Below the pieces are notes generated by a model, which made no database searches, had not been told where the DNA came from, and saw only the letters and a list, made by a program, of their open reading frames with translations. From contig JBBFKQ010000008.1 in assembly GCA_037481935.1 (NCBI GenBank), positions 1-64,000 on the forward strand: 64,000 nucleotides of DNA, in the 5' to 3' direction. The number at the start of each line of letters is the position of its first letter. The first letter of the stretch is position 1. The DNA is from Aquificaceae bacterium (GTDB taxonomy: Bacteria; Aquificota; Aquificia; Aquificales; Aquificaceae). A program made the translations under genes and the position numbers. Shown here one piece after another: positions 1-64,000 of this stretch.

Positions 1-1
1 G

Positions 2-106
2 ATAGCCCTGGGAATACCTGTGAAAAACCCTAAAAAACTTGAAAATTTCTTAAAACTTGAAAATTTCTTTGCGGAGGTAAGGCATGAAGCATCTTGTCTG
101 GCTTGA
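2..106 (+). CDS. C-terminal end of an upstream protein (partial, unidentified)
   Basis: An open frame runs in from the window edge and stops at TGA 104-106, overlapping the first 23 nt of ppsA. It reads like a genuine protein tail (IALGIPVKNPKKLENF...). An 18-bp tandem repeat at 34-69 is in phase with this frame and gives a duplicated KLENF hexapeptide. I do not recognise the family. The gene body lies outside the window, so coding status is only probable. Confidence 0.4.
   Translation: MALGIPVKNPKKLENFLKLENFFAEVRHEASCLA
34..69 (+). repeat. 18-bp perfect tandem direct repeat
   Basis: Two identical 18-bp units, 34-51 and 52-69, each beginning AAAACTTGAAAATTTC. They sit just before the ppsA Shine-Dalgarno (GCGGAGG, 71-77). 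The unit length is a multiple of three and stays in frame with the possible upstream reading frame, so it may be a coding duplication rather than a regulatory repeat. Confidence 0.85.
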
Positions 107-2639
107 TGAAGTGGGCATTGAGGACATACCACTGGTAGGGGGCAAAAACGCCTCTCTTGGTGAGATGATAAGAAACCTGTCCTCTCTTGGTGTAAACGTG
201 CCCTATGGCTTTGTGGTCACCTCTGAAGCCTATTATGAATTCATAAGGTATAACCACCTTGAAGAGGAGATAAGAAAAATCCTGCGTGGGCTTGACCCAA
301 AGGACGTGGTGGACCTTGCAAAAAGAGGCCATCAGATAAGAGAGCTCATAAAGGGTGGAGAATTTCCAAAGGAGATTGAAGAGGGAATAAAGACATACTA
401 TCAGAGGCTTTCGGAAAGGTATGGCTCCTTTGCCGTTGATGTGGCGGTGCGTTCTTCAGCCACTGCAGAAGACCTGCCTCATGCCTCCTTTGCAGGACAG
501 CAGGAAACCTACCTGAATGTGGTGGGAGCGGAGAACGTGCTCACTGCGGTAAAGAATGGCTTTGCCTCCCTCTTTACCGACAGAGCCATATCCTACAGAG
601 AATCCTTTGGCTTTGACCATTTCAGGGTTGGCATAGCCATGGGAGTTCAGAAGATGGTCAGGTCAGACATGGGTGCCTCTGGTGTAATGTTCACCCTTGA
701 CACAGAATCTGGCTTCAAGGATGTGGTGGTAATAAATGCCTCCTACGGACTTGGAGAGCTTCTGGTGCAGGGCATGGTAACCCCAGACGAATATATGGTC
801 TTTAAGCCCACACTTCAGGCTGGATACTCGGCAATAATTGAGAAAAAGCTCGGAAGGAAGGATAGAAAGATGGTCTACGGCACAGGACAGGAGAGGGTAA
901 AGGTGGTAAATGTATCCCTTCAGGAGCAGAAGCAGTTTGCCCTCTCTGACGACGAGATTCTTCAGCTTGCCAGATGGGGAATTCTCATAGAGGACTACTA
1001 CTCAAGAAGGAACGGAAGGTGGATGCCCATGGACATAGAATGGGCAAAGGATGGTATCCTGAACCAGCTCTTTGTGGTGCAGGCAAGACCGGAAACGGTC
1101 CACTCAAGAAGGGAGGAGAATATTCTCAAGGTTTACAAGTTCACTCAGCCCATAGAGGAAAGAATCAAGAAGAGAATCGTATACGGCATTGCCGTTGGTG
1201 ACAAGATAGCCCATGGAAAGGTAAGGGTCATACATGACCTTAAGGATGCAGGGCAGTTTCAGGAAGGGGAAATACTGGTTACCGACATAACAGACCCAGA
1301 CTGGGAGCCCGTAATGAAGAAGGCTATGGGCATAATAACCAACAGGGGTGGAAGAACGGCCCATGCAGCCATAGTGGCAAGAGAGCTGGGAATCCCCGCC
1401 GTGGTTGGCACCCACAAGGCAACGGAGATACTCAAAACGGGCATGGAAGTGACCCTCTCCTGTGCGGAGGGTGAGATTGGTTATGTCTATGAAGGTTATG
1501 TGCCCTTTGAGGTGGAGGAGATAAACCTTCAGAACCTGCCAAGGACCAGCACCAAGATAATGATGAACGTGGGCAATCCTGAGTCTGCTTTCAGATATTC
1601 TTCTTTGCCCAACGACGGTGTTGGTCTTGCAAGAGAGGAGTTCATAATAGCCAATTACATAAAGGTCCATCCCCTTGCCCTTCTGCACTATGGAGAAATA
1701 AGAGAGCTCTACCAGGATCTCAGAACGCAGGGTCTTTTGGATGACAGGGGCAACGTGAGTATGGGCGTAATATACAGGTATGCAAAGCCACCGCTGTCTG
1801 AAAAACTTGCGAAGGGCAAGGACAGGAAGCAGGTCAACCTTCAGAAGCTCATAGAAGACATAGAAAGCCTGACCTTTGGATACGAGGACAAGGCCCAGTA
1901 TTTTGTAAAGAAGCTCTCCTACGGAGTTGCAAAGATATCCTCCGCCTTTTATCCCAACCCCGTTATAGTTAGGTTTTCAGACTTCAAGTCCAACGAATAC
2001 AGGGGGCTCATAGGTGGTGAGCTCTTTGAGCCGGAAGAGGAAAACCCCATGCTGGGCTGGAGGGGTGCTTCAAGGTATTACTCTGAGGTATACAAAGAGG
2101 CCTTTGGTCTTGAGTGCCAGGCAATCCTTAGGGTCCGTAACAAGATGGGCTTGACAAACACAAAAGTTATGATACCATTTTGTAGAACACCCGAGGAGGG
2201 AGAAAGGGTGCTTAAGGTGATGGAGGAATATGGACTGAGGAAGGGGGAGAATGGTCTTGAAGTTTATGTGATGGCTGAACTTCCAAGCAACGTCATACTT
2301 GCAGACAGGTTTGCAGAGATATTTGATGGCTTCTCCATAGGTTCCAATGACCTCACACAGCTCACCCTCGGACTTGACAGGGATTCGGGTCTTGTTGCCC
2401 ACCTCTACGACGAGAGGAATGAGGCGGTAAAGAGGTTCATAGCCCACCTGATACAGGTTGCCAAGGAAAAGGGAAGAAAGGTGGGAATATGCGGCCAGGG
2501 ACCTTCAGACTTTCCTGAGTTTGCCGTCTTTCTTGTGGAGCAGGGTATAGACAGCATATCCCTGAACCCAGACTCAGTGCTAAAAACCATGCTTGTGGTT
2601 GCCGATGCAGAAAACAGAATGAGGGAGATGGTGCCATGA
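84..2639 (+). CDS. ppsA: Phosphoenolpyruvate synthase
   Basis: Converts pyruvate, ATP and water to PEP, AMP and phosphate; in autotrophs with a reductive TCA cycle it feeds gluconeogenesis from pyruvate. At 851 aa it is slightly longer than the common length of about 800. The N-terminal ATP-grasp-like PPDK_N region spans about residues 1-340. The phosphohistidine domain carries GGRTAHAAI with His427 as the expected phosphocarrier. The C-terminal PEP-binding TIM barrel has GSNDLTQLTLGLDRD (about 752) and the CGQGPSD motif (about 802), where the catalytic Cys is retained. The start follows GCGGAGG by 6 nt. Its end overlaps the start of pilM by 4 nt (ATGA), so pilus genes are translationally coupled to a carbon-metabolism gene. 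Confidence 0.96.
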   Translation: MKHLVWLDEVGIEDIPLVGGKNASLGEMIRNLSSLGVNVPYGFVVTSEAYYEFIRYNHLEEEIRKILRGLDPKDVVDLAKRGHQIRELIKGGEFPKEIEEGIKTYYQRLSERYGSFAVDVAVRSSATAEDLPHASFAGQQETYLNVVGAENVLTAVKNGFASLFTDRAISYRESFGFDHFRVGIAMGVQKMVRSDMGASGVMFTLDTESGFKDVVVINASYGLGELLVQGMVTPDEYMVFKPTLQAGYSAIIEKKLGRKDRKMVYGTGQERVKVVNVSLQEQKQFALSDDEILQLARWGILIEDYYSRRNGRWMPMDIEWAKDGILNQLFVVQARPETVHSRREENILKVYKFTQPIEERIKKRIVYGIAVGDKIAHGKVRVIHDLKDAGQFQEGEILVTDITDPDWEPVMKKAMGIITNRGGRTAHAAIVARELGIPAVVGTHKATEILKTGMEVTLSCAEGEIGYVYEGYVPFEVEEINLQNLPRTSTKIMMNVGNPESAFRYSSLPNDGVGLAREEFIIANYIKVHPLALLHYGEIRELYQDLRTQGLLDDRGNVSMGVIYRYAKPPLSEKLAKGKDRKQVNLQKLIEDIESLTFGYEDKAQYFVKKLSYGVAKISSAFYPNPVIVRFSDFKSNEYRGLIGGELFEPEEENPMLGWRGASRYYSEVYKEAFGLECQAILRVRNKMGLTNTKVMIPFCRTPEEGERVLKVMEEYGLRKGENGLEVYVMAELPSNVILADRFAEIFDGFSIGSNDLTQLTLGLDRDSGLVAHLYDERNEAVKRFIAHLIQVAKEKGRKVGICGQGPSDFPEFAVFLVEQGIDSISLNPDSVLKTMLVVADAENRMREMVP

Positions 2640-3499
2640 ACATAAGCCTTGCCTTTCCGCCCATACTGGGGGGAGTAAAGACCGTTGTTGGCATGCACTT
2701 TACAGACAGGGTTATAAGGCTACTGGAGCTGGGAAAGGATAGAAAGCCAGCATCTGAGCCTCTTGAGGTAAGCCTTGAGGGGAGGGATAAGGAAAGGGTG
2801 CTGAAGGAGCTTGTTCAGAGGCACGGACTTTCTGGCAAAAGGGTAGTTGCCTGCATACCCGTCAACGATGGGCTTCTCAAGTTCTACAAGTATCCCACAG
2901 CCATGAGTAAAAAAGACCTCCAGAGTGCCATAGAGTGGTCTATAAAGAGAGAGCTCTCCGCCATGAAGGAGGAAACCTACTATGACTACTTTATACTCGA
3001 GCCGAGTCCAGGAGACAAACAGATTGGTGTTGTCCTTGTTCTTTCACGCAAGGAAACCGTTGAAGGAATAAGAAACATGCTCCAGTCTGCGGGTCTAAAG
3101 CTCCATTCACTGGACTATGAGGTGGTGGCCATCATAAACTATGGACTCTATCACAGGCTTCCTGTGCCCTTCTCTGTTCTTTACATTGATTACAACTACT
3201 CCATACTCACCACCTATTCACCCACCAACATAAGCTACTACGTGACCTACTGGAGCTTTTCAGAATTTCTCAAAAGCAGAGACGAGGAATCTCTTGAGAG
3301 CTTCTTTGCTGAGATAAGAAACATAGTTGTCCTCAACGACCTCTCCAGCATGTATGTGGCAGGACCCATAATTGCAGAGGAGGAAATGCTTACCAGAATA
3401 ATGGAAAACCTTCCCATACTGGGGCTTCTGGACCTTGAGGGGGTTAAGCCAAACTTCTTTATTCCGTATATACTAAGTATAAGGGGGATGGAAGGATGA
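2636..3499 (+). CDS. pilM: Type IV pilus assembly protein PilM-like
   Basis: Actin-like cytoplasmic ATPase-fold protein expected to bind the N-terminal tail of PilN and connect the cytoplasmic motor to the inner-membrane alignment complex. Visible features: an early strand resembling the actin-fold phosphate loop (VVGMHFTDRVIRLLEL), and the PilM/GspL-like stretch AIEWSIKRELS with a following tyrosine-rich strand. It is 287 aa, shorter than the usual 340-370, so the C-terminal subdomain may be reduced. Identification leans on order: it is followed by overlapping pilN, pilO, a pilP-like gene and pilQ. The start overlaps the ppsA stop and the end overlaps the pilN start (3496-3499). Confidence 0.8.
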   Translation: MNISLAFPPILGGVKTVVGMHFTDRVIRLLELGKDRKPASEPLEVSLEGRDKERVLKELVQRHGLSGKRVVACIPVNDGLLKFYKYPTAMSKKDLQSAIEWSIKRELSAMKEETYYDYFILEPSPGDKQIGVVLVLSRKETVEGIRNMLQSAGLKLHSLDYEVVAIINYGLYHRLPVPFSVLYIDYNYSILTTYSPTNISYYVTYWSFSEFLKSRDEESLESFFAEIRNIVVLNDLSSMYVAGPIIAEEEMLTRIMENLPILGLLDLEGVKPNFFIPYILSIRGMEG

Positions 3500-4146
3500 T
3501 TAAGATAAACCTTGCGAGGGTGAGGAAAGAAAGACCTGAGAAGGCTGTAGCCGTAGACATCGCAGCCATCAGAAGACTGAGGCTTCGGGACCTATTCAAG
3601 GCGGGCGGCGAGTATTACGCAGGGATTGTGCTCTGGATTGGAGTTGTGGCAGTTCTTGGATACTACTGGAAGGTAAATCAGGATGTGGATGCCCTAAAAG
3701 CTGAGCTTAACAGGCTGAACGCAGAGAAGGTAAAGCTTCAGACAGAGGCAAAGAGGTTTCTTGATGAGAAAAAGGCTGTGGAGGAAAGAATAGCAAGAAT
3801 AAAGAAGGAGATTCAGGATATTGAGAGGAGTAAGGATATAATTCTTGGGCTGAAATCTTACTACGAACCTTTCAATTCGGGCTTTCTCTTCTACACCTCT
3901 TACGTGCCAAAGGCTTCATGGGTCAGCTCTTACAGGCAGAACCTTGACCTGGACAGGCAGATGCTCGTAACAGAGCTTGAAGTTAATTCCCTTGACTACA
4001 ACAGCCTCAGCAACTACGGTAAGACCCTCGGGACAGGCTCTCAGAGGGTAATGCTCACACAGTTGGAGAGAAAACTCAATCCCCATGGTTTTGAATACTA
4101 CAGCATAAAGCTGAATACAGAGAGAGAGCTTCAGGAAGGGAGGTAA
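3496..4146 (+). CDS. pilN: Type IV pilus assembly protein PilN
   Basis: Bitopic inner-membrane subunit of the PilMNOP alignment complex. The protein opens with MIKINL, the PilM-binding signature of PilN. One membrane segment lies at about residues 41-59 (YAGIVLWIGVVAVLGYYW), followed by a long Lys/Glu-rich coiled coil (about 62-115) and a small periplasmic domain. It is 216 aa, normal for the family. It overlaps pilM by 4 nt and is 3 nt from pilO. Confidence 0.88.
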   Translation: MIKINLARVRKERPEKAVAVDIAAIRRLRLRDLFKAGGEYYAGIVLWIGVVAVLGYYWKVNQDVDALKAELNRLNAEKVKLQTEAKRFLDEKKAVEERIARIKKEIQDIERSKDIILGLKSYYEPFNSGFLFYTSYVPKASWVSSYRQNLDLDRQMLVTELEVNSLDYNSLSNYGKTLGTGSQRVMLTQLERKLNPHGFEYYSIKLNTERELQEGR

Positions 4147-4149
4147 GAT

Positions 4150-4890
4150 ATGGAGAGGCTCGTAGCACAGCTTAAGGCGCTTCCACCGTGGCAGAGGTAC
4201 GCCATTCTTATATTAATACCCCTTGCTCTCATTCTCTATCTCTGGTTTATGATGGTCACGCCGGCTCTTGATGAAAGAAGCAAGCTTGAGATGGATGTTA
4301 GGAATCTTAAGGCGGATATAGAGAGGATAAAGGCTGGTATAGACCCAAAGATAATGGAGGGTTTGAAAAGGCAGGAGGAGGATTTGAGGGCAGAATACTC
4401 AAAAAAGTATGAGGAGCTCATTAACCTTGTGGGTGAAATACCCACGGAGAAGGACATGGGTATCGTGCTCAGAAACATAGGTAACATAGCCAGAAAAAGC
4501 GGAGTGCTCATACTGGGGATGCAGGTTACAAAACCTGAAAAGGTTGAATACTACCTGGCTCAGGATGCGGAAAAGAAGCTCGTAAAGGAGGTTCCAAAGC
4601 CAAAGGAGGGTCAGCAGGCTCAGCAGCAAGCCCAGCAGCCTGCACAACAACAGCCTGCACAACAGCCCGTACAACAGCCTCAACAGAAAGTGGAAAGCGT
4701 GGCTTTTCTCAGAAGTGAGCTGAAGCTCTCCCTGACCGGGGACTACAGAGGGGTCAGAAACTTCCTTGAAGGGCTCAGAAAAGAGGGTATAATATCCTAC
4801 CCTTCCAGCCTCAACCTCATCAACGAAGGCAACAGGGTCAGGACAGAAATAAACCTTTATTTACTCATAAAGGAGGGAAAGGAGCTATGA
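4150..4890 (+). CDS. pilO: Type IV pilus assembly protein PilO with Gln/Pro/Ala-rich linker
   Basis: Partner of PilN in the inner-membrane alignment complex. A short cytoplasmic tail is followed by one membrane helix (about residues 18-36), a coiled coil (about 40-90) and a ferredoxin-like periplasmic domain ending in a GDYRGVRNFLEGL strand-helix typical of PilO. At about residues 153-182 a low-complexity QQAQQ/PAQQ/PVQQ tract interrupts the periplasmic part. This is unusual and built from imperfect CAG/CAA repeats that could vary in length. The gene overlaps the next one by 4 nt. Confidence 0.85.
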   Translation: MERLVAQLKALPPWQRYAILILIPLALILYLWFMMVTPALDERSKLEMDVRNLKADIERIKAGIDPKIMEGLKRQEEDLRAEYSKKYEELINLVGEIPTEKDMGIVLRNIGNIARKSGVLILGMQVTKPEKVEYYLAQDAEKKLVKEVPKPKEGQQAQQQAQQPAQQQPAQQPVQQPQQKVESVAFLRSELKLSLTGDYRGVRNFLEGLRKEGIISYPSSLNLINEGNRVRTEINLYLLIKEGKEL

Positions 4891-5120
4891 GAAAACTTAT
4901 TATTACTCTTCTTTCCATAACAGGTCTCTCCTATTCTCAGCAACCCTTTCAGAGCCTTGAGGGTGCTGTGGGCTACATAGTGGTGGAAAGGGGTGGAAAG
5001 GTTGAAAACTATGTGGTTGTTGAGGGCAAGGACGGTTCTGTAAGAACGGTAAAAGTGGACAAAAATCCCGCTCAGTTCATGAAAAAGACCGAAGAACCAA
5101 GGGAAGGAGGTAGGAAATGA
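4887..5120 (+). CDS. Small periplasmic protein in the PilP position
   Basis: 77-aa protein with a signal peptide (MRKLIITLLSITGLSYSQ, cleavage near residue 18) and a single small beta-rich segment (GAVGYIVVERGGKVENYVVVEGKDGSV). Position between pilO and pilQ, with 4-nt overlaps on both sides, is where PilP normally sits. It is under half the usual PilP length and has no lipobox Cys. It could be a minimal PilP homology domain that docks the secretin, but sequence similarity is too slight for more than a positional assignment. Confidence 0.6.
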   Translation: MRKLIITLLSITGLSYSQQPFQSLEGAVGYIVVERGGKVENYVVVEGKDGSVRTVKVDKNPAQFMKKTEEPREGGRK

Positions 5121-7096
5121 AAAGGTTGCTGAGTCTGCTGACTGTTCTTCTTTTTGTAAGTCTCTCATACTCCCAGACCATAAGGGAGATGAGGTTTGAG
5201 AACGTGAAGTTAGAGATAGTCCTCAAGGCACTTTCTGAAGTTTCGGGCATGAACATAATATTTGACCCTGCCATATCTCAGGAGCTTCAGAAGACCGTGA
5301 GTGTTGCCATATACAGACCTGTACCGGTCGGCGAGGCTATGAACATAGTTCTGAAAACCCACGGGCTTATAGCCGTGCCAGCAGACACGAAAGTTTTCAG
5401 GATAACGAAGGCAGGAGACATAACCTTTGATATAGCTGGCTATACAGATACACAGGTAAAGGAACTTATAGACCTCCTGAAGGCAAGAGTGAGCCCCTCC
5501 GCAGAAATTGTCATAGACAGGACACTCAAAAAGGTCTTTGTGAGAGACGAAATCTCAAAGATAGAACAGCTCAGAAAACTTCAAAAGGATATTGAAAGGG
5601 CAAGCCTTCGGGCGGAGGTAAAAGAAGAATACATCACCAGAGTCTTTTACATAAGAAGGGACATATCCTACAAAGACATATCAAAGGCCCTTCAGGAGCT
5701 AAAGATAAAAGACATGACCATAACTGAAGCTCCAGAATTCAACGCCCTTATAATTTCAGCCCGCAGGAGCGACCTTGAAAGGGTGGAAAAAGCCCTTGAA
5801 AAGTATGTAATGGATACAAGAATAGAAAAGCCCATTCTTACAAAAGCTCTTTATGTAAAGTATGTGCCTGCGGATGAATTCAGAAGGATAATACAACCAA
5901 TGCTATCAGAAGTAGGCGAGGTCTACATTCTTGGAACTGGTATTGCGGTAACAGTGGCTGAGGAGAGGGAGCTAAGAGAGCTCCAGCAGAGGGCACAGGC
6001 AATAGCGGAGAGGCTCAGAGAAGCAACCCCTGAGGAAAGGACGCTGCTTCAGCAACAGCTCCAGCAACTTCAGCAGAGACAGCAGGAGATTCAGAGGGTG
6101 CTTCAGGCACCTGCGGGACAGAGGGGTGACAGCGTGCGTATAGGTGACAGATTTCCAGATTCTGAGGATTTGGCAAGAATAGGACCTGAATACAGAAAAG
6201 ACAAGTCCGCAAGGGTAATATTCCAGAATGCGGTCATAGTGAGAGACTATGCGGACGTGGTATACAGAGTTATGGAAAGGTACAGGGACATTGTCTCAGA
6301 ACAACCACTTCAGATAAAGATAGAGGCAAGGGTTGTGGAACTCTCTTCCAGTGCGGTGAGGGAGCTTGGTATAAACTGGAACGCTCTTCTCTCTCAAGCA
6401 AGGGTGCCTCAATTCTGGAGTGGTGGAGGTGGCTCCAATCTGGGAATAGGTGTGTCTCCAGCGCCTGGAACGCTCTTTGGAGTACCTCAATATCTCTCTC
6501 CGGGTCTTTCCACAACTCCCGGTGGCATACTCGCCTTTACCTTCCAGAGGGGTATTCTGAACGCACTAAACCTGAGACTTTCCGCCTACGAGCAGGTGCA
6601 GAAGGCAAAGACGCTTTCAAAGCCTGTGGTAGTAACACTGAACGGAGAGCCTGCAATAATACAGAGTGTTCTTGAATTCCCTATCAGAAGAGTCACAGTG
6701 GTGCCCGGTGGAACAGCTACAGTGGACATACAGTACAAGAGAATACCGGTTTACCTTACCGTGACACCTGTTATCCTGCCCGAGGGTAATCTCATGCTGG
6801 ATATAACCATTAACAAGTCTGAAATAGTCAAGCTTGAACAGATACAACTTGAGACGGGTTCTGTTTTTGACATACCCACTGTCCAGAGCCAGAGGGCGGA
6901 CACAAAGGTGATAGTAAAAGATGGAGACCTCGTAGTGCTCGGGGGACTTGTCAAGGCGTTGGACAAAACCACAGAAAGAGGCATTCCTGGTCTCATGAGA
7001 GTTCCCTTCTTCAGGTGGCTCTTTATGGAGCAGAGGACGGAGAAAGAGGATTCTGAGCTTCTTATCTTTATACAGCCCACCCTTATAAGCCAGTAG
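5117..7096 (+). CDS. pilQ: Type IV pilus secretin PilQ
   Basis: Outer-membrane secretin through which the pilus exits. Signal peptide at residues 1-19 (LLFVSLSYSQ). STN-like N0 domain (about 25-95; VKLEIVLKALSEVSGMNIIFD), then N1-type domains (about 170-270). The secretin core at about 395-655 includes LEARVVELS-like and VPGLMRVPFFRWLF signatures and ends in a LLIFIQPTLI strand. Between the N domains and the core, about residues 280-331, is a strongly predicted coiled-coil/Gln-rich insertion (EERELRELQQ...QQLQQRQQEI) not normal for PilQ. Length is 659 aa. A hairpin follows the stop at once. Confidence 0.93.
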   Translation: MKRLLSLLTVLLFVSLSYSQTIREMRFENVKLEIVLKALSEVSGMNIIFDPAISQELQKTVSVAIYRPVPVGEAMNIVLKTHGLIAVPADTKVFRITKAGDITFDIAGYTDTQVKELIDLLKARVSPSAEIVIDRTLKKVFVRDEISKIEQLRKLQKDIERASLRAEVKEEYITRVFYIRRDISYKDISKALQELKIKDMTITEAPEFNALIISARRSDLERVEKALEKYVMDTRIEKPILTKALYVKYVPADEFRRIIQPMLSEVGEVYILGTGIAVTVAEERELRELQQRAQAIAERLREATPEERTLLQQQLQQLQQRQQEIQRVLQAPAGQRGDSVRIGDRFPDSEDLARIGPEYRKDKSARVIFQNAVIVRDYADVVYRVMERYRDIVSEQPLQIKIEARVVELSSSAVRELGINWNALLSQARVPQFWSGGGGSNLGIGVSPAPGTLFGVPQYLSPGLSTTPGGILAFTFQRGILNALNLRLSAYEQVQKAKTLSKPVVVTLNGEPAIIQSVLEFPIRRVTVVPGGTATVDIQYKRIPVYLTVTPVILPEGNLMLDITINKSEIVKLEQIQLETGSVFDIPTVQSQRADTKVIVKDGDLVVLGGLVKALDKTTERGIPGLMRVPFFRWLFMEQRTEKEDSELLIFIQPTLISQ

Positions 7097-7105
7097 GGGC
7101 TTATA
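7084..7105 (+). terminator. Hairpin at the pilQ stop codon (possible terminator/attenuator)
   Basis: Perfect 8-bp inverted repeat TATAAGCC / GGCTTATA with a 6-nt loop that contains the pilQ stop, followed by TTTAT. The stem is AT-rich and the U tract short, so it may only partly terminate or may protect the transcript end. Confidence 0.4.
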
Positions 7106-7124
7106 TTTATAGGTGGAGGATGCG

Positions 7125-7379
7125 GTGAACCTGACAGAGGTTGTAACCATCATCTCTGCTATAACTGTGGTTGTTGGCATAGCGGTAAGTCTGCTAAATA
7201 AGAGAATAGAAGATACCAACAGGCGTATTGACGAGCTCAGGCAGGACATGGACAGGAGGTTTACAGAACTCAAGCAGGACACTGACAGGAGGTTCACGGA
7301 GCTGAAGGAAGAGATACGGGAGATTCGTTTACTCCTCTACAAAGTCCTTGAGGTGCCTCACAAGGAGGAAAAGGAATGA
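7125..7379 (+). CDS. Small membrane-anchored coiled-coil protein (unidentified)
   Basis: 84-aa protein with one N-terminal hydrophobic helix (VVTIISAITVVVGIAVSLL) and then a continuous charged coiled coil (RIDELRQDMDRRFTELKQDTDRRFTELKEEIREI). The 11-residue unit DxDRRFTELK is duplicated. GTG 7125 is chosen because it aligns with the ATG of the downstream copy and follows GGAGG by 5 nt; an upstream GTG at 7113 is also in frame. It sits after pilQ and before the pilins and overlaps its degenerate duplicate by 4 nt. It resembles DUF1640/bZIP-like coiled-coil membrane proteins, but no function can be claimed. Confidence 0.7.
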   Translation: MNLTEVVTIISAITVVVGIAVSLLNKRIEDTNRRIDELRQDMDRRFTELKQDTDRRFTELKEEIREIRLLLYKVLEVPHKEEKE

Positions 7380-7597
7380 ACCTCACAGAGGTAATAACCA
7401 TAATATCTGCCATCACTGTAGTAGTAGGTATTGCAGTGAGCCCGCTGAATAAGAGAATAGACGATACCAATAGACGAATTGATGAGCTCAGGCAGGATAT
7501 GGACTGAAGGTTTACAGAACTAAAGGAGGAAATAAGAGAAATCCGTATGCTTTTATACAAAGTGCTTGAGGTTTCCCACAAGGGGGACGTGGAGTAG
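7376..7597 (+). pseudogene. Broken tandem duplicate of the coiled-coil gene
   Basis: ATG 7376 starts a frame (MNLTEV...) nearly identical in plan to the gene just upstream. It stops at TGA 7505-7507 after 43 codons, exactly where the upstream copy has an Arg codon (AGG). The same frame then continues with recognisable homology (FTELKEEIREIR, LLYKVLEV) to TAG 7595-7597. The membrane helix is intact, but the coiled coil would be cut off unless UGA is read through. This copy carries only one of the 11-residue units that are doubled upstream. Confidence 0.8.
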
Positions 7598-7601
7598 CCC
7601 T

Positions 7602-7622
7602 TTTTCGTGAAATTTTCGTGAA
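7602..7622 (+). promoter_or_regulatory. Direct repeat upstream of the pilin promoter (possible activator site)
   Basis: TTTTCGTGAA occurs at 7602-7611 and again at 7613-7622, an 11-bp period of about one helical turn. It ends 5 bp before the -35 hexamer of the major pilin promoter. That spacing is what a direct-repeat-binding activator would use. No regulator is identified. Confidence 0.5.
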
Positions 7623-7627
7623 GTCTC

Positions 7628-7655
7628 TTGACATATCTCATATGCGGAGTAAACT
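7628..7655 (+). promoter_or_regulatory. Sigma70-type promoter for the pilin gene
   Basis: TTGACA at 7628-7633, 16-bp spacer, TAAACT at 7650-7655 (4 of 6 to consensus). The predicted start is near 7662, giving a leader of about 50 nt before the pilin ATG. The -35 is perfect and the -10 weak, which would suit activation through the adjacent direct repeats. Confidence 0.55.
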
Positions 7656-7712
7656 ATTATCATCCTCCGAATGCCCGGGCAGGGGAGGAAATACTCTAAA
7701 GGAGGGTTTACC

Positions 7713-8036
7713 ATGAGAGCAATCTACGAAGCGACCGCAAGGTCAGCAAAGGCAAACAGGGGTTTCACCCTGATTGAGCTTCTTGTGGTCATAGCCATCA
7801 TAGCCATACTTGCAGCCATAGCCATACCAGCCTTCGACCAGTACAGGGAAAGGTCACAGAAGGCAGCAGCCATAGCCAACGCAAGACAGTGCCTCACAGC
7901 CTATGCAGCAATTGAGGCAGGTGTAAGCACGCAAGTTCCAGCCGGTTGTCAAGGAGATGTAACCTCTTGCACCTGCACTGTAGGACAGCAGAGCGCTACA
8001 TGCACAGTCGCTCAGGGCGGAGTGAACTGCCAGTAA
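7713..8036 (+). CDS. pilA: Type IV pilin (probable major pilin), Cys-rich C-terminus
   Basis: Prepilin with a 17-residue basic leader ending NRG|FTLIELLVVIAIIAILAAIAIPAF, the class III signal cleaved and N-methylated by PilD before Phe18. ATG 7713 is chosen over the in-frame start at 7671 because AAAGGAGG (7698-7705) lies 7 nt upstream. After the alpha1 helix (to about residue 55) comes a short globular domain. Its tail has six cysteines (C-GDVTS-C-T-C-TV...AT-C-T...GGVN-CQ), probably disulfide-linked. It is 107 aa, short for a pilin. It has its own promoter and a strong terminator, consistent with high expression. Confidence 0.92.
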   Translation: MRAIYEATARSAKANRGFTLIELLVVIAIIAILAAIAIPAFDQYRERSQKAAAIANARQCLTAYAAIEAGVSTQVPAGCQGDVTSCTCTVGQQSATCTVAQGGVNCQ

Positions 8037-8050
8037 TATGAATCTTTCCT

Positions 8051-8074
8051 AAGCCCCCATCCGGGGGCTTTTTT
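8051..8074 (+). terminator. Rho-independent terminator of the pilin gene
   Basis: Perfect 8-bp stem AAGCCCCC / GGGGGCTT with an ATCC loop, followed by a T run. It lies 14 nt after the pilin stop and just before the second pilin gene. Confidence 0.9.
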
Positions 8075-8091
8075 GCTTTTGGGGGTTGAAA

Positions 8092-8400
8092 ATGAGAACG
8101 GCGAGGGGTTTTACACTCGTTGAGCTTCTTGTGGCAATTGCCATTCTTGTTGTTCTTGTTTCCATTGCCATCGCCTTTTTTGGAGATGCCATAAGAAAGT
8201 CCTACAGGGCTTCTGCACTGGCTAATGCCAGAGTCTGTCTGTCGGAATATTCAGCTTCAACAGTAGAAAACGACCCATACACTCCACCTGCAGGTTGTAC
8301 TCTTTCTGCTGATGGCTCATCCTGCACCTGCACAGTTTCTGGACTTGTGGGTTCAGTTACATGCACCCTCGGTGATGGCGGTTCTGTGAGCTGTCAGTAG
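8092..8400 (+). CDS. Second type IV pilin, related C-terminal Cys module
   Basis: 102-aa prepilin, MRTARG|FTLVELLVAIAILVVLVSIAIAFF, with a 6-residue leader. ATG 8092 fits the leader better than TTG 8086. The globular part repeats the plan of the neighbouring pilin: AGC...SC-T-C-TV...VT-C-TL...GSVSCQ, so the two are paralogues that diverged mainly between helix and tail. The Glu at mature position 5 needed for assembly is present. No strong SD is seen and a terminator separates it from the first pilin, so it is probably expressed at a lower level. Confidence 0.88.
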   Translation: MRTARGFTLVELLVAIAILVVLVSIAIAFFGDAIRKSYRASALANARVCLSEYSASTVENDPYTPPAGCTLSADGSSCTCTVSGLVGSVTCTLGDGGSVSCQ

Positions 8401-8424
8401 GTTTGATTCTAAATAATCTATCTA

Positions 8425-8438
8425 AAACCTGCAGGTTT
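8425..8438. other. 14-bp perfect palindrome between convergent pilin units
   Basis: AAACCTGCAGGTTT, fully self-complementary with no loop, followed by a pyrimidine-rich tract. It could be a weak terminator for the second pilin or a protein-binding dyad. Nothing else is seen in 8401-8527. Confidence 0.4.
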
Positions 8439-8527
8439 CCTCCCTTTCTTTTTCAGGATATACAGAAGACAGGGACTGATTCTTGATGACTATTAGCCTG
8501 GTCTGGGATGGGTCTGAAGAATATAAG

Positions 8528-8544
8528 GGACCGCAGAGGGTCCC
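8528..8544 (-). terminator. Terminator of the minor pilin operon
   Basis: On the minus strand GGGACC / GGTCCC forms a 6-bp stem with a 5-6 nt loop directly after the last minor-pilin gene, followed by TTATATTCTT. Confidence 0.6.
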
Positions 8545-8551
8545 GTGCCTT

Positions 8552-10063
8552 TCAGTAGGTGGTGGTCTTTGTCTGAATGAAGGGCACTCCAGCGGTCACG
8601 TTGGCACAGAGCGGTGGTTTCACAAAGCTGAACATGTTGCTGAGGTTCCTTACGACCTGAGAATTGAACCATATTTCAAAGTTACCGCTTATGTCTATCC
8701 TGTTGTTGGCGTTTTGACCTGTTGAATTGACTATTAACATCCCGTTTATGTCAAAGGTTCCATTTCCAGAACCTATGGAGAACTGTCTGCTGTTGCTGGT
8801 TGCGAAAACAAGACCGTTTATCTCCGCCGTGCCATTCCTGCTTATGACCATGTTGTTGTCGGTTATTATGAGAACAGGATTCTGTTCGGAACCGAGAGCA
8901 CTCTGTGAGTTGAGGTCTATGTAAAAGCAACCGTTTGCTGGCGGGTCTGAACAGCTCGTGGCATTCCCTCCGCCAGTGTATAAAAGACCGCCATTCCATC
9001 TTATGTTCCGGTCATTCAGATGGATGTTGTACGCAAAGACGTTTACATTGTTGACCCTAAGACCATTTCCACCATCTTCCACTCTGCCACTCGCAACAAG
9101 CGTTAGATTCTGGCCGTTTACTGTTCCATTTCCAAGGTTTACGTTGCTGGCCGAGACTACACCTCCACCGGTGAATGTTCCAGAAAAGCTAAGATTTGCG
9201 TTGTTTCCAAGGTTTACCCTTTCACATATGGCCTGGGTGGCGTTGCCCTGTCTTTTTTCGTAGGCGGTGCCGTTCCATACAAAGCTTACAGCGTTATTTC
9301 CAGAGCCACAGGATATTGTGTTTCCTGAGGCAGTGCAACTGCTGAAGTTGTTGTTAACGCATTCCTGTGGAAGTCCGGCGGTTGAGAGGCTTGGTCTTCC
9401 ATCGGTTGCAAAGCTCACTCCGAAGTTTCTTGATAAGAGGTCAAGAAGCTCAGCTCTGTTTCTTGCTCCGTCAAAGACATCTCTTGTCAGGTCCGTTCCA
9501 GGGGGAAAGGCGCTGGGTACATAAGGGTCCACAAGGGCTGTTGTTCCTCGCGGGTTATTCGGACATCTCTGAACCTCGTTTTCTCTTGGTGGGTTCTGCA
9601 CCAGATTTCCTGTCAGAAGAGCCGACGTCCTGCACTGTTCTTCACAGCTGGCTATTGCTCCGGAGCCACCAAGATTTATGCCATCAAGCTCTAAAAAGTT
9701 GGCGGCTCCAAGGTTTGCATAGGTCCTTGCTGTGAGCACAGCAACCTTGACCACCCTTGCGTTTCCAATAGTTGCCCTTGACCACACAAAACATGCACCG
9801 CCCGCATCAGCTGTCTGAACCTCTACGCTTGCACCGTTGTAGTTCATTGTTCCACCAATGTTTGCACATTCAGCGCCATCAAATCTTCTTCTTGTTGCCT
9901 CCATTATTCCTGCGTTCGCAGCCTTTTCTGCAAGATGCCATCTGGATTCAGAGGTTATGGACCTAAAGCCCATCTCCGTCATATACATGCCCGCCATACC
10001 CATGATAAGCACCACAACCGCTATCACGAGCGTTGTGGCAAGAGCAAAGCCTTTTTCTCTCAT
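8552..10063 (-). CDS. PilX-like minor pilin with long Asn/Gly-rich beta domain
   Basis: 503-aa protein with N-terminal REKGFALATTLVIAVVVLIMGMAGMYMTEM. This is PilX-type: a hydrophobic helix after a Gly cleavage site, with Ala rather than Glu near position 5. It is followed by a very long extracellular region rich in Asn, Gly and Thr (about residues 230-470, e.g. NLGNGTVNGQNLTL, GNGLRVNNVNV, NGMLIVN). The spacing resembles a right-handed beta-helix or polymer-forming repeat, suggesting an adhesin-like tip. Several Cys pairs occur. ATG 10063 is preferred over GTG 10072 because GGGAGGT sits 7 nt upstream. Last gene of the five-gene minor pilin operon. Confidence 0.8.
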   Translation of the reverse strand: MREKGFALATTLVIAVVVLIMGMAGMYMTEMGFRSITSESRWHLAEKAANAGIMEATRRRFDGAECANIGGTMNYNGASVEVQTADAGGACFVWSRATIGNARVVKVAVLTARTYANLGAANFLELDGINLGGSGAIASCEEQCRTSALLTGNLVQNPPRENEVQRCPNNPRGTTALVDPYVPSAFPPGTDLTRDVFDGARNRAELLDLLSRNFGVSFATDGRPSLSTAGLPQECVNNNFSSCTASGNTISCGSGNNAVSFVWNGTAYEKRQGNATQAICERVNLGNNANLSFSGTFTGGGVVSASNVNLGNGTVNGQNLTLVASGRVEDGGNGLRVNNVNVFAYNIHLNDRNIRWNGGLLYTGGGNATSCSDPPANGCFYIDLNSQSALGSEQNPVLIITDNNMVISRNGTAEINGLVFATSNSRQFSIGSGNGTFDINGMLIVNSTGQNANNRIDISGNFEIWFNSQVVRNLSNMFSFVKPPLCANVTAGVPFIQTKTTTY

Positions 10064-10068
10064 GGCTA

Positions 10069-10896
10069 TCACCTCCCGTAATACCTTGTTATCTGATACT
10101 GCCTGCCGTCTGCACTGAGGAAGGTGGCATCCACCCTGACAGACCTGCCCTGAGCCTGCACGCTGAAGTTCTGAACCCTTCCTATTCGGACTGCGTTCTC
10201 GTTATCCGTGCAGTTGCCAGCCATGTCCACCCTGTCCATCACGAGCCAATCACCATCCATACGTATGGTGATTCTGTGTGGCACACGGGTTATGTAGTCC
10301 CCGGCTCCCAGGTTGACATTGTTCCCCAGGTTTGCAGGTATGCTTACCGTATTCATACCCGTCATACAGTCTGGCTGATTCAGTGAGCCCCCAAGAGAGA
10401 CCACTACAGGTCGCCCGTTGTTATCATATCCCGGCTTTATTCTTGCGTTGTGCCATACATAATAGCAGTTCTGATTTGCCCCGGTGTTTAGCCTGCAACT
10501 TATCACAGTTGCGTTGTTACCGCTTACGGCTCTTACAAACCCTATTCCGTAAAGGTTGGCATAAAAGGTCACCGAGCTACCTGCAATGTCCATACACATG
10601 GGGTCCTGTGGTGGATACTGGTTGTTGCAGGGGGGTATGAGATTGGGGTTTATGTTGCATACGTTGTTCTGGTCTGTAGTGTTTCCAGGGCAGGGTACTC
10701 CAGCCCCCCATCTTGAGAAAAGGAACTCAAGGGTGGTTATAGCATTCCTTACATCCTCGCTCATCTCAGAAACATCCCTGTTCCCCCTGAAAGCTCTGTT
10801 TGAGCCTATGAACATGCTTGCCACTGCGCCAAGTATGATGGTAGCAACCACTATGGCTACAAGAAGTTCAACGAGAGATATACCTCTGTTTTTCAT
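10069..10896 (-). CDS. PilW-like minor pilin
   Basis: 275-aa prepilin: MKNRG|ISLVELLVAIVVATIILGAVASMF, with Glu at mature position 5, followed by an extended alpha1 helix (FIGSNRAFRGNRDVSEMSEDVRNAITTLEFLF) typical of PilW/PulJ. The large C-terminal domain contains many Asn and Cys residues. ATG 10896 is supported by GAGGTG 6 nt upstream; a TTG at 10914 is in frame but lies upstream of that SD. PilW-type subunits cap the initiating pilus complex with PilX, PilV and FimU/FimT. The stop lies inside the SD of the downstream pilX-like gene. Confidence 0.85.
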   Translation of the reverse strand: MKNRGISLVELLVAIVVATIILGAVASMFIGSNRAFRGNRDVSEMSEDVRNAITTLEFLFSRWGAGVPCPGNTTDQNNVCNINPNLIPPCNNQYPPQDPMCMDIAGSSVTFYANLYGIGFVRAVSGNNATVISCRLNTGANQNCYYVWHNARIKPGYDNNGRPVVVSLGGSLNQPDCMTGMNTVSIPANLGNNVNLGAGDYITRVPHRITIRMDGDWLVMDRVDMAGNCTDNENAVRIGRVQNFSVQAQGRSVRVDATFLSADGRQYQITRYYGR

Positions 10897-10906
10897 GACA
10901 TTCACC

Positions 10907-11242
10907 TCAATCAAATCTGCACACTATATCTGTAAGACTGAAGCTCCTGCCCTCAGCGGATGCTGTTGCGGTCACAGTGCTACAGGAATTGATACGGGGA
11001 TTACAGCTTCCACTCACGCTGATTGATACATTAAAGCGATTGCACTGTATGTTGCCCACAGCGTTTCCACCTCTGCATGCTTCTATGGCTGAGCTCGCCG
11101 CCTGCACTAAACAGGTCTGAAGTATGTTCTGCCTGTTGTATATACCGAAGAAAGTAAGAAGCCCTGCTATGCCCACGGCAACTATAAAGGTTATGAGCAC
11201 CGCCACAAGACCTTCCACGAGAGTAAAGCCTCTCATTGACAT
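10907..11242 (-). CDS. PilV-like minor pilin
   Basis: 111-aa prepilin: MSMRG|FTLVEGLVAVLITFIVAVGIAGLLTFF. PilV/GspI-type subunit of the tip-priming complex. Gly instead of Leu follows the conserved Glu. The head domain has cysteines (ACRGG, IQCNRF, GSCNPRINSC, DIVCRF) likely to form disulfides. ATG 11242 or ATG 11236 could be used. The start overlaps the end of the upstream fimT-like gene by about 10 nt, indicating coupling. Confidence 0.85.
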   Translation of the reverse strand: MSMRGFTLVEGLVAVLITFIVAVGIAGLLTFFGIYNRQNILQTCLVQAASSAIEACRGGNAVGNIQCNRFNVSISVSGSCNPRINSCSTVTATASAEGRSFSLTDIVCRFD

Positions 11243-11697
11243 GACCCCCTTACTATTGATGGGCCAAAGCCCCTTATGGTGTATCTTACGCATCTTCCTG
11301 TATCTGTTCTTCTCACATCTACTGTGGCATCAGAGGTGTTTATGGCGAGACCCCTCGGGTCAAACCCGGTAACACCATTAGCGTTTATCTGCACAAATTG
11401 GGCGTCAGACTCTGCAACACTTACACTTCTTACTACATCTCCACCACATGTCAAGTTTCTTGATACTCCAATATTATAGACGGCAATTCCATTTCCTGAT
11501 TGACATATGCTTGTGTTTACACCCCTTTCTATTGCAACCATTCTTGCCCACTTGAGGGTGCTTTCTACCTGAAGCACGTATTCCTGATACTTGTAAGCTC
11601 TGTAGTATTCCCTTACAAAGGGTATGGCTATGCCCGCAAGAATGGCGATGATAGCCACCACTATGAGAAGTTCTATGAGGCTAAAGCCCTTTTTCAT
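11233..11697 (-). CDS. FimT/GspH-type minor pilin (copy 1)
   Basis: 154-aa prepilin: MKKG|FSLIELLIVVAIIAILAGIAIPFV followed by REYYRAYKYQEYVLQVESTLKWARMVAIERG, the GspH/FimT helix. The C-terminal beta domain ends CVRYTIRGFG...GSCQ. ATG 11697 is chosen because its short basic leader fits prepilin processing and a GGAAGGTG lies upstream. The protein is clearly paralogous to the gene immediately upstream in the operon, sharing YYRAYKY-EYVLQVEST-KWAR. Confidence 0.88.
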   Translation of the reverse strand: MKKGFSLIELLIVVAIIAILAGIAIPFVREYYRAYKYQEYVLQVESTLKWARMVAIERGVNTSICQSGNGIAVYNIGVSRNLTCGGDVVRSVSVAESDAQFVQINANGVTGFDPRGLAINTSDATVDVRRTDTGRCVRYTIRGFGPSIVRGSCQ

Positions 11698-11764
11698 CTC
11701 CACACCTTCCTTGCACATTTAGTTTAAGGCTACGAAAGATACTCTGCGTGAAGGCATCGTGAAA

Positions 11765-12235
11765 CTACTGACAGTTGGTTCCAGTGCATGTTCCCCTTCT
11801 TATAAGCCCCCTTAGAGGCTGTAAGGTGTAGCATTCACATCGCTCAGTATCAGTTCGCCTGACGAACACGGTGCTGCTAAATATGGCAAATCCTCTCGGG
11901 TCAAAGGCTGAGCCTCCACCCGTGGCATTCAGTTGGACAAAGTTGTCCATTATCTCCACTTTTCTCATCCCATCTCCGTTGCATATGCCAGACCTCCTTG
12001 TCCCCATATCGTGAAGGGTGAGCATGTTGCTCTGCACGCATATGCCCACATTTATGCCCCTTTCCATGGCTATGAGTCTTGCCCACTTTATGGTGCTTTC
12101 TACCTGAAGCACATACTCGTTATATTTGTATGCCCTGTAGTACTCCCCCACGAGGGGTATGGCTACGCCCGCAAGTATTGCCACTATAGTAATTGCTATA
12201 AAAAGCTCAACGAGACTTAACCCTCTTCTCCCCAT
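11765..12235 (-). CDS. FimT/GspH-type minor pilin (copy 2)
   Basis: 156-aa prepilin: MGRRG|LSLVELFIAITIVAILAGVAIPLV, then a helix and beta domain parallel to copy 1 (FDPRG-A-F/N, VDVRRTDT/VFVRRTDTERC). It has an extra C-terminal CTGTNCQ like the tails of the major pilins. GGAGGT lies about 10 nt before ATG 12235. First gene of the minus-strand operon fimT2-fimT1-pilV-pilW-pilX, divergent from the Uma2 genes with only 43 bp between start codons. Confidence 0.88.
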   Translation of the reverse strand: MGRRGLSLVELFIAITIVAILAGVAIPLVGEYYRAYKYNEYVLQVESTIKWARLIAMERGINVGICVQSNMLTLHDMGTRRSGICNGDGMRKVEIMDNFVQLNATGGGSAFDPRGFAIFSSTVFVRRTDTERCECYTLQPLRGLIRRGTCTGTNCQ

Positions 12236-12265
12236 GACTGCTTTACCTCCAGAGCTTTTACGGCT

Positions 12266-12271
12266 TATATT
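12266..12271 (+). promoter_or_regulatory. -10 element (TATATT) of the first uma2 gene, leaderless geometry
   Basis: TATATT ends 7 nt before the ATG at 12279, so transcription would start at about 12278. A weak -35 (TTTACC, 12242-12247) lies 18 bp upstream. No SD precedes the ATG. Confidence 0.45.
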
Positions 12272-12278
12272 TTAATAC

Positions 12279-12815
12279 ATGAAAACAAAAAACAAACTCA
12301 CAGCTGAGGAATTTTTCAAACTCTACCCGGAAGAGAGTAGAGTGGAGCTTATTGAAGGGGAGGTTTACGAAATGCCGGCACCCAACTTTAAGCATCAGCT
12401 CATAGTGGTAAGGATACTCTCAGCTCTTCTGAAGCACCCAGAGGCAAGGGACAGAACAGTTCCATCACCCATTGATGTGGTACTTTCAGAGACCCTCGTT
12501 CTCCAGCCCGATATAGTTTACGTGTCTGACCCTTCAAAGGTAAGAGACAGAATATACGGCTCTCCAGACCTTGTGGTGGAGGTAGTGTCTCCTTCAACCT
12601 TTAAAAGGGACATAACCGACAAGATGAAAATTTACGAAAAACACGGAGTGAAAGAATACTGGCTCGTGTTTCCCTTAGAGAAGACCATAATGGTCTATAC
12701 GCTCACAGAAAAGGGTTATGAGCTCTTTTCTTATGCCACAGAAAAAGGAAAGGTCAGGTCAGGGGTTCTTGAGGGCTTTGAGCTGGAAGTGGAGGAGGTG
12801 TTTGGAGGGTTGTGA
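12279..12815 (+). CDS. Uma2 family (DUF820) PD-(D/E)XK nuclease-like protein, copy 1
   Basis: 178 aa, full family length. Core features: TAEEFFKLYPEESRVELIEGEVYEMPAP at the N-terminus, the acidic strand LQPDIVYV, then GSPDLVVEVVSPST and a Lys-containing helix (DKMKIYEKHGVKEYWLVFP). Together these supply the D...(D/E)XK-like active-site pattern of the restriction-endonuclease fold. The cellular role of Uma2 proteins is not established. No SD is present; a TATATT suggests a leaderless start. The stop overlaps the start of copy 2. Confidence 0.88.
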   Translation: MKTKNKLTAEEFFKLYPEESRVELIEGEVYEMPAPNFKHQLIVVRILSALLKHPEARDRTVPSPIDVVLSETLVLQPDIVYVSDPSKVRDRIYGSPDLVVEVVSPSTFKRDITDKMKIYEKHGVKEYWLVFPLEKTIMVYTLTEKGYELFSYATEKGKVRSGVLEGFELEVEEVFGGL

Positions 12816-13357
12816 TGGAGGCAAAGACAAAACTGACCGCTGAGGAGTTCTTCAGGCTATATCCGGAAGAGTCCAGAGTAGAGCTTGTTGAAGGGAAGGT
12901 CTATGAGATGCCAGCACCGAGCCTTATACATCAAGAAATTCTGATGAGGATTGCTTCTGCCATGAAGTCTTTCGTGAAGGAAAGGACTTACGGTAATGTG
13001 TTTGTGGCTCCGGTTGATGTTGTCTTCTCGGAAAATACAGTGCTTCAGCCGGATGTGGTATGGGCAAGGGAATTCTCCTTTTCTAGCCCGAGAATAGACA
13101 GGGTGCCAGAGCTGGTTGTTGAGATAGTCTCACCTTCCACAATCATAAGAGACCTGACTGATAAAATGAAAATATACGAAAAGAGCGGGGTACAGGAATA
13201 CTGGCTTGTTCTGCCACTTGAAAAGGTTATAATCGTTTACACACTTACATCAGAAGGTTACAGGCTCTATTCGTCAGCAACAGATAGAGGAAAAGTCCAG
13301 TCTAAAGTTCTCGAGGGTTTTGAGCTTGCTGTAGAAGAAGTTTTTGAAGGGTTTTAA
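12815..13357 (+). CDS. Uma2 family nuclease-like protein, copy 2
   Basis: 180 aa, closely similar to copy 1 through the N-terminus (KLTAEEFFRLYPEESRVELVEGKVYEMPAP) and the C-terminal DKMKIYEKSGVQEYWLVLP. The centre is more divergent, with PELVVEIVSPST in place of PDLVVEVV (Glu for Asp at a likely metal-site neighbour). ATG 12815 overlaps the preceding TGA and has GGAGGG about 5 nt upstream; GTG 12812 is the alternative. It forms the second half of a coupled Uma2 pair. Confidence 0.86.
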   Translation: MEAKTKLTAEEFFRLYPEESRVELVEGKVYEMPAPSLIHQEILMRIASAMKSFVKERTYGNVFVAPVDVVFSENTVLQPDVVWAREFSFSSPRIDRVPELVVEIVSPSTIIRDLTDKMKIYEKSGVQEYWLVLPLEKVIIVYTLTSEGYRLYSSATDRGKVQSKVLEGFELAVEEVFEGF

Positions 13358-13500
13358 GGACTTATATCTTCAGACCCGTCCAGCCCTTACACATAGCGTA
13401 GCCAAGAGCCTGAATTCCGCTTCTCCAGTTGATATAAATCATTATGAGAAGCCTTTCACAGCCCTTAAAATAAGAGCAAAACCCATAAGGAGGTAAAATC

Positions 13501-14010
13501 ATGGCACAGACTGTTAACCTAAAGGGCAATCCCGTTGCTCTGTGTGGACCTGCTCTCAAGGTGGGAGACGATGCCCCTGTGGCATACGTAGTTACAAAAG
13601 ACCTTCAGGAGATAGCTGTGGGAGGTCCCGGCGATAAGGTGCAGGTCATAGTCACCGTTCCATCCCTTGATACCCCCGTGTGTGAGACGGAGACAAAAAA
13701 GTTCAACGAGCTCATGGCTGGTATGAACGGAGTTGCGGTATGCGTCATATCCATGGACCTGCCCTTTGCACAGAAGAGGTTCTGCGAGAGCTTCAACATA
13801 GGCAACGTGGTGGTGGCTTCTGACTTCAGATACAGGGATATGGAAAAGTATGGCGTCCTAATATCTGAGGGTGCCCTCAAGGGCATTCTTGCAAGGGCTG
13901 TCTTTGTAGTGGACAGGGAGGGCAAAATCGCCTACATACAGCTTGTGCCCGAAATCACTCAGGAGCCCAATTACGATGAGGTGGTCTCAAAGGTAAAGGA
14001 ACTTCTCTAA
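13501..14010 (+). CDS. tpx: Thiol peroxidase (atypical 2-Cys peroxiredoxin)
   Basis: Reduces hydrogen and alkyl peroxides using thioredoxin. 169 aa, standard length. The peroxidatic site PSLDTPVCETETKKF contains Cys61 with its conserved Thr58 and Pro, and the resolving Cys95 sits in RFCESF, the same spacing as E. coli Tpx. SD AAGGAGG lies just upstream of ATG 13501. The 143-bp upstream gap contains a TAAAAT (13466-13471) without a clear -35. A hairpin follows the gene. It lies between two pairs of Uma2 genes but belongs to a different function. Confidence 0.95.
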   Translation: MAQTVNLKGNPVALCGPALKVGDDAPVAYVVTKDLQEIAVGGPGDKVQVIVTVPSLDTPVCETETKKFNELMAGMNGVAVCVISMDLPFAQKRFCESFNIGNVVVASDFRYRDMEKYGVLISEGALKGILARAVFVVDREGKIAYIQLVPEITQEPNYDEVVSKVKELL

Positions 14011-14019
14011 TACTTTAAC

Positions 14020-14039
14020 ATGGGGGCTTCTGCCCCCAT
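14020..14039 (+). terminator. Hairpin after tpx
   Basis: Perfect 8-bp stem ATGGGGGC / GCCCCCAT with a TTCT loop, 9 nt after the tpx stop. No proper T run follows; the downstream -10 of the next gene begins 6 nt later, so termination and initiation signals are nearly fused. Confidence 0.65.
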
Positions 14040-14045
14040 CCAGCC

Positions 14046-14051
14046 TATATT
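14046..14051 (+). promoter_or_regulatory. -10 element (TATATT) of the third uma2 gene, leaderless geometry
   Basis: TATATT followed by 7 nt and then ATG 14059, the same arrangement as at 12266-12279. The predicted start is 14058. No SD and no recognisable -35, which would fall in the tpx hairpin. Confidence 0.45.
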
Positions 14052-14058
14052 TAACCTT

Positions 14059-14604
14059 ATGGAAACAAAAACAAAGCTCACCGCAGAGGAGTTTTTCAGA
14101 CTCTATCCCGAAGAGTCCAGAGTGGAGCTCATAGAAGGGGAGGTCTACGAGATGCCCGCGCCAAGTGTTCACCATCAGAGAGTGCTTTTTTACATCTCAA
14201 GGAGTATGCAGGAATTAATTATGAAGCAGGATATTCAGGGTGAGGTCTTTATCTCTCCAGTGGACGTGGTGTTTTCAGAGGATACGGTTCTCCAGCCGGA
14301 CATTGTCTATATGTCAGACCTTTCAGAAGTTAGAGACAGGATATACGCCTCTCCGGACCTTGTAGTGGAAATAGTCTCGCCTTCCACCTTCAAAAGGGAT
14401 TTGACAGATAAGATGAAGCTTTACGAGAGATATGGTGTAAAAGAATACTGGCTTGTGTTTCCTTTAGAAAAGACCATAATGGTCTATGAGCTTACAGAAA
14501 AGGGTTATGAGCTCCTTTCCTATGCCACAGAGAAGGGCAAAGTAAAGTCAAGAGTCCTGCAGGGCTTTGAGCTGGAGGTGGAAGAGCTTTTTGGAGGTCT
14601 GTGA
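14059..14604 (+). CDS. Uma2 family nuclease-like protein, copy 3
   Basis: 181 aa from ATG 14059. An in-frame extension to 14020 would run through the tpx hairpin and lacks family similarity. Same motifs as copy 1: EESRVELIEGEVYEMPAP, LQPDIVYMSD, SPDLVVEIVSPSTFKRD, DKMKLYERYGVKEYWLVFPLEKTIMV. The middle region (about residues 35-65) differs most between paralogues. It heads the second coupled pair and overlaps copy 4 by its stop codon. Confidence 0.88.
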   Translation: METKTKLTAEEFFRLYPEESRVELIEGEVYEMPAPSVHHQRVLFYISRSMQELIMKQDIQGEVFISPVDVVFSEDTVLQPDIVYMSDLSEVRDRIYASPDLVVEIVSPSTFKRDLTDKMKLYERYGVKEYWLVFPLEKTIMVYELTEKGYELLSYATEKGKVKSRVLQGFELEVEELFGGL

Positions 14605-15143
14605 TGGAGGTTAAAACAAGGCTGACCGCTGAGGAGTTTTTTAAACTCTATCCAGAGGAGAGCAGGGTTGAGCTCATTGACGGGGAGGTCTACGAAATGC
14701 CGGCGCCGAGCTTTATGCATCAACTGGTAGTATTGAGGATTGCATCAAACATGCTTTCATGGGTAGATAGCAGAAAGACTGGATTTGTAGTTGCATCACC
14801 TATTGATGTGGTGCTTTCAGAAGATATGGTGCTTCAGCCGGATATAGTCTATGTATCAGATACTTCCAAAGTAGGCAACAGAATACACGGCTCACCAGAC
14901 CTTGTGGTGGAGGTGGTTTCACCTTCCACCCTCAAAAGAGACATAACCGATAAGATGAAAATTTACGAAAAACACCGCATTAAAGAATACTGGCTTGTCT
15001 TTCCTTTAGAAAAGACCATAATGGTCTATGAGCTTACAGAGAAGGGTTATGAGCTTTTTTCTTACGCTACAGAGAAGGGTAGGGTAAAGTCAAAGGTTCT
15101 CGAGGGCTTTGAGCTGGATGTGGAAGAGGTATTTACCTTATAA
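14604..15143 (+). CDS. Uma2 family nuclease-like protein, copy 4
   Basis: 179 aa from ATG 14604 (GGAGGT 7 nt upstream; GTG 14601 is an alternative). Very close to copies 1 and 3 in the C-terminal half (SPDLVVEVVSPST, DKMKIYEK, KEYWLVFPLEKTIMVYELTEKGYELFSYATEKG), suggesting recent duplication or gene conversion. KHRIKEYW replaces KHGVKEYW. It ends 21 nt before the small DUF3276-like gene. Confidence 0.87.
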   Translation: MEVKTRLTAEEFFKLYPEESRVELIDGEVYEMPAPSFMHQLVVLRIASNMLSWVDSRKTGFVVASPIDVVLSEDMVLQPDIVYVSDTSKVGNRIHGSPDLVVEVVSPSTLKRDITDKMKIYEKHRIKEYWLVFPLEKTIMVYELTEKGYELFSYATEKGRVKSKVLEGFELDVEEVFTL

Positions 15144-15164
15144 TAGAAGGGAGGAGGTTTTATC

Positions 15165-15377
15165 GTGGAAAGGGAAAGGCTCTATTCAAAGAAGCTGAAC
15201 GCTGGCAAAAGGACTTACTTTTTTGACATTAAGAAGGGCAGGGACGGTTCTGCCTACCTGATAATCACAGAGCAGACTGAGGACAAGAAGAACAGGCTAA
15301 TGGTCTTTGAGGACAGGGCAGAAGAGTTCATGCAGGCACTGCAGGAAGCCCTGGGCAAGATGAAAGAGGTGAAATAA
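15165..15377 (+). CDS. DUF3276/PUR-alpha-like small nucleic-acid-binding protein
   Basis: 70-aa basic protein beginning at GTG 15165 after a strong GGGAGGAGG. The sequence (ERLYSKKLNAGKRTYFFDIKKGRDGSAYLIITEQT...RLMVFEDRAEEFMQALQEAL) matches the single PUR-like beta-beta-beta-beta-alpha unit of DUF3276, a family thought to bind single-stranded nucleic acid. Assignment is by pattern recognition only. Confidence 0.65.
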   Translation: MERERLYSKKLNAGKRTYFFDIKKGRDGSAYLIITEQTEDKKNRLMVFEDRAEEFMQALQEALGKMKEVK

Positions 15378-15403
15378 ACAGACAATTCGCAGGAGGTTGG
15401 GGC

Positions 15404-15643
15404 ATGAAGTTGCTTCTCTTTCTCTTACCAATGGCCAGCTTTGCCCTTGAAGATTGTAGACCCTCCATAAGTCTTGAACAGGCAATAAACAACGCAAGGC
15501 AACATGTGGGGAATGTCCAGTCCGCTCAGCTATCTCAGAACAGAAAAACGGGAGAGTGTTTCTACAGAGTTAGGGGGTCTGAGGGCACTGCGGTGATAGA
15601 TGCAAGGGATGGAAAGCTGCTTAAGTTTACCAGAAGGCGATAA
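15404..15643 (+). CDS. Small secreted PepSY-like protein
   Basis: 79 aa with a signal peptide (MKLLLFLLPMASFALE, cleavage near residue 14) and one PepSY-type unit: ISLEQAINNARQHVGNVQSAQLSQ...CFYRVRGSEGTAVIDARDGKLL. Two Cys residues could pair. SD AGGAGG lies 8 nt before the ATG. PepSY domains often act as periplasmic inhibitory modules; no partner is evident here. It converges with mog, with 2 nt between stops. Confidence 0.7.
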   Translation: MKLLLFLLPMASFALEDCRPSISLEQAINNARQHVGNVQSAQLSQNRKTGECFYRVRGSEGTAVIDARDGKLLKFTRRR

Positions 15644-15645
15644 GT

Positions 15646-16176
15646 CTATTTTGAGGGTCTGAAGGCTTTGACCTTTGTCTCGTCGGTGGTTATGTATGGA
15701 CCTCCTATGAGGTCTATGCAGTAAGGCACTGCAGGGAAGACGGCATCAAGACATACCTTTATGGATTGAGGCTTTCCCGGCAGGTTTATTATGAGAGTCC
15801 GGTTTCTTATTCCTGCTGTCTGGCGTGAGAGTATGGCAGTGGGAACCTGCTTTAGAGATACCGCCCTCATGAGCTCACCAAATCCAGGAAGCATCTTCTG
15901 GCACACCGCTTCTGTAGCCTCAGGCGTCACATCCCTGGGCGCTGGTCCCGTCCCGCCTGTGGTGAGTATCAGGCAACAGCCCTCCACATCTGACATATGG
16001 ATGAGTGCACCCTCTATTAGGTCCCTCTCGTCGGGAACTATACGATAAACCACCTCAAAAGGAGAGGTTATAACTTCGTTCACATACTCTATTATGTATT
16101 TACCGCTTATGTCCTCGTATTCTCCCCTGCTTGCCCTGTCAGAAATAGTGAGAACACCTATTTTTGCCTTTTCCAT
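15646..16176 (-). CDS. mog: Molybdopterin adenylyltransferase (Mog/MoaB family)
   Basis: Adenylylates molybdopterin before molybdate insertion in molybdenum cofactor synthesis. 176 aa. The MoCF-biosynthesis fold is visible: IGVLTISDRASRGEYEDISG at the N-terminus, TTGGTGPAPRDVTPEAT as the nucleotide/MPT loop with its conserved Asp, and LINLPGKPQSIKVCLDAV near the C-terminus. No SD precedes ATG 16176; instead a perfect TATAAT (minus strand) places the transcript start about 2 nt upstream. Divergent from the HEPN gene with only 18 bp between start codons. Confidence 0.9.
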   Translation of the reverse strand: MEKAKIGVLTISDRASRGEYEDISGKYIIEYVNEVITSPFEVVYRIVPDERDLIEGALIHMSDVEGCCLILTTGGTGPAPRDVTPEATEAVCQKMLPGFGELMRAVSLKQVPTAILSRQTAGIRNRTLIINLPGKPQSIKVCLDAVFPAVPYCIDLIGGPYITTDETKVKAFRPSK

Positions 16177-16184
16177 GGGTTAAC

Positions 16185-16190
16185 ATTATA
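16185..16190 (-). promoter_or_regulatory. -10 element (TATAAT) of mog, leaderless geometry
   Basis: Minus-strand TATAAT spans 16190-16185, with a predicted start at about 16178 and ATG at 16176. The plus-strand HEPN gene must use the same 18-bp gap; TAACAT at 16181-16186 would give a start near 16193, two bases before its ATG. The two -10 elements would overlap. Confidence 0.5.
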
Positions 16191-16194
16191 AAAC

Positions 16195-16626
16195 ATGGAG
16201 CAAAAACCAAGGTGGGTCTACAGGCTTGAAAACTACAGAAAAGCTCTAAAACAGCTCAGGTCTGCGGTGGAGCTATTCGGGGAAAGGCAGCTTACAGACC
16301 TGGAAAAGCAGGGTATGATTCAAGCTTTTGAGTATGTGTTTGAACTTGGCTGGAACTTACTGAGAGACTATCTTCTTTATCAGGGACATACGGACATAAA
16401 AGGCTCAAGGGATGCCATAAGAACAGCCTTCAGGTATGGTCTTATAGAGGACGGTGAGCTATGGATACAGATGATGTCTGCTAGAAACCTCACATCACAC
16501 ACCTACGACCAGAGCCTTGCGGAGCAGGTGATTAAAGCAATAGTGGAACAGTATATGTCAGAATTTGAAAAACTCCAGAACGCTTTTGAAAGGCTTGAGA
16601 AGGAATATGAACAGAGTAGCTCTTGA
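16195..16626 (+). CDS. HEPN-domain protein of a HEPN-MNT pair (HI0074 family)
   Basis: 143-aa helical protein matching the HI0074/nucleotidyltransferase-substrate-binding family: WVYRLENYRKALKQLRSAVEL, FEYVFELGWNLLRDYL, and the motif SARNLTSHTYD, which contains the R-x4-H ribonuclease-type HEPN signature (about residue 99). In HEPN-MNT toxin-antitoxin modules this partner is the RNase toxin and the MNT partner neutralises it by AMPylation. Its 3' end overlaps the MNT gene by 20 nt. No SD is obvious and the start may be leaderless. Confidence 0.88.
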   Translation: MEQKPRWVYRLENYRKALKQLRSAVELFGERQLTDLEKQGMIQAFEYVFELGWNLLRDYLLYQGHTDIKGSRDAIRTAFRYGLIEDGELWIQMMSARNLTSHTYDQSLAEQVIKAIVEQYMSEFEKLQNAFERLEKEYEQSSS

Positions 16627-16897
16627 CACTAAGACTCTTGAACTTCTAAAGAGCGTCTTTAGAAAGTATCCAGAGGTGGAGAAGGTTTATCTTTTTGGCT
16701 CAAGGGCAAGAGGCAATTACTCTAAGGCTTCAGACATAGACCTTTTTCTTGTGGCTCCGGGTATGAGCTTTGACCGCTACCTGAAGCTCTACTCAGAGCT
16801 TGAGGAGCTTGACATACCTTATAAGATTGACCTTATAATGAACTGGCAGTTGCCAGAGGAAGCTTTAGAGATATATCCTGAGAAGGTTGACATCTGA
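16607..16897 (+). CDS. MNT-type nucleotidyltransferase, antitoxin of the HEPN-MNT pair
   Basis: 96 aa. Minimal nucleotidyltransferase with YLFGSRARGNYSKASDIDLFLV, the GSx10DxD catalytic motif, and a third acidic strand DIPYKIDLIMN, so all three carboxylates are present. ATG 16607 is preferred over the upstream in-frame start at 16565 because the MNT fold begins here and AGAAGGA lies just upstream. The gene starts inside the HEPN gene. Its last codons contain the -35 (TTGACA) of the downstream metal operon. Confidence 0.88.
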   Translation: MNRVALDTKTLELLKSVFRKYPEVEKVYLFGSRARGNYSKASDIDLFLVAPGMSFDRYLKLYSELEELDIPYKIDLIMNWQLPEEALEIYPEKVDI

Positions 16898-16915
16898 TAT
16901 TGTGAATGTTAAAAT
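16887..16915 (+). promoter_or_regulatory. Strong promoter of the metal-uptake operon
   Basis: TTGACA (16887-16892), 17-bp spacer, TAAAAT (16910-16915). The predicted start near 16922 lies 4 nt before ATG 16926. The -35 is inside the MNT coding sequence. No clear Fur/Zur box is visible around it. Confidence 0.7.
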
Positions 16916-16925
16916 CACTTTCAGC

Positions 16926-17192
16926 ATGAAGCTGGTGGTCTCCCTTCTCAGCACGCTGCTCCTGCTCTTTGCGGACTTTGCGGTGGCAGAGCATCACCAC
17001 GAGGACCATGAGCTTCATGTAGACTGCTCCGTATGTATCCTCCAGCATACCCAGCTGGACACCCCCAGCTACAAGCCCAGTTTAGACATAAGAATTCTCA
17101 CAATCCCTGTAAAATTTCAGGAAAAACCCCTTCAGCCAGTATTTAAACCCCTTATAAAGACCACGCACTGTAGAGCACCTCCTGCCCTCTAA
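16926..17192 (+). CDS. Small secreted His/Cys-rich putative metal-binding protein
   Basis: 88 aa with a signal peptide or anchor (MKLVVSLLSTLLLLFADFAVA) followed by EHHHEDHELHVDCSVC, a dense metal-ligand cluster, then a Pro-rich tail with a further HC (TTHCRAPP). The C-x2-C near the His cluster is reminiscent of DUF2946-like proteins found by metal transport genes. ATG 16926 is preferred over 16887 because the promoter lies between them. First gene of the operon leading to the binding protein and permease. Confidence 0.65.
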   Translation: MKLVVSLLSTLLLLFADFAVAEHHHEDHELHVDCSVCILQHTQLDTPSYKPSLDIRILTIPVKFQEKPLQPVFKPLIKTTHCRAPPAL

Positions 17193-17238
17193 ACCTCTAC
17201 ACCGACCCCTTATAAAAACTCAAAAGGAGGTGCATGCC

Positions 17239-17577
17239 ATGAAAGTTTTATACATTTTCAGCACGCTAAACAGCGCCAGCTACATACTGGGCAGAATGAT
17301 ACTGCCCCAGCTGGAAAACGACGCCCACCCGGTAGAGGTCTCAGGGATGTTTTTCTTTCTTGACAACAACTATGTGCTGGTGAAGGGAAACCCCATAGGG
17401 GAGAGGCTTGCAAAACTTCTCAGGGATGGAAAGATTGGCTTTCTGATGGGTTGCGACCAGTGCTGTTACGAAAGAAACATAGCGGACAAACTCGTGGATG
17501 GTGCCACTATAGGGTGTTTTCCAAACCTTTATGGAAAAGCCCAGCAACTGGGCGTCCAGCAGGTCATAACACTTTAA
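17239..17577 (+). CDS. DsrE-like family protein
   Basis: 112 aa, alpha/beta sulfur-relay-type fold: KVLYIFSTLNSASYILGRMIL at the N-terminus and GFLMGCDQCCYERNIADKLVDGATIGCFPNLYGKA in the second half. Cys-x2-Cys-Cys and a later Cys could carry persulfide or bind metal. ATG 17239 lies 6 nt after a very strong AAAGGAGGTG; GTG 17230 overlaps that SD. It sits in an apparent metal operon, 12 nt before the outer-membrane barrel gene, so a metal- or thiol-handling role is plausible but unproven. Confidence 0.65.
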   Translation: MKVLYIFSTLNSASYILGRMILPQLENDAHPVEVSGMFFFLDNNYVLVKGNPIGERLAKLLRDGKIGFLMGCDQCCYERNIADKLVDGATIGCFPNLYGKAQQLGVQQVITL

Positions 17578-17589
17578 GGAGGTGAAGAG

Positions 17590-19020
17590 ATGAGAAAGGC
17601 TTTTATTTTTCTGACAGGTCTGTTTGGCTTTACCTTTGCACAGGAAAACCTTCAGGACTTGAAGCGTCAGCTGGAAGAGCATAGAAAGCTCATACAGGAG
17701 CTGGAAAGAAAAATTCAGTCCCTTGAAAAAGCTCAGCAGTCAAAGCCAGAGGAAAAGAAAGAGCTCACAAAGCCAGAGCCCGCAGACAGAAGTCTCCAGC
17801 TCAGGGCAAAGTTTGACGAAAGACTGAGAGCATATCAGGTTTCTCCCTTCAGACAGACCGCCTTTCTACCCGACATTTCCTTCATACTGGACTTTTCTGC
17901 GGTGGCAAGAAACAGAAAGGATAAGGAATACGAGGAGCTTGTAATTCCCAGGCTCTGGCACAGGCACGAGCACAACGGGCACGGACATGCACTCCTGAAC
18001 GATAAGAGAGGCTTTAACCTCAACTACGGAGAGCTGTATCTGTATGCTCCTGTTGACCCTTACTTTGACCTGTATGCGACCATACCCTTCTCCGAAGATG
18101 GTGCGGAAATAGAAGAAGCCTATGCGGTCACTAGAGGTCTTCCCGGTGGCTTACAGCTGAAGGTGGGTAAGTTCAGGAGCGGTTTTGGAAGGCTCAACGC
18201 ACAGCACCCTCACGCATGGGACTTTGCCACCCAGCCACTTCCCAACAAGGTATTTCTTGGTGATGACGGGCTTGTGGAGAAAGGCATAGGTATAAACTGG
18301 CTTGCACCTACACCCTTTTATCTTCTCTTTGGTCTTGAGGTGCTTCAGGGGGAGAACGACCAGAGCTTTGGCTACAAGGGCTTTACCATAACTGACCCAA
18401 ACAATCCAAGCAATACCTTTGAAATTGGCGACAAGCCAGTTCCAAACCTCTATGTGGGCTATATGAAGACCTCCTTTGACCTTGGAAGGCTCTCCGTGCT
18501 TACCGGGCTTTCTTACGCTCAGGGTAAGCACAGACACGCTCATGACGACCACGGACTGGATGCGAAGACCAAGCTATACGGCTTTGACCTTACCGCAAGA
18601 TATCAGATAGACAGCGTCAGATATCTGGCTCTGCAGGGTGAGTATATGTGGAGAGACCAGGATGGGACAAGGTATGGCTTTAACAACGCTGGGAACGTGA
18701 CTACAGCAAAGATTGACAGAAAACAGGCAGGTTTTTATGCACAGCTTGTGGGCAGGTTCCACAAGCAGTGGAGGGCAGGTGTTCGCTATGAGCTTATAAA
18801 CAAGAACGATGTTAAAAGAAACGGCACTGCCCTGTGGGCACCCGACAACCTTCCTGCCTACTACGCCATGCTTGAATACACACCCACTGAGTTTTCACGC
18901 ATAAGGCTTCAGGTGGGAGAAAACAGAGCCTTCTACGAGGGTCAGAAACGCAAGCCCGTAAAAGAGGTCATCCTGCAGTTCAACTTTGCCATAGGAGCCC
19001 ATGGTGCGCATCCTTTCTGA
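17590..19020 (+). CDS. Outer-membrane porin-like beta-barrel with histidine-rich loops
   Basis: 476 aa: signal peptide (1-17, TFAQ), periplasmic coiled coil (about 20-60, LKRQLEEHRKLIQELERKIQSLE), then a barrel of alternating strands with girdle aromatics ending in LQFNFAIGAHGAHPF. Histidine clusters fall in predicted loops: HRHEHNGHGHALL (about 120), AQHPHAWD (about 205), KHRHAHDDHGLD (about 315) and the terminal GAHGAHPF. The plan (coiled coil plus barrel) is that of trimerising OprO/P-like porins. His clusters and neighbours suggest capture or passage of Zn or another transition metal. Preceded by AAGGAGG. Confidence 0.75.
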   Translation: MRKAFIFLTGLFGFTFAQENLQDLKRQLEEHRKLIQELERKIQSLEKAQQSKPEEKKELTKPEPADRSLQLRAKFDERLRAYQVSPFRQTAFLPDISFILDFSAVARNRKDKEYEELVIPRLWHRHEHNGHGHALLNDKRGFNLNYGELYLYAPVDPYFDLYATIPFSEDGAEIEEAYAVTRGLPGGLQLKVGKFRSGFGRLNAQHPHAWDFATQPLPNKVFLGDDGLVEKGIGINWLAPTPFYLLFGLEVLQGENDQSFGYKGFTITDPNNPSNTFEIGDKPVPNLYVGYMKTSFDLGRLSVLTGLSYAQGKHRHAHDDHGLDAKTKLYGFDLTARYQIDSVRYLALQGEYMWRDQDGTRYGFNNAGNVTTAKIDRKQAGFYAQLVGRFHKQWRAGVRYELINKNDVKRNGTALWAPDNLPAYYAMLEYTPTEFSRIRLQVGENRAFYEGQKRKPVKEVILQFNFAIGAHGAHPF

Positions 19021-19028
19021 AATCGCAG

Positions 19029-19047
19029 GCGGGGGGTCACTCCCCGC
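19029..19047 (+). terminator. GC-rich hairpin within the metal operon
   Basis: GCGGGG / CCCCGC stem (6 bp) with a 7-nt loop, 8 nt after the barrel gene stop. No T run. It may attenuate transcription before the transporter genes or stabilise the upstream mRNA. The remaining 140 bp to 19187 hold no recognisable gene; a T-rich stretch and the SD of the next gene are all I see. Confidence 0.4.
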
Positions 19048-19187
19048 ATATCTAACTCCCTGCAAGAATACAATCAAAATCTTTTTCATTAAGAAATTTT
19101 CTAATCGCTCTGTCTCTTCGGTCACGCTGAGCCTTGCTCCCTCTACTGTGGAAGCACCGTTTATGACAGGAGGGGGGAGGGGTTATT

Positions 19188-19412
19188 ATGCTTAAGAAAG
19201 TCTTCGTAAAGACGCTCCCTCTTGTTCCTTACGCTGGCACCCTTGGGGTGTTTTCTGCCTGCGGTTGTGGGCACTGTCCCGCATGCCTTGGGGCTTCAGC
19301 CAGCGTGGTGGGTCTTGCCCTGCTTATAGGTAGTAAAAAGCTCCTTTCCTCTATAAGGGGAGGGGAGGCTGAGGGGGAAGGGGGTAAACATACAAGGAGG
19401 TGTGAGCCATGA
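19188..19412 (+). CDS. Small Cys-rich membrane protein (unidentified)
   Basis: 74 aa. N-terminal basic residues, a helix, then ACGCGHCPACLG (C-x-C-x2-C-x2-C) immediately before a second hydrophobic helix (ASVVGLALLIG), and a basic/Glu/Gly tail. The four closely spaced Cys could bind a thiophilic metal at the membrane face. It overlaps the binding-protein gene by 4 nt. The GGAGGGGGGAGGGG upstream is an ample SD. No family recognised. Confidence 0.6.
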   Translation: MLKKVFVKTLPLVPYAGTLGVFSACGCGHCPACLGASASVVGLALLIGSKKLLSSIRGGEAEGEGGKHTRRCEP

Positions 19413-20293
19413 AAAGTCTGCTGGTCTTTTTGCTCCTTAGCCTCTCCTTTGCCTCTGCCCAGCTGAGGGTAGTTGCCACCTACCCATGGATAGGGGAGCT
19501 GGTGAAGGAAGTGGGTGGGGACAGGGTAAGGGTGCATGTTATAGCCCGTCCGGATGAAGATTTTCACTTTGTGGTGCCAAGACCTTCTCATATAGCAAAG
19601 CTAAGGGATGCGGACCTGCTGGTTATAAACGGTGCGAGCCTTGAAGTTGGCTTTCTTCCACCACTCCTTCAGCAGTCCAACAATCCAAGAATTCAGCCGG
19701 GAAGGGAGGGTTTTCTGGATCTCTCGGAGTTTGTCCAGATAATAGAAAAGCCTGAGAGGGTTTCCAGAGAGATGGGGGACGTGCATCCGGAGGGAAATCC
19801 TCACTACGTGTATGACCCCTACAACATTCCAGTGCTCGCAAAAGCGGTCACCGAAAGGATGTGTCAGCTCAGGCAGTCTGAATGCTCTTTCTACAGGTCA
19901 AACCTTGAGGACTTCCTCAGAAGATGGAATGCAAAGCTGAAGGAATGGGACGAGGGCTTTTTAAAGCTCAGAGGCTTGAAAGTTATCCAGTGGCATAAAA
20001 CCTACAACTATCTCTTTAATCGCTATGGAATACAGACTATAGGCACCTTAGAGCCTATTCCTGGTATTCCCCCCACCGCAAGACATCTTGAACAGCTTGT
20101 GTCCTCCGCAAAAGGTCAGGGGGTGAGGTATGTGGTCATTGAGGGCTTCAGGGCTGGAGAGAGAAGGACTGCCCAGAGGGTGGCAGAGCAAATAGGTGCA
20201 AAGGTGGCTATACTTCCCAGCGACGTGGGCTCCGAAGGTGCAAAAAGCCTTTTTGAAATGTATGACATAATCCTGAGGAGGCTATCTCAGTGA
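19409..20293 (+). CDS. Metal ABC transporter substrate-binding protein (TroA/ZnuA cluster A-I)
   Basis: 294 aa with a signal peptide (1-17, LSLSFASAQ). Family landmarks in order: VVATYPWIGELVKEVGGDRVRVHVI; the first His ligand in DEDFHFVVPRPSHIAKL; LLVINGASLEVGFL; the second His in NPHYVYDPYN; the third in QWHKTYNYLFNRYGI; and a late acidic segment SDVGSEGAKSLFEMYD. No His-rich loop of the ZnuA kind is inserted, so Zn, Mn or another divalent metal are all possible. It has no lipobox. It overlaps the permease by 4 nt. Confidence 0.9.
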   Translation: MKSLLVFLLLSLSFASAQLRVVATYPWIGELVKEVGGDRVRVHVIARPDEDFHFVVPRPSHIAKLRDADLLVINGASLEVGFLPPLLQQSNNPRIQPGREGFLDLSEFVQIIEKPERVSREMGDVHPEGNPHYVYDPYNIPVLAKAVTERMCQLRQSECSFYRSNLEDFLRRWNAKLKEWDEGFLKLRGLKVIQWHKTYNYLFNRYGIQTIGTLEPIPGIPPTARHLEQLVSSAKGQGVRYVVIEGFRAGERRTAQRVAEQIGAKVAILPSDVGSEGAKSLFEMYDIILRRLSQ

Positions 20294-21021
20294 TATGGGA
20301 CTTGTTTCTTTCCAGCTTTCTTCTCTCTGTGTTGCTTGTGGGCATTCATGCCTACTTTGGCAGGGAGATAGTCCGCAGGGGTATAATCTTCACAGACATT
20401 GCGGTGGCTCAGTTTTCAGGGGTGGGCATTGCCCTCTCCCTCATGCTCTTTCATGGAGAATATACCTACTTATTTTCCTTGTTCTTTGGCCTGCTTGCCA
20501 GCCTTCTCATAGCCCTGTCTCAAAGGCTTAAAGATTATGCTGAAGCCTTCATAGGTCTTCTCTACGCCCTTGGCTTTTCCCTTGTAGTTCTTATACTGTC
20601 CTTCTCTGCCCATGGCATGGAGGAGCTCAAAAGGCTCACAGCCAGCGACATCCTTTTCGTAAGACTTGAAGAGGTGTTAAAAACCGCATTCATATACTCC
20701 GCCATCGGCATAATGCTATACCTTCGCAGGTATCTCAGAGGGCTTCTGCGGGAGCTTTCCTTTTTTGCCCTATTTTCCCTTACCCTTGCCAGCTCAGTCA
20801 AGCTTGCTGGCGTGCTTGTGGTCTTCTCTCTTCTTGTATCCCCTGCCCTCGTTTCTCTGCTTCTGGGTAGGGGGCTTGTCTTTGCCTGGGTATGGGGGAC
20901 CTTCTGGAGCTTTCTGGCAATAGCCCTTTCCTTCTGGCTTGATATGCCCACTGGATATAGTCTTGTTTTCTTACACTCTCTAATGGGGCTTGCTGTGTTT
21001 ATAATTAAAATGGCTAAATGA
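20290..21021 (+). CDS. Metal ABC transporter permease (ZnuB/TroC family)
   Basis: 243 aa, about eight hydrophobic segments. RRGIIFTDIAVAQFSGVGIALSLMLF matches the conserved loop of ABC-3 permeases, and LASSVKLAGVLVVFSLLVSPALVSLLL the second conserved block. It begins at GTG 20290, overlapping the TGA of the binding protein. It is shorter than typical (270-290 aa). No cognate ATPase gene is adjacent; the next gene is an unrelated glycosyltransferase that overlaps by 4 nt. Either the ATPase is encoded elsewhere or a shared one is used. Confidence 0.9.
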   Translation: MIWDLFLSSFLLSVLLVGIHAYFGREIVRRGIIFTDIAVAQFSGVGIALSLMLFHGEYTYLFSLFFGLLASLLIALSQRLKDYAEAFIGLLYALGFSLVVLILSFSAHGMEELKRLTASDILFVRLEEVLKTAFIYSAIGIMLYLRRYLRGLLRELSFFALFSLTLASSVKLAGVLVVFSLLVSPALVSLLLGRGLVFAWVWGTFWSFLAIALSFWLDMPTGYSLVFLHSLMGLAVFIIKMAK

Positions 21022-22115
21022 AGGTGTTGATACTCACCTCTTCTTTTGGTGGGGGGCATAACAGCGTTGCAAGGGCTATCAAAAGAGCCCTTGAGGAAAA
21101 CTACTCTGCAAGCGTCAGGATAGAAGACCCCTACCACCTCATGAACCCGAGACTGAACCAGATTAACGCAAGGTTCTACGTATACATGATGAAATACTTT
21201 CCCGGAGTTTACGGGCTTTTTTACAACTCCACCTATGACCTTGAAAAGGACAGCATCCTTAACTTTCTCCTCTCCCTTCCGGGCATTGATAAGCTGAGGG
21301 AGCTTTTAGAAGAAGAAAGACCGGATGCGGTGGTGGCGGTCTACCCTACCTACGCGGGCATGCTCAGGATACTTAGAGAGAGAGGCTTTTCTGTTCCGAA
21401 GAGTTTTGTGGTGATAACGGACTTCGTTGCCCATGTGCAGTGGCTTCATGACGGTATAGATGTTTACTTCGTGCCTTCAGAGGAGGTAAAGTTTCACTTA
21501 CACAGAAAGGGTGTGGTCTGCGGATGGGTTCAAGTCACGGGTATACCCATAAATCCCGAGTTTGAGAAGTTCCGGGAAAGAGACAGGGACACAGTCCTCA
21601 TAAGTGCAGGTATGTTTGGTATGACCCCCTCCGTTATGGAGATATGTAAGGTGGTCGAAGAAGTTGTTCCCCGGAACCTAAAAATAACACTGCTGTGTGG
21701 CACCGACAGAAGACTTTATCAGAAGGTGAAAATGAGATTCAGAAGGGTTGAGGCGGTTGAAGGAGTCCTCACCCACGAAGAGATGGCGAGATATATGGGT
21801 AGGTCTGTTCTTCTCATATCAAAGGCAGGTGGCATAACCACTTCAGAAGCTCTTTCTGCAGAGACACCTCTTCTCGTCTACAGACCACTCCCCGGTCAGG
21901 AATACTACAACGCTCTGTATCTTCTGAAAAACGAGGCGGGAATGGTTGCCGGCAACAGGAGAGAGCTCGGTAGAGTCCTGAGGTTCTTCTTTGAAGATAG
22001 CCAGTTCAGGGAATCTCTTAGAGAAAACATAAGAAGGCTCAGGAAGCCCCATTCTTCCCTTTCAGTAGCCAGAGGTATACATGATGCCCTGCAGAAAGAA
22101 GGTTTAGGGTTATAA
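21018..22115 (+). CDS. MurG/MGDG-synthase-like glycosyltransferase
   Basis: 365 aa. N-terminal VLILTSSFGGGHNSVARAI is the donor/acceptor loop of diacylglycerol glycosyltransferases (MGDG synthase/YpfP-UgtP, GT28). VITDFVAHVQWLHDGIDVYFVPSEE and ISKAGGITTSEALSAETPLLVYRPLPGQEYYN are the acceptor-side and UDP-sugar-binding motifs. It likely makes a glycolipid at the inner membrane. It overlaps the permease start-stop (ATGA). Its 3' end overlaps the convergent pgsA-like gene by 77 bp. Confidence 0.85.
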   Translation: MKVLILTSSFGGGHNSVARAIKRALEENYSASVRIEDPYHLMNPRLNQINARFYVYMMKYFPGVYGLFYNSTYDLEKDSILNFLLSLPGIDKLRELLEEERPDAVVAVYPTYAGMLRILRERGFSVPKSFVVITDFVAHVQWLHDGIDVYFVPSEEVKFHLHRKGVVCGWVQVTGIPINPEFEKFRERDRDTVLISAGMFGMTPSVMEICKVVEEVVPRNLKITLLCGTDRRLYQKVKMRFRRVEAVEGVLTHEEMARYMGRSVLLISKAGGITTSEALSAETPLLVYRPLPGQEYYNALYLLKNEAGMVAGNRRELGRVLRFFFEDSQFRESLRENIRRLRKPHSSLSVARGIHDALQKEGLGL

Positions 22116-22608
22116 GAAGGAGCTCAAAGGGTAGCAGGTTTAGGCTCACGTCAAGAAGGTTCAGAAAAAGGACAAGCATAACAAAAAGATACTGATAGAA
22201 GGTGACGAGCTTTCCAAGAATTGAAACCTTTACCCTGTGTCTGATGAGGGTTGCATAAGCGCCCACAGGTGCGAGAGCAATGTCCTGCCCCACCGTTAGC
22301 AGAACAGCCCACCAGCTCACGTCAATCTTGAGCGGTGCAAAATAAAGGGCAAGAAAAGCAAGAGCTACAAATATCCTGTCCGATACGGGGTCTACAACCT
22401 TTCCAGCCTCACTCTCTACCCTGAACCTCCTTGCCAGAAAGCCATCCAGCTTGTCGCTGAAGACACCTAGAATAAAAACAAGGAGCCCTTCTCCAAGCCT
22501 GCCTTTAAGCAGGAAAAACAGAAAGAGCAGTCCAAGCAGGATTCTGGTAGAGCTTAGCAGGCTTGGCAGGAGCCTTAGCCTTTTTCCTCTAACCCTTATG
22601 AAGAGAAT
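22039..22608 (-). CDS. pgsA: CDP-alcohol phosphatidyltransferase (PgsA-like) with no ATG/GTG/TTG start
   Basis: Reading the minus strand gives an intact 189-aa frame with the CDP-alcohol motif FSDKLDGFLARRFRVESEAGKVVDPVSDR (D-x2-D-G-x2-A-R-x8-G-x3-D-x3-D) near residues 50-75 and four to five membrane helices. It probably makes phosphatidylglycerol-phosphate. In this frame no ATG, GTG or TTG occurs between the upstream TAA (about 22700) and GTG 22320, which lies after the active site. ATT at 22608-22606 follows GGAGGAGGG at ideal spacing and fits the usual N-terminus (LPSLLSSTRILLG). An ATG at 22625 in another frame is the alternative, if one base is missing. It would be overlooked by standard gene callers. 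Confidence 0.8.
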   Translation of the reverse strand: MLFIRVRGKRLRLLPSLLSSTRILLGLLFLFFLLKGRLGEGLLVFILGVFSDKLDGFLARRFRVESEAGKVVDPVSDRIFVALAFLALYFAPLKIDVSWWAVLLTVGQDIALAPVGAYATLIRHRVKVSILGKLVTFYQYLFVMLVLFLNLLDVSLNLLPFELLLITLNLLSAGHHVYLWLLKGKNGAS

Positions 22609-22687
22609 ATTCCCTCCTCCTTCATATCTGTGTAGTTCTTCTGGCAGGCGGTGTAGTAGTGTATAAGAGCGGGAACTTGCTTTTCTC

Positions 22688-22924
22688 TCAAAGCCTTACA
22701 CCTTCTTCCAATGCTATCCTGTGTATGGGCTTTTCCTCTTCACCCTCTGGATACGGCACCACTTTCATGGGTGCTTTTATAAGCAGGTCTATGTCTCCCC
22801 CTCTTTCCGCAGGGTCTGTCCTTGAGCCAAAGAGATAGACCTCCACCTCCTTGCCAAAGACCTCCTCTGCAGTTTCCCTTATTGACCTGAGAGTCTTTTC
22901 AGAAAGCCTCACCCTTCCTTCCAT
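22688..22924 (-). CDS. Shortened MNT-type nucleotidyltransferase (probably internally deleted)
   Basis: 78 aa. It contains EVEVYLFGSRTDPAERGGDIDLLIKAP, the GSx10DxD motif, and a C-terminus EEEKPIHRIALEEGVRL usual in this family. The expected segment of about 25 residues between them, including the third catalytic carboxylate (K-x-D-hydrophobic), is missing. No HEPN partner is adjacent. ATG 22924 overlaps the purA stop by 16 nt. It may be inactive or a remnant; the frame itself is intact. Confidence 0.7.
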   Translation of the reverse strand: MEGRVRLSEKTLRSIRETAEEVFGKEVEVYLFGSRTDPAERGGDIDLLIKAPMKVVPYPEGEEEKPIHRIALEEGVRL

Positions 22925-24201
22925 GCGGGCACTTCAAGCCAGAGGTATTCCTCCCTTTCCGGACCTGTGGAAAGCATCACTATGGGAACACCCAGATAGC
23001 TCTGGATAAAGTCAAGGTAGGAGAGGGCTTGCTCTGGAAGGCTTTGTAGGTCTTTTGCCCCCTTGGTGTCTCTTAGCCAGCCCTTAAAGGTCCTGTAAAC
23101 AGGTTTTACTCTTGAGAGGGCACTCAGGCTTGCAGGAAAGCTGTCTCTTTCTCTTCCATCAATTTCGTAGGCTACGCAGACCTTTATCTCTTCAAAAGCA
23201 TCCAGCACGTCCAGCTTTGTGATTATAAGCCCGTCAAGCCCGTTCACTTCCACCGCATGCCTGAGGGCAACCAGGTCAAGCCATCCACACCTCCTTGGTC
23301 TTCCCGTAGTAGCTCCATACTCTCCGCCCCTTTCTCTGAGAAGTTCGCCCTCTTCTCCCTTCAATTCTGTGGGAAAAGGTCCTTCTCCCACCCTTGTGGC
23401 GTATGCCTTTGAGACGGCCCAGAAGCTTGCTTCTAAAAAGTATTTTGGTGGAAGCCCCGTTCCGTTGGAAAGTCCAAGGGCTGAGGCGTTGGAGGAGGTA
23501 ACATAGGGGTATGTGCCCATGTCTATGTCCAGCATGGTTCCCTGAGCACCTTCAAAAAGCACTCTGCCCTCAAAGTTCAGAAGCAGACGCGTGGTATCCA
23601 CTACCCTCTCCCTTATCCTTCTGTAGTTTTCCATGGTGCCTTCAAATATTTCCTGTGCATCCATGCTGTGGTTTTCGCAGTAGACCTTCTCACACAGGTC
23701 TGCTACAAACTCTATGTTTTCCTTTATTAGCCTGTAGGTTCTGTCCGGGTCCTCAAGGTCGCAGACCCTTATACCCTTCCTTCCATACTTGAACATGTAA
23801 GAGGGTCCTATACCCCTCAGGGTGGTTCCTATCTTTCCCTTCCTCTCAAAGAGAGAGTCAAGCACCTTATGGTAGGGGAGCACAAGGTGCGCCCTGTCGC
23901 TGATAAAAACTCTTTCCCATACTTTCAGACCCCTTGCCTGGAGCTCCTCCATCTCCCTGACCAGAAGCTCCAGGTCCACCACCATACCCTGAGCCACCAC
24001 ACCCACTGCATGCTCATGGAGTATCCCGGTTGGCAGAAGGTGCAGGACGAACTTTTCATCCCCCACCATCACCGTATGCCCTGCGTTGCTTCCACCCTGA
24101 TATCGGACTACCATATCAAAGTCCGCAGAGAGAAGGTCCACCACCTTACCCTTTCCTTCATCGCCCCACTGGGCGCCCAGTATCACAAGATGTCTCTTCA
24201 T
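22909..24201 (-). CDS. purA: Adenylosuccinate synthetase
   Basis: GTP-dependent ligation of IMP and aspartate, first step from IMP to AMP. 430 aa. VILGAQWGDEGKGKVVD holds the P-loop and catalytic Asp (about 15-18). GGSNAGHTV carries the catalytic His (about 42). FEGAQGTMLDIDMGTYPYVTSSN, GEGPFPTEL and TTGRPRRCGWLD are the other signature blocks. It follows hflX with a 4-nt overlap and GGGAGCG as SD. Confidence 0.97.
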   Translation of the reverse strand: MKRHLVILGAQWGDEGKGKVVDLLSADFDMVVRYQGGSNAGHTVMVGDEKFVLHLLPTGILHEHAVGVVAQGMVVDLELLVREMEELQARGLKVWERVFISDRAHLVLPYHKVLDSLFERKGKIGTTLRGIGPSYMFKYGRKGIRVCDLEDPDRTYRLIKENIEFVADLCEKVYCENHSMDAQEIFEGTMENYRRIRERVVDTTRLLLNFEGRVLFEGAQGTMLDIDMGTYPYVTSSNASALGLSNGTGLPPKYFLEASFWAVSKAYATRVGEGPFPTELKGEEGELLRERGGEYGATTGRPRRCGWLDLVALRHAVEVNGLDGLIITKLDVLDAFEEIKVCVAYEIDGRERDSFPASLSALSRVKPVYRTFKGWLRDTKGAKDLQSLPEQALSYLDFIQSYLGVPIVMLSTGPEREEYLWLEVPAWKEG

Positions 24202-25304
24202 CCAATCGCTCCCTGAAGCTCTTCCACCTTTTCCCTTATAGCTTCAAGCAAATCTCTTATCCCCCAACCCTTAACTGCGGAAACCACCACTGACCTGCCT
24301 TCCATAAAGGCGGGCTCTGTAAGATACTTTATGTCCTCCTCCTTTTCCACCACTCTGTCCGCTTTGTTGAAAACGTATATAACAGGCTTTTCCTCTGCAG
24401 AGAGGTCTCTGAGTATATCTCTGACCACCTTTACCTTCTCAAGCCAGCCCTTGTCCGAAAGGTCTATCACATGCAGGATAATGTCCGCCTCCTGCACCTC
24501 CTCAAGGGTTGCCTTGAAGGACTCTATGAGCTCAGGAGGTAGCTTTCTGATAAAGCCCACCGTGTCGGTGATCAGAACCTTTATGTCTGGAAAGAGAAGC
24601 CTTGCAGAGGTTGTGGTGTCAAGTGTGGCAAAAGGCATGTTCGCCACCAGTGTTTCTCTCCCCGTGAGGGCTCTCATCAGGCTGGACTTTCCCACGTTTG
24701 TGTAGCCTACAAGGGCTACCTTTATAACTTTGAGCTCTCCTGAGCTTTCCCTCTTTTTCCTCTGCTCTCTTCTCTGCCTTTTTATGTCCTCAAGTTCCTC
24801 CTTTATCTGCTGTATTCTCCTCTTTATCCATCTTCTTCTTATCTCTGCCTCCTGCTCACCAGGGCCCCTTGTTCCCACGCCACCCCCAAGCCTTGAGAGC
24901 TCCTTTCCTCTTCCGTAGAGTCTCGGGAGCTCGTATGTGAGCTTTGCCAGCTCTACCTGCAGCTTGGCGGTCTTTGACCTTACCCTCCTGGAAAATATTT
25001 CCAACACAAGGTCTGCCCTGTCCATAATTCTCCTGCCTATAGCCCTTTCAAGGTTTGCCACCTGAGAGGGGCTCAAGAAGGTGTCGAATATGACCACATC
25101 CGCTCCGGTGCCTTCTGCCACCTGCCTTATCTCTTCCACTTTTCCTGCACCCACATAGTATTTAGGGTCTGGATGGCTCTTCCTCTGGATTATGTATCCA
25201 AGGCAGTGGCCCCCCACCGCCTTGAGAAGTTCCTTGAGTTCCTCAAGAGATTCGCTGCTATCCTTCTTGCTGTTTTCTATGAGGCTTACGAGAATACTTT
25301 TCAT
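24198..25304 (-). CDS. hflX: Ribosome-associated GTPase HflX
   Basis: 368 aa. The N-terminal HflX domain with DPKYYVGAGKVEEI (about 45-60) is followed by a Lys/Arg-rich coiled-coil linker (RRRWIKRRIQQIKEELEDIKRQRREQRKKR). The GTPase domain has G1 GYTNVGKSSL (about 200), G3 DTVGF and G4 NKAD. HflX splits stalled 70S ribosomes, notably after heat stress. The start codon shares one base with the hfq stop (TAATG), so hfq and hflX are coupled, as in many proteobacteria. Confidence 0.95.
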   Translation of the reverse strand: MKSILVSLIENSKKDSSESLEELKELLKAVGGHCLGYIIQRKSHPDPKYYVGAGKVEEIRQVAEGTGADVVIFDTFLSPSQVANLERAIGRRIMDRADLVLEIFSRRVRSKTAKLQVELAKLTYELPRLYGRGKELSRLGGGVGTRGPGEQEAEIRRRWIKRRIQQIKEELEDIKRQRREQRKKRESSGELKVIKVALVGYTNVGKSSLMRALTGRETLVANMPFATLDTTTSARLLFPDIKVLITDTVGFIRKLPPELIESFKATLEEVQEADIILHVIDLSDKGWLEKVKVVRDILRDLSAEEKPVIYVFNKADRVVEKEEDIKYLTEPAFMEGRSVVVSAVKGWGIRDLLEAIREKVEELQGAIG

Positions 25305-25513
25305 TAACCCCCTTGCACTATGGTGCTTATGGCGTGCTTGTATATGAGGTTTGGTTCGCCTTCCACCTCAAGAAGCAAGGTGTACTTATCATGGTCAAGC
25401 ACCTTGCCCGTTATTCTGTTCCCTCTTGTCAGGAACACGGTTACGGTAGCACCCTTTCTCTTGAGCTCTTCTATGTATTCGTCCTGCACGTTCGTGTTCT
25501 TCTCCATAAACAT
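25304..25513 (-). CDS. hfq: RNA chaperone Hfq
   Basis: 69 aa Sm-like protein that forms hexamers and pairs small RNAs with mRNAs. Sm1 (VTVFLTRGNRITGKVLDHDKYTLLLE) and the Sm2 core YKHAISTI are both present; the proximal-site YKHA is intact. There is no long C-terminal tail. ATG 25513 is chosen because GGAGGT lies 7 nt upstream; an ATG at 25528 overlaps that SD. On the minus strand TATAAT occurs twice (25539-25534 and 25532-25527), and TTGACT at 25559-25554 is a possible -35 although the spacing is imperfect. Confidence 0.96.
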   Translation of the reverse strand: MFMEKNTNVQDEYIEELKRKGATVTVFLTRGNRITGKVLDHDKYTLLLEVEGEPNLIYKHAISTIVQGG

Positions 25514-25572
25514 CCTGCAAACCTCCATTATAAATTATAAAACTTTTTGCTTCAGTCAAGCCTTTAAAGGTC

Positions 25573-25578
25573 TAAAAT
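25573..25578 (+). promoter_or_regulatory. -10 element (TAAAAT) of nadE, near-leaderless geometry
   Basis: TAAAAT ends 8 nt before ATG 25587, predicting a start at about 25585. No SD is visible. Confidence 0.4.
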
Positions 25579-25586
25579 ATTAAGCC

Positions 25587-27278
25587 ATGTCTCTCAGTAT
25601 AACCCTCTGCCAGACAAATCCAGTTGTGGGGGACATAAGCGGAAATCTTCGGAAAATAAAGAGTATATGGGAAAAGATAGATACCCAATCCCACCTCCTT
25701 ATCTTCCCTGAACTTTTTCTGTGTGGTTATCCTCCTGAGGACCTACTTTTGAAGCTGGATTTTCTGAGAAAATGCCGTAGAGCCCTTGATGAGCTTGTGA
25801 GCTTATCCAGGGGTATGTCCTCACTTTTAGTTCTCGGAACCCCCTACTACGAGGAAGACCTTTACAACGCTCTTGTGCTGATAGGCAGGGGTGAGGTGCT
25901 GGGTGTGTATAAAAAAACTTTCCTTCCCAACTATTCTGTTTTCGATGAGAAACGATACTTCAGAGCTGGAAGGGAGCCTCTCATGCTTGAAATAAACGGC
26001 GTAAGAGTGGGCTTTTCTGTGTGTGAGGACATATGGCATCCCGACGGCTGGGAAAGATACTACGCCCTTTCTGGCTGTGAAGTGCTCATAAACATAAACG
26101 CCTCTCCCTACTACAGAGGGAAGTATCAGTTCAAAGAGAACTTCCTGAAGGCTCGGGCTCAGGACAATCTGGCATATGTGGTCTACGTGAACATGGTGGG
26201 GGGACAGGATGAGCTGGTCTTTGACGGCAGGAGCATTGTTGTGGACCCGGAGGGCAAGGTTATGGCAAGGGCAAAGGCCTTTGAGGAAGACCTGCTCCTT
26301 GTAAGCCTTGATATAGAGAGGGTAAGAAGGAAAAGGCTTTTAGACCTCAGACTCCGCGAGAGGGTTGTAGAAAGGGTAAAACCCGTATCGCTTTCGGACT
26401 TTCCGGAAAGGGAAAGGGTGTCTGCCCGTGTGGAAAGCTCCCCTTCAGAGGAGGAAGAGCTCTACAGAGCCATAAGGCTGGCATTAGAGGACTACGTGAG
26501 GAAGAACTCCTTTGAAAGGGTGGTTCTGGGTCTTTCTGGTGGGATAGACTCTTCTCTTGTTGCCTGCCTTGCGGTGGACGCCCTGGGAAAGGAGAAGGTG
26601 GTTGGCGTTTTTATGCCTTCGGAGTTTACCTCCAGAGAGAGCAGAGAGGATGTTTACCAACTTGCAAAAAATTTAGGCTTTGAGCTTCTTGAATATCCCA
26701 TCACAGAGGTTTACAGGAGCTATCTCAATACTGTAAATTCACAGGAGCTTACAACCGCAGAGGAAAACCTTCAGGCTCGCATAAGGGCAAACATACTCTT
26801 TTACCTTTCCAACAGGTATGGCTGGCTTGTGCTGTCTACCTCCAACAAGAGCGAGTCTGCGGTGGGATACACCACTATCTACGGAGACATGGCGGGGGGC
26901 TTTGCCCCCATAAAGGACCTTTACAAAACATGGGTCTACAGGCTTGCCAGATACAGAAACTCCATTAGCCCAGACATTCCCGAGAGGGTGTTCCTGAGAC
27001 CTCCCACCGCAGAGCTAAGGCCCGGTCAGACAGACCAGGACACCCTTCCACCTTACGAGCTCTTGGACAGGGTTCTGGAGCTGCACATAGAGGAGGGCAT
27101 GGGTCTGGAGGAGATAGTATCTGAAGGGTATGACAGGGAGCTTGTAAGAAGAGTTTTGCAGATGGTAAAAAGAGCGGAATACAAAAGAAAGCAAGCACCT
27201 CCCGGTCCAAAGCTCACAAAGAGAGCCTTTGGAAAGGACTGGAGGATGCCCATAAGCAACGGCTATCAGAACCTGTAG
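25587..27278 (+). CDS. nadE: Glutamine-dependent NAD+ synthetase
   Basis: 563 aa two-domain enzyme. The N-terminal nitrilase-type glutaminase (about 1-265) has the triad in FPELFLCGYPPEDLL (Glu), YKKTFLPNYSVFDE (Lys) and GFSVCEDIWHPDG (Cys). The C-terminal PP-loop NAD synthetase has VLGLSGGIDSSLVACL (about 315) and STSNKSESAVGYTTIYGDMAGGFAPIKDLYKT. Ammonia from glutamine is tunnelled to deamido-NAD. No SD at ATG 25587; a -10 lies directly before it. Its end overlaps the convergent barrel gene by 13 bp. Confidence 0.96.
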   Translation: MSLSITLCQTNPVVGDISGNLRKIKSIWEKIDTQSHLLIFPELFLCGYPPEDLLLKLDFLRKCRRALDELVSLSRGMSSLLVLGTPYYEEDLYNALVLIGRGEVLGVYKKTFLPNYSVFDEKRYFRAGREPLMLEINGVRVGFSVCEDIWHPDGWERYYALSGCEVLININASPYYRGKYQFKENFLKARAQDNLAYVVYVNMVGGQDELVFDGRSIVVDPEGKVMARAKAFEEDLLLVSLDIERVRRKRLLDLRLRERVVERVKPVSLSDFPERERVSARVESSPSEEEELYRAIRLALEDYVRKNSFERVVLGLSGGIDSSLVACLAVDALGKEKVVGVFMPSEFTSRESREDVYQLAKNLGFELLEYPITEVYRSYLNTVNSQELTTAEENLQARIRANILFYLSNRYGWLVLSTSNKSESAVGYTTIYGDMAGGFAPIKDLYKTWVYRLARYRNSISPDIPERVFLRPPTAELRPGQTDQDTLPPYELLDRVLELHIEEGMGLEEIVSEGYDRELVRRVLQMVKRAEYKRKQAPPGPKLTKRAFGKDWRMPISNGYQNL

Positions 27279-27985
27279 AGAAAGCCGGCAAGAAAGCCAT
27301 AGTCTGGCTGTGCAGGATGTTTGTTGAGGCTTTTGTGAAGACCAAAGCTGAGGTCTATGCTTTCTGTGGGATGCAGTAGTATGCCAAGGAGAGCATGGGT
27401 ATCTCTCTTTGATTCTCTCTGCTCTGGTCTTATGTATTTTAGCTCTGCACCGAGGGTGAGCCACTGAGTGGGTCTGCCGTAGGCATGAAATATGACGCCG
27501 TAGGCGTCCCTCAGACCTTCCACATGGGAGGACTTTAGGTATACGCCGTTCAGGTTGAGGGTGAGCCTACCTATGTCTCTTTCAAGAATAAGGTTGAGGT
27601 TGGCGGTGGTCTTTCCGTAGCCTATGCCCCTTTTGCCCGTGTCAAGGTTGAGCTGTAGCCTGTAGCCTGCTCTCCAGCCCTCTTTCTCATAGGGTATGTG
27701 CTTTATGAAAACCCTAAGGTCGTCCAGACCGCTGAGCCTCTCCCCCCATTCCCTGAGCTTCACATAGGGCTGAAGGAGGGCAAGGTCCATGTTCTTTAAA
27801 AGTCCAGCCTGAAACTGAAAGTCCAGGCTCTGCCTTCTTGCTCCGTTGTAGTATTTAAAGCTGGCGTAATTGGTTTCAAACTGGAAGTTTCCCAGTCCTC
27901 CCAGCGTGCCTGCGTCCTCTGCCTCAAAGGGAAAGAAGGCAAGGGCAGGAGAATACATTACCATAACAAGTGCTAACTTTCTCAT
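27266..27985 (-). CDS. Putative outer-membrane beta-barrel protein
   Basis: 239 aa with a signal peptide (MRKLALVMVMYSPALAFF) and alternating amphipathic strands ending in the aromatic YGFLAGFLYRF expected for barrel assembly. The layout (LGGLGNFQFETNY near the mature N-terminus, then repeated strands with gradual turn spacing) resembles the MetA/phenol-degradation transporter-like superfamily (PF13557). Substrate unknown. ATG 27985 follows GGAGGT at 6 nt; the in-frame ATG upstream at 28021 lacks this. Confidence 0.6.
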   Translation of the reverse strand: MRKLALVMVMYSPALAFFPFEAEDAGTLGGLGNFQFETNYASFKYYNGARRQSLDFQFQAGLLKNMDLALLQPYVKLREWGERLSGLDDLRVFIKHIPYEKEGWRAGYRLQLNLDTGKRGIGYGKTTANLNLILERDIGRLTLNLNGVYLKSSHVEGLRDAYGVIFHAYGRPTQWLTLGAELKYIRPEQRESKRDTHALLGILLHPTESIDLSFGLHKSLNKHPAQPDYGFLAGFLYRF

Positions 27986-28188
27986 CTTTATACCTCCATA
28001 AAACCATGTTAAAAAGCACATTCAATATCAATATTATAACCTGAGCTGAAAAGGATACAGGAGGCTTGCTGAGAATGTGTTCAGTGTGGTCAAGAGGTAA
28101 AGATAGATGGCTGTAGTCTAACCTGCAACTTGCGTTATAACATACCAGTCCGGTTAAAAATAGTTAAGAAGTGGTAGACTATTTAGCC

Positions 28189-29319
28189 ATGCACCTTATG
28201 GACACTTACAGAAGGCTTCCTGTCCGCTTTGTGAGGGGGAAGGGCGTGTACCTTTACGACGAGCAGGGCAGGAAATACCTTGACCTTCTGGCAGGTATTG
28301 CGGTCAATGCTCTGGGTTATGCAGACCCTGAGCTCACTCAGGCTATCTGCGAGCAGACTCAGAGGCTTTTGCACGTTTCCAACCTCTTTGAAAACCCCTG
28401 GCAGGAAGAGCTGGCTGGTGAGCTTATCAAAAGCTTCTGGACAAGGGGAAAGGTCTTCTTCTGCAACAGCGGGGCAGAGGCCAACGAGGGAGCCATAAAG
28501 CTGGTGAGAAGATACTTCTACGAGAGGGGGGAAAAGAGATATAGGATTATCACCTTCTACAGGGGCTTTCATGGAAGGACCTTCGGTGCCATGTCTGCAA
28601 CCGCTCAGGAGAAGATTCAGAAAGGCTTTGAACCACTGCTGGAGGGCTTTGACTATGCAGAGTTTAACAACTTCCAGTCGGTGCTGAGGGCTCTCAGAAA
28701 AGAAACTGCAGGCATAATGCTTGAGGTCATTCAGGGCGAAGGTGGCATAAACGAGGCTCAGATGGAGTTTCTCCAGAGGCTTCAGGAGCTCTGCAGAAGG
28801 GAGGGTCTACTTCTTGTGGTGGACGAGGTGCAGACAGGTGTTGGAAGAACCGGGAAGTTCTACGCCTACGAGCACTACGGCATACAGCCAGACATCATAA
28901 CCCTTGCCAAGGGTCTGGGGGGTGGGCTTCCCATAGGTGCGCTTCTGGCAAGGGAGGAGGTGGCACAGGCTTTCAAGCCGGGCTCTCACGGCTCAACTTT
29001 TGGGGGCAACCCTCTGGTCTGTGCGGGCGCCATGGTGGTGGTAAAAAAGGTAAAGAGTCTTCTTCCCCAGATAGAGAGGGTAGGGAATTACTTTAAACAC
29101 AGGCTTGAGGAGCTGAAGGCAGGCAGGGTGAAGGGAAGGGGTCTAATGCTTGGTCTTGAGCTGGACGGGGAATGCTCTCAGGTGGCGTTGAAGGCTCTTG
29201 AGAAGGGTCTTGTGATAAACTGCACTTCAGAGAGGGTTCTCAGGTTTGTGCCCCCCCTCATAATTCAGGAACAGCATGTGGACGAAGCCATGGGTATACT
29301 GGCAGAAGTCCTCAGATAG
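28189..29319 (+). CDS. argD: Acetylornithine aminotransferase
   Basis: PLP-dependent class III aminotransferase of arginine synthesis (may also serve succinyldiaminopimelate). 376 aa. LDLLAGIAVNALGYADP, CNSGAEANEGAIKL (phosphate-binding loop), VVDEVQTGVGRTGKF (Asp binding the PLP ring nitrogen) and TLAKGLGGGLPIGA with Lys241 as the internal aldimine. ATG 28189 best matches family N-termini (MHLMDTYRRLPV); GTG 28171 is the longer option. There is no SD. A weak promoter, TTGCGT (28130-28135) with TTAAAA (28154-28159), lies in the 200-bp divergent gap. Confidence 0.94.
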   Translation: MHLMDTYRRLPVRFVRGKGVYLYDEQGRKYLDLLAGIAVNALGYADPELTQAICEQTQRLLHVSNLFENPWQEELAGELIKSFWTRGKVFFCNSGAEANEGAIKLVRRYFYERGEKRYRIITFYRGFHGRTFGAMSATAQEKIQKGFEPLLEGFDYAEFNNFQSVLRALRKETAGIMLEVIQGEGGINEAQMEFLQRLQELCRREGLLLVVDEVQTGVGRTGKFYAYEHYGIQPDIITLAKGLGGGLPIGALLAREEVAQAFKPGSHGSTFGGNPLVCAGAMVVVKKVKSLLPQIERVGNYFKHRLEELKAGRVKGRGLMLGLELDGECSQVALKALEKGLVINCTSERVLRFVPPLIIQEQHVDEAMGILAEVLR

Positions 29320-29342
29320 TGCTATATTAATATGCGTGAGCT

Positions 29343-29666
29343 ATGGACTTTCCTGAGCTTTTGGTGATTCTTGCGGTGGCTTTCATCTTCCTAGGTCCAG
29401 AGAGGATGATGGAGGTAGCCACTAAGCTGGGCGAGTTTTTGCGCAAGATAAGGGAAACCTGGGATGAGCTCAGGTATCAGCTATACATGGAAAGTGTGAA
29501 CAAGAAGATAATGGAAGAAAGCAAGGATGTCAGCCCTCAAGCAGACTCATATGATTTAATAGAAGAGGCTCAGCATGAGGAGGTAAAGAAAGAGAATGGA
29601 GAATCAGGAACTTCCCAGGATGCCCCTGACGGAGCATCTGAGGGAACTCAGAAGCAGGCTGATTAA
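29343..29666 (+). CDS. tatB: Sec-independent translocase subunit TatB (TatA/B family)
   Basis: 107 aa. The N-terminal membrane helix MDFPELLVILAVAFIFLGPERM has the F/L-G-P-E hinge with Glu after Pro, then an amphipathic helix (VATKLGEFLRKIRETWDELRYQL) and an acidic disordered tail. The LGPE form and length point to TatB rather than TatA. The last 71 nt overlap tatC, an unusually long overlap. No TatA is adjacent. TAATAT at 29328-29333 could serve as a -10 with a 3-nt leader. Confidence 0.88.
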   Translation: MDFPELLVILAVAFIFLGPERMMEVATKLGEFLRKIRETWDELRYQLYMESVNKKIMEESKDVSPQADSYDLIEEAQHEEVKKENGESGTSQDAPDGASEGTQKQAD

Positions 29667-30354
29667 GTCTATACTGGCGTTTCTGGCGGGCACCGGTGTG
29701 GCTTTTTACTTTGCCAGCTACATATTTGAGGTTCTCAAAGAGCCTGTCAGGAAGTCATACCCCCAGGTTCAGCTTGTAACCCTCTCACCCACCGAGCCTC
29801 TTTTCATACTTCTGAAAATATCCATAGTCTTCGGTTTTATTCTCTCTCTGCCCGTTATACTCTATCAGCTGTGGAGGTTCGTAGAGCCAGCTCTCTATCC
29901 AAATGAAAAAAGGCTTGTCCTGCCTCTAACCTTTTTCTCTATACTTCTTTTCCTCCTTGGTGGAGCCTTTTCCTACTTTCTGGCTCTCCCCATGGCTCTG
30001 AAGTTTTTGCTGGGTATAGGACTTTCCCAGCTCCAGGCAACTCCCTTTCTTTCTGTCAACCTTTATATATCCTTCCTTCTCAAGATGATAGTGGGCTTTG
30101 GTATAGCCTTTGAGCTTCCTGTGGTTATTTTTCTCCTGCAGAGGTCTGGTCTTGTCACAGAAAAACAGCTCAAGTCCTTCAGGAAGTATTTTGTAGTTCT
30201 TGCCTTCGTGGCTGGGGCCCTCATAGCACCAGACGTTACCACTCAGGTGCTCATGGCAGTGCCTCTCATCCTTCTATATGAGATTTCCCTTCTGGCAGGC
30301 AAGCTAGGAAGGCGCAGGCAAAAGGAAACCGCCATAGAGGTGGTTCAGGGATGA
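29596..30354 (+). CDS. tatC: Sec-independent translocase subunit TatC
   Basis: 252 aa, six membrane helices. The N-terminal MPLTEHLRELRSRLIKS has the conserved HLxELRxR twin-arginine recognition surface. SPTEPLFILLKISIVFGFILSLPVILYQLWRFVEPALYPNEKR contains the P1 loop and FVxPgLyxxEk motif. The start lies within tatB (frame +1), with GAGGAGGT about 10-15 nt upstream. It overlaps the downstream epimerase by 4 nt. Confidence 0.95.
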   Translation: MENQELPRMPLTEHLRELRSRLIKSILAFLAGTGVAFYFASYIFEVLKEPVRKSYPQVQLVTLSPTEPLFILLKISIVFGFILSLPVILYQLWRFVEPALYPNEKRLVLPLTFFSILLFLLGGAFSYFLALPMALKFLLGIGLSQLQATPFLSVNLYISFLLKMIVGFGIAFELPVVIFLLQRSGLVTEKQLKSFRKYFVVLAFVAGALIAPDVTTQVLMAVPLILLYEISLLAGKLGRRRQKETAIEVVQG

Positions 30355-31295
30355 AAGTTCTGGTAACAGGTGCAACTGGCTTTGTGGGAAGACATGTGGT
30401 TGATGAGCTTCTGAAACTTGGCTACACCGTTGGATGCATTGTAAGGGATGTGAGTAAGCTGGAGCATCTGTTCGGTGATAAGGTAGAACCCTACATATCT
30501 GACCTTGGGGATAAAAAATCTCTTTTGAAGGTCTTTGAGGAATTTGAGCCTGATTTCCTAATACATCTTGTGGGTATCCTTGTGGAAGACAGAAGGCACG
30601 CTCAGACCTTTATGAAGGTGCATTATCTTTACTCAAAGACCCTTTATGAAGTATCTAAGGAATACGGAAGGCTCAGGAAAGTGGTTCATATGAGCGCCCT
30701 CGGCACTCACCCAGATGCACCTTCCATGTATCACCGCACCAAGTTTATGGCGGAAGAGGAGCTAAAAAGGTCTGGTCTTAACTACACCATAATGAGACCT
30801 TCAATCATACTTGGACCAGAGCAGAGGCTCTTTTCTGACATGTGGAAGATAACCAGAATCCTGCCCGTGGTCGCACTGCCCGGTGGTGGTAGCTATCTTT
30901 TCCAGCCCGTGGATGTTAGGGATGTGGTCTGCGCTTTTGTAAATGCCTTAAAGGCGGATGAAAGTGATGGAAAGACATACGAGCTATGCGGAAGCCAGAA
31001 AGTGAGCTTCAGAGAACTTCTTGAGGATATATTCAGTTTCTGGAGGAGAAGGGTGCTTCTTCTGCCTTTGCCAAGGGCTGCAATGTATCTTGGTGGTCTT
31101 CTGGTTGAAAAGCTCCTCCAGCCACCGCCTTTCAGCTCAGACCAGATGCTTATGATGTGGAGGGGCAATGTGTGCGGCCTTGACCAGGATGTGGAAAGCA
31201 ACGGTGTAAAAAAGCTTTGCGGAAGAGAGCCTGTGCCTTATGAAGAGTCTCTCAGGTGGAGCCTTGAGGAATTCGGGAGGAGTTTGAATGCCTGA
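30351..31295 (+). CDS. NAD(P)-binding atypical SDR / NDUFA9-like epimerase
   Basis: 314 aa. VLVTGATGFVGRHVVDEL is the TGxxGxxG Rossmann motif. HMSALGTHPDAPSMYHRTKFMAEEELKRSGLNYTIMRPSIILGP has the Y-x3-K pair and is characteristic of the complex I NDUFA9/quinone-linked atypical SDR group. A hydrophobic stretch (RAAMYLGGLLVEKLL) is near the C-terminus. Substrate not deducible. Overlaps tatC (4 nt) and pyrD (8 nt). Confidence 0.8.
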   Translation: MKVLVTGATGFVGRHVVDELLKLGYTVGCIVRDVSKLEHLFGDKVEPYISDLGDKKSLLKVFEEFEPDFLIHLVGILVEDRRHAQTFMKVHYLYSKTLYEVSKEYGRLRKVVHMSALGTHPDAPSMYHRTKFMAEEELKRSGLNYTIMRPSIILGPEQRLFSDMWKITRILPVVALPGGGSYLFQPVDVRDVVCAFVNALKADESDGKTYELCGSQKVSFRELLEDIFSFWRRRVLLLPLPRAAMYLGGLLVEKLLQPPPFSSDQMLMMWRGNVCGLDQDVESNGVKKLCGREPVPYEESLRWSLEEFGRSLNA

Positions 31296-32220
31296 GCTTT
31301 CTGTGGAGCTCTTTGGCATAAGGTTTAAAAACCCTGTCTGGGTTGCATCAGGCACTTTTGGCTATGGTCTTGAGGCAATGGAACTCTACGATATCTCACG
31401 GCTGGGAGCGGTAGTCACCAAGGGTATATCCCTAAAACCAAGGGAGGGAAACGCACCAGAGAGAATCGCAGAAACACCCTGTGGAATGCTTAACTCCATT
31501 GGCCTTCAGAACCCGGGCGTGGAGGGCTTTCTGAGAAAGATATACCCACGCATAAAAGACATAGAAACTCACTTCATAGCCAACATCTTCGGAGAGACCG
31601 AGGAGGAATATGTGGAGGTATGCCTTGCCCTTGAGGGAGCGGAGAAGGTGGTGGCCTATGAGCTTAATGTCTCCTGTCCAAATGTGAAAAAGGGCGGCAT
31701 GCTTTTTGGGCATGACCCTGTTGTTCTCGGAAGGCTTGTGGACAGGGTCAGGGCAAGGGTCAGAAAACCTGTTCTTGTCAAGCTCTCGCCCAACACGGGC
31801 GATGTAAAAGCCTTCGCCAGAGTATGTTTGGACTCTGGAGCTGATGGACTTGTGCTTATAAACACTTTGCTTGGCATGAAAATAGATACAAGGACACAGA
31901 AGCCGGAGCTTTCTACTCTGATGGGTGGTCTTTCCGGACCTGCCATACTTCCTGTAGCGGTAAGAATGATATGGGAAGTCTTCTCAGAGTTTGGTTTTTC
32001 TGTGCCCATAATAGGTGTTGGTGGCATACACGACACAGACTCCGCCCTTCAGCATGTGCTGGCAGGGGCAACGTGCATTCAGGTAGGCACTGCCAACTTC
32101 TTTGACCCTTATTCTCCTCTCAAGATTCTTGATGGCCTGGAAGAATACCTGAGGGAGAGGTCTATTCAGAGCTTTTCTGAGCTTGTGGGGAGGGCTCACC
32201 GTATGATGGTGCGTTCTTGA
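31288..32220 (+). CDS. pyrD: Dihydroorotate dehydrogenase, class 1B catalytic subunit
   Basis: 310 aa FMN-containing TIM barrel oxidising dihydroorotate in pyrimidine synthesis. NPVWVASGTFGYG, TKGISLKPREGN, ELNVSCPNVKKGG (Cys as the catalytic base of class 1) and GVGGIHDTDSALQHVLAGATCIQVGTANF phosphate-binding blocks. Sequence is 1B-like (NAD-linked), which normally needs a PyrK partner; none is in the window. Its 3' end overlaps the convergent O-antigen-ligase-like gene by 59 bp. Confidence 0.94.
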   Translation: MPELSVELFGIRFKNPVWVASGTFGYGLEAMELYDISRLGAVVTKGISLKPREGNAPERIAETPCGMLNSIGLQNPGVEGFLRKIYPRIKDIETHFIANIFGETEEEYVEVCLALEGAEKVVAYELNVSCPNVKKGGMLFGHDPVVLGRLVDRVRARVRKPVLVKLSPNTGDVKAFARVCLDSGADGLVLINTLLGMKIDTRTQKPELSTLMGGLSGPAILPVAVRMIWEVFSEFGFSVPIIGVGGIHDTDSALQHVLAGATCIQVGTANFFDPYSPLKILDGLEEYLRERSIQSFSELVGRAHRMMVRS

Positions 32221-33331
32221 GCCTTTCTACCACCCTGAACATTACGAGATAGAGGGGGAGCATAGCATCCCAGAAAAAGGTAAAGACAGAACCTATCAGA
32301 TGTGAGCCAAGAGCAAGGAGAAGGGGCATAAGAAGATATTCTTCTCTACGCATGAGCCTGAAATTCAGCAGAAACCTGAAATAGGAGTAGTATACCCAGA
32401 GAACTGCCAGAAGGCCAATGAGACCCTTTTCAATAAATTCAGAAAGCAAAAAAACCGACTCATATACACCACCAACAGGACTTCTGGGTTCAAGGTAATA
32501 GCCTGAGTTTATACCATGTCCTATGAGGAGAGGGAGCCAGTTGCCTTCCTGAAGGTCCTCCTTTATAACCTGAATACCTGCCTTCGCAATCTCCCAGCGA
32601 TAGCTTGATATGGTGTTTAGCGCTTCATCGTCCAGTGCTCTCTTTCCAGTTATGAACTCATACACAGCTCTGTATCTTATGTCTTTCTGAGCGAGAGTTA
32701 CGCTACTTGCAACAAAGCCAATGAATAGGGTAATCAAAATACCCCAGAAGGCCCTTCTGGAAAGACTCTTACTGGCGAGCAGTGCAAAGGCAATCAGGGC
32801 GAAGGCCAGCCCCAGCATGGTTGACCTTCTCATGGTGAAAAAGACCATTCCTACAAAAGGTATGAAGGGCAACAGATAGTATATTTTTCTCGAGTAGAAA
32901 AAGAGAGAAAGGCTGGCTACTGTGAAAATGCTGTAGAAGGCACCTACCTCAAACCAGCCACCCCACAACATGGCAGGTTGACCTGTCTGACTATATCTGT
33001 AGAAAACCACAGGTAGAAGAAAAAGCCCCGACAGAAACAAAAACTGGTTGAACCTTAACAGACTTTTTGGGTTTACTTTGAGAAGTTCTCCATAGCAATA
33101 AAGAAGCAGGAAAGGACCCCTCTCTATAGCTTTGCCTATCTGCGACATATGGAAAAGGCTTGTCGACAATAGCACCGTAAAAGCGTGCAAAGTCAGTGGC
33201 AAGAAAAGCCTACCCCCATACCTTAAACCTCTGAAGAACCTGTAAAGAGCATACACAAGCAGGAGAACTATGAGTGCTTCAAAGAGGCTTATAGAAAGTA
33301 GTGCTGTTGCAAAAAGAACTGTAAGCAACAT
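32162..33331 (-). CDS. O-antigen ligase/polymerase-like membrane protein
   Basis: 389 aa, about ten hydrophobic helices with a large hydrophilic loop (about 215-300: QKDIRYRAVYEFITGKRALDDEALNTISSYRWEIAKAGIQVIKEDL...IGHGINSGYYL) in the C-terminal half. Loop plan and the R-x3...H-G elements are those of the Wzy_C/WaaL superfamily. It likely transfers or polymerises lipid-linked glycans at the periplasmic face. No SD; TATAAT on the minus strand (33348-33343) puts the start about 5 nt before ATG 33331. Confidence 0.8.
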   Translation of the reverse strand: MLLTVLFATALLSISLFEALIVLLLVYALYRFFRGLRYGGRLFLPLTLHAFTVLLSTSLFHMSQIGKAIERGPFLLLYCYGELLKVNPKSLLRFNQFLFLSGLFLLPVVFYRYSQTGQPAMLWGGWFEVGAFYSIFTVASLSLFFYSRKIYYLLPFIPFVGMVFFTMRRSTMLGLAFALIAFALLASKSLSRRAFWGILITLFIGFVASSVTLAQKDIRYRAVYEFITGKRALDDEALNTISSYRWEIAKAGIQVIKEDLQEGNWLPLLIGHGINSGYYLEPRSPVGGVYESVFLLSEFIEKGLIGLLAVLWVYYSYFRFLLNFRLMRREEYLLMPLLLALGSHLIGSVFTFFWDAMLPLYLVMFRVVERLKNAPSYGEPSPQAQKSSE

Positions 33332-33338
33332 ATGGCTT

Positions 33339-33348
33339 TATAATTATA
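33339..33348. promoter_or_regulatory. Palindromic TATAATTATA: overlapping divergent -10 elements
   Basis: Plus-strand TATAAT (33339-33344) would start transcription at about 33351, three bases before tRNA-Ser. Minus-strand TATAAT (33348-33343) would start at about 33336, five bases before the ATG at 33331. The two hexamers share two base pairs, so the promoters should exclude one another. No good -35 for either. Confidence 0.55.
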
Positions 33349-33353
33349 AGTGA

Positions 33354-33441
33354 GGCGAGGTGCCGGAGTGGACGAACGGGGCGGTCTCGAAAATCGCTGT
33401 GGGTTCAGAGCCCACCGGGGGTTCGAATCCCTCCCTCGCCG
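33354..33441 (+). tRNA. tRNA-Ser (CGA anticodon)
   Basis: Class II tRNA: 7-bp acceptor GGCGAGG/CCTCGCC, anticodon stem GCGGT/ATCGC around loop CTCGAAA (anticodon CGA at 33388-33390, reads UCG), long variable arm (GTGGGTTCAGAGCCCAC), and a T arm with GGTTCGAATCC. G discriminator at 33441. CCA is not encoded (GCA follows). The next gene's ATG is 12 nt downstream, so the tRNA is probably processed from a shared transcript. Confidence 0.96.
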
Positions 33442-33453
33442 CAGGAGATGAAC

Positions 33454-34029
33454 ATGAGCTATATTGTAAGGGAGCTAAAGCCTGCCTTTGAGAGGATGAC
33501 CGAACCCCTTATCGCCCTGCTTCAAAAGCTGGGGGCTACGCCTAACCTCATAACTTTTACAGGTTTTCTTCTTGTGTTCCTTGGGTCCCTGGCTCTTTAC
33601 TCAGGATATACAGCTTTGAGTTTTTTACTACTTCTCCTTGGTGCTCTTGCTGATGCACTGGATGGAAGTCTTGCCAGAAGACTTGGTAAAAACTCGGATT
33701 TAGGGGCGCTCCTTGATTCCCTTCTTGACAGAGTGTCCGATGCCCTCCCCTTTATAGCATTAGCTCTTTCCTCGCAGGACAGACTTCTTTCCCTCATGGC
33801 GCTCTTAGCCATGCTTTTCTCCTTCACGGTGAGCTACACAAGAGCAAGGGCAGAGGGCCTGGGTTATGAGCTGAAGGCAGGGCTCTTTGAAAGACCAGAA
33901 AGATGGGCGGTGCTTCTGGCTGGTATAGCCCTGGATATGGTCTTTATCGCGGTAAGCATAGTGGCTCTGGGTTCCCTATTTACCACCCTGCAGAGGGTTT
34001 ATATTTTTAAAAAGTCTCAAAGGAGGTGA
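33454..34029 (+). CDS. CDP-alcohol phosphatidyltransferase (PIP-synthase/archaetidyl-type)
   Basis: 191 aa integral membrane enzyme. LGALADALDGSLARRLGKNSDLGALLDSLLDRVSD carries the D-x2-D-G-x2-A-R-x8-G-x3-D-x3-D active site (about residues 63-87). LGATPNLITFTGF and LFERPERWAVLLAG resemble phosphatidylinositol-phosphate or archaetidylinositol-phosphate synthases more than PgsA. With the PgsA-like gene at 22 kb this gives two CDP-alcohol enzymes, suggesting an inositol- or other-headgroup lipid. ATG 33454 is preferred to 33448 because AGGAG is 6 nt away. Near-cotranscribed with tRNA-Ser. Confidence 0.85.
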   Translation: MSYIVRELKPAFERMTEPLIALLQKLGATPNLITFTGFLLVFLGSLALYSGYTALSFLLLLLGALADALDGSLARRLGKNSDLGALLDSLLDRVSDALPFIALALSSQDRLLSLMALLAMLFSFTVSYTRARAEGLGYELKAGLFERPERWAVLLAGIALDMVFIAVSIVALGSLFTTLQRVYIFKKSQRR

Positions 34030-34032
34030 AGT

Positions 34033-34470
34033 ATGATTCCGAAGGAACTTGCAGACCTGATGCGTAATCTGGGCGTTTTCCCTGCAGTTCTTGCTACCTC
34101 CGATAAGGAGGGGAACATGCACCTTACCTTTATAACCTGGATGTATCCAGTGGATGACAGGACACTGAGGGTTGCCCTGAGTTCTAACGCCAAGAGTGCC
34201 AAGAACATGCTCCAGACAGGGCAGGTATGCCTCATGCTTATAGCACAGGACAAGGCTCTTGCCTGCTACGGAACTGCAAGCCTTCTTCACGAAAGGATAG
34301 AAGAGGTCAAATTTCCTGTCTCTGTGTTTGAGGTCAAGATAAACAGCGTAGAAAACAACCTTTTCCCTGGAGGCACCATAACGGGCACCATACCCTTCAT
34401 GCATACAGGAGACCTGCAGAGGGCTGGAGAGCTTGACCAGCTGGTGCTTGACGCCCTGAAGGCTCCATGA
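34033..34470 (+). CDS. Pyridoxamine 5'-phosphate oxidase-like flavin-binding protein
   Basis: 145 aa, split-barrel FMN-binding fold. MIPKELADLMRNLGVFPAVLATSDKEGNMHLTFITWMYPVDDRTLRVAL is the standard N-terminal layout (substrate loop, strand with N, flavin phosphate contact). It is too short for PdxH and lacks the PLP-binding C-terminus, so it is a general PPOX-family protein of unknown substrate. SD AAGGAGGTG precedes. Overlaps the ATPase gene by 4 nt. Confidence 0.75.
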   Translation: MIPKELADLMRNLGVFPAVLATSDKEGNMHLTFITWMYPVDDRTLRVALSSNAKSAKNMLQTGQVCLMLIAQDKALACYGTASLLHERIEEVKFPVSVFEVKINSVENNLFPGGTITGTIPFMHTGDLQRAGELDQLVLDALKAP

Positions 34471-35231
34471 AACCCCTTGTCCTAGTAGAGAATCTGAGCC
34501 TTTATATAGGTGAAAGGCAAATACTCAGGAATGTGAGCTTTGAGGTTTATGAGGGTGAGGTCTTTACCATACTGGGTGGGAGCGGAAGCGGTAAGACAAC
34601 CATAACCAAATGCCTTGTTGGACTCTATAAACCAACATCCGGAAGAGTTGAGGCTTTTGGGAAGAATGTGGCGGCGCTGAATCAGATGGAGCTTGATGAG
34701 CTCAGGAGGCACATAGGTTACGTCTTCCAGGGAGCAGCTCTTTTTGACAGCCTTACCGTATGGGAGAACGTGGTTTTCTTCCATCTTGAACACGGAAGGA
34801 ACAGGGAAGAGGACCTGAGGGTTCTCGCTCTTAAATATCTCCACATGGTTGGACTCTCTGAAGAACATCTTGACCTTTACCCTTCTGAACTCTCAGGGGG
34901 GATGAAAAAGAGGGTTGGGATAGCCAGGGCCATAGCTACAGAGCCTGAGCTCATAATATACGACGAGCCCACCTCTGGCCTGGACCCGATTACAAGCAGG
35001 CTCATAGACGAGCTCATACTGAACCTAAGGGAAAGGACAGGCTCAACCGCCATCGTGGTGTCCCATGACCTTGTGTCCGCCTTTTCCATATCGGACAGGA
35101 TAATGATACTGAAGGATGGACAGGTGGTTCAGACAGGCACGAGAGAAGATATCATGAACTCCAGCATACCTTTTGTAAGGGAATTTATAAAGAAAGGTCT
35201 GGGAGACCTTCAGGAGGCGAGGAGGGGCTGA
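34467..35231 (+). CDS. mlaF: ABC transporter ATP-binding protein, MlaF/Ttg2A type
   Basis: 254 aa. Walker A GGSGSGKTT (about 37), Q-loop YVFQGAALFDSLTVWENV, signature LSGGMKKRVGIARAI, Walker B LIIYDEPTSGLDPITS and H-loop VVSHD. The FQxxALFDSxTVxENV and SGGMxKRVxxARAI forms are diagnostic of the phospholipid-trafficking Mla/Mce importer ATPase. No MlaE permease or MlaD is adjacent. The position next to cfa suggests lipid homeostasis. Overlaps cfa convergently by 22 bp. Confidence 0.85.
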   Translation: MKPLVLVENLSLYIGERQILRNVSFEVYEGEVFTILGGSGSGKTTITKCLVGLYKPTSGRVEAFGKNVAALNQMELDELRRHIGYVFQGAALFDSLTVWENVVFFHLEHGRNREEDLRVLALKYLHMVGLSEEHLDLYPSELSGGMKKRVGIARAIATEPELIIYDEPTSGLDPITSRLIDELILNLRERTGSTAIVVSHDLVSAFSISDRIMILKDGQVVQTGTREDIMNSSIPFVREFIKKGLGDLQEARRG

Positions 35232-36403
35232 CCCATGTATCTTCTCATAACCGGGTAGCTGTTAAGCACACCCCTTGAGAAGAGAAACTGAAAAAGGTGG
35301 TTGCTGCCCGTATAGAAAGAAACAGCAGAGGCAGTAAGGTAGAGCTCCCACATTCTGAAGAATTCCTCTCCATACCTTTTAACAACCCAGTCTCTAACAC
35401 TCAGGAACCTTTTCTTCCACTCCCTTAGTGTGAGATAATAGTGGAGCCTCCAGTCATCTATATCTATCAGGTTGAAACCAAGCCCTCTGGAAGCCCTGAG
35501 CACTTCTTCTATGGAAGGCAAATAGCCACCGGGGAATATGTATTTTCTTATCCATCTGCTCTGACTTGAAGGATGGACCTTCCCTATGGTATGAAGCAGA
35601 AAAAGACCGCCATCCTCCATTATCTGGGTAACCGCTTCGAAGAACCTTCTGTGCCTTCCCTTTCCCACATGCTCGAACATACCCACAGACACCACCTTGT
35701 TGAACTTCCTGCCAAGTTCTGGAAGGTCTTCATAGTGCATGAGATAAACCTCAGTCTTTCCCCTTAGACCAAGGCCTTCTATTTTATCTTTCACGTATTC
35801 ATACTGATTTTTGGAAAGGGTGATGCCTACAGAGTTTACTCCATACATGGATGCGGTCTCAAGTATGATGGAACCCCATCCACATCCTATGTCCAGAAGC
35901 CTGTCACCCTCTTTTAGCTGTAATTTTTCGTATATTATCCTTCTCTTTTCACTCTGCGCCTCCTCCAGACTTATGCTGGGCTCTGAAAAGAAGGCACAGG
36001 AGTAGGTCATGGACCTGTCAAGCCAGAGCTGATAAAACTCATTACCAAGGTCGTAATGCCTTCTTACCTCTTTACCTTCAATCATTTTGATAAACCCAAA
36101 ACCCTTCAATAGCCATCTCAGAAGGGTCATCAGAACGCCTCTCAAACCTTCTCCACCTTCCGATTCCACATATTCCATGCAGGCTCGGACAACCTTTTCA
36201 AGGTCTCCCTCAATGAGAATATCCCCCCTCATGTAAGCCTCACAGAAGCCCATCTCAGGGTCTCTCAGAACATCCTTTACAACATCTTTCCTCAGAACCT
36301 TTATCCTGTGCTGACCATTTCCTATACACAGTCCATCGGGCAGTTCAACGGATAAACCCTCACTGAAACCCGTATTTATCCTTGCTATGATTTTTTCTAC
36401 CAT
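35210..36403 (-). CDS. cfa: Cyclopropane-fatty-acyl-phospholipid synthase
   Basis: 397 aa SAM-dependent methyltransferase that converts unsaturated acyl chains of membrane lipids to cyclopropanes. An N-terminal lipid-binding domain (about 1-110) precedes RRHYDLGNEFYQLWLDRSMTYSCAFF, then motif I LDIGCGWGSIILE, GMFEHVGKGRHRRFFE and the C-terminal YYLTLREWKKRF. ATG 36403 has GAGGAGGG 7 nt upstream; an upstream in-frame extension to 36454 would cross the promoter. Strong promoter, see below. Confidence 0.95.
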   Translation of the reverse strand: MVEKIIARINTGFSEGLSVELPDGLCIGNGQHRIKVLRKDVVKDVLRDPEMGFCEAYMRGDILIEGDLEKVVRACMEYVESEGGEGLRGVLMTLLRWLLKGFGFIKMIEGKEVRRHYDLGNEFYQLWLDRSMTYSCAFFSEPSISLEEAQSEKRRIIYEKLQLKEGDRLLDIGCGWGSIILETASMYGVNSVGITLSKNQYEYVKDKIEGLGLRGKTEVYLMHYEDLPELGRKFNKVVSVGMFEHVGKGRHRRFFEAVTQIMEDGGLFLLHTIGKVHPSSQSRWIRKYIFPGGYLPSIEEVLRASRGLGFNLIDIDDWRLHYYLTLREWKKRFLSVRDWVVKRYGEEFFRMWELYLTASAVSFYTGSNHLFQFLFSRGVLNSYPVMRRYMGQPLLAS

Positions 36404-36425
36404 TTGATAACCCTCCTCAACGATT

Positions 36426-36454
36426 AGTATATACGCACCACTCCAAACTGTCAA
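36426..36454 (-). promoter_or_regulatory. Near-consensus promoter of cfa
   Basis: Minus strand: TTGACA (36454-36449), exactly 17 bp, TATACT (36431-36426). The predicted start near 36419 gives a leader of about 16 nt containing GAGGAGGG before ATG 36403. It lies back to back with the guaA -10. Confidence 0.8.
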
Positions 36455-36459
36455 TGATG

Positions 36460-36465
36460 TATAAT
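36460..36465 (+). promoter_or_regulatory. -10 element (TATAAT) of guaA, leaderless geometry
   Basis: Perfect TATAAT ending 5 nt before ATG 36471, so the transcript would begin on or next to the start codon. No in-frame downstream ATG and no SD are available to guaA. No -35 match. Confidence 0.6.
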
Positions 36466-36470
36466 TAAAT

Positions 36471-38003
36471 ATGGTGGTAAGGAGACCCGCCCTAATCCTG
36501 AACTTTGGTTCCCAGTATGTCCAGCTTATAGCGAGGAGAATAAGAGAGCTCGGTGTTTACAGCGAGATTGTACCCTACAACATAAGTCATGAAGAGGTGA
36601 AGGAGAAAAATCCTTACTGTCTGATATTTTCCGGTGGTCCTGCCTCTGTGTATGAACCGGATGCCCCCCTTCCAGACTTCCGACTTTATGACCTTAACAT
36701 TCCCATTCTTGGCATATGCTACGGACTACAGGCAATGGTGCACCAGCTTGGTGGTCTGGTGGAAAGGTCTGAAAAACAGGAATACGGAAGAGCCAGACTT
36801 AGACTTGTGAAGAGTGACCCCATATTCAGAGACCTCCCCCAGGAGTTTGATGTGTGGATGAGCCATGCAGATAAGGCAGTAAGGCTTCCTGAGGGTTTTG
36901 AAAGCCTTGCGAGTTCGGAGAACTCCCCCTATGCAATCATCAGACACAGGGACAGATCCATCTATGGTGTGCAGTTTCACCCCGAGGTTGCCCACACAGA
37001 GTATGGAAAAGAGCTCTTGTCAAACTTCCTCTTTGAAGTGTGCGGTGCTCAGAAAAACTGGAGCATGGGCAACTTTGTTAAGGAAAAGACGGAAGAGATA
37101 AGGGAAGAGGTAAAGGACGGCAAGGTAATATGTGCCCTGTCAGGTGGTGTGGATTCAACAGTTGCTGCGCTTCTCACATACAGAGCTGTTGGAGACCAGC
37201 TCAGATGCGTCTTTGTAAACCACGGACTTCTCAGAAAGGGTGAGGTAGAAGAGGTGGAAGGCTACTTCGGGAGGATGAACCTGCCCTTCTACAGGGTTGA
37301 TGCAGAAGAGCTCTTTCTGGAGAGGCTAAGGGGCGTGGAAGACCCTGAGGAGAAGAGAAGAATAGTGGGACACACCTTTATAGAGGTTTTTGAAAGGGAG
37401 GCTGAGAAGCTGGGTGCAGACTTTCTGCTTCAGGGCACTCTGTATCCTGATGTGGTGGAAAGTGCGGGTATTCCCGGTGCAAAGGTGATAAAGACGCATC
37501 ACAACGTGGGAGGACTTCCAGAGAGGATGAATTTGAGACTTCTTGAGCCGCTGAGGGAGCTCTTCAAAGACGAAGTGCGTCAGGTGGGAAGACTTCTCGG
37601 AATGCCGGAGGAGGTGCTCATGCGTCATCCCTTCCCGGGTCCAGGACTTGCCATAAGAATATTGGGAGAGGTTAAGAAAGAAGACCTGGAGACCATAAGG
37701 GAGGCAGACAGCATATTCATAGAGGAGCTTAAAAGGTGGGGTCTGTATGATAAGGTCTGGCAGGCTTTTGCGGTGCTTTTGCCAGTTAAAAGCGTGGGAG
37801 TGATGGGCGATGTGAGAACCTATGAAAGGGTTGTGGGGCTCAGGGCTGTGGACAGCTCTGACGGCATGACAGCAGACTGGTCAAGGCTTCCTTACGAGTT
37901 TCTTGACTATGTGATGAGAAGGATTATAAACGAGGTGGAAGGCATAAACAGGGTGGTTTATGACATATCTTCGAAACCACCAGCCACCATAGAATGGGAG
38001 TAA
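36471..38003 (+). CDS. guaA: GMP synthase (glutamine-hydrolysing)
   Basis: 510 aa. The N-terminal class I glutamine amidotransferase (about 1-195) has nucleophile Cys in [16 protein letters not shown] and [14 protein letters not shown] (His/Glu). The PP-loop domain has [15 protein letters not shown] (about 222). The C-terminal dimerisation domain has [16 protein letters not shown] and ends in the usual [11 protein letters not shown]. Makes GMP from XMP. Followed 10 nt later by glyA. Confidence 0.97.
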
Positions 38004-38013
38004 AATAATAGAC

Positions 38014-39300
38014 ATGAGACACCTCAGACAGGTAGACCCGGATATATACGAGGCAGTAGTCAAGGAATACAGAAGGCAGTTCTACCATCTTGAACTCATA
38101 GCCTCAGAAAATTTCACCTCCCTTGCGGTTATGGAAGCACAGGGCTCGGTGCTCACCAACAAGTATGCGGAGGGATTGCCTCACAAAAGGTATTACGGCG
38201 GCTGTGAGTTTGTTGACATAGCAGAGGACCTTGCCATAAGTAGAGTAAAGGAACTCTACGGTGCGGAGCATGCAAATGTGCAACCCCACTCAGGCTCTCA
38301 GGCAAATATGGCGGTATACATGGCCATTCTCAGACCCGGCGATACAATCCTTGGTATGGACCTTGCCCATGGCGGGCATCTCTCGCATGGAGCAAAGGTA
38401 AACTTTTCCGGAAAGGTATACCATGCGGTCTATTACGGCCTCAATCCAGAGACTGAGCTCATTGACTATGACCAAGTTTACAGGCTGGCAAAGGAGCACA
38501 GGCCCAGGCTAATAGTGGCAGGTGCATCCGCATATCCAAGGGTTATAGACTGGGAAAAGTTTGCCCAGATAGCGGAAGATGTGGGTGCATACCTTATGGT
38601 GGACATGGCACATTATGCAGGTCTCATAGCAGGCGGGGTTTATCCAAACCCTGTGCCCTACGCTCACTTTGTGACTTCCACCACTCACAAGACCCTCAGA
38701 GGTCCCAGAGGTGGCTTTATACTCTGCAGAGCAGAGTTTGCAAAGGATATAGACAAGAGCGTCTTTCCGGGTCTGCAGGGCGGCCCTCTAATGCATGTTA
38801 TAGCGGCGAAGGCAGTTGCCTTTAAAGAAGCCATGAGCGAAGAGTTCAAGGCTTACTCAAGGCAGGTGGTTCTGAACGCTCAGACAATGGCTGAAGAGTT
38901 CATAAAGCTGGGTTTTAAGGTAGTATCCGGTGGAACGGACAGCCACATAGTGCTCCTTGACCTGAGAGACAGGGGAATAACGGGCAAACAGGTGGAAGAT
39001 GCCCTTGGAAAAGCAAACATAACAGTTAACAAGAACGCTGTTCCCTTTGACCCCCTGCCACCTACAAAGACAAGTGGCATAAGAATCGGAACGCCTGCCA
39101 TGACCACCAGGGGCATGAAGGAAGAGGAGATGAGGCTAATAGCCAGACTAATAGCTCAGGTGATAGAGAACTTAGAAGACAGGGATGTTATTGAAAGAGT
39201 TGGCAGGGAGGTTATAGAACTCTGCCAGCAATTCCCGCTGTATCCCGAAATGAAAGAGGTCATGGATGAGCTTTCTTATAGCAAAGCAACCCATATTTAA
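38014..39300 (+). CDS. glyA: Serine hydroxymethyltransferase
   Basis: 428 aa PLP enzyme interconverting serine and glycine with tetrahydrofolate. [78 protein letters not shown] and [15 protein letters not shown] (Lys forming the aldimine) are all intact. No SD; TAAAAT overlapping the guaA stop (38001-38006) could be a -10 placing the start at 38013, or translation may be coupled. The end overlaps the next gene by 35 nt. Confidence 0.97.
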
Positions 39301-40513
39301 CAGAGAGGGCAGGAGGGTTGCCTTTGAGGTCTTTCTCAGAAAAAGGGATAACATGTATGAGTATCCAAAGGAAGTTCCTTACAGCAGGGCAACCTACATA
39401 ATAATAGAGATAATTCTGGAGCAGGGTATAGAAAGGGTGGGAGAAGGCAAAAGGATAATGATAAATGTGTCCCTTGACTCACTTATAAACAAGGCCATTG
39501 AGTCCCTTGATCCCAGGAAGCTGATAATTGAGGTAATAGAACCCCAGGTGCCAGTAGGTGAAATGGTCTACAGGCAGATACTGAACGCCATAGACAGATA
39601 CATGGAGCAGGGCGTTATGTTCAGTTTAAATGAAAAAAATCTGGAAAATGAGAAGATGGCCGGACTCCTGGACAAGGTAAACATAATCTCTGTGGATGCA
39701 AAAAGGCTAAATCAGAAGATTCTGGACCTATCAAAGTCAAAGTCAAAAACCCTTCTCATCTCAAGAATAGAGGATGCGGAAGAATACAACAGAGTTAGCA
39801 AAATAGGAGACCTTTTCCAGGGTATTTACCTGGAAAGTCCCTTTATACTGAAAGAATTCCAGACCGCACCCTACCTGAAAAATACCCTGCTGAGACTTAT
39901 AGCCACCATACATGCTGCCCAGAGCCCCAGAGAAATTGCCAGCCTCATAGCCACAGATGTGGGCATGACCGCAAAGATACTCAGGCTTGTAAACTCTGCT
40001 TATTACTCTCCCATAAAGGAAATAAAGAGTGTGGAGCAGGCCTGTGCCATGCTTGGCCTGAAAAACTTGAGAAACTTTCTGCTTGTTCTGGCAATGAATG
40101 ACTACGTATCCGTTGAGAATCCAGAATTATGGAAGAAATCACTCACAAGGGCTCTAATAGCTCAGAAGATTGCCGAGCTTATAAACCCTAAGTATGAGTC
40201 TGAAGCCTACCTTATTGGTCTTTTCTCTCTTATAGATGAAATTCTTGGTATGGATAAGATAGCTTTTCTAAAAGATGTCAGAATAGAACAGGAGATTATT
40301 GATGGTTATACGGGAAAGAATGTGCACTTGAGGAGCATACTGGATTATTCTATAGTGCTGGAAGAAAAATTTCCGGAATTGCTAAACATGCAGGACCCTG
40401 CTCAGGGTGATGTGGTTGTGAATCTGGAAAAGCTGACAGGTATAAACAGTCAGGCTTTGATTGCCATAGCTAAATCTTCCTTTGAGATGGCCGATTACAT
40501 TCTCAAGGTCTGA
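39266..40513 (+). CDS. EAL-like/HDOD signalling protein (YuxH/CdgJ type)
   Basis: 415 aa. The N-terminal domain (about 1-190) starts [23 protein letters not shown], the usual form of degenerate EAL domains fused to HDOD; the ExL position is present as EVF and the catalytic acidic residues of active EAL enzymes are not recognisable. The HDOD domain (about 205-400) has [26 protein letters not shown] and [24 protein letters not shown]. Such proteins relay signals without c-di-GMP hydrolysis; some control motility or pili, which is notable given the pilus genes here. Overlaps glyA by 35 nt. Confidence 0.85.
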
Positions 40514-40519
40514 TATAAT
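40511..40519 (+). promoter_or_regulatory. Extended -10 (TGATATAAT) of the NIL gene, exactly leaderless
   Basis: TGN-TATAAT with the hexamer at 40514-40519. The expected start is 40526, the A of the ATG. The TG comes from the stop codon of the upstream gene. No -35 match, consistent with an extended -10 promoter. Confidence 0.6.
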
Positions 40520-40525
40520 TTTTCT

Positions 40526-40768
40526 ATGAACCTGATAAGGCTTCAGCTCATATATCCAGAGGAAAAGGTGAAGGAGCCAGTCCTGTGTATGGTCTGCAAG
40601 AATTTTGATGTGGTGGTTAACATAAGAACTGCAAAGGTAACAAAGGACACAGGCATACTCACCGTTGAAGTGGAAGGTGAGGCTGAGGAGATAGAGAGGG
40701 CAATGAAGTTTATTGAAGATAGGGGTGTTATGGTTCAGCCCATAGAGGGGCAGATATTTACAGAATGA
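40526..40768 (+). CDS. NIL-domain protein
   Basis: 80 aa ferredoxin-like fold: MNLIRLQLIYPEEKVKEPVLCMVCKNFDVVVNIRTAKV, then GILTVEVEGEAEEIERAMKFIEDRGVMVQPIEG, the standard NIL domain found at the C-terminus of MetN and as a stand-alone sensor. Two Cys (C-x2-C, about 21-24) are present. The role may be amino-acid or sulfur sensing; unknown. Overlaps thiL by 4 nt. Confidence 0.8.
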   Translation: MNLIRLQLIYPEEKVKEPVLCMVCKNFDVVVNIRTAKVTKDTGILTVEVEGEAEEIERAMKFIEDRGVMVQPIEGQIFTE

Positions 40769-41691
40769 AGGTTTCTGAGATAGGTGAGTTCGGCCTCATA
40801 GAAAGGCTTAAAGGTATACTGGGAAGTGGACTCATAGGAGACGACACCGCACCAGTAAGGCTGGGAAATAGCTTACTTCTCCTTACGTGCGATGTGCTTC
40901 TTCAGGACAGGCACTTCAAGCTTCACTATCCTCCCTCCGCCATAGGCTGGAAAGCAATATCTGTAAATGTGAGCGATGTGGTGGCAAACGGTGGACAACC
41001 CCTGTATGCCCTTGTCTCACTGGTGCTTCCAGACATGGAGCTGAGGTATATAGAGGATGTATACCTTGGCATAAAAAGGGCCTGTGAGTTCTACTCTTGT
41101 GAGGTGGTGGGCGGGAATTTGAGCAGAGGGGATAAGCTGTGTATAGATGTATTTATGTTAGGGAAGGCGGAGAGGTTTGTGGGCAGGGGTGGTGCCAGGG
41201 CGGGGGACGGAGTCTTTGTGTCTGGACCTCTGGGGGACTCAAGGGCAGGGCTTGAGCTTCTCCTGATGGAAAGACGCTCTTACGAGGACTTTGAGCTCAG
41301 GCTTATGGAGAAGCATCTAAGACCCACTGCAAGAATAGACCTTTTAAAACATGTTTCAAAGTATGCCAACGCCAGCATGGACATAAGCGACGGACTTTCC
41401 TCAGATGCGGAAAAGCTCTCGAGGGCAAGCGGTGTGAGGCTCAGTTTTTTCTCTGAAAAAATTCCCCTCTCTCAGGAACTCATAAACTTCTGCAAAAAGC
41501 ACGGAAAAGACCCTCTTGAGTATGCCCTTTCTGGTGGAGAGGACTACGAGCTTCTTTTTACCCATCCCCCTGAAAGACTGAACCCCTTCCTCAGCATTGT
41601 GCAGATAGGTTTTGTGGAAGAGGGGCAGGGTGTTTTCCTTGATGGGAAGCCGCTTGAGCCTACAGGCTTTGACCACTTCAGGGTGTTATAA
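40765..41691 (+). CDS. thiL: Thiamine-monophosphate kinase
   Basis: 308 aa PurM-like kinase making thiamine diphosphate. GLIGDDTAPVRLGNSLLLLTCDVLLQDRHF (metal-binding Asp residues), VNVSDVVANGGQPLYALVSLVLP, GGNLSRGD, ASMDISDGLSSDAEKLSRASGV and YALSGGEDYELLFT are all present. The last codons include the TATAAT used by the next gene. Confidence 0.95.
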   Translation: MKVSEIGEFGLIERLKGILGSGLIGDDTAPVRLGNSLLLLTCDVLLQDRHFKLHYPPSAIGWKAISVNVSDVVANGGQPLYALVSLVLPDMELRYIEDVYLGIKRACEFYSCEVVGGNLSRGDKLCIDVFMLGKAERFVGRGGARAGDGVFVSGPLGDSRAGLELLLMERRSYEDFELRLMEKHLRPTARIDLLKHVSKYANASMDISDGLSSDAEKLSRASGVRLSFFSEKIPLSQELINFCKKHGKDPLEYALSGGEDYELLFTHPPERLNPFLSIVQIGFVEEGQGVFLDGKPLEPTGFDHFRVL

Positions 41692-41692
41692 T
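41684..41692 (+). promoter_or_regulatory. Extended -10 (TGTTATAAT) of the carboxylase gene, leaderless geometry
   Basis: TGN-TATAAT with the hexamer at 41687-41692 inside the end of thiL. The predicted start is 41699, one base before ATG 41700. No SD and no -35. Confidence 0.6.
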
Positions 41693-41699
41693 TTTCCCT

Positions 41700-43535
41700 A
41701 TGCGAGAGATTTTTATCACAGACGTTTCTTTACGGGATGGTATTCAGTCTCTCCTTGCTACAAGGGTCAGGACAGAGGACATGCTTGAACTTATAGAGGT
41801 CCTTGACAGGTGCGGATTCTGGTCTCTTGAGGTATGGGGAGGGGCCACCTTTGATGTGTGCCTCAGGTATCTCAAGGAAGACCCATGGGAGAGGCTCAGG
41901 CTCTTCAAAAAGCATGCACCAAACACAAGGCTTGAGATGCTCCTGAGAGGTCAGAATGTGGTGGGCTACAGGCACTATGCGGACGATGTGGTAGAGGAGT
42001 TTGTAAAGAGGGCATATGACAACGGCATAGAGGTATTCAGGATTTTTGACGCTCTTAACGATACAAGAAATATGAGAAAGTCCATAGAAACTGCTAAGAG
42101 GGTAGGGGCAACGGTAAAAGGTGTGCTCTCTTACACTATAAGCCCGGTGCACACGGTGGAATATTATGTGGGTATTGCCAGAGAACTTGTGGATATGGGC
42201 ATAGATATCATATCCATAAAGGACCAGGCCGGACTGCTCTCCCCAAAGGTTGCCTACGAGCTGGTCTACGCCCTCAAGTCAGAATTTCCAGAATACATGG
42301 TGCATCTTCATACCCAGACCACAGCAGACCTTGCACAGATGGCACAGCTCAAAGGCGTGGAAGCGGGGGCGGACATGATAGACACGGTCTTTTACAGCCT
42401 CTCCTGTCAGACATCTCACCCGCCAGGTGAGACCATGATATATGTGCTGAGGGAGTTCGGCTATCAGGTGAGGGTGGATGAAAAGCTTTACCAGAGGGCC
42501 GGAGACCTTTTTGCAGGCATAAGGAAGAAGTATAAAAAATATGATGTGCTCCCTCCCTATCCCGATGTGGGCGTGCTTCTCCATCAGGTTCCCGGTGGTA
42601 TGATTTCCAACTTTATAAGTCAGCTCAGAGAACAGGGTATGGAGGAGAGGCTTCCAGAGGTCCTTGAGGAGGTGGTTATAGTCCGTCAGGACCTTGGATA
42701 TCCTCCCCTTGTAACCCCCACAAGTCAGATAGTTGGTTCTCAGGCATTTCTTAATGTGGTTCACGGAGAAAGGTACAAGGTGGTGACAAAGGAGACCAGG
42801 GATTACGTGAAGGGTCTCTATGGCAGGCCCCCTGCACCCATAAGGGAAGAGCTTATAAAAAAGATACTGGGTGACGAGGAGCCCATATATCACATAAGGC
42901 CTGCAGACCTTCTTGAGCCTGAGCTACCCAAAGCAAGGGAAGAGGCTGTAAGGGCTGGGGCAAAGAGTGAGGAGGATGTGCTTTCTTATGCCATCTTTCC
43001 CCTGGTAGCGAAGGAGTTTTTTGAGTCCAGAGAGAAGGGAGAAAAACTTCCACCTGAGGAACTCGTGGAAGAAATGAAGGAAAACATACCTGTTGAGTTC
43101 ATTGTTACAGTCCATGGAGAACAGTATCATGTGCAGATAGCGGGGAGGGGTGAACCAACCACCGAAGGAAGGCCCTTCTTTGTGAGGCTTGATGGAAAGC
43201 TGGAAGAGGTCATCCTAAGGCCACTCAAGGAAGTGGAAAGCATTCCCTCTCCTTACGGTGAAATAACCTCTGCAGTAGAGGTGAAGCCCAGAAGACCAAA
43301 GCCCGTGGGCGTTGGAGATGTAACCTCGCCCATATCAGGCAAGGTGGTAAACGTAAAGGTGAGCATAGGGCAGGAGGTAAAAGAAGGAGATGTGCTCTTT
43401 GTGGTAGAGGCCATGAAGATGGAAAACGAAGTTCACAGTCCTGTGGAAGGCGTGGTGGAGGAAGTGCTCATATCTGTGGGTGATGTGGTAAACCCGGACG
43501 AGGTGGCTGTAAGGATAAAGCCCTTGAAGATATGA
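41700..43535 (+). CDS. Biotin-dependent carboxylase, carboxyltransferase/biotin subunit (PycB or CfiA type)
   Basis: 611 aa. HMGL-like TIM barrel: FITDVSLRDGIQSLLATRVRTEDMLELIE (metal-binding Asp and the RDGxQS motif), FRIFDALNDTRN, DIISIKDQAGLLSP (carboxybiotin-accepting Lys), VHLHTQTTADLA. Then a PYC-OADA linker domain and a C-terminal biotinyl domain with VEAMKMENEV, Lys573 being the biotin site. Architecture is that of pyruvate carboxylase B, oxaloacetate decarboxylase alpha, or the 2-oxoglutarate carboxylase CfiA of Hydrogenobacter. Without decarboxylase beta/gamma subunits nearby, carboxylation of pyruvate or 2-oxoglutarate is more likely. The biotin carboxylase partner is not in the window. 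Confidence 0.9.
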   Translation: MREIFITDVSLRDGIQSLLATRVRTEDMLELIEVLDRCGFWSLEVWGGATFDVCLRYLKEDPWERLRLFKKHAPNTRLEMLLRGQNVVGYRHYADDVVEEFVKRAYDNGIEVFRIFDALNDTRNMRKSIETAKRVGATVKGVLSYTISPVHTVEYYVGIARELVDMGIDIISIKDQAGLLSPKVAYELVYALKSEFPEYMVHLHTQTTADLAQMAQLKGVEAGADMIDTVFYSLSCQTSHPPGETMIYVLREFGYQVRVDEKLYQRAGDLFAGIRKKYKKYDVLPPYPDVGVLLHQVPGGMISNFISQLREQGMEERLPEVLEEVVIVRQDLGYPPLVTPTSQIVGSQAFLNVVHGERYKVVTKETRDYVKGLYGRPPAPIREELIKKILGDEEPIYHIRPADLLEPELPKAREEAVRAGAKSEEDVLSYAIFPLVAKEFFESREKGEKLPPEELVEEMKENIPVEFIVTVHGEQYHVQIAGRGEPTTEGRPFFVRLDGKLEEVILRPLKEVESIPSPYGEITSAVEVKPRRPKPVGVGDVTSPISGKVVNVKVSIGQEVKEGDVLFVVEAMKMENEVHSPVEGVVEEVLISVGDVVNPDEVAVRIKPLKI

Positions 43536-44199
43536 ACCTGAAGATACTCCTTGTGGAAGACGACAGTGACCTTGCTGAGCTCATAGCCTATAACCTTAAA
43601 AAAGAGGGTTATCAGCCAATTATCTGTCTGAGGGGCGCTGAAGCTGTGAAGTATCTCCAAGAACAACAACCCGACCTGCTGCTCCTTGATGTGATGCTTC
43701 CAGACTACGACGGGTTTAAGATAGCTCAGTATGTGAGAAACAGCAACAACCTGAGAGAAATCCCCATTATATTTATCACAGCCAGGGATATGGAACAGGA
43801 CAAATTGAGAGGCTTTTCTCTGGGCGCAGATGACTACATAACAAAGCCCTTTTCTCTGAAGGAGCTTGTGGCAAGGGTAAAGGCGGTGCTGAGAAGGGTT
43901 GGAAAGGAAAAGAGACAGACCCATTTCAAGCTCGGTGGTCTTCAAGTGGACCTGGAAAAAAAGGAGGTAAAAAGGGGGGATGAGCTCATTGAACTGACAC
44001 CTACAGAGTTTATGATACTGTCTGCACTTCTTGAAAACTATGGAAAACCCGTAAGCAGGGAGTATCTTATAGAAAGGGTTCTCAAGAGAGATGTGTATGA
44101 TAGAACTGTGGATGTTCACATAAAAAAGCTCAGGGAAAAGCTGGGCGAAGAGGGCAGGGCGATTCAGACGGTGAGGGGCTTCGGGTATAAGCTGGGACT

Positions 44200-44203
<4 letters not shown>
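43532..44203 (+). CDS. OmpR/PhoB-family response regulator
   Basis: 223 aa. Receiver domain with LLVEDDSDL (acidic pair), Asp53 in LLLLDVMLPDYDG, Thr in IIFITARD and Lys in DDYITKPFSL, so phosphorylation-competent. C-terminal winged helix: LTPTEFMILSALLENYGKPVSREYLIERV...DRTVDVHIKKLREKLG...IQTVRGFGYKL. No histidine kinase is adjacent, making it an orphan here. Overlaps the carboxylase gene and the phosphoesterase gene by 4 nt each. Confidence 0.94.
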
Positions 44204-46912
<2,709 letters not shown>

Positions 46913-46919
46913 TCAGGAT

Positions 46920-47657
46920 TTATAACTGGACTGGAATAAGTCTTCTTACCCTCTCTACCTCTTCTAAGTCCACCTCTACCTGAATAAGGCTGTCTCCCTT
47001 TTCAGAAAAGGCGAGAACTTCACCCCAGGGTCCATATATGCCAGAGCATCCTGCAAACCTCTCACCCCCAACCTCCCCCCAAGCACTGGACAGCATGAGA
47101 AAACACTGATTTTCTATGGCTCTCGCCCTTGAGAGAATTCTCAGATGCTCTTTTCTGCCTTCACCCCACATGGAAGGGACCACAAGAAGCTCAGCTTCTC
47201 TAAGACTCTGTGAAATTTCAGGAAACCTGAGCTCAAAGCATATGAGTATGCCCACCTTCAATCCAGAAAGTTCAAAAACAGGGTTTTCAGCACCGGGCAG
47301 GAAGTGCCTGGGCTCCTCATAGAGGGGGAAGAGCTTTATCTTGTGCCTGAAGCCCCGTATTTGCCCTCTCTCAAGGATAATGGCGGAGTTGTATATGCCC
47401 TTTTCTTTTTTCGTTGGGTATGTGCCGATTAATGTCAGACCTTTTTCAGCGGATACCTTCTTTAACTCCTCCAGAACTTCACCGGTGGCATCCGCATGCC
47501 TGTCAAGTCTCTCATAATCAAAGCCGCACTGCCACATCTCCGGCAGAGCCACCAGCGAACCATCTTTAACAGACATGAGCATTTCCATAACTCTCCTCAG
47601 GTTTTCCTCCACCCTTCCAAGAACTGGTCTGAACTGGAGGACCGCGAGATTAAGCAT
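46920..47657 (-). CDS. Carbon-nitrogen hydrolase (nitrilase superfamily)
   Basis: 245 aa. Catalytic triad blocks: ALPEMWQCGFDYERL (Glu), FRHKIKLFPLYEEPRHFLPG (Lys) and VGILICFELRFPEISQ (Cys), with a late RARAIENQCFLMLSSAWG strand. The set resembles omega-amidase/YafV-like amidases more than aliphatic nitrilases. Possible roles include deamidation of 2-oxoglutaramate or a related repair reaction. The start is preceded by TATAAT with a 4-nt leader and no SD. Confidence 0.87.
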   Translation of the reverse strand: MLNLAVLQFRPVLGRVEENLRRVMEMLMSVKDGSLVALPEMWQCGFDYERLDRHADATGEVLEELKKVSAEKGLTLIGTYPTKKEKGIYNSAIILERGQIRGFRHKIKLFPLYEEPRHFLPGAENPVFELSGLKVGILICFELRFPEISQSLREAELLVVPSMWGEGRKEHLRILSRARAIENQCFLMLSSAWGEVGGERFAGCSGIYGPWGEVLAFSEKGDSLIQVEVDLEEVERVRRLIPVQL

Positions 47658-47667
47658 GGCTTATAAG

Positions 47668-47673
47668 ATTATA
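47668..47673 (-). promoter_or_regulatory. -10 element (TATAAT) of the nitrilase gene
   Basis: Minus-strand TATAAT at 47673-47668, predicted start about 47661, ATG at 47657. It is separated from the divergent SulP gene's -10 by 39 bp. Confidence 0.5.
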
Positions 47674-47712
47674 AGCGGATAAAGGAACATGGACTTTTAT
47701 GATTTATGTTAG

Positions 47713-47718
47713 TATTTT
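47713..47718 (+). promoter_or_regulatory. Possible -10 (TATTTT) of the SulP gene
   Basis: TATTTT with TGGACT (47690-47695) 17 bp upstream predicts a start at 47725, one base before ATG 47726. That ATG is in the wrong frame for the permease by one base. Confidence 0.4.
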
Positions 47719-47808
47719 TAAAGCTATGGAGAGGTTTTCCCCTTTCTTAGGTGGTTCAGGGGTTATGACAGGAAAACCCTCAGCTCTGACTTTATTGCCG
47801 GTCTTACC

Positions 47809-49782
47809 GTGGCTGTGGTTCTTGTCCCCCAGTCCATGGCTTACGCCCTGATTGCCGGTCTTCCACCCGTTTACGGACTTTACGCCGCATCCATACCCGT
47901 CATAATAGCCGCCCTCTTTGGAAGCTCCGCCCAGTTGGCCACAGGTCCTGTTGCCATAGTTGCCTTTCTAACCTTTGTCTCTCTCACAAGCTACGCAAAG
48001 CCCGGCGATGAGAAGTTTATAGAGCTCGCCATACTGATGGCCTTTCTTGTAGGCATCATACAGCTCGCCATCGGGCTTTTCAGGCTAGGATTTCTTGTAA
48101 ACTTTGTCTCCCACTCGGTGATAATAGGATTTACAAACGCAGCGGCCATAATAATCATGACGACGCAGGTTCCTGCCCTTCTCGGCATAAAGGTGGAGCA
48201 GAAGGAGCTCATATTCCAGAACCTATACGAGATAGCAAAGAGCCTTCCACAGACAAACCCATATACCCTTCTAGTGGGCCTGGTATCCATAGCCCTGATA
48301 ATAGGTCTGAGAAGGATAAACAGAAACTTTCCATCCGCACTGCTTACGGTGGCCCTTTTTACCTCACTGTCTTACTTCTTCGCCTTTGAAAGCTATGGTA
48401 TAAGGGTGGTGGGTGATATACCCAGAGGAATTCCTCTTCCTTCCTTACCGTCTGTAGACTGGGACCTTCTTGACAGGATACTGGGTAAAGCTTTTATCAT
48501 AGCCCTTGTTGGCTTTATGGAAGCATACGCCATAGCCAAGTTCATAGCAAGTCAGACAAAGCAGAGGATAGACGTCAATCAGGAGCTTGTGGGTCAGGGG
48601 CTTGCAAACCTTGTGGGTTCTTTCTTCAAGAGCTTTCCTGTCAGCGGTTCCTTTTCCCGCTCTGCGGTAAACTTTCAGGCGGGTGCAAAAACTGGCATGG
48701 CAAACATAATAAGTGCAAGCTTTGTCATAGCCACCATACTCTTTGTAGCACCTCTTCTGTATTACCTGCCAAGGGCAGTGCTCTCTGCGATTGTTATAAC
48801 AGCGGTAATAAACCTGGTAAAGCCTGCTTACTTTGTGCACCTCTGGAGGACAAACCGCTACGATGGAATGTCTGCCATAACTACCTTTGCCCTCTCCTTC
48901 ATAATGAAGCCAGACTACGCCATATTCATAGGTATGTTTCTTTCCCTTTCCCTCTTCCTCTGGAGGAGTCTGTATCCCAGGATTGTGAGGCTGTCAAGAG
49001 ACCCTGTAAGCAAAACCTTTGTCAACGCAGAAAGCAACAACCTGCCCACATGCCCTCAGATTGAAATGGTTCGACCAGAGGCATCCTTTTACTATGCCAA
49101 CACGGAGAACATACTTGAGGAAATAAGGGAGATAGTGGAGCAAAAGCCAGCCCTGAAACATCTTGTTATAGACTGCGAGTCCGTGAACTACATGGATGGA
49201 ACCGCCCTTGACGCCCTTGGTGATTTTCTAGATGATTTGAGGAAGAAGGGGGTGAACCTGGTCTTCGTGAACGCAAAGGCACCAGTTGAGGAGGTTATGC
49301 GAAGGTCAGGCTTTCTCCAGAAACTGGGAAAGGAGAACATACTTCCCTCCAAGGGTTATGCACTGGGTGAACTCTTCAAGAGCATAGACCATGACTACTG
49401 TGCAAAGCTCTGCCCCTATGCTCTCTTTAAGGAATGCTATACGGTAAAGGATTATGTGAAGTTTGAACAGGCAGAGAACCCCATAAGGGATATGTACGAG
49501 GGATTTTCAGCCTATGAAGGTCTGGATGTTTATGCAGGAAAGGCATACAGAACCCTTCTGCTCAGGTCGGATGGCAGGGAGATAGAGCTCAGGGCTGAGG
49601 ACTTTTATACAGATGGAAAAGGTCTTTATGTGCCCTCCACAAAGCTAATAAAACACAACGGTGAGGTTCTTTCCTTTGGTGGACTGTGTGCCACAAAGGG
49701 ATGCCAGATGAAAAACGGCTTTATCTATCTGGGAACCAATACAGGGGAGGTTGTGGAAAGTCTGCTTAAGATATTGAAATAA
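47809..49782 (+). CDS. SulP/SLC26-family anion transporter with STAS domain and Cys-rich C-terminal extension
   Basis: From GTG 47809 the product is 657 aa, but its frame is open from 47722 and encodes the expected family N-terminus (FPFLRWFRGYDRKTL..DFIAGLTVAVVLVPQSMAYAL) without any normal start. ATG 47726 has the right promoter geometry but is one base out of frame; a single extra base at the TTTTCCCC run would join them. About 11-12 membrane helices are followed by a STAS domain (about 425-520). Then comes an unusual extension of about 130 residues opening HDYCAKLCPYALFKEC. Likely sulfate, bicarbonate or another anion. Confidence 0.85.
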   Translation: MAVVLVPQSMAYALIAGLPPVYGLYAASIPVIIAALFGSSAQLATGPVAIVAFLTFVSLTSYAKPGDEKFIELAILMAFLVGIIQLAIGLFRLGFLVNFVSHSVIIGFTNAAAIIIMTTQVPALLGIKVEQKELIFQNLYEIAKSLPQTNPYTLLVGLVSIALIIGLRRINRNFPSALLTVALFTSLSYFFAFESYGIRVVGDIPRGIPLPSLPSVDWDLLDRILGKAFIIALVGFMEAYAIAKFIASQTKQRIDVNQELVGQGLANLVGSFFKSFPVSGSFSRSAVNFQAGAKTGMANIISASFVIATILFVAPLLYYLPRAVLSAIVITAVINLVKPAYFVHLWRTNRYDGMSAITTFALSFIMKPDYAIFIGMFLSLSLFLWRSLYPRIVRLSRDPVSKTFVNAESNNLPTCPQIEMVRPEASFYYANTENILEEIREIVEQKPALKHLVIDCESVNYMDGTALDALGDFLDDLRKKGVNLVFVNAKAPVEEVMRRSGFLQKLGKENILPSKGYALGELFKSIDHDYCAKLCPYALFKECYTVKDYVKFEQAENPIRDMYEGFSAYEGLDVYAGKAYRTLLLRSDGREIELRAEDFYTDGKGLYVPSTKLIKHNGEVLSFGGLCATKGCQMKNGFIYLGTNTGEVVESLLKILK

Positions 49783-49785
49783 AGA

Positions 49786-49808
49786 GCCCCCTTGCGGGGG
49801 CAGGTTTT
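49786..49808. terminator. Bidirectional terminator between SulP and groEL
   Basis: GCCCCC-TTGC-GGGGGC stem (6 bp, 49786-49801) followed by AGGTTTTTA on the plus strand. On the minus strand the same stem is followed by TCTTTATTTC, so it can serve both convergent genes. Confidence 0.8.
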
Positions 49809-51445
49809 TAGTCAAGCTCGGGCATTTCTGGGGCTGGTGCTTTCTCCTTTTTCTCCTCTGGTATTTCAGCCACGAGGGCTTCTGCGGTAAGCATGGTTCC
49901 CGCCACTGAGGCAGCGTTTTGTATGGCGGTCCTCACCACCTTTGTGGGGTCAATTATTCCGGCTTCTACCATGTCCTTGTAGTCTCCCACAGAGGCATCA
50001 AAGCCCCAGTTCTTGCCCTTCTCTTTTCCGAGCTGGAGAACCTTTTCAAGCACCACATATCCTTCAAAGCCTGCGTTGCTGGCAATTTGTCTGAGCGGCG
50101 TCCTGCAGGCCTTCTTCACTATGTCCACACCCACCTGCTGGTCAGGGTTTTCCACCTTGAGGTTTTCAAGAGCCTCTGAAGCTCTCACCAGTGCCACACC
50201 ACCACCGGGCACTATACCTTCTTCCACCGCAGCCTTGGTGGCATGCACCGCGTCCTCAACCCTTGCCTTCTTTTCTTTAAGCTCTGCCTCTGTGGCTGCA
50301 CCGACCCTTATTATAGCAACACCGCCAGCCAGCTTGGCAAGCCTTTCCTGGAGCTTTTCCCTGTCGTAGTCGGAGGTTGTCTCCACGATTTGCTTTTTGA
50401 TCTGCTCTATCCTCGCGTTTATGGCTTCTTTAGAGCCCTTTCCACCCACTATGGTGGTGTTGTCCTTGTCCACTATCACCTTGTCCGCCCTTCCCAGCAT
50501 GTCAAGCCCAACGCTTTCAAGCTTTATACCCAGCTCTTCAGTTATGGCGGTTCCACCCGTTAGTATAGCTATGTCCTGCAGGTAGTCCTTCCTCCTCTGA
50601 CCAAAGCCCGGTGCCTTTACTGCGCATGCCCTAATTACGCCCTTTATATGGTTGACCACCAGGGTTGCAAGGGCTTCCGCTTCCACATCCTCGGCGATTA
50701 TCAGGATTGGCTTTCCAGCCCTTACCACCTGCTCAAGAACTGGCAGAAGGTCTTTTACATTGGAAATCTTCTTCTCATATATGAGTATGTATGGGTCTTC
50801 AAGCACTGCCTCCATCTTGTCAGGGTTGGTCACGAAGTAGGGAGACAGATATCCCCTGTCAAACTGCATACCCTGGACGGTTTCAAGGGTGGTCTGGGCG
50901 GACTTGGACTCTTCAACGGTTATAACACCATCCTTACCCACGGCTTCCATTGCGTCCGCTATTATCTTTCCTATCTCGGGGTCGTTGTTGGCGGATATGG
51001 TGGCAACCTGTTCTATTTCCTTCCTTCCACCCACCTGTATGGACTGTGCCTTTATCTCCTCAACAACCTTTTCCACAGCCTTGTCTATGCCCCTCTTAAG
51101 GTCCATGGGGTTTGCGCCGGAGGCTATTGCCTTGAGTCCCTCGGTGAAGATTGCCTGAGCAAGAACAGTTGCCGTGGTAGTTCCGTCACCGGCAACGTCT
51201 GCGGTCTTGGAGGCGACTTCCTTTACCAGCTGAGCTCCCATGTTCTCATAGGGGTCTTTGAGCTCAATCTCTTTGGCAACGGTCACGCCGTCCTTTGTGA
51301 CAAGGGGCGTTCCCCACTTCTTCTCAATTATCACCTCTCTACCCCTTGGTCCAAGGGTGACCTTTACCGCGTTGGCAAGCCTGTCAACGCCTGCCTTGAG
51401 CCTTGCCCTTGCATCTTCTCCGTAGATAACCTTCTTTGCTGCCAT
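49808..51445 (-). CDS. groEL: Chaperonin GroEL
   Basis: 545 aa. [34 protein letters not shown], the ATP site [16 protein letters not shown], and [15 protein letters not shown] are intact. The C-terminus is [11 protein letters not shown] rather than the GGM repeats of E. coli GroEL, common in thermophiles. Follows groES by 24 nt with a GGAGGTGG SD. Confidence 0.98.
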
Positions 51446-51469
51446 GCTACCACCTCCTTTAAAAGTTTT

Positions 51470-51763
51470 TTACTCAACTATGGCAAGGACTTCGTCCTCA
51501 GACATGATAAGGAACTTTTCACCGTCAAGCTCTACCTCGGTGCGCGCATACTTGTTAAAAACAACCCTGTCCCCGGGCTTTACCTTTGGTGGAACTTGCT
51601 GACCGTTCTGCAGGAGCTTTCCTTCTCCCACCGCCACCACCTCACCCACCTGAGGCTTCTCTTTGGCGGTGTCTGGTATGATGATGCCAGAGGCTGTTCT
51701 CTGTTCCTGTTCTTCGAGTCTCCTGACCACAATCTTGTCATAAAGGGGTCTGAGCTTTGCCAT
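51470..51763 (-). CDS. groES: Co-chaperonin GroES
   Basis: 97 aa. [36 protein letters not shown] (mobile loop with the GIIIP motif), [11 protein letters not shown]-type strand and DEVLAIVE C-terminus. SD GGAGGTGG 6 nt before ATG. First gene of groESL, driven by a consensus promoter. Confidence 0.98.
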
Positions 51764-51797
51764 GTTCCACCTCCTTCAAGGAATTTTACGGGTAGAT

Positions 51798-51826
51798 ATT
51801 ATATTAACACCCGGAAAGTTTGTCAA
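51798..51826 (-). promoter_or_regulatory. Consensus sigma70 promoter of groESL
   Basis: Minus strand: TTGACA (51826-51821), 17 bp, TATAAT (51803-51798), a perfect match at both hexamers. The predicted start near 51791 leaves a 27-nt leader with the SD. No CIRCE (TTAGCACTC-N9-GAGTGCTAA) is present. A short dyad TTAGT-N7-ACTAA lies upstream at 51847-51863. Confidence 0.9.
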
Positions 51827-51896
51827 GAGGTTTTTGAGAAAATTCTTAGTATAAATCACTAATATTTATTTAGCCTGAAAAGTTAATAAACATGGC

Positions 51897-51925
51897 TTGC
51901 AGCGGATAAATCAAAGAGCTATGAT
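51897..51925 (+). promoter_or_regulatory. Promoter of ispE, leaderless geometry
   Basis: TTGCAG (51897-51902), 17 bp, TATGAT (51920-51925). The predicted start is about 51932, one base before ATG 51933. Confidence 0.5.
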
Positions 51926-51932
51926 TATACCT

Positions 51933-52745
51933 ATGCTGAGGCTTCTGTCCCCCGCAAAGGTGAACCTGGGTCTCTGGCTTCTTGGAAAGAGGGCTGATGG
52001 ATACCACGAGGTTTTCACCATCTATCAGGCTGTAGACCTCTTTGACGAGGTGCTTATAGAGGAAGGTCCCCTCAGCGTTGAAACCAGCACGGGGATACCC
52101 ATGGAACAAAACCTGGTTTACAAGGCCCTCAGGGTGATGGAGGGACTTCTCGGGAAGGAAATTAGCCTGAGAATCTTTATCCAGAAAAACATACCCGAGG
52201 GCGGCGGTCTTGGGGGTGGCTCTTCAAATGTTGCCACGGTTTTAAGGGCCGTAAACGAGCTCATGGGTAATCCGCTGAGTGAAGAAGAGCTATATCTAAT
52301 AGCAGGTCGGATATCCTCTGATGCTCCCTTCTTTCTCCTCGGTGGAGCTGCTATAGGAAGGGGCAGGGGTGAGATTCTTGAAAGACTAGAGCTGCCCAGG
52401 ATGACCTTTACCCTCATACATCCGGGAATCAGGTCTTCAACAGCCCATGTATACAGCATGGTAAGAGAAGAGATGTTGACAGAAAAGTTAGAGGGTGATA
52501 AAATAATAGATTGCCTGAGGGCTGGAGACTTCAGCGTGCTCCAGAACAGGCTGGGTGAGCTGGCTGGAGAGCTTTACCCTGAGGTGGGCGAAGTGCTTAG
52601 GTTTCTGAGAGGCCTGGGCATGTCAGCCCTGGTGAGTGGTAGTGGCTCAAGCGTTTTTTATGTAGGTGAGCCTACCGTTGAGGTAGAGCTTGCCTGCAGG
52701 GCAAGAGGCTGGAGGCTTTACAGAGTGGAAAGTTATGGGGTGTAG
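51933..52745 (+). CDS. ispE: 4-diphosphocytidyl-2-C-methyl-D-erythritol kinase
   Basis: 270 aa GHMP kinase of the MEP isoprenoid pathway. SPAKVNLGLWLLGKRADGYHEVFTIYQ at the N-terminus, PEGGGLGGGSSNVATVLRAVNEL as the ATP loop, and ALVSGSGSSVFYV in the C-terminal motif. ATG 51933 is favoured by family N-termini and promoter placement; ATG 51921 and TTG 51897 are longer options. Its last 10 nt, including the stop, form the 5' acceptor strand of tRNA-Gln. Confidence 0.93.
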   Translation: MLRLLSPAKVNLGLWLLGKRADGYHEVFTIYQAVDLFDEVLIEEGPLSVETSTGIPMEQNLVYKALRVMEGLLGKEISLRIFIQKNIPEGGGLGGGSSNVATVLRAVNELMGNPLSEEELYLIAGRISSDAPFFLLGGAAIGRGRGEILERLELPRMTFTLIHPGIRSSTAHVYSMVREEMLTEKLEGDKIIDCLRAGDFSVLQNRLGELAGELYPEVGEVLRFLRGLGMSALVSGSGSSVFYVGEPTVEVELACRARGWRLYRVESYGV

Positions 52746-52808
52746 CTCAACTGGCAGAGCACCGGACTTTGGATCCGGGGGCTCCTGGTTCGAATCCAGG
52801 CACCCCAG
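52736..52808 (+). tRNA. tRNA-Gln (TTG anticodon)
   Basis: Acceptor TGGGGTG/CACCCCA, D arm TAGCTCAACTGGCAGAGCA, anticodon stem CCGGA/TCCGG with loop CTTTGGA (anticodon TTG at 52769-52771), T arm CTGGTTCGAATCCAG, G discriminator. CCA not encoded. The first 10 nt overlap the end of ispE, and prs follows after 27 nt, so the tRNA must be excised from a mixed ispE-tRNA-prs transcript. Confidence 0.96.
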
Positions 52809-52835
52809 CTTTCCATAAAACTGAAGAGGTGTGCA

Positions 52836-53771
52836 ATGTTTGGCTCTATAAAACTTCTGACAGGCACCAGCAATCCCAGGCTTGCACAGGAAGTTTCTGA
52901 ATATCTTGGCATCCCACTGTCCGATGTTATAGTGGGAAGGTTCAGCGACGGTGAGGTGAGAGTGAAGATAAACGAATCCATGAGAGGGGAAGATGTTTTC
53001 GTGATTCAGTCTCTTGGATATCCCGTTAACGAGAGCATAATGGAGCTTCTTCTCATGCTTGATGCTCTCAAAAGGGCCTCTGCTGGAAGAATAACCGCTG
53101 TAATCCCTTACTATGCCTATGCAAGGCAGGACAGAAAGGACAAACCTAGAGTTCCTATAAGTGCAAGGCTTCTGGCTGACCTCATAACGGTTGCAGGAGC
53201 CCAGAGGCTCATAATAGTTGACCTTCACTCTCCCCAGATTCAGGGCTTTTTCAACATACCTGTGGATAACCTTTACGCCCTGAATGTGCTATACGAATAC
53301 ATAAAGAACTATATGGATGGGGATATGGTGGTGGTCTCACCAGATGCAGGCGGGGTAGAGAGGGCAAGGCTCCTTGCCAACAAGCTGGGCTGTAGCATTG
53401 CCATTATATATAAGAGAAGACCTGAGCCCAACGTGGCGGAAGTGCTTGACCTCATAGGCGATGTTAAGGGTAAAAAGGCGATAATAGTTGATGACATAAT
53501 AGACACCGCCGGCACTGTAGTTGCCGCCACTAACATGCTCTTATCAAAGGGAGCAAAGGGTGTGTGGGTGGCCGCAACCCATGGTATCTTTTCAGGTCCT
53601 GCAATAGACAGACTGAGGGAGTCTCCAGTGGAAGAGGTTATAGTGACCAACACCCTTAGCATGGAGGGGAAAGGGCTTGAGAAGCTAAAGGTTGTTTCCA
53701 TAGCTCCGCTCATAGCAGAAGCTATAAAACGTGCCCATGAGGGTGAATCCATAAGCTCACTTTTTGTATAA
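52836..53771 (+). CDS. prs: Ribose-phosphate pyrophosphokinase
   Basis: 311 aa, makes PRPP from ribose 5-phosphate and ATP. FSDGEVRVKINESMRGEDVFVIQS, YYAYARQDRKDKPRVPISARL, DLHSPQIQGFFNIPVDNL and the PRPP-binding loop VDDIIDTAGTV are intact. SD GAGGTG before ATG. Followed by rplY at 12 nt. Confidence 0.98.
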   Translation: MFGSIKLLTGTSNPRLAQEVSEYLGIPLSDVIVGRFSDGEVRVKINESMRGEDVFVIQSLGYPVNESIMELLLMLDALKRASAGRITAVIPYYAYARQDRKDKPRVPISARLLADLITVAGAQRLIIVDLHSPQIQGFFNIPVDNLYALNVLYEYIKNYMDGDMVVVSPDAGGVERARLLANKLGCSIAIIYKRRPEPNVAEVLDLIGDVKGKKAIIVDDIIDTAGTVVAATNMLLSKGAKGVWVAATHGIFSGPAIDRLRESPVEEVIVTNTLSMEGKGLEKLKVVSIAPLIAEAIKRAHEGESISSLFV

Positions 53772-53783
53772 AGGAGGTAAAGG

Positions 53784-54353
53784 ATGAAAAGGGTTCAGGT
53801 CAAGCTAATACCAAGAGCTTTAGGCAAAAAGAGCGAGGTAAAGAGGTTCAGGAGAGAAGGCTACGTTCCTGTGGAGGTATACGGCAAAGATGTGGAGAAC
53901 ATACATGCATACATAAGCATAAGAGACCTAAAGGCCTTTCCACAGGGTGAAACCTTTCTCATTGAGGCGGAGATTGATGGAGATAGAAGGGTATGTCTCC
54001 TTAGGGAGATGCAGATGGGCTGGCTTGGGGACAACCCCATACACGTGGACCTGCAGGATATAACACATGTGAGCGAGATTGAGGTGGAAGTGCCCATAGA
54101 ATTTATCGGCACCCCTGCAGGTGTGGGTTTTGGTGGAACCTTTGAACCTCTCATGCACAGCCTTACTGTGAAGGCGAGGGTGGACAGACTTCCTGACAAA
54201 ATAAGCGTTGATGTGAGCGGTTTAGGGCTTGGGGATGCACTTCATGTTAGGGACATTGTCCCACCGGAGGGCTGTATAATCATGGACTCTCCAGAAGAGA
54301 CGGTGGCTGTTGTGCTGGAGCCTGAAGTGGAGGAGACCGCACCTGCTGAATGA
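53784..54353 (+). CDS. rplY: Large ribosomal subunit protein bL25 (CTC/TL5 form)
   Basis: 189 aa, two-domain general-stress type that binds 5S rRNA. The N-terminal L25 domain (KLIPRALGKKSEVKRFRREGYVPVEVYGKDVENIHAYI) is joined to the C-terminal beta domain (VEVPIEFIGTPAGVGFGGTFEPLMHSLTV...DALHVRDIVPPEG) and an acidic tail. The prs-rplY-pth order is common across bacteria. SD AAGGAGGTAAAGG; overlaps pth by 4 nt. Confidence 0.97.
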   Translation: MKRVQVKLIPRALGKKSEVKRFRREGYVPVEVYGKDVENIHAYISIRDLKAFPQGETFLIEAEIDGDRRVCLLREMQMGWLGDNPIHVDLQDITHVSEIEVEVPIEFIGTPAGVGFGGTFEPLMHSLTVKARVDRLPDKISVDVSGLGLGDALHVRDIVPPEGCIIMDSPEETVAVVLEPEVEETAPAE

Positions 54354-54919
54354 TAAGGCTTCTTGTGGGTCTTGGAAATCCGGGTAAGAGGTATGAAAAA
54401 ACACGCCACAATGTGGGCTTTATGGTTGTGGAGGAGTTTCTGAGAAGGTTGAGGGTTCAGGATTACTCGGAAGAGTGCCTATCTCACCTCTACAGGGTCA
54501 GAGTTGACGGCAGAGAGGTTCTCGTGGCAAAACCACAGACCTACATGAACAACTCTGGTCTTGCGGTGGTGAACCTCCTTGAAGAATATCACATAAACCC
54601 TGAGGAAATGCTTGTTGTCTACGATGACCTTGACCTTCCCCTGGGCAGGCTAAGGCTGAGAACAGAAGGAAGCAGTGGAGGTCATCATGGTATGGAGTCA
54701 ATAATAAGAGAGATAAAGACAGAAAAGTTTCCAAGGCTAAGAGTTGGTATAGGCAGACCAAGGGACAGGAACAGGGTTGTGGACTACGTGCTCTCTCCTT
54801 TCAGCGAGGAGGAGGAAGTGTTGCTTGCAAAGGTGCTAAAGAGGGCTGGTGAATGTTTACATAGATGTGTTGAATTTGGCACAGAGGAGAGCATGAACTT
54901 CTGCAACGCTCAGGTTTAA
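54350..54919 (+). CDS. pth: Peptidyl-tRNA hydrolase
   Basis: 189 aa. LLVGLGNPGKRYEKTRHNVGFMVVEEF contains the catalytic His (about 21). VAKPQTYMNNSGLAVVNL (Asn), VVYDDLDLPLGRLRLRTEGSSGGHHGMESII (Asp) and FPRLRVGIGRP complete the signature. Recycles peptidyl-tRNAs released by stalled ribosomes. Coupled to rplY by a 4-nt overlap. Confidence 0.97.
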   Translation: MIRLLVGLGNPGKRYEKTRHNVGFMVVEEFLRRLRVQDYSEECLSHLYRVRVDGREVLVAKPQTYMNNSGLAVVNLLEEYHINPEEMLVVYDDLDLPLGRLRLRTEGSSGGHHGMESIIREIKTEKFPRLRVGIGRPRDRNRVVDYVLSPFSEEEEVLLAKVLKRAGECLHRCVEFGTEESMNFCNAQV

Positions 54920-54940
54920 AATAAAAGAGGAGGTGCAAAC

Positions 54941-55465
54941 ATGGACCTGAAAAACATACCCCCAGGAAAGAACCCGCCAGAAGACATTTATGTGGTGGTG
55001 GAAATACCCCAGGACAGCCCCATAAAGTATGAGCTACACAAGGATAGCGGAGCGGTCTTTGTGGACAGGTTTCTGTTTACAGCAATGCACTATCCCTTTA
55101 ACTACGGCTTTGTCCCCCAGACACTGGCCGACGATGGAGACCCTGTGGATGTGCTGGTCATATCTCGCTATCCTGTTGCACCAGGAAGCGTTCTCAGGTG
55201 CAGGCCAATAGGCGCACTGCAGATGAGGGACGAGGAAGGTGTAGATACAAAGCTTCTTGCTGTCCCCCATTCCAAGCTGGACCCCACCTATGATTCTATA
55301 AAGTCCCCTGAGGACCTGCCTGAGATAACCCTCAGCAGGATAAAACACTTCTTTGAGCATTACAAGGAGCTTGAACCGGGTAAGTGGGTAAAGGTGGAAG
55401 GCCTCAAGGGGGTGGATTTTGCCTATGAGGAGATAAGGAGGGGGATTGAGAATTACAGAAAGTGA
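54941..55465 (+). CDS. ppa: Inorganic pyrophosphatase (family I)
   Basis: 174 aa. [49 protein letters not shown] holds the D-G-D-P-x-D-V motif. [15 protein letters not shown] and [13 protein letters not shown] are the later metal/phosphate contacts. Preceded by GAGGAGGTG. Overlaps kdsD by one base at the TGATG junction. Confidence 0.97.
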
Positions 55466-56427
55466 TGGATGAAATCCTACAGAAGGCGAGAAGGGTCTTT
55501 GATATAGAGATTCATACGCTGGAGAGGCTCAGGGACAGCCTTGGTAGTGAGTTTCTGGAGGCTGTAAATCTCATTCTCAAATGTGAAGGGAAGGTCCTGA
55601 CCACGGGTGTGGGTAAATCGGGACATATAGCACGCAAGGTTGCCTCAACCCTTTCCAGCACTGGCACGCCGGCACACTTTCTCCACCCGGCGGAGGCCCT
55701 TCACGGAGACCTTGGAGTGATAGACAAGGAAGACATAGTGCTTGCCTTTTCCAGCAGCGGTGAATCTCCCGAGGTAAACTCCCTCATACCCTACATAAAA
55801 CTCCTGGGTGTTCCACTGATATCTATAACAAACAACCCCCAATCCACTCTGGCAAAGCACTCTGATGTGCATATATTCCTTTCTGTGGAAAGAGAAGCCT
55901 GCCCTCTGCAGCTTGCACCTACAAGCTCTTCTACCGCTTCTCTTGTGCTTGGAGATGCCCTTGCCATGGTTCTGCTGGAGCTAAAGGGCTTTAGCAGAGA
56001 AGACTTTGCTCTCAGACATCCTGCGGGTTCTCTCGGCAGAAGGTTAAGGCAGGTTGGAGACCTCTGCCACAGGGGAGAAGAGGTTCCAGTGGTAAGGGAA
56101 AATACTCCCATGAAAGAAGCCATAATTGAAATGACCAGCAAGGGCTTTGGTGCTACTGCTGTAGTAAACGCAGAGGGAAGGCTGGTGGGTATAATAACAG
56201 ACGGGGACCTCAGGAGATTCGTAAACAGGGGAGGAAACTTTGACACAAGCCTTGCCAGGGACGTTATGACCCCAGACCCCAAGACTGCAGCCATGGAAGA
56301 GCTTGCTGCCGAGGCCCTGAAGAGGATGGAGGACTATAAGATAACCGTTCTTCCTGTTGTTGATGAGGAAAAAAGACCTGTTGGCATAATACACATGCAC
56401 GACATACTCAGGGCAGGCATACTATGA
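55465..56427 (+). CDS. kdsD: Arabinose-5-phosphate isomerase (KdsD/KpsF)
   Basis: 320 aa. SIS domain (about 30-175): [61 protein letters not shown], then two CBS domains (about 200-320). Isomerises ribulose 5-phosphate to arabinose 5-phosphate for Kdo, implying LPS. ATG 55465 is used; GTG 55462 adds one residue. Overlaps dxr by 4 nt. Confidence 0.95.
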
Positions 56428-57557
56428 AAAGGCTCGGAGTTCTCGGTTCTACCGGCTCTGTGGGAAGTCAGACGCTTGATGTGGTGAGGGCATACAGGGA
56501 GGATTTTGAGCTAATCGGACTTCTGGCAAAAAGGGCATCAGAGAGGTTATTACTTCAGGCTATAGAATTAAGGCCCAAATACGTAGCCTGCTATGAGGAG
56601 CCTTCAAGGGAGTGGCTCTCCAGATTGCCAGAGGGAACAGACTTTCTCAAGGGTGAGGAAGGTCTCTATGCCATAGTGGAAGGCTCGGATATGGTAATGA
56701 ACGCCATATCGGGCGTGGATGGTATCCTGCCTACTTATCTCGTGCTTCAAGAGGGCAAAAAGCTCCTGGCTTCCAACAAAGAGTCCCTCATATGTCTCAG
56801 GGAACTGGTAAGAGAAAACAGGGGCAGGATTGTGCCCGTGGACAGCGAACACAATGCCCTTTTTCAGATACTTCAGGGTCTCAAGCCTGAAGAGATAAGG
56901 AAGGTTTATCTTACCGCTTCTGGTGGACCCTTCAGGGAAAAAAGCCTTGAAGAACTGAGGCATGTGGGTGTTGAGGATGCCCTGAGGCATCCCACATGGA
57001 GGATGGGAGCAAAGATTACCGTTGACTCTGCCACCCTGATGAACAAGGGTATGGAACTTATAGAAGCCATAAACCTCTTTGACCTTGATGTGGAGAGGCT
57101 TGATGTGGTTGTCCATCCTCAGAGCGTGGTGCATGGGGTTGTGGAACTCATGGATGGCAGTTTTCTTTTTCATACCTCACAGACAGACATGAGGATTCCC
57201 ATACTGCATAGCCTCTACTATCCGGAAAGAAAGACCTTTCCCTTTGAAAGGAAAAGTCTCCTGGAGCTTTCTCCCATAACCTTTGAAAGGGTTGATACGG
57301 AAAAGTTCAGAAGTATATCTCTCTGCAGGTGGGCTGCTATCATGGGTGGTGTATATCCGGCGGTGCTGGTGGGTGCAGACCAGGTGGCCGTTGAGCTATT
57401 CCTTCAGGGTAAGATAGGTTTTCTGGACATAGTCAACCTCGTGGAGGAGGTGCTGAGCTCTGTAAGTCTGAGGGACCCGCAGAGCCTGGAAGATGTGCTT
57501 CTAGCCATAGACTGGGCATACAGAAGGGGCATGGAGCTTCTGGGGGTGACAGGATGA
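56424..57557 (+). CDS. dxr: 1-deoxy-D-xylulose 5-phosphate reductoisomerase
   Basis: 377 aa, NADPH-dependent second step of the MEP pathway. [21 protein letters not shown] (Rossmann), [28 protein letters not shown] (metal-binding Asp/Glu), [18 protein letters not shown] and [19 protein letters not shown] are intact. With ispE in the same 5-kb neighbourhood. Overlaps the binding-protein gene by 4 nt. Confidence 0.97.
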
Positions 57558-59293
57558 GGTCTTTTGTTTTTGCCCTTGGCTTTATATTCCTGATATTTCT
57601 TCCCTTTTACCTCACCTCCTCTCCAAGAGGTGGGAACGTGTCCTTCGTAAGGATAGACCCAGAAGACTTTCATGTAAAGGAGGGTAAAGAAGGTGGTGAG
57701 CTCAGGTTTGTGCTGAGTTCAGACCCCAGAACCCTGAATCCTGCCATAGCCCAGGAAACCTCCTCCACTGCGGTGCTTTCTGACCTTTTCACAGGCCTTA
57801 CAAAGATAGACCTGAAAACAATGCAGGTTGTTCCAGACCTGGCACAGAGCTGGGAAGAAAGAGAAGGCGGGAAGGTTTACCTGTTCCATCTGAGAAGAGG
57901 TGTGCTGTGGAGCGACGGAGAGCCATTTTCTGCAGATGATGTGGTCTTCACTTACAGGGACATATACCTCAACCCCAACATACCCAACTCTACAGGAGAC
58001 ATGTTTAGGGGTATTCTTAAAAGCCAGGAGGATGTGAAAAGCTTTGTAAGGAAGCTGGACGATTACACTTTGGAGTTTAGACTTCCACAGCCCTTTGCAC
58101 CCTTTCTAAATGCCCTCTCTGCACCCATACTGCCAAAACACAAATTGGAAAAGTATGTAAGGGAAGGAAACTTTATGACCGCATGGAACGTAAGCACTGA
58201 CCCGAGGGAGATAGTTGGGACAGGTCCATACAGACTCAAAAGGTATATAAAGGGCGTTATGGTAGAGTATGAAGCAAACCCCTATTATTACGAGCATGAC
58301 AGCCTTGGCAGGAAGCTTCCCTACATAAAAAGAAAGGTGGGCTACATAATACAGGACCCGGATACTGCCCTTTTGAAATACTCTCTAGGAGAAATTGATT
58401 ATATGGGTGTGAGGCCTCAGGATGTGCTTTTTATGAGCAGGGTAAAGGAAACTACACTCTTTGACCTTGGACCGACGCCTTCCACCACCTTTCTTGTCTT
58501 CAACCAGAACCCTAGCTCTGGAATTCCAGAGTATAAGCTCAAGTGGTTTCAGAACAGAGAATTCAGGAGGGCAATATCCCACGCCATAGACAGGGAAGGC
58601 ATGTGCTATCTTGTTTACAATGGGTTGGCTGAACCACTGTATGGTCCTGTCACGCCGGCAAACAGACCCTACTATACGGAGGGACTCTTCCCTGTGTATG
58701 AATACAACCTCAAAAAGGCAAGAGATATACTCCAGAGCCTTGGCTTTAAGGACAGAAATGGGGATGGGTGGCTGGAAGACCCTGAAGGAAACACTCTTGA
58801 GTTCGTCCTTCTTACCAATGCTGGCAATAAGGAAAGGGAAGCGATGGGGAACATGATAAAGGAGGACCTGGAGAAAATAGGAGTAAAGGTTGTCTTCAGA
58901 CCAATAGACTTTAACAGCCTGGTGAGCAGGCTTACATCCCCACCCTACGACTGGGATGCGGTAATAATCGGGCTAACGGGATCCATGGACCCTCACTTTG
59001 GAAGGAACGTCTGGCATTCCTCGGGAACTCTTCACATGTGGAACCCAAGGCAGAAAAGCCCGCAGACAGAATGGGAGAAGAGGGTTGACGAACTCTTTGA
59101 CAGGGGCGCAACTGAGATAAACCCAGAGAAAAGGGTTGCCCTTTACAGGGAAGCTTACAGAATAATATCCATGGAGCAACCCATGATATTCCTTACAACT
59201 CCCAAGAGCATGCTTGCAGCAAAGAAGGGGTTTGAAAACCTCTTCCCCACCGTCTGGGGATGGTATAGAGAAGAGGCTCTATTTTTTAGGTGA
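57554..59293 (+). CDS. Family 5 extracellular solute-binding protein (oligopeptide/dipeptide type)
   Basis: 579 aa. N-terminal hydrophobic segment FVFALGFIFLIFLPFYLTS without a lipobox Cys, so a signal anchor or unusual signal. ELRFVLSSDPRTLNPAIAQETSSTAVLSDLFTGLTKID, PDLAQSWEEREGGKVYLFHLRRGVLWSDGEPFSADDVVFTY and GTGPYRLKRYIKGVMVEYEANPYYY are typical of SBP_bac_5 (OppA/DppA/NikA). No transporter genes are adjacent. Possible ligands are peptides, nickel or murein fragments. Converges with the next minus-strand gene (8-bp overlap). Confidence 0.88.
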   Translation: MRSFVFALGFIFLIFLPFYLTSSPRGGNVSFVRIDPEDFHVKEGKEGGELRFVLSSDPRTLNPAIAQETSSTAVLSDLFTGLTKIDLKTMQVVPDLAQSWEEREGGKVYLFHLRRGVLWSDGEPFSADDVVFTYRDIYLNPNIPNSTGDMFRGILKSQEDVKSFVRKLDDYTLEFRLPQPFAPFLNALSAPILPKHKLEKYVREGNFMTAWNVSTDPREIVGTGPYRLKRYIKGVMVEYEANPYYYEHDSLGRKLPYIKRKVGYIIQDPDTALLKYSLGEIDYMGVRPQDVLFMSRVKETTLFDLGPTPSTTFLVFNQNPSSGIPEYKLKWFQNREFRRAISHAIDREGMCYLVYNGLAEPLYGPVTPANRPYYTEGLFPVYEYNLKKARDILQSLGFKDRNGDGWLEDPEGNTLEFVLLTNAGNKEREAMGNMIKEDLEKIGVKVVFRPIDFNSLVSRLTSPPYDWDAVIIGLTGSMDPHFGRNVWHSSGTLHMWNPRQKSPQTEWEKRVDELFDRGATEINPEKRVALYREAYRIISMEQPMIFLTTPKSMLAAKKGFENLFPTVWGWYREEALFFR

Positions 59294-60635
59294 TGAGCTC
59301 GCTAAGCCTCTCCTTCATAACCCTGTAAGCTTCCTCCCTTACTATCTTGCTCACATCAATCCCTGAAAGAACCTCGCTGACCTTTTCCCTGAGGATTTGC
59401 TCCAGCTTTCTTTCAAGAACAGTAGACAGCTGTCTGCCTATTTCCTCTGGGCTCAGTATATGAGAAAGGGCAGAGTAGACCTTTTCCTGGGATAGCTCCT
59501 CTCTAATCACTTCCCTTATAGCCATTGCAAGGCTTTCTGCCACATTCTCCATGTAAGGCATACTCTGGGAGACTGGAGCCTCTTCTGTAATGGCCACTTC
59601 TGGAGTTTTTTCTTCTTCTGGAGAGAGGGACATTTTCTCCTGCTCCCCTGTTTCTTCAAAACCCGCACCTATTATCTCTTCAAGCAGACTCATTATACTT
59701 CTATCCTCTTCCTGTAAGGTTGCAGGCTGAAGGTCTGTGGGCAGCCTTTCCTCAAGAAGAGGTGTCTCCTGCACTGCCTCCGCGGGGTACTCTGCAGGAG
59801 CTTCTTCCAGAAGCTCTGCAATCTTCTCCAGCGCCTTACTCAGTTCAGCTTCCCTTGCAAAGGTGAACTTCCTTTCAAGGGGAATGCTTCCCACATCTAT
59901 GGTGAAGAGTTCATCAATAAGGAGAACATAAGGCTTTCTTGCCAGAAAATCATCCTTTGCCATGTCTGAGAGAGTTCTGTAGGCAAGCATTCCGGATATG
60001 GTGTCAAAGAGGATTATGTCCGCCTCCCTTGCCTTTTCAATGGCCTCCTTTACGTTCTTTGCCTCAACTATATCCACCCTATCCGAGAGAGCCTCTTTAA
60101 TGTTGTTTATAAGGGATGTATCAAAGGAAACGAGAAGCAGTTTTTTTCTGGAAGTGCTCAGTTCCAGTTCCCTGAAGCCAAAAACTTCTTCCATACCCGC
60201 TTCTTGCGTTGCCCCTTTTTCTTCAAAGGATACCACACTCTCAGGAAGAAGCAGCGCTGCCTCTTCTTCTGATATAAGGCTTTCAGGTTTTTCCTCCCCC
60301 GCCTCTTCAAACAGGGCGGTGGGAATCTTCTCCACCGCCTCGTCTCTCATCACCTTTATCTTTCTTGGAGGCATTATGTTGTTCATGTCAACGGGGAAAA
60401 GGTCATCCACAAGGACTATGTATTTTGAGTCTTTGAACTTCTGCCTGAACATGTTGTTTATGTCTTCTTCTGATATGGAGCCAGAAACCGCATCATATAT
60501 CACCACGTCCATGTAAGAGGAGACTGTGTTTATGGCCTCCTCACCATTTTTTACGTCCACCACGTTGTGTTCACCAAGGACCTCCCTAAGTCTGTTCACC
60601 AGGTTTTTATCAAAGGAGACTATAAGCACGTTCAT
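59286..60635 (-). CDS. Protein with two degenerate receiver-like domains and a helical C-terminus (unidentified)
   Basis: 449 aa. Residues about 1-110 and 162-275 are paralogous: VLIVSFDKNLVNRLREVL...DVVIYDAVSG...YIVLVDDLFPVDMNNI and LLLVSFDTSLINNIKEAL...DIILFDTISG...YVLLIDELFTIDVGSI. Each keeps an Asp at the phosphoacceptor position (Asp48 in the first) and the beta1 Asp, but the Thr/Ser and Lys switch residues are replaced. An acidic disordered linker with Glu/Pro runs to about 360, followed by amphipathic helices (REVIREELSQEKVYSALSHIL...DVSKIVREEAYRVMKERLSELI). Resembles FrzS-type pseudo-receivers in concept only. Overlaps the upstream membrane-protein gene by 4 nt. Confidence 0.65.
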   Translation of the reverse strand: MNVLIVSFDKNLVNRLREVLGEHNVVDVKNGEEAINTVSSYMDVVIYDAVSGSISEEDINNMFRQKFKDSKYIVLVDDLFPVDMNNIMPPRKIKVMRDEAVEKIPTALFEEAGEEKPESLISEEEAALLLPESVVSFEEKGATQEAGMEEVFGFRELELSTSRKKLLLVSFDTSLINNIKEALSDRVDIVEAKNVKEAIEKAREADIILFDTISGMLAYRTLSDMAKDDFLARKPYVLLIDELFTIDVGSIPLERKFTFAREAELSKALEKIAELLEEAPAEYPAEAVQETPLLEERLPTDLQPATLQEEDRSIMSLLEEIIGAGFEETGEQEKMSLSPEEEKTPEVAITEEAPVSQSMPYMENVAESLAMAIREVIREELSQEKVYSALSHILSPEEIGRQLSTVLERKLEQILREKVSEVLSGIDVSKIVREEAYRVMKERLSELIT

Positions 60636-61246
60636 GACTTGCCCTCCATTCTCTTAATTATATCGTCCAGTATCTTCTTGGCTTCAGACAGACTCTCTCC
60701 GGGTATAACTCCACTCATGGCAAAGGCCACTCTCAGAGCCTTCAGCCTCCTCGTGAGTTCCTCCTGCAGCATACTCCCCCCCCTTGTCTTTCTCTCCCTC
60801 TGTTCTGTTCCTCTAACTTCTCTGATTAACAGAGTCAACCCGGAAAGAAATACAATAGCACCTGAAAGGGAAATTCCAAGGGCAAAGGGTTTTTCAGTGA
60901 AAGTGTTCAGATACTCAGACAGAGAAACCCTCTTTGTGTAGGTGTATGCCAGGTTTCCGTCCCTGTTGTAGCTTGCCGCTATAAAATCATCTGCCTTCAG
61001 CGGTCCTATGGCGTTGTCTGTTGTAATAACCCTGCCTGTTGCCGTCCTGAGGATAAAGACATTTTCATCTGCTCTGTTTAGCTTTATGAGCGTATCTCCA
61101 GAATAAAGATGATGGATGAATTGAGCCATATTGTGGCTTACCCTTGAGAGCTTCGTGTTTGCGTATATTTCAAAGGCTATCCACTGCCCAGCGAGGAAAA
61201 GTATGACCCCAAGCACCATAAGGATAGGGGCAAAGGCTCTGTTCAT
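60632..61246 (-). CDS. Bitopic membrane protein with periplasmic domain (unidentified)
   Basis: 204 aa. Membrane helices at about 7-28 (APILMVLGVILFLAGQWIAFEIY) and 125-142 (FALGISLSGAIVFLSGLTLLI) enclose an extracytoplasmic domain of about 95 residues (SRVSHNMAQFIHHLYSGDTLIKLNRADENVFIL...DFIAASYNRDGN). A cytoplasmic coiled-coil tail follows (QEELTRRLKALRVAF...SEAKKILDDIIKRMEG). The layout is that of a sensor or scaffold with no enzymatic domain. Coupled to the twin-receiver gene; the two may form one unit. Confidence 0.6.
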   Translation of the reverse strand: MNRAFAPILMVLGVILFLAGQWIAFEIYANTKLSRVSHNMAQFIHHLYSGDTLIKLNRADENVFILRTATGRVITTDNAIGPLKADDFIAASYNRDGNLAYTYTKRVSLSEYLNTFTEKPFALGISLSGAIVFLSGLTLLIREVRGTEQRERKTRGGSMLQEELTRRLKALRVAFAMSGVIPGESLSEAKKILDDIIKRMEGKS

Positions 61247-61247
61247 G

Positions 61248-62564
61248 TCAACCTCCCACAGTTATGTTTTCAATAAGGAGGGAAGGTGAGCCCACGTTCC
61301 CGTAGAACTTCAGGTCGCTGCCCACATCCACCACTGAGCTCCATATGTCCCTTATGTTTCCTCCTATAACAACCCCCCTCACGCTTTTTTGCCTCCTTCC
61401 TTCCCTGTATATTATACCAGAAGCACCAAGGGAGAAGTCTCCAGATACGGGGTCAACAGTATGCAGGCCCATGAGGTCTGTGATAAGGAAAACATCCCCC
61501 TGTAGGAGCTCCTGCAGGCTTTTTTCTCCCGGCTTTATAAAGAGATTTGTTATTCCTGAAAGCGGCAGACTTCTAAAGCCCTCTCTCACCGAGTTACCAG
61601 TGGGTTCAGCCTTTGACTTGAGGGCAGTGTATGTGCTGTGGAGAAAGCCTCTGAATACGCCCTCTTCCACCACCGCCTTTTTACGCATGGGATAACCCTC
61701 TGCATCCACAGGAAGGCTCATAAAACCACCTTTTAGAGTGCCGTCGTCAAGGATGGTAAGCTTTTGAGAGAAGACCCCTTCCCCTTCCTTCCCCTTCAGG
61801 AAGGTTTTACCCTTTACCAGCGTTTCACCAAGGAATATGGGGCTGAAGGCTTCAAGTATCATGGCGGATGCCTCTCTGAAGAAAACCGCTGGCACTTTCG
61901 TGGTTCCTATTTCTGAGGGCTTGAGGGTTGCCGTCGCCTTGAAGACCACATCCTCCACTACACTGTCAAAAGGCAGGTCAGCAAGAGCTCTTGCACCGGA
62001 AAACTCGTAAGATATGGAGGAGTCTCCATCTTCCTCCGCAAGCACTGCCATCATGAGGGTGTACCATGTGCCCCTGTAGTGGTAATAAAGACCGCAGGAG
62101 CTCAAGCAAAGAACCTCAAGCTCATTTTCTTTGAGGCTGACCTTCCTTACGCCCCTGACCCTTCCATCAAGCTCCTTTGCCCTCCTTTCCAGGTCTATTA
62201 TAAGCTCTATCTTCTCCTCAATAGGCCGTTTCAAGCCCTCCTCGTCATAGAAGGTTTTCAGCTCTCCGTGAGTCCCGCATGCACCCAGAGCAAAGCCCTC
62301 GTCCTCAGGGGTTATATCACACACCTGCATGGCCACCTTTGCACACTCCTTTACAGATGCTTCCTCAAGGTCTGTGGTGTATGAAAAGCCCATCCTTTTC
62401 CCCCTTAGAACCCTTATACCCACTCCCGCCTCTTCAGCCCTCAGTAGATTTTCAAGCTTTTCTTCAGCGCTTTCCAGGGTTATCTTTTTTCTCCGCTCCA
62501 TGTAAACTTCATAATCATAGCCTGAGGGTATGACCTCTTCTATCCAGTTCTTAATCTTTTCCAT
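61248..62564 (-). CDS. pmbA: TldE/PmbA-family metalloprotease subunit
   Basis: 438 aa. N-terminal YEVYMERRKKITLESAEEKLENLLRAEEAGVGIRVLRGKRMGFSYTTDL and the C-terminal LFIKPGEKSLQELLQGDVFLITDLMGLHTVDPVSGDFSLGASGIIYREGRR are diagnostic of PmbA/TldE, the partner of the TldD protease that matures modified peptides and degrades unfolded ones. The zinc HExxxH motif belongs to TldD, which is not in the window. ATG 62564 lies 2 nt after the cdsA stop; TTG 62570 is also in frame. Confidence 0.93.
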   Translation of the reverse strand: MEKIKNWIEEVIPSGYDYEVYMERRKKITLESAEEKLENLLRAEEAGVGIRVLRGKRMGFSYTTDLEEASVKECAKVAMQVCDITPEDEGFALGACGTHGELKTFYDEEGLKRPIEEKIELIIDLERRAKELDGRVRGVRKVSLKENELEVLCLSSCGLYYHYRGTWYTLMMAVLAEEDGDSSISYEFSGARALADLPFDSVVEDVVFKATATLKPSEIGTTKVPAVFFREASAMILEAFSPIFLGETLVKGKTFLKGKEGEGVFSQKLTILDDGTLKGGFMSLPVDAEGYPMRKKAVVEEGVFRGFLHSTYTALKSKAEPTGNSVREGFRSLPLSGITNLFIKPGEKSLQELLQGDVFLITDLMGLHTVDPVSGDFSLGASGIIYREGRRQKSVRGVVIGGNIRDIWSSVVDVGSDLKFYGNVGSPSLLIENITVGG

Positions 62565-62566
62565 GC

Positions 62567-63283
62567 TCAAAATTTTAAAAGAAACAGGTAAACCGGTGCT
62601 GTGAAAAGAAGGGAATCAAACCTGTCGGTAAATCCACCATGTTCTCCAAGAAGGTTTGAAAAATCCTTTATACCGACCTGTCTTTTTATAAAACTCTTGA
62701 AGAGGTCTCCCATAAGGGCTATCACTACAAGAAAAGGAGACCACAGAACTCCCCTGAATCCATGAAAGAAAAGCATGGTAAGAGTCCCGGCAATCGCACC
62801 ACCTGCAAAACCTTCCCATGTTTTCTTAGGAGATAGTCTGGGAGAAAGAGGCCTTCTGCCAAGGCTCTTGCCCACGTAGTAGGAAAATATGTCTACAGCC
62901 CAGACAAAAATCAGAAGCTTTATGAGAGCATGGGTATCCTCCGTTTTCAGTTTTAGCAGGAAAAAGGGAAGTAGCCCGGCATACAGGCAGATTAGAAGGG
63001 ATTTTAGAAAGCTATCCATGGACCATGGCTTCCACCCTGCATAGAGGGAAAATAGCAGGGCAGAGACGAAACCAAGCTCAATAGAAAGGGAACCTACGAG
63101 GAAGGTAAGAGGTGCCAGGTAGAAGAACTTAAACCCAACAGCCCTTGAGACTTCATTGCTTATGAGAAAGGAAAGGGCAAGGATACCTGCGTAGAAAACA
63201 GGATAGGGAGAAAGGCTGACCACTATGGCCAGAAGACCTACCAGTATACCTATAAACTCTCTACTTTTAAAGAAGTGCTCCAA
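62567..63283 (-). CDS. cdsA: Phosphatidate cytidylyltransferase
   Basis: 238 aa from TTG 63283 (GAGGGAG upstream; TTG 63313 adds 10 residues but overlaps uppS further). Seven to eight membrane helices. The C-terminal signature is complete: SPRLSPKKTWEGFAGG and GDLFKSFIKRQVGIKDFSNLLGEHGGFTDRFDSLLF. Makes CDP-diacylglycerol, the substrate of both CDP-alcohol transferases in this window. Confidence 0.93.
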   Translation of the reverse strand: MEHFFKSREFIGILVGLLAIVVSLSPYPVFYAGILALSFLISNEVSRAVGFKFFYLAPLTFLVGSLSIELGFVSALLFSLYAGWKPWSMDSFLKSLLICLYAGLLPFFLLKLKTEDTHALIKLLIFVWAVDIFSYYVGKSLGRRPLSPRLSPKKTWEGFAGGAIAGTLTMLFFHGFRGVLWSPFLVVIALMGDLFKSFIKRQVGIKDFSNLLGEHGGFTDRFDSLLFTAPVYLFLLKF

Positions 63284-63947
63284 ATCTTCTCTCCCTCTTT
63301 GAAAAATCTCCAAGGGCTCTCATGAGTTCCTCTTTCCGAAAGTCTGGCCAGTAAGTATCTGTAAAATAAAGCTCCGTGTATGCAAGATGCCAGAGGAGAA
63401 AGTTGGATATTCTTTTCTCTCCACCCGTTCTTATTAGAAGGTCTGGGTCTGGAACATGGGGCAGGTCTGAAAGTAATTTAAAGCTCTTTTCCGTGGGTTC
63501 TAAACCCATATCCATGACTTTTTTTAATGTCCTGAGTATCTCATCCCTGCCTCCATAGTCAAGGGCAAGAAATACATGAAGCTTCTCCTCTGCTGGCCTC
63601 AGCCTTTCAACCCTTTCCATTTCCTTCAGAAGACTGAGTGGCAACCTGTCCCGTCTTCCTATAAAGGAAACCCTTATGCCTTTTTCAAAGAGCAACTGGG
63701 TTTTTTCTCTGAGATATCCTTCAAGAAGTCTCATAAGACCCTTTACTTCAATCTCTGGCCTTTTCCAGTTTTCTGTGGAAAAGGTAAAGAGGGTGAGCCA
63801 TCTTATACCCAGTTCCATACACGCGTCCACAAGCTCTTCTGCTCTCTTTACACCCTCGTAGTGGCCGGCTATTCTCGGCAGCCCCCTTTCCCTCGCCCAT
63901 CTTCCGTTTCCGTCCATTATAACCGCCAGATGCCTTGGTATCCTCAT
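63267..63947 (-). CDS. uppS: Undecaprenyl diphosphate synthase
   Basis: 226 aa cis-prenyltransferase making the lipid carrier for peptidoglycan and O-antigen. HLAVIMDGNGRWARERGLPRIAGHYEGVKRAEELV (catalytic Asp), TLFTFSTENWKRPEIEV, LDYGGRDEIL and DPDLLIRTGGEKRISNFLLWHLAYTELYFTDTYWPDF are intact. ATG 63947 follows GGAAGG at about 5 nt; the TTG at 63959 overlaps that SD. Overlaps cdsA, in the widespread uppS-cdsA order. Confidence 0.96.
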   Translation of the reverse strand: MRIPRHLAVIMDGNGRWARERGLPRIAGHYEGVKRAEELVDACMELGIRWLTLFTFSTENWKRPEIEVKGLMRLLEGYLREKTQLLFEKGIRVSFIGRRDRLPLSLLKEMERVERLRPAEEKLHVFLALDYGGRDEILRTLKKVMDMGLEPTEKSFKLLSDLPHVPDPDLLIRTGGEKRISNFLLWHLAYTELYFTDTYWPDFRKEELMRALGDFSKRERRFGALL

Positions 63948-63948
63948 G

Positions 63949-64000
63949 CTACCTTCCAAGCTTTGTCTTTGCCGTTGCAGCTTCCTCAGAGAGTGGATAA
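63949..64000 (-). CDS. C-terminal end of an upstream gene (partial, unidentified)
   Basis: A minus-strand frame enters from the window edge and ends YPLSEEAATAKTKLGR at TAG 63951-63949, 1 nt from the uppS ATG. The spacing is typical of an operon neighbour. Only about 16 codons are visible. Confidence 0.4.
   Translation of the reverse strand, partial: YPLSEEAATAKTKLGR

Follow-up and report, generated by a model that had tools for sequence, protein, structure and literature searches.

The window, a 64,000-nucleotide stretch of DNA from an Aquificaceae bacterium, carries an operon that probably encodes an ATPase-independent metal importer, fed by a binding protein, reaching across both membranes and derived from ABC-3 permeases. 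The core of the system is four genes: a small protein with the pattern HxHxD..HxDCxxC..RAPP (g1), a porin-type barrel (g3), a ZnuA-type binding protein (g5) and an ABC-3-type permease (g6). A preliminary description of this DNA had proposed a trans-envelope system working with a shared ATPase; the barrel, the periplasmic metal-binding protein and the inner-membrane permease do form one conserved unit, but the shared ATPase was not supported. The direction of transport (import), the substrate (zinc) and the source of energy are what we infer for the system.

Operon layout and the conserved four-gene unit

Six open reading frames occupy positions 16926-21021, all on the forward strand as are the other features of the window given below, and a sigma-70-type promoter can be read directly at 16887..16915, ending 10 nt ahead of the first ATG (-35 TTGACA at 16887-16892, a 17-nt spacer, -10 TAAAAT at 16910-16915). 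With 11/12 matches it ranks top of seven promoter-like sites in a 6 kb scan for which chance alone would give 4.5 sites, and the same elements stand upstream of g1 in two close relatives (L050 and L054). The preliminary reading of a strong promoter, TTGACA-N17-TAAAAT, followed by six genes was exact in sequence and in gene order, and its statement that the operon lacks an ATPase is borne out both within and beside the six genes. The position 16887 from which it counted falls inside the promoter; gene 1 more likely starts at the ATG at 16926, which leaves almost no leader. "Tightly packed" does not hold throughout, a 167-nt gap lying between the barrel and the Cys-rich peptide (g4) that follows it. 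At the other end the stop of g6 is overlapped by the start of a glycosyltransferase at 21018, so the transcript may extend past the permease. This gene (g7, 21018..22115), similar to MGDG/diglucosyl-diacylglycerol synthases (PF06925, E 2.8e-31), adjoins the permease in just three other loci, all of the window genus, and is probably a co-transcribed passenger outside the uptake system. A palindrome search for a Zur/Fur-type operator in 81 regions upstream of g1 returned no shared motif, and zinc control is therefore unproven.

In 36 Aquificota loci the four genes keep their order while the genes around them differ. Among the best 80 of 355 matches the set is also found in Campylobacterota, Bacteroidota/Ignavibacteria/Chlorobi, Spirochaetota, Acidobacteriota and Aminicenantes, which makes at least six bacterial phyla in which it has stayed together. 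About 115 loci contain no ATPase inside the unit, and the ATPases near it in L122, L129, L135, L139 and L194 do not adjoin it. Where these neighbours were read they belong to other systems, that of L129 being exporter-type and that of L135 paired with its own permease, and a hidden ATPase beside the unit was rejected. By the same method 27 of 39 loci with a canonical ABC-3 permease show a ZnuC-type ATPase next to it, against no locus with a window-type permease. An ATPase gene fused or adjacent in relatives, which had been named beforehand as evidence against the reading, was found in no relative.

The first four genes of the operon fare unequally in conserved neighbourhoods: the small His/Cys protein and the barrel are retained, but the DsrE-like protein and the Cys peptide, both earlier counted as parts of the system, are local accessories. 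The former (g2, 17239..17577), a DsrE/SaoD-like protein with C-x2-CC, matches NCBIfam NF040913 (E 4.5e-42) below the curated cut-offs for SaoD/DsrE (142.7 bits against 152; 141.1 against 169). It was ruled out as a core part because it is present in only 9/36 Aquificota loci; the phylum has 12 copies, only two of them outside this operon, and dN/dS is 0.01. A selenocysteine or organometal (Sao) role suggested by the match was likewise set aside, as the score lies under the cut-off and our literature search found no paper on it. The Cys-rich membrane peptide (g4, 19188..19412; CGCGHCPAC) is confined to the window genus, in 8/36 Aquificota loci.

A permease without a coupling helix

By family, g6 (20290..21021) is what it was first taken for, an ABC-3 permease: PF00950, its only Pfam match, scores 45.8 bits over a cut-off of 20.1, with no match to a membrane subunit of the DctM/TctA type. 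Its AF2 model (pLDDT 93.3) finds its best folds in Foldseek among the importers PsaC, BtuC and HmuU (PsaC 7kyp, TM 0.74), and the protein is homologous to the solved ZnuB 9oko (E 1.3e-12). What that label misses is that the coupling helix is gone. In the model, by DSSP, the site where it would lie (20731..20742) is a two-residue turn (149-150) between the transmembrane helices 126-148 and 151-173, and the missing segment is also evident in the alignment to ZnuB 9oko and PsaC 7kyo.

The loss is family-wide. The cytoplasmic coupling-helix segment of about 15 residues, [DNS]-E-x-x-A-x-x-x-G, occurs in all 41 canonical ABC-3 permeases and in 0/80 of the window type; in the alignment it measures 15 residues in 41/41 canonical sequences against 3-5 residues in 80/80 window-type ones. 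The invariant His of canonical TM2 (41/41) is replaced by Gln in every one of the 80. Window-type permeases form one separate clade (support 1.0, branch 1.76) with invariant residues of its own, the conserved acidic and His positions peculiar to it being H20, D36, E85, E111 and D120. A dN/dS of about 0.08 indicates purifying selection on the permease.

Outer-membrane and periplasmic partners

The barrel g3 (17590..19020) is modelled with about 16 strands and an N-terminal coiled coil (AF2, pLDDT 82), and its top Foldseek matches are porins (VhChiP, MOMP, OmpT, OprO, DcaP), which upholds its first assignment as porin-like. The His clusters noted at that time are real, but across relatives the only invariant His are H206/H208 (HxH) and the C-terminal H471/H474 (IGAHGAHPF). 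With ZnuD and other TonB-dependent zinc receptors it would share the outer-membrane step of zinc uptake; it differs from them in its general porin fold, nearest to VhChiP, OprO and DcaP, and its coiled coil, and Pfam detects no TonB receptor or plug domain in it. Our literature search found nothing on zinc porins.

The secreted g1 (16926..17192) is a small protein of metal-binding type, HxHxDxxxHxDCxxC...RAPP, in which H23, H25, D27, H31, C34, C37, R83, P85 and P86 are invariant in an alignment of 27 relatives. Reading frames with CxxC and (R/H)xPP occupy its place in other phyla. It matches no Pfam family. The small periplasmic DUF2946 proteins (PF11162) are of a like secreted type, one of them heading the Zur-responsive czrCBA-zntA operon of Caulobacter (PMC4176598), but just five of the 27 members reach that model, at E 0.035 or worse and short of a curated match.

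The binding protein g5 (19409..20293; PF01297, E 3.7e-41) has an intact site of three His and one Asp, its ligands H53, H132, H196 and D272 each being conserved in 110 or all 111 family members, and in most loci the permease start overlaps its stop. Its best NCBIfam match is AztC (E 1.3e-30), with a score of 107 against a cut-off of 350. This recalls the AztABCD zinc importer of Paracoccus; the window operon, by comparison, has no AztA ATPase, and no AztD chaperone was recognised in it.

Mode of entry and relation to known transporters

We envisage that metal, with Zn2+ the likeliest candidate, would cross the outer membrane by way of the His-bearing porin, and that the small His/Cys protein would gather it or hand it on at the periplasmic side. 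The ZnuA-type protein would then capture the ion with its three His and one Asp and dock on g6, an ABC-3 descendant that no longer has the cytoplasmic helix through which force is taken from an ATPase. With this helix lost, entry would be either gradient-driven (proton or membrane potential, with H20, D36, E85, E111 and D120 as candidate residues) or a downhill, gated and facilitated one. Docking of an ATPase on other loops of the permease is conceivable.

A possible sub-case of this explanation is a passive metal channel gated by the binding protein, in which the gradient of the metal and the potential across the membrane would be the sole driving forces, with no ion coupling. Such a channel needs neither ATPase nor coupling helix, and a negative-inside potential favours the entry of divalent cations; the clade-specific invariant residues nevertheless suggest more than a pore, as in the glutamate ladder of SbmA. 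It is unlikely that g5 and g6 instead form a sensor or relay complex which loads periplasmic or membrane proteins with metal or signals zinc status. ABC-fold membrane proteins that serve purposes other than transport are known, the pair shows no evident source of energy, and a porin and a CxxC protein accompany it, but no kinase, regulator or other signalling partner recurs beside the module in the neighbourhoods, and the self-contained unit has the look of a route for uptake that leads through the outer and then the inner membrane.

Sharing of ATPases between importers is known in general, and g6 might be a normal ABC-3 importer borrowing one from elsewhere, for example the canonical ZnuC of the host. 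The genome search for an orphan ZnuC, proposed at the outset, did find a ZnuC-type ATPase, the only one in the host (C1:211057-211728), but its own ZnuA adjoins it and the canonical ZnuB lies at another locus. The host thus retains a canonical ZnuABC and has another route for zinc besides the window system. A canonical ABC-3 permease is likewise present in nearly complete Aquificota genomes that carry the system, as borrowing would allow. Against this, in about 14 genomes of other phyla, mostly MAGs of unstated completeness, the system permease is the only ABC-3 permease. Since score alone failed to separate ZnuC from other ATPases, best matches were typed with NCBIfam: those from eight candidate genomes were of GldA, DrrA and LptB types (exporter or LptB) and those of controls of AztA and MntA types, and ZnuC was not among the best matches typed in genomes with only the system permease, which may be incomplete. 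Paracoccus has two zinc ABC systems, and not even their binding proteins are interchangeable (PMC7731109). Given the coupling helix absent in every member and these sole-permease genomes, a shared ATPase is unlikely, and borrowing is the least probable of the readings considered.

An ATPase-independent importer has relatives and analogues. With the cluster A-I ABC importers ZnuABC, TroABCD and PsaBCA it shares a ZnuA-fold binding protein with three His and one Asp and a permease homologous to ZnuB and PsaC; it differs in having no ATPase, a deleted coupling helix and Gln for the TM2 His, and in its dedicated porin and small His/Cys protein. SbmA and other SLiPTs arose from ABC transporters by loss of the ATPase domain and coupling helices, are proton-driven and have conserved acidic residues (PMC13316013). 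The likeness lies in an ABC membrane domain without ATPase or coupling helices and in conserved acidic residues, but SLiPTs have a type IV exporter fold and no binding protein, whereas g6 does not have that fold, being of the metal-importer (ABC-3) kind with a binding protein in its unit. TRAP and TTT systems, binding-protein-dependent secondary transporters, resemble it in feeding an ATPase-free permease from a binding protein, but their permeases belong to unrelated families (DctM/TctA) and g6 to PF00950. Our literature search found nothing on ATPase-free ABC-3 systems.

An ATPase is the defining part of an ABC importer. The members of this family, now labelled "metal ABC transporter permease", may well constitute a new transporter class: importer-fold ABC permeases without ATPase or coupling helix, binding-protein-dependent, acting as gradient-driven or gated passive metal importers. 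Across six or more phyla they would be joined by a porin of their own and a periplasmic His/Cys protein to form a complete line of uptake through two membranes. If so, they would be, as far as we know, the importer-fold counterpart of SbmA, the annotation of probably hundreds of genes would need correcting, and ATP-free operation of a binding-protein importer would become directly testable. The system would also be a case in which a metal has a defined porin partner in the outer membrane, at a step that to our knowledge is poorly understood outside TonB-dependent receptors.

Operon and host genome

Sequence reading and a promoter scan recovered all six open reading frames and the promoter of the preliminary description, and the operon (g1-g6, 16926-21021, + strand) is real and unusual. 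The start of g1 is more likely the ATG at 16926, a few bases past the expected transcription start; 167 nt separate the barrel gene g3 from the Cys peptide gene g4, and the g6 stop overlaps the start of a glycosyltransferase gene. By family, g5 is of ZnuA type (Pfam PF01297, E 3.7e-41), g6 is ABC-3 (PF00950, 45.8 bits) and g2 lies near SaoD/DsrE (142.7 bits, under the 152 cut-off of NCBIfam), while g1, g3 and g4 matched no Pfam or NCBIfam family above cut-off. Immediately upstream sits a HepT/MNT-type nucleotidyltransferase pair (16195-16897), the 3' end of whose second gene is overlapped by the operon promoter, and at 14020-15143 are two near-duplicate tandem ORFs, Uma2/DUF820-like by eye.

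The 1.69 Mb host genome (Aquificota), in which the window lies on contig C8, holds exactly two ABC-3 permeases, g6 and a canonical ZnuB on contig C4. A search for a ZnuC-type ATPase elsewhere in this genome did find one, on contig C1, where it adjoins its own ZnuA. As canonical ZnuB is on C4 and ZnuC with ZnuA on C1, g5 and g6 are each a second paralogue, additional to a canonical znu system that is complete although dispersed over the genome. The split leaves ZnuA and ZnuC adjacent (locus L041, 6055-7550) and ZnuB alone (locus L033, 5744-6562); other genera of this family have ZnuC next to ZnuB, for example at loci L254 and L255.

A permease without its putative docking segment

We compared 80 window-type (g6-like) permeases with 41 canonical ABC-3 permeases, retrieved from those genomes as well as from relatives. 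In the alignment one segment measures 15 residues in all 41 canonical proteins, each carrying [DNS]-E-x-x-A-x-x-x-G or a close form, and only 3-5 residues in 80/80 window-type proteins; the gap recurs in HMM alignments to the solved E. coli ZnuB (9oko) and PsaC (7kyo). In the AF2 model of g6 (pLDDT 93.3; best structural match PsaC, TM 0.74) a 2-residue turn joins the two helices flanking the deletion. In FhuB the coupling helices, which form the ATPase-docking loop, are residues 209-226 and 542-559 and end in Gly residues whose mutation lowers uptake (PMC8660799), and in PsaBC they are allosteric hot spots (PMC11779740). Judged by homology and position, the deleted segment would be the coupling helix of these related importers. 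Window-type permeases form one clade against the canonical ones (support 1.0), have Gln in TM2 where every canonical permease has His, and keep D36, E85, E111 and D120 invariant and H20 nearly so.

For the missing ATPase the preliminary description had suggested that one is possibly shared, which now seems the less likely account. A ZnuC-like ATPase adjoins 27/39 canonical ABC-3 permeases, and by the same neighbourhood check none was found beside window-type permeases. A further 48 genomes with the system, outside the first set or additional to it, were screened, and about 14 of them lack any other ABC-3 permease: in ten a single gene matched, or the second match fell under the cut-off, and four had extra weak matches in FecCD-length frames, probably FecCD proteins. 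With host ZnuC as query, the best ATPases in eight candidate genomes, two of them outside the 48, were of GldA, DrrA or LptB types, and those in control genomes with canonical ZnuB of AztA/MntA types. This typing covers the best match per genome only, and the genomes with no second ABC-3 permease are largely MAGs whose completeness is not stated.

Conservation and spread

The putative ligands of g5 (H53, H132, H196, D272), the set expected for ZnuA-type zinc binding, are kept in at least 110 of 111 family members. As modelled (pLDDT 82), g3 folds into a porin that carries a coiled coil at its N terminus and most resembles chitoporin, MOMP, OmpT, OprO and DcaP; its H206, H208, H471 and H474 are invariant. 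In g1, H23, H25, D27, H31, C34, C37 and RxPP are invariant in Aquificota. Purifying selection acts on the four genes tested.

A clear window-type permease (at least 41% identity) occurs in about 43 of 136 genomes of the phylum, and the order g1-barrel-binding protein-permease is kept in 36 fetched Aquificota loci with flanks varying by genus; g2 is present in 9/36 and g4 in 8/36. Extremely conserved (dN/dS 0.01), g2 (17239-17577) is within the phylum found almost exclusively in this operon, yet most operon copies are without it. A wider scan with the permease alignment, taking one genome per species, gave 355 relatives, the best 80 of which span Aquificota, Campylobacterota (including Sulfurimonas and Sulfuricurvum), Bacteroidota/Ignavibacteria/Chlorobi, Spirochaetota, Acidobacteriota, Aminicenantes and others. 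Among the 79 of these best relatives with a permease ORF, the binding protein is directly upstream in 75, binding protein and barrel are both present in 70, and all four genes were detected by HMM in 47; many of the loci short of four either run into a contig end or show a small CxxC...(R/H)xPP ORF at the corresponding position. The module is also carried on a Sulfurovum plasmid, annotated there as 'hypothetical, hypothetical, zinc ABC transporter substrate-binding protein, metal ABC transporter permease'.

Individual loci vary. In three Hydrogenothermaceae genomes (L074, L075, L082) the four-gene module is embedded in the operon for complex I (nuo), flanked by a NuoCD-like gene on one side and a NuoH-like gene on the other. 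Two loci have insertions within the operon: a transposase-like ORF separates barrel and binding protein in L070, and an unidentified 342-aa ORF follows the barrel in L048. By eye, the gene 3' of the permease in L130, L133 and L150 (Bacteroidota/Ignavibacteria) encodes a small NifX-like protein that bears a His-rich insert, and the one in L144 is Fur-family-like. L176, L181 and L186 have a second same-family barrel a few kb from the operon.

Mechanism and classification

The family and ligands of g5 point to zinc as the probable substrate, and the presence of a binding protein suggests import; no zinc-type operator was found in the upstream regions searched. On the simplest reading, metal would pass from the porin to and through the inner membrane without ATP hydrolysis, and g6 may be driven by protons, membrane potential or the metal gradient only. 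The closest working precedent is SbmA, an ABC membrane domain that has shed its ATPase and coupling helices and uses protons (PMC13316013).

The system's parts are descended from an ABC importer. Two defining features of such importers, the coupling helix and a cognate ATPase, were tested and both appear to be absent, so the system should not be filed as an ABC importer.
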